Shown: positions 1 through 20,049 of the stretch, piece after piece
How the letters are laid out: each line of letters starts with the position of its first letter
Numbering within the stretch: the stretch's first letter is position 1
IMG/VR virus record: IMGVR_UViG_3300008448_000884
Location: 1 to 20,049 of that record
DNA length: 20,049 nucleotides
Origin: a virus
Reading direction: 5' to 3' (one strand)
Translations under genes and position numbers: made by a program
Notes under the pieces: generated by a model
The model's database searches: none
What the model saw: only the letters and a program-made list of their open reading frames with translations
Told to the model about the DNA's origin: nothing

Positions 1-2133
1 ATCTAAAGTTCCATTTGTAGAGGGAAGAACATTAGAATTAATTCTGGAAGTAAAGGTTACTGTATCTGTAGTGGCGTCTCCTAAAATTACATTACCATTA
101 AATGTAGAAATTCCAGAAACAATCAAATTATCATCAATTGTTGTGGTTCCACCGGCAGAATCAATGGTTAGATTTCCTGTAGAAGTATCAATTTCATTAT
201 CGCCAGAAATACCTATTTGGATATTATCAATTGTTGCTCCACCATTGGCATCAAGCAATCCATCAAATGTGCTGACACCAATTACTCTTAAATTTCTAGT
301 AGTCGTAAGTCCGGTTACGCCTAATGTTGCTATGGTTGTAATCCCAGTAACATTTAAGTCTTTTGTTGAAACTATTCCCGTGAAGTATCCATTTCTGGTA
401 AAAAGTTCATCATAGAAAATATCATCACTTACATACAAATCACCCTTAACATATAAATCTCCACCTGTTGTTGTAATTCCACCAGCAGAAGCAAGAGTAG
501 TTACTCCTACGACATTTAGTTGCCCACCAACATTAAGATTTTTTTCAATTCCAACACCACCTTCGGTGACAATTGAACCACTATCCTTATTTGCAGATTC
601 TGTTGAGTCGTTTATATAAATTGCATCATTAATTTGAGTTGTTCCGGCACTTGAGTCTAATATAAGATTTCCAACATTTGAACTAATCGTATTTCCATCA
701 AGTTTAATATTGTCAAATGTGCCGACTCCAGTAACATTTAAGTTATTAATATTGGCTTGAGAGCTAAAGGTTCCTACTCCGGATACATTCAGATTTTGAG
801 TACCAATTCTTGTAACATCAATTTCGCCGCCATTTATATCAACTGTTGTAAAAGTTGATAATCCAGTAGCATTTAATCTATTCAGAGTAGTTGATTGATA
901 AACCTGAAGATTTTGAGTTGTAGTAAGTCCAGTAACTCCTAAATCACTATTGATATTAACTTTTTGCAAGAATGTTGAAATGCCAGTTACATATAAGTCA
1001 CTTACGTTAAGTTCCCCAACAAACTTTCTTGCGGTTACAATACCCGTAAAGTATGCGCTTGTGCCAGTAACAAAACCAACTGTCGTAATTCCAGTAACTT
1101 GAAGATTTTGTGTTTGAATTCTAGTAACATCAACCTCTCCCGCATTAATATCAGCACTTGCAAGGGTTGATATTCCGGATGCATACAGATTTTGAGTGGT
1201 TGTTAGTCCAGATACTACAAGAGTTCCAATTGTCGCTATTCCAGTTACAGTAAGATTATCAATAGAAGTTCCGCCTTTAAAACTAGATATTCCTAAAACA
1301 TCTAGTAAGACTTTTGGTTGAGTGCTCCCAATACCAATACGATTATTAATATCATCAAATACAAAATTTGAGGCACCATCAACTAATCCAGCAGAATTAT
1401 GAAACTGAACTTGTTGATATGTTCCGCCTGCTCCTGCTCTAAGTGTAGATTGATTTACCCAGATTAATCCACCAAAATTATTTTTAACTAAAATTTCAGC
1501 ATCATTTCCCGGATTATTATTATAATCATAGATTGTTCCTGTAAGTCTAAGGTCTCCTTGAAGGTGAAGTTCTTGTGTTGGATTTGCGGTTCCTATACCA
1601 ATCAATCCTGTTGGTTTTATTGTAAAAAATGTTCCGCTGGTTCCAACGTTTAATCCAATACCGATGGTTAGAATTCCAACAGAACTATTAAAGACCAAAC
1701 CAGAAGATGTTGCAAAATCATTTAATTCTTTAAATAATACACTTCCCTCATTTCCTGGCGGTGACACGGTTATTGTGACTCCAATTCCAGGAGACCCGTC
1801 AAAATTTAAATAGCCCTGTGCAGTAATAGCATTTCCCTTAAAATTAAGTTGACTAATACTACTGATTCCGCCGGGAGGAGTTATAATACCTTCTTCATAA
1901 ACAGTAATTGCCCCAGGAATCAATCCTCCACCAACAGGAATCCAATATCTTTCTCCCGGTCTTTCAAGAAGAGATATGACCTGATATTGAGTTCCTACCG
2001 GAATTATTTCTCCCGGCACAGCAGGATCGCCAAGATTTGGTTCTGCCTGATTTAGACCAATATAACTATACCTATCATCAGAAAGTTCAGATTGAGGAGT
2101 TCTTTTAACTCTATTAGTAAGATATCTTGGCAT
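1..2133 (-). CDS. Fibre-like virion structural protein with GIST-type repeats, 3' truncated by window edge
   Basis: The reading frame opens with ATG at 2133 and stays open to base 1, giving 711 codons with no stop in the window, so the C-terminus is missing. The start lies 5 bases after the stop of the upstream 222-aa gene, in the same late block. After about 290 residues of glycine- and proline-rich N-terminal sequence the protein becomes a string of short beta-type units ending in motifs such as VTGIST, VSGLTT and VTGVGT. I read about sixteen of these between roughly 1260 and 80. A longer unit containing EVDVTRIQTQNL is repeated as EIDVTRIGTQNL about 310 bases further on. A TEGGVGIEKNLNVGG stretch resembles a module I associate with cyanophage structural proteins. 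Such repeats suit an elongated, probably trimeric, fibre or baseplate appendage. The role in host contact is inferred. Confidence 0.75.
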   Translation of the reverse strand, partial: MPRYLTNRVKRTPQSELSDDRYSYIGLNQAEPNLGDPAVPGEIIPVGTQYQVISLLERPGERYWIPVGGGLIPGAITVYEEGIITPPGGISSISQLNFKGNAITAQGYLNFDGSPGIGVTITVSPPGNEGSVLFKELNDFATSSGLVFNSSVGILTIGIGLNVGTSGTFFTIKPTGLIGIGTANPTQELHLQGDLRLTGTIYDYNNNPGNDAEILVKNNFGGLIWVNQSTLRAGAGGTYQQVQFHNSAGLVDGASNFVFDDINNRIGIGSTQPKVLLDVLGISSFKGGTSIDNLTVTGIATIGTLVVSGLTTTQNLYASGISTLASADINAGEVDVTRIQTQNLQVTGITTVGFVTGTSAYFTGIVTARKFVGELNVSDLYVTGISTFLQKVNINSDLGVTGLTTTQNLQVYQSTTLNRLNATGLSTFTTVDINGGEIDVTRIGTQNLNVSGVGTFSSQANINNLNVTGVGTFDNIKLDGNTISSNVGNLILDSSAGTTQINDAIYINDSTESANKDSGSIVTEGGVGIEKNLNVGGQLNVVGVTTLASAGGITTTGGDLYVKGDLYVSDDIFYDELFTRNGYFTGIVSTKDLNVTGITTIATLGVTGLTTTRNLRVIGVSTFDGLLDANGGATIDNIQIGISGDNEIDTSTGNLTIDSAGGTTTIDDNLIVSGISTFNGNVILGDATTDTVTFTSRINSNVLPSTNGTLD

Positions 2134-2138
2134 TACAA

Positions 2139-2807
2139 TTATACTGTTGAGTTTTCTAGTACACTACAAATAAATTCCATTTGTAGTGGTCCCACTTTCC
2201 CACCGCTTACATAAGTATGAGCAATTCCCACCACAATTCCCGAATTTGTCACAAACGTTTTAGAAGTGCCAACACTTCCAATAATAGAATCAATAGTAAA
2301 AGATTGTTGAGGTGTTGGAAAAATAGTGGTCGTTATTCCACTTCCTTGGGTACAGGTGAATGCAAGACCACTCATAGTTACTTCATCACCAACATTAAAA
2401 TTATGCGTAGTAAGTGTGGTGACAGTTGTAATACCACTTGTATTATCATAAAGACAATTAGTAACAGTAACAATACCTGCCTGAGTTCCTTCTATAACAA
2501 TTGAGTCCGATATTAAGGCGGTTCTTTCTAAAACTAATCTGCCGTCAATAATGATTAAAGAATCATTTGGTGGAATTTCGGCATCTTTTACAATTCTATT
2601 ATTTCTAGTATTTCCCGTTGTTTTAGACGCAACACTCTTCCTTCTATGAGTAAATGTAACAGTTGGATATGTATTCACACCTACATTTGAAACTTGTGCA
2701 TAAAGTAAAATTGCAGAAACTCCTACAGGAGTTGTATATACCGTCTGTTCTCCCGGTGCGACTGGAACTGCAATTGTTAAAAACTTATTAAGTGGTGCTA
2801 CTGCCAT
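2139..2807 (-). CDS. Virion structural protein (222 aa) with an inserted HTYVSGG module
   Basis: Complete 222-aa frame with ATG at 2807, 4 bases after the stop of the 1194-aa gene. A GAGATAAT stretch upstream is at best a weak ribosome site, so coupling to the upstream gene is likely. Residues 1-110 form a beta-rich domain (PVGVSAILLYAQVSNVG, then FTHRRKSV, then ERTALISDSIVIEG) of a kind I recall from small head or tail decoration proteins in marine T4-like phages, but I cannot name it. Residues about 113-203 hold a separate module, with TTHNFNVGDEV near its start and HTYVSGG at its end, apparently inserted before the last strand (LQMEFICSVLENS). Its setting between two large structural genes supports a virion role. 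The exact location in the particle is unknown. Confidence 0.7.
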   Translation of the reverse strand: MAVAPLNKFLTIAVPVAPGEQTVYTTPVGVSAILLYAQVSNVGVNTYPTVTFTHRRKSVASKTTGNTRNNRIVKDAEIPPNDSLIIIDGRLVLERTALISDSIVIEGTQAGIVTVTNCLYDNTSGITTVTTLTTHNFNVGDEVTMSGLAFTCTQGSGITTTIFPTPQQSFTIDSIIGSVGTSKTFVTNSGIVVGIAHTYVSGGKVGPLQMEFICSVLENSTV

Positions 2808-2811
2808 CGTA

Positions 2812-5800
2812 TTATCTCAACGCAAGTATTAAAGGTGTAACTTCTGCTTGTATTGCTCTACTAAAATCTCTTCCTCTGATTGAAGAAGTTGTTTGGTCAA
2901 TTTGAATTCCTTCTCCAATATCAAAATTACCTTTTTGGTCTGTACTAGTAAATGGAATTTGAGCGCCTTCGCGGGCAACAACTTCGTTTGCCTTAATTGG
3001 AACCGCACCCTTAAGAGGTGTTGCTGTATTTATATCTGTTCCCGTACCGATATACTCAAATGAATGTGAACTTGTCAGAATTCTGCTAATTCTTCTTAAT
3101 TCAATATCATCATCATCAAATAACTCATAAGGAATAAACTCATTAAAAGTAACTGTTGTAATTCCAGTTGGAGATGTTGGTGGAGTAGCCGCAGATACTG
3201 TGAAGTAAATAGGGCTCATTATGGCAGTTGCAAGACCGGTATTACCCTCAATGTCTACAACGATATTTTGAGATGCCAAATAATTTCTACCAGTACTCAC
3301 AACATCTATTGCCGTAATTTCTCCGGCATCATTAATTGTAGGACTTACTTCGGCAATAATAGATTGAGGACCTTTTGGTTGAACTGTTCCATCGGCATCA
3401 CGAATAATTATATTTGGTGGAGAAACTGCACTAAATCCAGAACCCCCATTTAAAACTTGAATGGACCCTAGTTCTCTTAAAGGTTGGGTAATGACTCCGG
3501 ACCCCACGGCATCTGGATAATTATCAAGGTTAATTTTAAACCAAAGGGATTGTCCATCATAAGGTCTTCTTGGAAGATTAGATGCATCAAATACAGAAGT
3601 AAGAGTTATTGTATCAACTTCAGGAATACTGTCCCCCAAAACTTTACCGGTGAACTCTGTTGAACCAAGACCAACGGCAACTAATCCAAAATTACCAAAT
3701 GAGGAGTTAGAGTTTGTAAGGTCACAAGAACCTCCAGTATCTGCATAAATTGCGATATCGCAGTTAATCGTAAAGATAGAAACCAACTGAGCATATCCAT
3801 TATTTGTAATTGATACGCCAATACCCGCCTCATTATATTGTGTGAAAGAATCACAAACCATGCATTTTAAATCATTACCAATTGTAGAGGCAGTTGCATG
3901 ATCGCCATTAATTTTCATACCAATACTTTTTGTCATGAAGTTGGTACAGTTTCTGACGTATGGACTTCTCCACCTTCCGGTCGGACCTTCAGTTGCTGGT
4001 CCTGGTGCAATATATCCAGAAACTGCATAATCTGAGGGGTTTGTTGGTGGGAATGCCAAGGCACCACACCCAGTATGATCTACAGTTATATCTTTACCCG
4101 CAAAGTTTAGGTTTTCAATTAAACATCCTCTTCTTACATGAAAAACATCTTTATTTGGATTATTAGGAACAATTGTTACTAGTCTTAAATCTTGACCAGA
4201 AATTGTGACATCTGTGCGAAGACCAATCGGATTATTTTCATAGTAAACGCCAGAACGAATCATAACAGTGTCGCCAGGTTCTGCCTCTGCGGCAGCAGAA
4301 CCAATAGTTAATTTAGCAGATCCTTCGGTTCTTCCATTATTATCATCATTTCCATACTTAGAAACATAAATGATATTCTTGGAATCTGCTCCGGCAGGTG
4401 CCCATACTATCTTTCCATCAGGATATGTGGTTCTGGGAGAAGCAGAAGGTCCGCCATTAATAATTGTGGTTACAATTCCTGCACAGACAGTAATTGCAGA
4501 GACAACATTAGAGCATCCATTAATATTTGTATTAGATCCTACAACAGAATCATCCTCTAAAGTTAAATCTTTAATTTGAGGAAAACTAGATCCTACGCTC
4601 TGATATGACTTTGGAAGGGTTGCATTATTAATTACATATCTTGCAATTTGTGCCGCTGTTGTAATGGCGACAATTGTAGCATCTTTTACCGAGTATCCAT
4701 TAGTATCCGTGGTATTAATATGTACTAATGTATTTCCATTATAATAAGATAGTCCGGCACCAACAGACCTGGAGTTTCCTCCTCTTGTAATATCATAGGT
4801 AATTGCCTTTAGAATATCTTTAATATCATCTTTACAATTTACGGGATCTGTAGTAACGCCCAAGGAATTGACTATATTGAAAGGTGGATTTTTATAATCA
4901 GTACTTGTTAAAAATCCAATTGCCTCATTTGCAATAAAATTAAGATTAAGTCTGATGAGATTTGCAGCATCAAAAAATCTACCACCTATAATACCTCCCG
5001 ATGTATCAACTCCAACGGTAGTTAAAACATTTCTTGGAACTTGATATTGTTCTGACCTAAATCCGACATTTTCATTAGTATCATATATTGCCGATCCATC
5101 AAAGAAAATATCCTTTTCTTTGAATTGAATATCCCTTTCCGGAACAGTTGTGCCAAATCCAACGGATCCAATTCCTGTTGTTGTAATAACCGTGCCAGCA
5201 ATTCCAACTTGGAGAGTAGTATTAAGTGTTGTGGCACTATCAACATTTAATGTTCCGTCAACATCTAAATTTGCCTGAACATTTACTAAATCAGTTGCAG
5301 CATCAAGATTTAAGTCTCCAGATGCAGTATCAATAGTATTATTATTAGCACCATCGGCAATTCTAATCTCTCCAATATGTGCATCGGAAAATGGCAGTGA
5401 AGGAGTTCCTAGATATGCTCCTTCATCAGCGGCGGGCACAATACCAACATCAACGGTTACTAGTCCTCTTAATCTTGAAGTTAAATCAACATCTAGAGTA
5501 TTATTAAGTGTAGTTTCGCCATCAACATTTAAAGTTAAATCAAAATCAACTGCATCAGTAACATGAAGGGTTCCGGTAATGTCTAAAGTTGATGTTGGAT
5601 TGTTATTTTGTATTCCAACACTCGTCATTCTATAGATATTGCCACCAGACGTAAATCCCCAAAGATCTTGGGATTGTATATCTGCTATAAATGTAGGATT
5701 ACTTGGATTTAAAATGGGAATAATTGTGTCTGTCCCTACTCCAAGACTGTTAATTTGTTTAAAGTTTAATGTCGTAAAGGATTGTGCTATTCCTGTTGTT

Positions 5801-6396
5801 GGAATATAAACTCCTTCGTCTTGAATAAAAATACCCTCAGTAAAACTTGGTTCAAAGGCAACCCAACGAATTCCATCTTCATCCCTACTTAAATAAAACC
5901 CATTTCCTCCAGGAGAATTTACTGAGTCGTAAATAAATTCATCAACTTTAATACTTCCAAGAATATCTAATTTTTGTTCCGGAAAAACACTATTAATTCC
6001 TACATTACCACTAAAACTACTAGCAGATATAACTGTGCTGCCAATACCTACCCCAAAATATTCAGAAACATTAAGTCTTCTGGCAAATAAATCTTGATTT
6101 GTTATGACATTCCCATTAAATGTAGAAATTCCTGAAAATAAAGAATTTCCTAAAGAATTAAATTGCCGAAGAACTGTTAATTCCTGTGCGATTAATACAT
6201 CACCAATCTCAACACTATTATTAAAAACTACTGGACCATTAAATGTTGCACTACCATTTATTTCAACATCGCCAAATATTTCCTTGGTCTTTGATTCAAA
6301 TTCATAATAAAGAGTTCCATAAATGTAAACGTCCTTGAAGAACTTAGCATCTTCATTAAAATATGCTTGTTGTCCGATTACATTAATATTGGACAT
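2812..6396 (-). CDS. Large multi-module virion structural protein with a parallel beta-helix (pectin-lyase-like) domain
   Basis: Complete 1194-aa frame, ATG at 6396, one base after the stop of the spike gene. Modules in order: residues 1-150, beta repeats including SGISTFNG at 88-95, shared with the fibre-like gene at the left edge; residues 260-420, further repeats rich in LNVDG and TLDV; residues 510-640, a conserved-looking globular part (NCKDDIKDILKAITYD); residues about 674-915, a right-handed beta-helix resembling pectin-lyase-like folds (IIYVSKYGNDDNNGRT, PGDTVMIRSGVYYENN, then repeated short strands); residues about 976-1050, an NGGSGF/GEITAI module also found in gp5; residues 1110-1194, a conserved-looking tail (SSHSFEYIGTGT, FTSTDQKGNFDIGEG). 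No catalytic residues of a polysaccharide lyase can be assigned. A baseplate-periphery or fibre protein, possibly taking the place of T4 gp10-type wedge parts, is inferred. Confidence 0.75.
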   Translation of the reverse strand: MSNINVIGQQAYFNEDAKFFKDVYIYGTLYYEFESKTKEIFGDVEINGSATFNGPVVFNNSVEIGDVLIAQELTVLRQFNSLGNSLFSGISTFNGNVITNQDLFARRLNVSEYFGVGIGSTVISASSFSGNVGINSVFPEQKLDILGSIKVDEFIYDSVNSPGGNGFYLSRDEDGIRWVAFEPSFTEGIFIQDEGVYIPTTGIAQSFTTLNFKQINSLGVGTDTIIPILNPSNPTFIADIQSQDLWGFTSGGNIYRMTSVGIQNNNPTSTLDITGTLHVTDAVDFDLTLNVDGETTLNNTLDVDLTSRLRGLVTVDVGIVPAADEGAYLGTPSLPFSDAHIGEIRIADGANNNTIDTASGDLNLDAATDLVNVQANLDVDGTLNVDSATTLNTTLQVGIAGTVITTTGIGSVGFGTTVPERDIQFKEKDIFFDGSAIYDTNENVGFRSEQYQVPRNVLTTVGVDTSGGIIGGRFFDAANLIRLNLNFIANEAIGFLTSTDYKNPPFNIVNSLGVTTDPVNCKDDIKDILKAITYDITRGGNSRSVGAGLSYYNGNTLVHINTTDTNGYSVKDATIVAITTAAQIARYVINNATLPKSYQSVGSSFPQIKDLTLEDDSVVGSNTNINGCSNVVSAITVCAGIVTTIINGGPSASPRTTYPDGKIVWAPAGADSKNIIYVSKYGNDDNNGRTEGSAKLTIGSAAAEAEPGDTVMIRSGVYYENNPIGLRTDVTISGQDLRLVTIVPNNPNKDVFHVRRGCLIENLNFAGKDITVDHTGCGALAFPPTNPSDYAVSGYIAPGPATEGPTGRWRSPYVRNCTNFMTKSIGMKINGDHATASTIGNDLKCMVCDSFTQYNEAGIGVSITNNGYAQLVSIFTINCDIAIYADTGGSCDLTNSNSSFGNFGLVAVGLGSTEFTGKVLGDSIPEVDTITLTSVFDASNLPRRPYDGQSLWFKINLDNYPDAVGSGVITQPLRELGSIQVLNGGSGFSAVSPPNIIIRDADGTVQPKGPQSIIAEVSPTINDAGEITAIDVVSTGRNYLASQNIVVDIEGNTGLATAIMSPIYFTVSAATPPTSPTGITTVTFNEFIPYELFDDDDIELRRISRILTSSHSFEYIGTGTDINTATPLKGAVPIKANEVVAREGAQIPFTSTDQKGNFDIGEGIQIDQTTSSIRGRDFSRAIQAEVTPLILALR

Positions 6397-6397
6397 T

Positions 6398-6964
6398 TTA
6401 TAGACCTATAATTGAAGTTACACTAGGATTGAAAGCTACATCAAGAACATCTGCACCCACAAATGTTCCGGCAAAGACTTGAGCACCCCAACTAGTATTT
6501 TTAGGAGCTAGATTTCCGGTTAGTGCATCACAATCTGCCTTATTTGCTTTGAGTAAGATTCTTCCCGAACCAGAATCTAATGTAATATTTCTTCCCGCTT
6601 TAATGTCTACGTCTTCATCTGCATCAATCATAATATTTTGAGCGCGAATTCTTACTCTTCCATTTTTTTCTGCAGTTATACAAACATCTCCATTTCTTCC
6701 ACTGATAATAATATCTACACCATTTGATTCGCTTTTTTGCCCGGCAATAATTTCTATTGAGCGATCATTGTATATTCTATAATTACCACCTTCGGTTAAT
6801 CCAGTAAGACATACATCATTATTATTAGTTACGGCATAAAGATTATAAACCTCAGTTCCATTACAACCCATTTGTGGGTTGTTCATATCTATTCTGAACT
6901 TTGGTCCAAAACTTGTTAAACTTCTACCCTGCCAGTTTTGTTTATCAAAAGGTCTTTCTGCCAT
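6398..6964 (-). CDS. Separate tail spike needle protein with gp5C-like octad beta-helix
   Basis: Complete 188-aa frame, ATG at 6964, one base after the gp5 stop. Residues about 61-141 show an eight-residue periodicity with alternating hydrophobic residues. Consecutive units read GRVRIRAQ, NIMIDADE, DVDIKAGR, NITLDSGS and GRILLKAN. This is the pattern of the intertwined triple-stranded beta-helix that forms the C-terminal needle of T4 gp5 and of VgrG spikes. The N-terminal 45 residues and the C-terminal 40 (from about GNLAPKNTSW) are of unknown fold. The T4 gp5 needle is the C-terminal part of a longer chain, whereas here it is a free gene directly behind the gp5 OB-fold gene. The product probably trimerises and docks under gp5. 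A PAAR-like tip is not evident. Confidence 0.7.
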   Translation of the reverse strand: MAERPFDKQNWQGRSLTSFGPKFRIDMNNPQMGCNGTEVYNLYAVTNNNDVCLTGLTEGGNYRIYNDRSIEIIAGQKSESNGVDIIISGRNGDVCITAEKNGRVRIRAQNIMIDADEDVDIKAGRNITLDSGSGRILLKANKADCDALTGNLAPKNTSWGAQVFAGTFVGADVLDVAFNPSVTSIIGL

Positions 6965-6965
6965 T

Positions 6966-9008
6966 TTATGTTACACAATCGATTACTTGTTTTACTTCAC
7001 CTTGGAACTCTGCCGGTAATATATCCAGTAAAGGTCTTAATATGGCACCAGAACCAGTATCAGATTTAATTACAATTACTGGAAGATCATTAACAATAAC
7101 TCTAGTATTTATTGGTTGAGCATTAATAATAGCTCCCTCAAATATTTCAATAGAGTATTCATTGCCAAATTGATCTGTTGCCGTGTCTTCACCGATATAA
7201 TTTTGACCTGAATTTTGAATAAGAATCTTACTGATAATATAATTTCTGGCAATTAATGACTGTGTTTGATTCTCGGTTGAACTATTAATTACAGTATCTG
7301 CGGTTGTAAATGCAGAGTTGTCATACAAATCTCCTGTTGGATAATTTTCACCCTCGGATACAATATAAATTGAATCTACTTCTCCGGCATCATTAATAGT
7401 TGCTCTGGCAACGGCACCGTATCCTTGATTGCAATTGTCCATAATTTCCACAAACGGTGGGAATCTATATCCAGAACCTCCATTTGTTACTTTCGCACCA
7501 ATAATACTTCCCGTTAAACCAACAACTGCACCAATTAATGGTATTGCGGTTGCTCCTGTTCCGCCACCGCCAAAAATACTAATTGCAGGAGCACCGCAAA
7601 ATAGTGGTGGTCCAGTATAACAACCGCCAATTTGATTTGGAATATTGTTTATTGCGCCAAATATATCCGCAACTCCTGAGACTCCACCTAATATATCACC
7701 AGAATTTGCTATAGCATTGGTAGTATTTGCATTTGCTAAAATTTCATCAAAACTAGGTGCTGGTGCATTTGCAGGTCCACAACCAATTATCCATTCATCA
7801 ACAATACCATCAGATTTTCCTTTACTCTGATTACAATCAAATAATCCAACAAGACCTTTAATTGAATCAACACTATTACGCAAAAATCCATCAACACTGA
7901 ATGATGGTACGAATTTTAAAATTGCCTGAATTCCTCCGAGTGCCGTACTTAGTCCACTTGATATTTTGCCAACAATATCATTAACTAGTGCTCCCGTAAA
8001 CTGATTTGCGGCACAGGTTACAAAATTTTGAACATTATCAACCACAGAATTAAGTATTTCTTTTATGAGACCGCCAAGACCACTGATTATTGCACCGGCA
8101 ACACAAGGCATCGCTCCTTCTACTGCCTTTATTGGATTAACCATCGCAGTTTGTGCGGCGACACCAGCAAGATGAGCTACTGCCGGATTTTGAGTTGCTG
8201 CCAGAACTATATTATAAACTGATTGATAAAGTAACCGAAGACCATTATTTAAAATTGGAATCATACCTTTATATAATCCATTAACCATATTACCAACAAG
8301 ACCATTTGTAATTGCCTGTATCTTATCAGTTACACGATTAATTTCATTTGAGATATTTGTAAATATTGCCGGTGCCTTAATCTTATTCAGTAAATTACCA
8401 ACCTCTGTAGATATTTTACCAATAATAGTATTATTTACAGTATTTCCAAGTTGAATTTTATCACCAATTGCACTAAAAGATGAGATTTCATCATCAGCAA
8501 TTGCTTCTGCTTGCTGCGGTGAGACACCTCTTGTGGACTTTTGTGATTTTGCATTCTGCTCAAGTGATTGATCCGGTTTTAAAGTTCCATTTGGTTTTGC
8601 AATCTTACTAGTATATCCGGTGAACGGTTGAAAAGGACCAACATAATCTGCAGAGGGAACTTGAGAAGTTCTACCAAAACATCCCATAATAACTGGAATC
8701 TGAGCATTATCACCATCTAAAAAGAATCCAAATACAGTATCGCCGGGAGATACTTTTATAGTAGTTGCATTATTTCCCGCTCCAGTTCCTGAAGTTGTTG
8801 GTAATAAGCACTGTGCCCAGGGTAAATCTTCATTAGGAAGTTCTACGGTATTATAAGGATGATATCCCATAATACGAACCTTAAATCTATTTCCCCATCC
8901 AGCTCCATTAATTTGCCCACCGTGAGCAGATTCTGGTGGTATTTGCCCTACCCACCAACGAAAACCATCTCTTCCTAGAAAATTACTTTTGAGTAAAGAT
9001 TCTTCCAT
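6966..9008 (-). CDS. gp5: Baseplate hub protein gp5-like (OB-fold, no lysozyme domain seen)
   Basis: Complete 680-aa frame, ATG at 9008 immediately after the stop of the gp27-like gene. Residues about 15-115 match the N-terminal OB-fold of T4 gp5: FRWWVGQIPP, then RFKVRIMGYHP, LPWAQCLLP, a GDTVFGFFLDG turn and IPVIMGCFG. This domain sits on the gp27 trimer in the hub. After a hydrophilic linker (135-165) comes a long alanine- and glycine-rich region with amphipathic helices (180-400). I find no T4-lysozyme-type catalytic region and no terminal octad repeat. The latter lies in the next gene. Residues about 503-557 form an NGGSGY module (GAKVTNGGSGYRFPP to GEVDSIYIVSEGENY), with a weaker second copy near 592. 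The same module occurs in the 1194-aa protein. T4 gp5 is 575 aa, so this is longer despite lacking the enzyme domain. Confidence 0.8.
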   Translation of the reverse strand: MEESLLKSNFLGRDGFRWWVGQIPPESAHGGQINGAGWGNRFKVRIMGYHPYNTVELPNEDLPWAQCLLPTTSGTGAGNNATTIKVSPGDTVFGFFLDGDNAQIPVIMGCFGRTSQVPSADYVGPFQPFTGYTSKIAKPNGTLKPDQSLEQNAKSQKSTRGVSPQQAEAIADDEISSFSAIGDKIQLGNTVNNTIIGKISTEVGNLLNKIKAPAIFTNISNEINRVTDKIQAITNGLVGNMVNGLYKGMIPILNNGLRLLYQSVYNIVLAATQNPAVAHLAGVAAQTAMVNPIKAVEGAMPCVAGAIISGLGGLIKEILNSVVDNVQNFVTCAANQFTGALVNDIVGKISSGLSTALGGIQAILKFVPSFSVDGFLRNSVDSIKGLVGLFDCNQSKGKSDGIVDEWIIGCGPANAPAPSFDEILANANTTNAIANSGDILGGVSGVADIFGAINNIPNQIGGCYTGPPLFCGAPAISIFGGGGTGATAIPLIGAVVGLTGSIIGAKVTNGGSGYRFPPFVEIMDNCNQGYGAVARATINDAGEVDSIYIVSEGENYPTGDLYDNSAFTTADTVINSSTENQTQSLIARNYIISKILIQNSGQNYIGEDTATDQFGNEYSIEIFEGAIINAQPINTRVIVNDLPVIVIKSDTGSGAILRPLLDILPAEFQGEVKQVIDCVT

Positions 9009-10355
9009 TTATGATTTCCCAGTATTAGTCCCGTAACTTCCAAATGTATCTCTAATTAATGTCATGGATGTATATGAACCCTCTGTGTCAAAGTGATGAC
9101 ATAGTTCCTTTATCATATATAGACCACTTTGCTCATCGTCATATGTTGCCCCATCTTCTCTAGAAATCTTTGGAAAGTTGCAGGTTATAATATCACCGGC
9201 TCTTAGATTAGTATTTGAAGGTACGGTCATACTCAAAGTCTGAGTAAAGAGTATGTTGTATCTCATAATTGCCTGCGATTGATACTTAAACGGATCAGAA
9301 TTTTCTTCTCTAGAAACACCTGGTTCCATAGTGCCGATATCTAAAACCTGTGTCAAAATTCTTGAAGGAGAATCTCCAAGACTTACATTAGAGCTACTTG
9401 AAATCTTTGGTAGTTGGAGCTCCTGCCCTAAATTATTTACACCACTTACATAATTACCTAATCTAAAGGTTCCTTGCTCTGGTGGAGTAAATTCAAATGT
9501 GAGTGGATTATAAAACATTCTATAACTAGAATAAGTCCCTAATCTAAGTTTTTCAATTAGATTTTGATTTCTGTTTGTTGTGTATTGTAAAATATTAAAG
9601 TCATTATTTCTTTCATTTCCCGATTGGTTTACATCACTATACCTATACTCTGCCTTTGGTTCTTGAGAAATTAATTTATCAATTGACCTAAAATTAAACC
9701 CATCTTGCGTTTGATAAAATACATATCCTGCCGTTGCGTCTTTCTTTGAAATATCAGGAACTCCTTTAGATGCCAACCATACTAATACTGTAAATGGTTT
9801 TCTTAAATTGCCAATAAATCCATATTTGTTTTGTGTTTTATCAATCTTATCAATCTTATCGGTTCTTAAATATTCATTAATAATACTTTCTACAGAATCA
9901 CTAATTGATTGACTGGTTGGAAATTTCTTTGGAACTCTTACTGTTTCATTCGTAATTGCTTCTCTTGAAACTAGATTGAGTTCAAAGAATTCTCGTTGAG
10001 ACTCTGAAATAACATTTGTAATACTGGAAACATAAAGATAATCTTTCTCGTCGGTTGCAAAATCTAGTCCTGGATTTGTTCCAGAATTTCCGGCAATCTT
10101 TAGAGAAACTCTTTCACCACCTCTTAAAGGAAGACCATTATAAATTGATTGAAATGTTCCTGTGGCATTTCCTTCATTATCCTGCGCCTGAATAGAATCT
10201 CCGGTATTTCCTACCTGAATCTTTACGGTAATCGTAGGTGAGAAAATATCCTCATAGTAATCAATAGAAACCGTACCAGTTCTAATGTCAACGGTCCTCT
10301 TCTGGTCGTTGGATTCAAGTATAAGTTCTTCGTATATTGACTTTTTAATTGACAT
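9009..10355 (-). CDS. gp27: Baseplate hub protein, gp27-like
   Basis: Complete 448-aa frame with ATG at 10355. The start overlaps the upstream stop by one base (TAATG), and the gene ends right at the gp5 start. The sequence is beta-rich at the N-terminus (RTGTVSIDYYEDIF, then TVKIQVGNTG), with a central part recalling tail hub proteins: a helix-rich segment with SISDSVESIINEYL, then FTVLVWLASKGV followed by YVFYQTQDGFNFRSIDKL. The C-terminal part contains a MTVPSNTNLRAGDIITCNFP strand-loop typical of hub barrels and ends SLTLIRDTFG-like (SMTLIRDTFGSYG). T4 gp27 is 391 aa and partners gp5 in a 3:3 complex. Its position directly before gp5 is the strongest argument. Sequence similarity to T4 itself is too low to judge by eye. 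Confidence 0.65.
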   Translation of the reverse strand: MSIKKSIYEELILESNDQKRTVDIRTGTVSIDYYEDIFSPTITVKIQVGNTGDSIQAQDNEGNATGTFQSIYNGLPLRGGERVSLKIAGNSGTNPGLDFATDEKDYLYVSSITNVISESQREFFELNLVSREAITNETVRVPKKFPTSQSISDSVESIINEYLRTDKIDKIDKTQNKYGFIGNLRKPFTVLVWLASKGVPDISKKDATAGYVFYQTQDGFNFRSIDKLISQEPKAEYRYSDVNQSGNERNNDFNILQYTTNRNQNLIEKLRLGTYSSYRMFYNPLTFEFTPPEQGTFRLGNYVSGVNNLGQELQLPKISSSSNVSLGDSPSRILTQVLDIGTMEPGVSREENSDPFKYQSQAIMRYNILFTQTLSMTVPSNTNLRAGDIITCNFPKISREDGATYDDEQSGLYMIKELCHHFDTEGSYTSMTLIRDTFGSYGTNTGKS

Positions 10356-12289
10356 TATGTGTATGCTAAGTCTAGTAAAAGTTTCTTTGTGATGAAACTA
10401 TTTAACGGATTAATTATGAGAGGAATCATCATCGCTCCTCCACCACCAATAGAACCTTGTGTTTGTGATGCAGGAGGTTCTTCTTCTATAATAATAATAC
10501 TAGGTCCAACTTGTTGTTGTGCTAATTGTTGAGATGCTTGCTGTCTCCGTTGAGTTCCTGATGGTGTTATTTGTGCTGGTGTTGGAGCGGCAATTTGTGC
10601 TGGTTGCCCTGCAAGTCCAGTAAGTTGTTTTCCGATTGAAAGAAGTCCTAGATATGGTCTTGGGTTTATAGAATCTCCACCTCCCGGTCTTACTTCAAAG
10701 TGAAGATGTATTCCTGTACTTCCCCCAGTACTTCCAATTTCACCAATTGTTTCTCCATTATAGGGTTGTCCTTTTCTCACCATTACTTTTGCCAGGTGGG
10801 CAAAACGATATATTGTATTTCCAGATTTAATATCAACATAATTACCATATCCACCACTATATCCTAAAGAAACATCAGAAATTGTACCTGATAGTTTTAA
10901 TGCAACATAATATCCACGACCCGCTGGAGCTATATCAATTCCGTGGTGCATTTTATATTTACCAGATGTGGGACTTAATCTCATCCCTCTTTCTGATGTA
11001 ATTATCCCTGCCGCCCCTCCCGGTTTTCCTTTGAACTGGTCTACAACTGATGTTGAAACTGCTTGTGATGGTTGTATTGGTGCTGGTGCTGGTCTTGGTT
11101 GTGGTGTTGGAATTGGTTGCGCTCCCATTCCTTTAAGAATCTTGCGACTATCTTCAATTCTTTCACCCTGTTCTCTTTTTCCTTTATCTGCAGGATTTTC
11201 ATAATTAAACAAAATCCAGTTGGATGCCTCTTCTATAGATTTTGTTGACTTAAAGGATGGTAGACGCTGCAGTTCTCTTATCAACATCGCATAATTAATT
11301 TCATCCGTAAGAGGTTGTTTTGTTGGGTCAACTCCCATACTTTTGGCAAGATTAAATAGTTCCTGTTGTCTTGACGGATAAGTCCACTGAGCCCAACCAT
11401 AACCTATTCCTTTTTTCATAGCTTCCGGTAAAAGACCTTTTTTGGAACCTTCAAGTAAATCAGGAACTAAATTAGTATTTTCTTGCAATAAATTTCCAAC
11501 AACTGCCGCTGCTTGATAATCTTTTAATCCCAAATCCTTTTGTAATCTTTTAGATATTTGTGTCCCCTTTGCCACTCCCGATCCAGAAAATCCTCCCCCA
11601 GAAGGTTGCTGCTGCATACTCTCATTCTCATATTGAGTTCCAAAGGGTTGTGCATCTTCACCACTTACAACTCCTTCTCCAAGAGATGTTGTAAGTAACT
11701 TAAATCCTTCATCAAACTGACTTTGCATATCCTCAAAAGTTCCACCCAAATCCGCTAATGCACCTTCAACTCTTCCCTTACTATCCATAAAGTCAAAGGT
11801 TAGAATATTTTTACCAACAGCACTCAGGAGATTTCCAAATCCTCTAAACAAATTTATGGTATTATCAAAAAATCCAGTTACAATAGAATAAAGTCTTTGT
11901 ATTCTGGCAATCAATTCTTGCGCCATCGTAATAATTGATGGCAAATTTGTGAGCAACCATCCAACCAATAAGGTTCCCAAGAAGTCCATAATTCTTCCTA
12001 AGAATCCTTTAGTGCTTGAAGCAACTGCTTTTGCCTGCCTCTTAAATACTCCACCAATACTTGATGCCTCTAAAAGGTCTTCTTTATTTTTTCTTCTTTC
12101 TTGTTCTTGTCTTCTTTGTGAAAGTATATAATTTCTTGCTATTGATTCTCTTTTTACTTTTGTTTTTTTCAACATAACATCATTAAGATTTCCGGCATTC
12201 TTTCTAAGACCAGAAAATGAATTCTTTATTGACTTAATGCCAGAACGAATATTAAGAAGACTGTTGGATGGTTTTACTGCTACTGCCAT
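10355..12289 (-). CDS. Tape-measure-like tail protein with phage tail lysozyme and M23 peptidase domains
   Basis: Complete 644-aa frame, ATG at 12289, one base after the preceding stop. A basic, charged N-terminus (40-70) leads to a hydrophobic helix around 97-120 (DFLGTLLVGWLLTNLP) that has a counterpart in the neighbouring 575-aa protein. Residues about 242-390 resemble the phage tail lysozyme family: VVGNLLQEN with a candidate catalytic Glu270, then GYGWAQWTYPSRQQEL. A proline-rich linker (392-408) precedes an M23 endopeptidase domain (about 420-548). Its zinc-site residues are visible: H448 and D452 in HHGID, H530 in HLH, with H498 and H528 as catalytic histidines. The two domains would cut glycan and peptide bonds of the host wall during tail penetration. 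The C-terminus (FITKKLLLDLAYT) is short and hydrophobic. Its place next to the hub suggests it is carried inside the tail tube or hub. Confidence 0.8.
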   Translation of the reverse strand: MAVAVKPSNSLLNIRSGIKSIKNSFSGLRKNAGNLNDVMLKKTKVKRESIARNYILSQRRQEQERRKNKEDLLEASSIGGVFKRQAKAVASSTKGFLGRIMDFLGTLLVGWLLTNLPSIITMAQELIARIQRLYSIVTGFFDNTINLFRGFGNLLSAVGKNILTFDFMDSKGRVEGALADLGGTFEDMQSQFDEGFKLLTTSLGEGVVSGEDAQPFGTQYENESMQQQPSGGGFSGSGVAKGTQISKRLQKDLGLKDYQAAAVVGNLLQENTNLVPDLLEGSKKGLLPEAMKKGIGYGWAQWTYPSRQQELFNLAKSMGVDPTKQPLTDEINYAMLIRELQRLPSFKSTKSIEEASNWILFNYENPADKGKREQGERIEDSRKILKGMGAQPIPTPQPRPAPAPIQPSQAVSTSVVDQFKGKPGGAAGIITSERGMRLSPTSGKYKMHHGIDIAPAGRGYYVALKLSGTISDVSLGYSGGYGNYVDIKSGNTIYRFAHLAKVMVRKGQPYNGETIGEIGSTGGSTGIHLHFEVRPGGGDSINPRPYLGLLSIGKQLTGLAGQPAQIAAPTPAQITPSGTQRRQQASQQLAQQQVGPSIIIIEEEPPASQTQGSIGGGGAMMIPLIINPLNSFITKKLLLDLAYT

Positions 12290-12290
12290 C

Positions 12291-14018
12291 TTATGTCACC
12301 ACATTATAATTTACTTGTGAGTAGAGCACATAGAAATTATCTGGATTTGATGCCGATATTGATGGAACCTGATTTACGGGTCCGCCAGTAGGAGCGGCAC
12401 CCGACCTTTGTTGTGCAGAAGACCCAACTCTCCTGTAAATTACATTTGGTGCCGGTGCTGGCGCAGGACCAACATTAACTTGAGCAGGAACTCCGTTAGT
12501 TTGTGCCGGTAGTGGTTTTATATTTACTTGACTTGGTTGTGATGAAACCTGATTACCTTCTTCTGGCGTTATATTAACTTCACCATACTGCGGTGCCTGA
12601 GTGAAGTCAATTGAAGATGCCTGTGCTTTTAAATCACTCATTTGTTGTTCAAATGATTTATCACTTACAGCGGCAACAGGTGTAGCAGCAGGAGGAGGAG
12701 TTTTGGTAGGTGATGGTATGACTTGACTTTGTGGTTTTGCCGCTGATGTTTTTGCTGCTTTAGGTTTATCAGCACCAGTAAGAACATCCGCACCTTTTCC
12801 TCCAAAAACCCAACCAAAACCACCACCAATCAAAGAAGCAACAGGAACAGTAATAGGTGAAATTGGTCCTCCTAAAAGACCAAGTTTTGCTCCGACGGCT
12901 GCCCCAGCCATTGACCCCGCTACACTACCACCAGCTCCGGCACCAGCTTGAACATCTGTTTGTCCTTGTAATTTTCTACTTCCAAATTCAAATCCTCCAA
13001 ATAAAATATTAAGAAGTCCACCCTTTCCCTTTAACCAATTCATAGGTCCACCACCTTTTGGAGGTGGGGCAGCACCTCCTTTTGGTGCAGTTGGAGGTGC
13101 TGGAGGTTTAGTGCCAGGAGGTGTTGTTGTTGGAGGAACTATTGTAGTTGTTGGTGGTTTTTGTTTTCCAAGACCAAGCAAGGCTGCTCCGGCACCCTTT
13201 AAAACACCTCCAAGTGCTCCAAAAAATCTACCAATTGTATTCTTAAGTAACCATCCACCAATCTTAAGAGATAATCTAGTAATGGTTCCGGCAATTGCAA
13301 AAAATCCACCATTCAATAAGAATAATGTTGCGGCACCAATTCCAAGAGCCTTTAGAACATTATCTCTAATTTCTATTAATTTTTTACCATTATCTTCGGA
13401 AATTGCTCTAAGAGTTTCAATTCCTTGATTCGTCAACCATCCAAGTAATAATGTTCCAAAGAACTGTGATAATCTACTTAGAATAGATTGTGTTTTTTGT
13501 GCGATTGCCTGAACCGGAGCAATTAATGCACTTTGTATTGCTTTCTCTAAAAGACTTTCTCTACCTGCTCTTAATCCTAATTCTGTTGCTCTTCTTTGTT
13601 CTTCTTGCTCATCTTTAATACGCTTTTGTTCTAGAATACTATCAGTATTAATTGCCTTTGCAACATTAGTCAAAGAAGCATTAAAACCAGTAACTTCACC
13701 TCTTAAACTTCCAACGAGTTCTTGCACTCCATTTACAGTTTGTGTCTGAATGAATATTACTTTATTTAAATTAGCAACTTCAGAACTTAAAGTATTGACC
13801 TGACTCTGTAAAGAAGTTATTGATGTGGATTGAGACTTTACGATTGCCAGAGTCTCTGGGTCCGATTTCTTACTAATCGGAACAAGTGCTCCTCCACCAC
13901 CAAAAATATTTGATGATATTTGACTTCTTCTGAATAGTGCTTTTCTTTTTTCCGCAGACAAATAGGACCCTGATATAGGATCTACCCCACTTTGAGCTAT
14001 TTGTGCTAAATCAGCCAT
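12291..14018 (-). CDS. Tape-measure / gp29-like tail protein
   Basis: Complete 575-aa frame, ATG at 14018, overlapping by 8 bases the end of the small -1 frame ORF. Residues 55-150 are heptad-rich and likely coiled coil (LQSQVNTLSSEVANLNKV, then a charged EQKRIKDEQEEQRR run). Residues about 178-205 (LSRLSQFFGTLLLGWL), 222-247, 253-285 and 365-410 are hydrophobic or Gly/Ala-rich and could insert into a membrane. Low-complexity proline linkers lie at 288-325, 417-450 and 515-525. The C-terminus SASNPDNFYVLYSQVNYNVV is the only ordered-looking end. T4 gp29, the hub/ruler protein, is 590 aa. Similar length, helix-coil-hydrophobic make-up and position right after the gp26 chaperone region support a tape-measure role. 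Direct homology to gp29 cannot be shown by eye. Confidence 0.6.
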   Translation of the reverse strand: MADLAQIAQSGVDPISGSYLSAEKRKALFRRSQISSNIFGGGGALVPISKKSDPETLAIVKSQSTSITSLQSQVNTLSSEVANLNKVIFIQTQTVNGVQELVGSLRGEVTGFNASLTNVAKAINTDSILEQKRIKDEQEEQRRATELGLRAGRESLLEKAIQSALIAPVQAIAQKTQSILSRLSQFFGTLLLGWLTNQGIETLRAISEDNGKKLIEIRDNVLKALGIGAATLFLLNGGFFAIAGTITRLSLKIGGWLLKNTIGRFFGALGGVLKGAGAALLGLGKQKPPTTTIVPPTTTPPGTKPPAPPTAPKGGAAPPPKGGGPMNWLKGKGGLLNILFGGFEFGSRKLQGQTDVQAGAGAGGSVAGSMAGAAVGAKLGLLGGPISPITVPVASLIGGGFGWVFGGKGADVLTGADKPKAAKTSAAKPQSQVIPSPTKTPPPAATPVAAVSDKSFEQQMSDLKAQASSIDFTQAPQYGEVNITPEEGNQVSSQPSQVNIKPLPAQTNGVPAQVNVGPAPAPAPNVIYRRVGSSAQQRSGAAPTGGPVNQVPSISASNPDNFYVLYSQVNYNVVT

Positions 14019-14184
14019 TTGCTTGATTCTTTAAATTTTCTTCTTCAATATAATTTTGTAGAAGAGTTATATAAATTTCCCTTTCCCAAGGAATCATATC
14101 TTCAAGTTCAGTCAAAGAGTATTTATGATGCTGCATCAGAGCAAAGTTTGTCTTGTAGTATGACGCAAGATCAGTATGCGCCAT
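14011..14184 (-). CDS. Small ORF, likely C-terminal (T-like) extension of gp26 made by -1 frameshifting; tail assembly chaperone
   Basis: A 57-codon frame from ATG at 14184 to TGA at 14011-14013, overlapping the start of the 575-aa gene by 8 bases. The ATG lies 2 bases after the gp26 stop with no convincing Shine-Dalgarno sequence, and it sits inside the 5' arm of a stem-loop, so independent initiation looks poor. The frame is exactly -1 relative to gp26 and is open back across the slippery heptamer at 14193-14199. Frameshifting would join gp26 residues 1-238 to 60 further codons (R-V-G then this ORF), about 298 aa in all. The peptide (KTNFALMQHHKYSLTELEDM, then IPWEREIYITLL) resembles C-terminal halves of phage tail assembly chaperones, which bind the tape measure protein. 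The tape-measure-like genes follow directly. Confidence 0.75.
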   Translation of the reverse strand: MAHTDLASYYKTNFALMQHHKYSLTELEDMIPWEREIYITLLQNYIEEENLKNQANG

Positions 14185-14199
14185 ACCTACACGAAAAAA
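14158..14199 (-). promoter_or_regulatory. Predicted -1 programmed ribosomal frameshift signal
   Basis: Read on the minus strand, the last gp26 codons are GCT TTT TTC GTG TAG. They contain the heptamer T TTT TTC (14199-14193) in the correct X XXY YYZ phase. Five to six bases later a stem-loop begins. The 5' arm GTATGGCGCA (14186-14177) pairs fully with TGCGTCATAC (14167-14158), with one G-U pair, around a 9-base loop, and a further G-U pair could extend the stem at its base. Heptamer, spacer and stem all fit the usual bacterial and viral -1 frameshift arrangement. The frame entered encodes the small chaperone-like extension. Confidence 0.75.
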
Positions 14200-14906
14200 G
14201 CCGACAGACCCTCCAATACAACTTCACTTTCTACCCCAGTCTTTGGATTTTTAATCTTGATTGTATGAGAAAGTTTAGGCATAGTCTCAAAGAACTTCTC
14301 AACTTCTTTGAATTGTTTGGAACTTAATTGCTCTACAAATTCCAGTAATTCTTTTTTAGTAGAATCACTTGCAGTCCAAGATTCCTCTTCCGAATAAATC
14401 TGATCGATACAGGATATAATTAAATCAAAAGTATCATCAACACTTACGCCATCGCCAGAATCAAAATTATTTTTAATGAACTCCGTCATAGATGGATATC
14501 TCATTCTTAAAGTCAGAGTATCATCTAATTTAATATCACGAGAATGTTTTGAGTCAACCTCAACATTAATCTCATCCAAATTAATACTCATCGGAACCTG
14601 AGTCGTTTCATCATCAGGACAAGTAATTAAAACATCAACAGTTTCTCCAACTGACTTACCTCTGATATTGAGGAACAAATACTCAATATCAAATGTAGAC
14701 AGGTCTTCTACTTTAACGCCTTTGCTTAAAATACAATTTGAAATGACATTCTTAACCGCGTTTGCAATTTGCTTGGAATCTTCGCTTTCCAACGCAATAA
14801 TTAGAATTTTTTCTTCTTTAACAAGAAAGGGTCTATATCTAATTTTCTTTTTTAATGACGGAATTTCCAACTCATAAATTGGAGTTGCAATCTTTGGTAA
14901 AGGCAT
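14187..14906 (-). CDS. gp26: Baseplate hub subunit gp26 / tail assembly chaperone
   Basis: Complete 239-aa frame, ATG at 14906 preceded by TTTTTAGGATATT, which supplies an AGGA ribosome site. It matches the T4 baseplate gp26 family: MPLPKIATPIYELEIPS, then KKKIRYRPFLVKEEKILI, a YLFLNIRGKSVGE motif and CPDDETTQV. T4 gp26 is 208 aa. The C-terminal third has helices with paired acidic and basic residues (VEQLSSKQFKEVEKFFETM), and the chain ends GLSAFFV. The terminal codons form a slippery heptamer that would divert some ribosomes into the small downstream ORF. Gene position just before the tape-measure-like genes and the frameshift architecture match the lambda G gene, so a chaperone role around the tail ruler is likely. 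It has its own late-type promoter box at 14931-14939. Confidence 0.85.
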   Translation of the reverse strand: MPLPKIATPIYELEIPSLKKKIRYRPFLVKEEKILIIALESEDSKQIANAVKNVISNCILSKGVKVEDLSTFDIEYLFLNIRGKSVGETVDVLITCPDDETTQVPMSINLDEINVEVDSKHSRDIKLDDTLTLRMRYPSMTEFIKNNFDSGDGVSVDDTFDLIISCIDQIYSEEESWTASDSTKKELLEFVEQLSSKQFKEVEKFFETMPKLSHTIKIKNPKTGVESEVVLEGLSAFFV

Positions 14907-14930
14907 AATATCCTAAAAAGTTCAGTTAAA

Positions 14931-14939
14931 ATTATTTAG
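14931..14939 (-). promoter_or_regulatory. T4-late-type promoter box upstream of gp26
   Basis: The minus strand reads CTAAATAAT, ending 25 bases before the gp26 ATG. It resembles the T4 late promoter core TATAAATA and the two CTAAATAC boxes in the divergent region nearby. T4-like late promoters have no -35 element, so the box alone is weak evidence. Its position in one of the few true intergenic gaps (14907-14944) supports it. Confidence 0.45.
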
Positions 14940-14944
14940 ACGAC

Positions 14945-15715
14945 TTAGGCAACCCCAACAGGTCTTGGATCATCTAGTCTACCGGTTCCAAGATTGAGGT
15001 TTCTATTAATCAACTCGTCTCTTCCTGTTGCAAGTCTATTTTGCCTATTTGCTTGATTTATAGTGTTGTTGATAATAGTATTAGAAACTTTATTATTATC
15101 ATCGTTACGGTTAAAATCTAAACTTAATGTTCTACCACAAACATATCTTTCATAATTAAATAAGACACTTACTTTCAATATATCAGACCCATTATACTGG
15201 ACTGGCACTGAATTTAAAGTAAGTGGGAAAAGTCCAAAGAAATTATATTCAATTTCTGCATTATAATCTCGGTCAAATTTAATAATCTTAGTCATATCAC
15301 TCTTATAATCTCTTGGATATCTCATTCTAAAGTAATATCCGTCTCTAGATGGATTCTCATTAGAACCACCGGCAATAAACTCCATCCAGTGCTCTATGAA
15401 TTTCAAAGTAGTATAGTTACTATCAACATAAAACTCTAGACCAATTTCTGTAAAGATTCTACGATGAGCGACTCTTTCGTTTACTCCTGTATAATTATTG
15501 GTAATATCTGCGGTTGCTAATGTAGTTCCTGGTAGTGATGCCGAAAAACAAAGTAATCCGGCATCATTAGCAATAAATAATGGGTCAACTCCTCTTATCG
15601 CAAGATGTGATAAAAGTGGACCGGGCAAACCACCAAACACAACCTGAAAGTGTGAACTCTGGGCGAGATTTGTAAATAGTGGCTTAAAGTCGGATATTCT
15701 ACGGATAATAGGCAC
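14945..15715 (-). CDS. gp54: Tail tube-like protein, probably baseplate tail tube initiator gp54
   Basis: Complete 256-aa frame from a GTG start at 15715. An in-frame TAA lies a few codons upstream with no ATG between, and AAAAGG stands 8 bases before the GTG, so the GTG start is forced. The protein has the tail-tube fold signature shared by T4 gp19, gp48 and gp54: HFQVVFGGLPG, then LLCFSASLPGTTLATADI, and a RIFTEIGLEFYVDSNYTTL strand followed by FIEHWMEFI. A C-terminal Asn-rich tail (about 200-256) is probably disordered. gp48 is encoded separately in this window, so gp54 is the best fit; T4 gp54 is 320 aa. A tube-protein paralogue of another role is the alternative. It heads the minus-strand hub block and shares a divergent promoter region with gp4. 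Confidence 0.6.
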   Translation of the reverse strand: MPIIRRISDFKPLFTNLAQSSHFQVVFGGLPGPLLSHLAIRGVDPLFIANDAGLLCFSASLPGTTLATADITNNYTGVNERVAHRRIFTEIGLEFYVDSNYTTLKFIEHWMEFIAGGSNENPSRDGYYFRMRYPRDYKSDMTKIIKFDRDYNAEIEYNFFGLFPLTLNSVPVQYNGSDILKVSVLFNYERYVCGRTLSLDFNRNDDNNKVSNTIINNTINQANRQNRLATGRDELINRNLNLGTGRLDDPRPVGVA

Positions 15716-15716
15716 T

Positions 15717-15724
15717 CTAAATAC
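15717..15724 (+). promoter_or_regulatory. Late-type promoter box firing toward gp4 operon
   Basis: The plus strand reads CTAAATAC, 32 bases before the gp4 ATG. It mirrors the box on the other strand, leaving equal leader lengths for both divergent transcripts. No -35 element is expected for a gp55-type late promoter. Confidence 0.55.
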
Positions 15725-15748
15725 CTTTTATGAGTCTTATTAGTATAA

Positions 15749-15756
15749 GTATTTAG
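15749..15756 (-). promoter_or_regulatory. Late-type promoter box firing toward gp54-like gene
   Basis: The minus strand reads CTAAATAC, 33 bases before the GTG start of the gp54-like gene. It closely resembles the T4 late core TATAAATA. It forms an exact inverted repeat with 15717-15724. Its far end directly touches the ATG of gp4. Confidence 0.55.
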
Positions 15757-16200
15757 ATGTCTTATAAGGGAAAATTTAAACCATCATTTCCAGAAAAGTA
15801 TCTTGGTGACCCGACTAATATTATATACAGGTCTCTGTGGGAATTAAAGTTTCTCAAATATTGTGATACGAATGCAAATATTTTAGAGTATGCCTCTGAA
15901 GAACTTGCCATTCCTTATCGTTCTCCTGTAGATGGTAAAGTTCATAGATACTTTCCTGATGCTTATATAAAAGTCAAAGAACCTGATGGAAGTATTAAGA
16001 AATATCTGATTGAGATTAAACCTTATAAGCAAACGATGCCACCACCCAAACCAAAAAGGCAGACCAAAGGATATATCTATGAGGCATATGAGTATGCCAA
16101 GAATCAATCAAAATGGGAGGCAGCAAGAGAATATTGTAAGGACAGAGGATGGACCTTCCGAGTTCTCACGGAAAATGAATTGGGGATTTCTAAAAAATGA
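15757..16200 (+). CDS. gp4: Head completion protein gp4 (TnsA-like nuclease fold)
   Basis: Complete 147-aa frame, close to the 150 aa of T4 gp4 (gp50). The N-terminus MSYKGKFKPSFPEKYLGDP, the RSLWELKF helix and the YFPDAYIK and YLIEIKP strands are characteristic. Residues E29, D68 and E86-x-K88 form the constellation of a TnsA-type or PD-(D/E)xK nuclease. In T4 the protein acts late in capsid maturation, when filled heads are prepared for tail joining. The stop overlaps the next start as ATGA, so the two genes are coupled. Upstream ribosome-site similarity is poor; the ATG follows a late-type leader of about 30 bases. The proline- and lysine-rich loop at 94-104 is of unknown role. Confidence 0.9.
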   Translation: MSYKGKFKPSFPEKYLGDPTNIIYRSLWELKFLKYCDTNANILEYASEELAIPYRSPVDGKVHRYFPDAYIKVKEPDGSIKKYLIEIKPYKQTMPPPKPKRQTKGYIYEAYEYAKNQSKWEAAREYCKDRGWTFRVLTENELGISKK

Positions 16201-16544
16201 ACCGTATCAAACCCCTGCTTAAAAACTTATACGGAACAGAAGATGCGGATGATTTGATGTTAGAAATACTTGATGTATTGAAAGAAACCACAAGGTCTCC
16301 ACAGGCAGGTAAGTTTTATACTTTTGTTTATAGACCAAAGACTCCTCGTGTAAGATATGATGCAAATCCTTTTGTTGCCGTTACAAATGTTTATTCCTGG
16401 GGATTTAGTGGTATTAACTTCCACTGGGGAGAACAACGTCAATATACCCTTGATGAAGTAATTGGACCTCTACATATTGTGGATAAAAATGAGGTCGGTG
16501 ATTTAAGAAGAATACCTTTCGGACAAATCAAGATAAATAACTAA
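16197..16544 (+). CDS. Conserved-looking protein of unknown function (115 aa)
   Basis: Complete 115-aa frame with ATG at 16197 overlapping the gp4 stop by 4 bases (ATGA). A helical N-terminus (NLYGTEDADDLMLEILDVL) precedes a compact aromatic beta-rich part with KFYTFVYRPKTPRVRYD and the motif SWGFSGINFHWGEQRQYT. I recognise this pattern as recurring beside baseplate genes in T4-like phages but know no function for it. Its position between gp4 and gp48, with tight spacing, argues for a virion assembly or structural role. Small size and lack of signal peptide or membrane segment suggest a soluble protein. Confidence 0.7.
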   Translation: MNRIKPLLKNLYGTEDADDLMLEILDVLKETTRSPQAGKFYTFVYRPKTPRVRYDANPFVAVTNVYSWGFSGINFHWGEQRQYTLDEVIGPLHIVDKNEVGDLRRIPFGQIKINN

Positions 16545-16553
16545 AAAAGATAA

Positions 16554-17522
16554 ATGATAAACGGATTTAATATAACACCAAGTTTATCACCAAATGGGGA
16601 AAGAATTGCTGCGTCTGCTTCTGCTAAACTTTCTTCGTCTGCGGCACCTCTTAGATATCCACAGAAAAGTATTGGAAAAAATGATGATTACCTAGAAATA
16701 GGTGTGATTAAGTATGTTCCTCCCGGATTTGGGACTGATGAGGATAAGCGAAATCTCAGAGCTCCTACGGGAACAGAAGTAAATTCTAAACAAAAAGCAG
16801 AAAAGACGATACAACTACCAATACCATCAAATATTGGAGATACAAATCAGGTCAATTGGGGCGATGATAGTTTAAATTCTCTTGCTCTTTTCGGCGCAGA
16901 CCAAATTAATAAAGTTCTAGAGTCTAGAAATATTGTTGGAGGTGTTGGAGAATTACTTAACAATGTTCTTGGAGCCGGGCGAGAAGTATTAATTAGAGGT
17001 GGAGCACAAGAGGCAATTAAACAATCATTTACTTCGGCACTAGTAAATTCATTGGGCGGAAACACAACACCACAAGGATTAATTTCAAGAGCAACTGGAA
17101 ATGTTTTAAATCCAAATATGGAATTACTCTTTAGCGGTGTCAATTTAAGGTCCTTTGCCTTTGATTTTGATTTTGCTCCAAGAGATGAAAAAGAATCTAA
17201 TGTCGTTAAAGAAATTATAAGAATCTTTAAGATATCTATGGCACCAAAAACTGGTAGTAATACCGCAGGTGCCGGTCTATTCATTGAAGCACCAAATGTC
17301 TTCCTTCTAAAATATAAGAGTGGAAATCAGGACCATCCTTACCTAAACAAATTTAAACCCTGTGCTCTGACAAGTATGGGTATGAATTATACGGGTTCAG
17401 GTTCATATGCTACTTATGCTGATAAAACTCCGGTTCATATGAAATTATCTCTTAGCTTTACCGAACTCAATCCAATTTATAATGAAGATTATAAACCTTC
17501 TGATATAGGAGTAGGTTACTGA
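16554..17522 (+). CDS. gp48: Baseplate tail tube cap gp48
   Basis: Complete 322-aa frame (T4 gp48 is 364 aa). The N-terminal 110 residues are polar, with a PPGFGTDEDKRN-type segment. A helical Gly/Ala-rich middle (about 105-180) follows, and the C-terminal half carries the tail-tube-like beta fold: NMELLFSGVNLRSFAFDFDF, PRDEKESNVVKEIIRIFK, FLLKYKSGNQDHPYLNKFKP and a final MKLSLSFTELNPIYNEDY. The strand pattern FDFDFAPR and LSLSFTELxPI is typical of gp48. It sits on the baseplate hub and primes tube polymerisation with gp54. The start lacks a strong ribosome site. The gp53 gene begins one base after its stop. Confidence 0.85.
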   Translation: MINGFNITPSLSPNGERIAASASAKLSSSAAPLRYPQKSIGKNDDYLEIGVIKYVPPGFGTDEDKRNLRAPTGTEVNSKQKAEKTIQLPIPSNIGDTNQVNWGDDSLNSLALFGADQINKVLESRNIVGGVGELLNNVLGAGREVLIRGGAQEAIKQSFTSALVNSLGGNTTPQGLISRATGNVLNPNMELLFSGVNLRSFAFDFDFAPRDEKESNVVKEIIRIFKISMAPKTGSNTAGAGLFIEAPNVFLLKYKSGNQDHPYLNKFKPCALTSMGMNYTGSGSYATYADKTPVHMKLSLSFTELNPIYNEDYKPSDIGVGY

Positions 17523-17523
17523 T

Positions 17524-18171
17524 ATGTCTTATTTTAGAGAGCTTCCAGACTTAGAATATCAATCACCTTTTGCCGACAGTAATTCCTCACAGAATTATGT
17601 AAGAGCAAAGAATCTATTTCGTCGTGTAAAACTTCGTGATGACTTACAGAATGTTTTTACTCTGTTTAATAAGTATCAGATTCCGGAAGGAGCAAGACCA
17701 GATACTGTTGCAGAAGAAGTTTATGGAAAGGCAGATTATGACTGGGTTGTTTTATTAACCGCAGGTATTGTAAATGTTAGAAATGAATGGCCTCTTTCTG
17801 ATAGAGACCTATACAGATATGCCGAAAATGTTTATGGAAATGACCTAAATTCAATACATCATTATGAAACCACAGAGGTCAAAGATTCTAATGGAAGACT
17901 TATACTTGCGTCTGGTAAAATTGTAGACTCAACATTTACTATTCCAAACCCTAATAATTACCTGGCAACATTAAATCCAGTTACTGGTATTAGTAATTAT
18001 GAATATGAAACTAGAAAGAATGAGGAAAAGAGATCCATTTATCTGTTAAGAACCGAATATTTACAACAATACTTAAATGATATGAGAAAGATTATGTATT
18101 ATGAAAAGTCTTCTCAATATGTTGACAAGAAATTAATCCGCACCGAGAACACAAGAATCACGATGCCATAA
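17524..18171 (+). CDS. gp53: Baseplate wedge protein gp53
   Basis: Complete 215-aa frame (T4 gp53 is 196 aa). The opening MSYFRELPDLEYQSPF, then KNLFRRVKLRDDLQNVFTLF, followed by ARPDTVAEEVYGKADYDW and VVLLTAGIVNVRNEWPLSD, is the recognised gp53 sequence. The YxIxxGxRPDxVAxxxYG part has a LysM-like fold in the family. The protein closes the wedge around the hub during baseplate assembly. It is the last gene of the plus-strand operon and is followed within a few bases by a hairpin. Separation of gp53 and gp48 from the rest of the hub genes, on the opposite strand, is a local layout feature. Confidence 0.9.
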   Translation: MSYFRELPDLEYQSPFADSNSSQNYVRAKNLFRRVKLRDDLQNVFTLFNKYQIPEGARPDTVAEEVYGKADYDWVVLLTAGIVNVRNEWPLSDRDLYRYAENVYGNDLNSIHHYETTEVKDSNGRLILASGKIVDSTFTIPNPNNYLATLNPVTGISNYEYETRKNEEKRSIYLLRTEYLQQYLNDMRKIMYYEKSSQYVDKKLIRTENTRITMP

Positions 18172-18199
18172 AAAAGGGGAAGATTTCTCTTCCCCCTTT
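18171..18199. terminator. Bidirectional hairpin terminator between convergent gp53 and gp32
   Basis: GGGGAAGA (18176-18183) pairs perfectly with TCTTCCCC (18188-18195) across a TTTC loop, flanked by A residues on the left and CTTT on the right. On the minus strand the stem is followed by six T, a good intrinsic terminator for gp32. On the plus strand only CTTTA follows, so it is weaker for gp53. Confidence 0.8.
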
Positions 18200-18208
18200 A
18201 CTATATTA

Positions 18209-19120
18209 TCACTCAGCTAACTTTTGGAAGTATGAGAGTGCGTCATCATCGTCATCTTCATCAACTGCAACGGAACGAGTCGGCTTCAGGTTGTTGAGTT
18301 CGCTACGCAGGTCTTCGGTCAGAGAAGGGGCAGGACCACGATAGTCATCCTCGTCCTCAACTTCAGAATCAACACGAGCGGTCTTTCCACCCAGAACAGA
18401 TTCAAGACGCTTCTTCATTTCTTCATAGGACTTGAACTGGTCGGGAGCAACAAACTCGGCAAGAGAATATTGCTTCTTCCAGATTGCTTCCATAGCATCA
18501 TCATCGTTCAGAAGAGCGCCCTGAGCGGCAAATTCGCTGGAATCATAGTTCCTATAACCAGCAACACTCTTTGCCTTCAGTTTGAAGTTGGCACCGGTCC
18601 AGAAGTCAAACGGATCGATAGGAGTCTCATCCTCAAACTCGGGTTGCATCGCTTCGGTGAGTTTGTCAAAGATTTTCTTACCATACTTGAAGAGGAAAAC
18701 TTTACCCTCATTCTCAGGATTAGCAGGGTCCTTGACAACATAGATATTGCTTACATAAGTCAGTTTACGCTTCTGCTTACGTGCAACTTCTTTATTGGAG
18801 TCCATACCGGAGTTCCAGAGACCAGAGTTATGCTCACACACGGGGCACTTCTGATTCAGAGTGGTAAGGCACGAGTCAATCAACCAACCACCAGGGCCCT
18901 GGAAGGCGTGAGAATAGACTTTGACGAATGGCAGGTCTTCACCATCGGGAGCAGGAAGAAAGCGAATAACGGCATAACCATTATTTGCCTTGTCGCATTC
19001 AAGTTTCCATACACGCTCGTCGGAAGAATTACCAGAATTATTCATTTTTTCGACTTCTTTCACCAGTTTTTCGGTGAGAGAACCAAGTTTAGATTGTTTT
19101 TTAAGGTCGGCAAAACCCAT
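18209..19120 (-). CDS. gp32: Single-stranded DNA-binding protein gp32
   Basis: Complete 303-aa frame (T4 gp32 is 301 aa). GAGG stands 8 bases before the ATG. The basic N-terminal LAST-like region (LKKQSKLGSLTEKLVKEVEK) mediates cooperative binding. The core contains the zinc site H71-x12-C84-x7-C92-x2-C95, two residues shorter in the middle spacing than in T4, within VYSHAFQGPGGW and QKCPVCEH. The C-terminus is strongly acidic (DEDDDDDALSYFQ), as expected for recruitment of replication and repair partners. It coats single-stranded DNA and helps load gp41 through gp59, whose gene lies just upstream. The gene is visibly more GC-rich than its neighbours (a 60-base sample at 18301 is near 58%), consistent with high expression. 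A strong own promoter precedes it. Confidence 0.95.
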   Translation of the reverse strand: MGFADLKKQSKLGSLTEKLVKEVEKMNNSGNSSDERVWKLECDKANNGYAVIRFLPAPDGEDLPFVKVYSHAFQGPGGWLIDSCLTTLNQKCPVCEHNSGLWNSGMDSNKEVARKQKRKLTYVSNIYVVKDPANPENEGKVFLFKYGKKIFDKLTEAMQPEFEDETPIDPFDFWTGANFKLKAKSVAGYRNYDSSEFAAQGALLNDDDAMEAIWKKQYSLAEFVAPDQFKSYEEMKKRLESVLGGKTARVDSEVEDEDDYRGPAPSLTEDLRSELNNLKPTRSVAVDEDDDDDALSYFQKLAE

Positions 19121-19164
19121 TTTATATACCTCGGATAGTTTGGATTCGGGAGATTTACTTGGAT

Positions 19165-19193
19165 ATTATAGCAAAAAATCACTCATCAGTCAA
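19165..19193 (-). promoter_or_regulatory. Sigma70-type extended -10 promoter for gp32
   Basis: The minus strand carries TTGACT (19193-19188), a 17-base spacer and TATAAT (19170-19165), with TG one base before the -10 hexamer (TGCTATAAT). The -35 box overlaps the last codons and stop of the DUF1825-like gene. Initiation near 19158 would leave a leader of about 38 bases ending in GAGG before gp32. This matches host housekeeping sigma recognition rather than the late phage type. Confidence 0.85.
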
Positions 19194-19515
19194 GATACTT
19201 TTTGAGTGACTCAATTGTTTTTGTCATACTGCCGAAAAGAATACTCATATCAGTTTCCGGTGGGAATCCCATCAGAGCAACGGACTTTCTCAGATTCTCT
19301 TTCATCTCAATTGCCTGAGGGTCATCGGAAAGAGAAAGTCTTGTATACATAATACGCTGTTTTTCAAGCAGTCTTGTCATTTTTTCAATATGTTCCAGTT
19401 TATCTTCACGGGGCATCATACCAAAAGTTAAAATACTATTGTATATAAACTCTTGGAGTTCGTGAATTTCTTTAAGTTCTTCCTGAATAAGTTCAGAATC
19501 AAAAAAACTACTCAT
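19186..19515 (-). CDS. DUF1825-like protein of unknown function
   Basis: Complete 109-aa frame whose ATG at 19515 overlaps the end of gp59 by 8 bases. The opening FFDSELIQEELKEIHEL, the MPREDKLEHIEKMTRLL segment, the RIMYTRLSLSDDP part and a C-terminal LFGSMTKTIESLKKYL fit the small, all-helical DUF1825 family, which I know from cyanobacteria and cyanophages. No function is established to my knowledge. It lies between the helicase loader and gp32 genes, so co-expression with replication genes is expected. T4 gp33, which lies near gp59 in T4, does not match it. The family link is from memory of its pattern, not a search. Confidence 0.7.
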   Translation of the reverse strand: MSSFFDSELIQEELKEIHELQEFIYNSILTFGMMPREDKLEHIEKMTRLLEKQRIMYTRLSLSDDPQAIEMKENLRKSVALMGFPPETDMSILFGSMTKTIESLKKYLD

Positions 19516-20049
19516 TTATAATGTCCCGTAAAAGTTTCTTGTACTGGAATATATCAATATGTATAAAGGGTTTGTATTTTTTTATTTTTAAACTTACGGT
19601 TTCCCATACGGGGTCCAGAAGTTTTTTGTCAAACTCACTAATATACGAGAATATTATATCATAGATTACCATTATTTCGGGTGCCAATTCACTTTTTAGA
19701 AATGTTTTGAGAAGAATTGGATGACCTTTCGAGCAGTCGAATACATTCTCTAATTTTGCCTGAGAGAACAATTCTGTCGATTGCTCCTTGAATAAGTAAG
19801 TCAGACTCTGCTGCCTTTTCATCCATTCTTGGTAGTTTCTTTCGCCAGAATTGATAATTTCGCCAATCCATAAGTTACTCGTATTGTCTGCTGCTACAAA
19901 GTTTGATACAAGGAAATCTACTATTTCTTTGTCACCATACTTTCTTGAAGATTTCTCGAACCAATATTTGTCTTTTCTTTTATTAAATGATGTGAGTGTT
20001 GCTCTTGTCTTTTTATATTTAAAGTAATCATATTTGGGATTAGAAAAGT
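19508..20049 (-). CDS. gp59: Loader of gp41 DNA helicase gp59, 5' truncated by window edge
   Basis: The frame is open from the right edge of the window down to TAG at 19508-19510, giving 179 codons plus two edge bases. The true start lies outside, so the internal ATG at 19822 is not the start. The visible N-terminal part, SFNKRKDKYWFEKSSRKYGD followed by VDFLVSNFVAADNTS, matches the conserved KRxDKYxFxKLSxKY and SNLVA region of T4 gp59 (217 aa). The LDPVWETVSLKIKKYKPF part near the end also fits. The protein binds forked DNA and gp32 and recruits the replicative helicase. Neighbours DUF1825-like and gp32 follow on the same strand. Confidence 0.85.
   Translation of the reverse strand, partial: FSNPKYDYFKYKKTRATLTSFNKRKDKYWFEKSSRKYGDKEIVDFLVSNFVAADNTSNLWIGEIINSGERNYQEWMKRQQSLTYLFKEQSTELFSQAKLENVFDCSKGHPILLKTFLKSELAPEIMVIYDIIFSYISEFDKKLLDPVWETVSLKIKKYKPFIHIDIFQYKKLLRDIINE

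Follow-up and report, generated by a model that had tools for sequence, protein, structure and literature searches.

A conserved slippery site and hairpin at the 3′ end of gp26 point to programmed −1 frameshifting into gp51 in T4-like marine phages

The window analysed here, that is, the whole stretch of 20,049 nucleotides, belongs to a T4-like marine phage (cyanophage) and carries the gp26 locus on the minus strand. The question raised by this locus is whether the short reading frame running past the end of gp26 is a gene with its own start or the last part of a longer gp26 product, reached by −1 slippage of the ribosome. We consider it very likely (probability about 0.93), judging from the DNA and its homologues, that gp26 is the equivalent of lambda G and that a −1 slip would yield a 298-aa fusion equivalent to GT. 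An earlier note on this DNA had proposed the same pair, with a fusion of about 298 aa, and the conserved signal, the open −1 frame, the homology to gp51 and the gene order all support it. It is the comparison of relatives that makes programmed frameshifting very likely. The elements of the proposed signal are the following.

14187..14906, minus strand: gp26, short tail assembly chaperone (TAC-N), the zero-frame product; 239 aa; PF12322 8.3e-75, phrog_150 8.6e-83
14193..14199, minus strand: slippery heptamer T_TTT_TTC, in phase
14187..14189, minus strand: gp26 stop codon TAG, one codon past the slip site (TAG, TAA or TGA in relatives)
14158..14186, minus strand: candidate stimulatory hairpin; 14186-14177 pairs with 14167-14158 in a 10-bp stem with a 9-nt loop

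The 3′ end of gp26 reads GGT CTG TCG GCT TTT TTC GTG TAG, so that the in-phase U UUU UUC which the earlier note had placed in the last codons of the gene lies at 14199-14193, with the codon GTG (14192-14190) between it and the stop. Among the 16 gene ends of the window, gp26 alone has an in-phase heptamer 12 codons or less from the stop. Considering that other heptamers occur about 1.4 times per gp26 gene, the heptamer by itself is not rare and its significance comes from conservation in relatives, by which a chance occurrence at the gp26 end was ruled out. The hairpin is separated from the heptamer by 6 nt, inside the 5-9 nt required of a downstream RNA structure. Its arms are GTATGGCGCA and TGCGTCATAC, with one G-U pair in the stem and an extra G-U closing pair possible at 14187/14157. 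The predicted fold had z = -3.2 against shuffled sequences and was within the lowest 0.5% of 1334 windows of 45 nt on the same strand. A spacer of 5-6 bases had been announced and is 6 nt; the description of the stem and the loop was exact.

Beyond the slip site the −1 frame encodes a recognisable domain.

14011..14193, minus strand: −1 frame extension, gp51-type T domain; phrog_634 6e-28, C-terminal part of phrog_150 6.5e-6
14182..14184, minus strand: ATG that could be called as the start of gp51, in the 5′ arm of the stem

The extension comprises 60 codons from the junction Arg and terminates in the TGA at 14013-14011, inside the beginning of the following, tape-measure-like gene (ATG at 14018), in agreement with the 60 open codons reported earlier. 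The predicted fusion thus has 238+60 = 298 aa. This frame is not an anonymous extension, since it is already annotated as gp51 in cyanophages. In the proposed mechanism, a minority of ribosomes would slip back one base at U_UUU_UUC near the 3′ end of gp26, helped by the hairpin 6 nt downstream; those ribosomes would pass the gp26 stop and continue through the 60 codons of the gp51 domain, the product being the long chaperone. As for the ATG at 14184-14182, it is buried in the stem, as had been pointed out, and the search for a Shine-Dalgarno match 4-10 nt before it found none; it is probably not the main route to gp51.

The search for gp26 relatives gave 941 phage records, and the extension was matched by 566 records. 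From IMG/VR and named phages we obtained 265 usable loci, reduced to 147 non-redundant ones (less than 90% identity). An in-phase heptamer of the type X_XXY_YYZ was found near the gp26 stop in 144 of the 147: 132 TTTTTTC, 6 TTTTTTA, 5 TTTTTTT, and one TTTAAAC. The last one is from a Rhizobium phage (L088, about 3190-3235), where GAT TTT TTA AAC stands 24 nt before the gp26 stop and likewise leads into the gp51 frame. Carriers of the heptamer include T4-like phages of Pelagibacter, Ochrobactrum, Caulobacter, Pseudomonas, Stenotrophomonas, Aeromonas, Vibrio (ValKK3, F86) and Rhizobium. In the 143 relatives with the heptamer at the gp26 stop, the codon preceding it is always AGT, TCT, GAT, AAT, GCT or ACT, that is, the third base is T in 143/143 despite five different residues (S, D, N, A, T), and in each of them the extension stays open for 56-69 codons. 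At the slip site, all three third positions are 100% fixed in 60 close relatives, against a mean of 65% in the upstream codons. Heptamer and spacing, which the earlier note had wished to see compared in related cyanophages, are kept in relatives, and so is the −1 frame of the second ORF, whose loss it had named as a counter-argument.

These data also bear on two other ways of reading the locus. In one of them, gp51 is a small protein in its own right, initiated at its own ATG through translational coupling or reinitiation after the gp26 stop, the fusion being absent or minor. It is annotated as a separate gene in S-PM2, P-HM1, S-SSM7 and others, and an ATG near the front could start it separately in 102/143 relatives, a count against the frameshift reading. 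On the other hand, in 32/143 none of the first 12 codons of the extension is ATG, GTG or TTG (for example ACG-2014i, L085), so that these ORFs are not separate genes by ordinary initiation; a clear independent start, which would have told against the frameshift, is missing in many relatives. Besides, the candidate ATG of the window lies inside the stem with no Shine-Dalgarno match, and an independent gp51 leaves unexplained the fixed TTTTTTC and the −1 frame that is open before the ATG. We judge this explanation very unlikely. In the other, RNA polymerase slips on the run of six T and the fusion is translated from the resulting mixed mRNAs. The combination of a homopolymer run and a hairpin would suit such slippage, but the run has only 6 T in most relatives, which is short for RNA polymerase slippage, and both the 6-nt spacing and the heptamer's phase are as expected for ribosomal slippage. 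What is conserved is T_TTT_TTC in phase, and the Rhizobium relative has T_TTT_TTA_AAC. Transcriptional slippage seems to us highly improbable.

The hairpin of the programmed frameshift signal was also followed in relatives. Predicted folding is stronger in its region than elsewhere in the gene (mean z -2.6, with 73% in the best 5%). For the pairing analysis, 60 window-like relatives were picked by protein similarity and not by pairing, and aligned without gaps. In this set pairing holds in 92.4% of the stem cells, compared with 24-48% when the partners are slid, and 31 cells are changed on both sides of the stem, so the stem conservation that had been suggested as a check is present, with compensatory changes. 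Of all the pairs, one varies most (UA in 29, GC in 25, AU in 3); it joins the silent third position of an Ala codon to the second position of a codon which alternates between Ala, Glu and Val. On a tree of the remaining gp26, parsimony counts at least 10 GC/UA switches of that pair; when only well supported branches are taken there are 4-5 independent switches, nearly all in step, a number too small for a sign test. Other clades have other hairpins at the same place: GCCCTC..GAGGGC in the P-HM1 types, long A/T-rich stems in the S-PM2 types, and a GGGCTCTC..GAGAGCC stem in further relatives. The predicted hairpin is weak or absent in five loci (L004, L092, L101, L139 and L172), which counts against the frameshift reading. 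It could also be thought that an ancestral fusion gene has decayed, leaving the signal and the open frame as relics that now have no function; a fusion ORF does exist in relatives, as T4-type phages have a complete gp51 gene. The constraint on the site and on the −1 frame and the compensating stem changes across divergent loci speak against decay, and we give this idea hardly any credence.

Some relatives depart from the programmed frameshift arrangement. Vibrio phages D503 (L089) and 1.255 (L100) have no heptamer, and their gp26 and gp51 overlap in TAATG; they may use coupling, and they count in favour of a separately started gp51. In another locus (L054, 2501-3394) gp26 and gp51 are fused in frame into a single 297-aa ORF, and by comparison with its relative L043 the slip site has lost TC, a 2-nt deletion. 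A second gp26 was sought in the 236-kb contig of L054 and was not found, and the search for further in-frame fusions of this kind gave its own contig alone; being the only one of its kind found, it is as likely an assembly error as a real variant. It is a tentative idea, and one that we regard as rather unlikely, that T4-like phages make one chaperone pair by several routes: poly-U frameshifting with separately evolved hairpins, duplication plus fusion as in the T4 type, possibly a stop-start overlap as in Vibrio 1.255, and, in L054, the long form only or another trick for the short one.

The T4-type genes help to identify the two products. In T2 and Aeromonas phage 25, genes 26 and 51 are separate and divergently oriented, gp26 and gp51 are both PF12322 proteins, and gp51 consists of the PF12322 domain followed by the same C-terminal domain as the extension of the window. 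Since both products are PF12322 proteins and gp51 has the extra domain, in the T4 type the short and long forms are two paralogous genes, while in cyanophages the long form would be made by frameshifting; the window would encode, by means of the shift, a short and a long form with a common N-terminal domain. That T4-type gp51 is a full fusion is a further point against an independent small gp51. T4 gp26 and gp51 have been described as hub assembly chaperones, gp51 being needed for assembly and absent from the final particle (review PMC3004832). It was noted in 2010, with the frameshift unmentioned, that other gp51 proteins are far longer, cyanophage gp51 having only about 20% of their length and lacking the first ~200 residues (PMC3037559). 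A frameshift would account for the short cyanophage gp51, the missing part being gp26.

The tail chaperone fold is represented by the solved members 2OB9, 3KLU and 3FGX. The query for the AF2 model was the L054 fusion (direct translation), standing in for the fusion of the window; considering that the extensions were misplaced when aligned with it, the model was built from gp26 rows only. It had a pLDDT of 78.7, with low confidence in the C-terminal part. Profile and fold searches against solved structures gave no significant match, which counts against the frameshift reading; the best chaperone fold match was 3FGX, a tail chaperone (PMC9603447), and it was non-significant (E 3.3, probability 0.41, 52 columns).

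The position of the pair among the tail genes was also considered.

14945..15715, minus strand: tail tube protein gene, upstream neighbour; PF23849 3.5e-19, phrog_45 1.8e-40
12291..14018, minus strand: tape-measure-like gene, downstream neighbour; phrog_794 (tape measure) 5.8e-5

The tail tube (PF23849), gp26/gp51 and tape-measure-like genes follow one another as V, G/GT and H do in lambda, where the chaperone genes have this location. The tail tube annotation in relatives agrees with it, and in Rhizobium, Caulobacter and Pelagibacter relatives the next large gene after gp26/gp51 bears a tape measure annotation. The tape-measure-like gene (12291-14018) and the one after it (10355-12289, minus strand) are consecutive large genes with a common N-terminal region (27% over 130 columns, 2e-8), and both match phrog_3405; in the second, a Phage_lysozyme2 and a Peptidase_M23 domain are present. 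The two genes may share the tape measure role or hold it in duplicate. Elsewhere in the window, the DNA end protector gp2 (16197-16544, plus strand; 115 aa) looks shortened, as it matches only positions 28-120 of a 210-position family, and a 109-aa protein with DUF1825 (1.5e-13; 19186-19515, minus strand) adjoins gp32 and the helicase loader.

It has been known since 1993-2004 that tail chaperone genes contain conserved frameshifts, and the one of lambda G/GT was reportedly described by Levin in 1993 and by Xu, Hendrix and Duda in 2004. As in lambda, the −1 slip of the window would occur in the 3′-terminal part of a chaperone gene located between the tail tube and tape measure genes, and would give short and long forms with the same N-terminus. 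The slip site differs, U_UUU_UUC in the window and G_GGA_AAG in lambda; the protein is of the PF12322 family, sequence similarity to lambda G not being among the likenesses, and a clear hairpin follows the slip site of the window. By analogy with lambda, the short and long forms would be made in uneven ratio, gp26 would coat the tape measure protein and the gp51 domain would recruit tail tube subunits.

Among T4-like phages, T4 and T2 also have PF12322 in both gp26 and gp51, gp51 ending in the domain of the extension; there genes 26 and 51 are two separate, divergent genes, and no frameshift is needed. According to two papers that cite it (PMC10885494 and PMC12846349), the study of Vladimirov, Gautam and Davidson (Virology 2022, 566:9-15) identified the tail assembly chaperones of T4-like phages; it is cited for poly-T slippery sites in short-form genes in PMC12846349 and for separate short and long genes in some T4-like phages in PMC10885494. 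As presented by those papers, these chaperones and those of the window are protein pairs of one kind from one phage group, some T4-like phages carrying separate genes instead. We take this pair to be gp26/gp51, with which the PF12322 data from T2 and Aeromonas phage 25 agree. The earlier statement that such a frameshift was not established for T4-like gp26 is thus not quite right, the chaperones having already been identified, on the account of the citing papers. Also in Vandenendeviridae and Andersonviridae a conserved poly-T slippery motif (GTTTTT) lies where the short chaperone gene ends, ahead of the tape measure, although these are other phage families with another motif (PMC12846349).

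The frameshift trick of tail chaperones is therefore known from many tailed phages and, going by the papers that cite the 2022 study, already recognised in T4-like ones, which limits the novelty of the locus; the features that may be new are the extent to which it is conserved, the gp51 ORFs without a start codon and the covarying, repeatedly rebuilt hairpin. Many cyanophage records enter gp51 on its own, as a "baseplate hub assembly catalyst"; these should read short and long tail assembly chaperones, and the set of relatives is a large natural experiment on the stimulators of bacterial −1 frameshifting.
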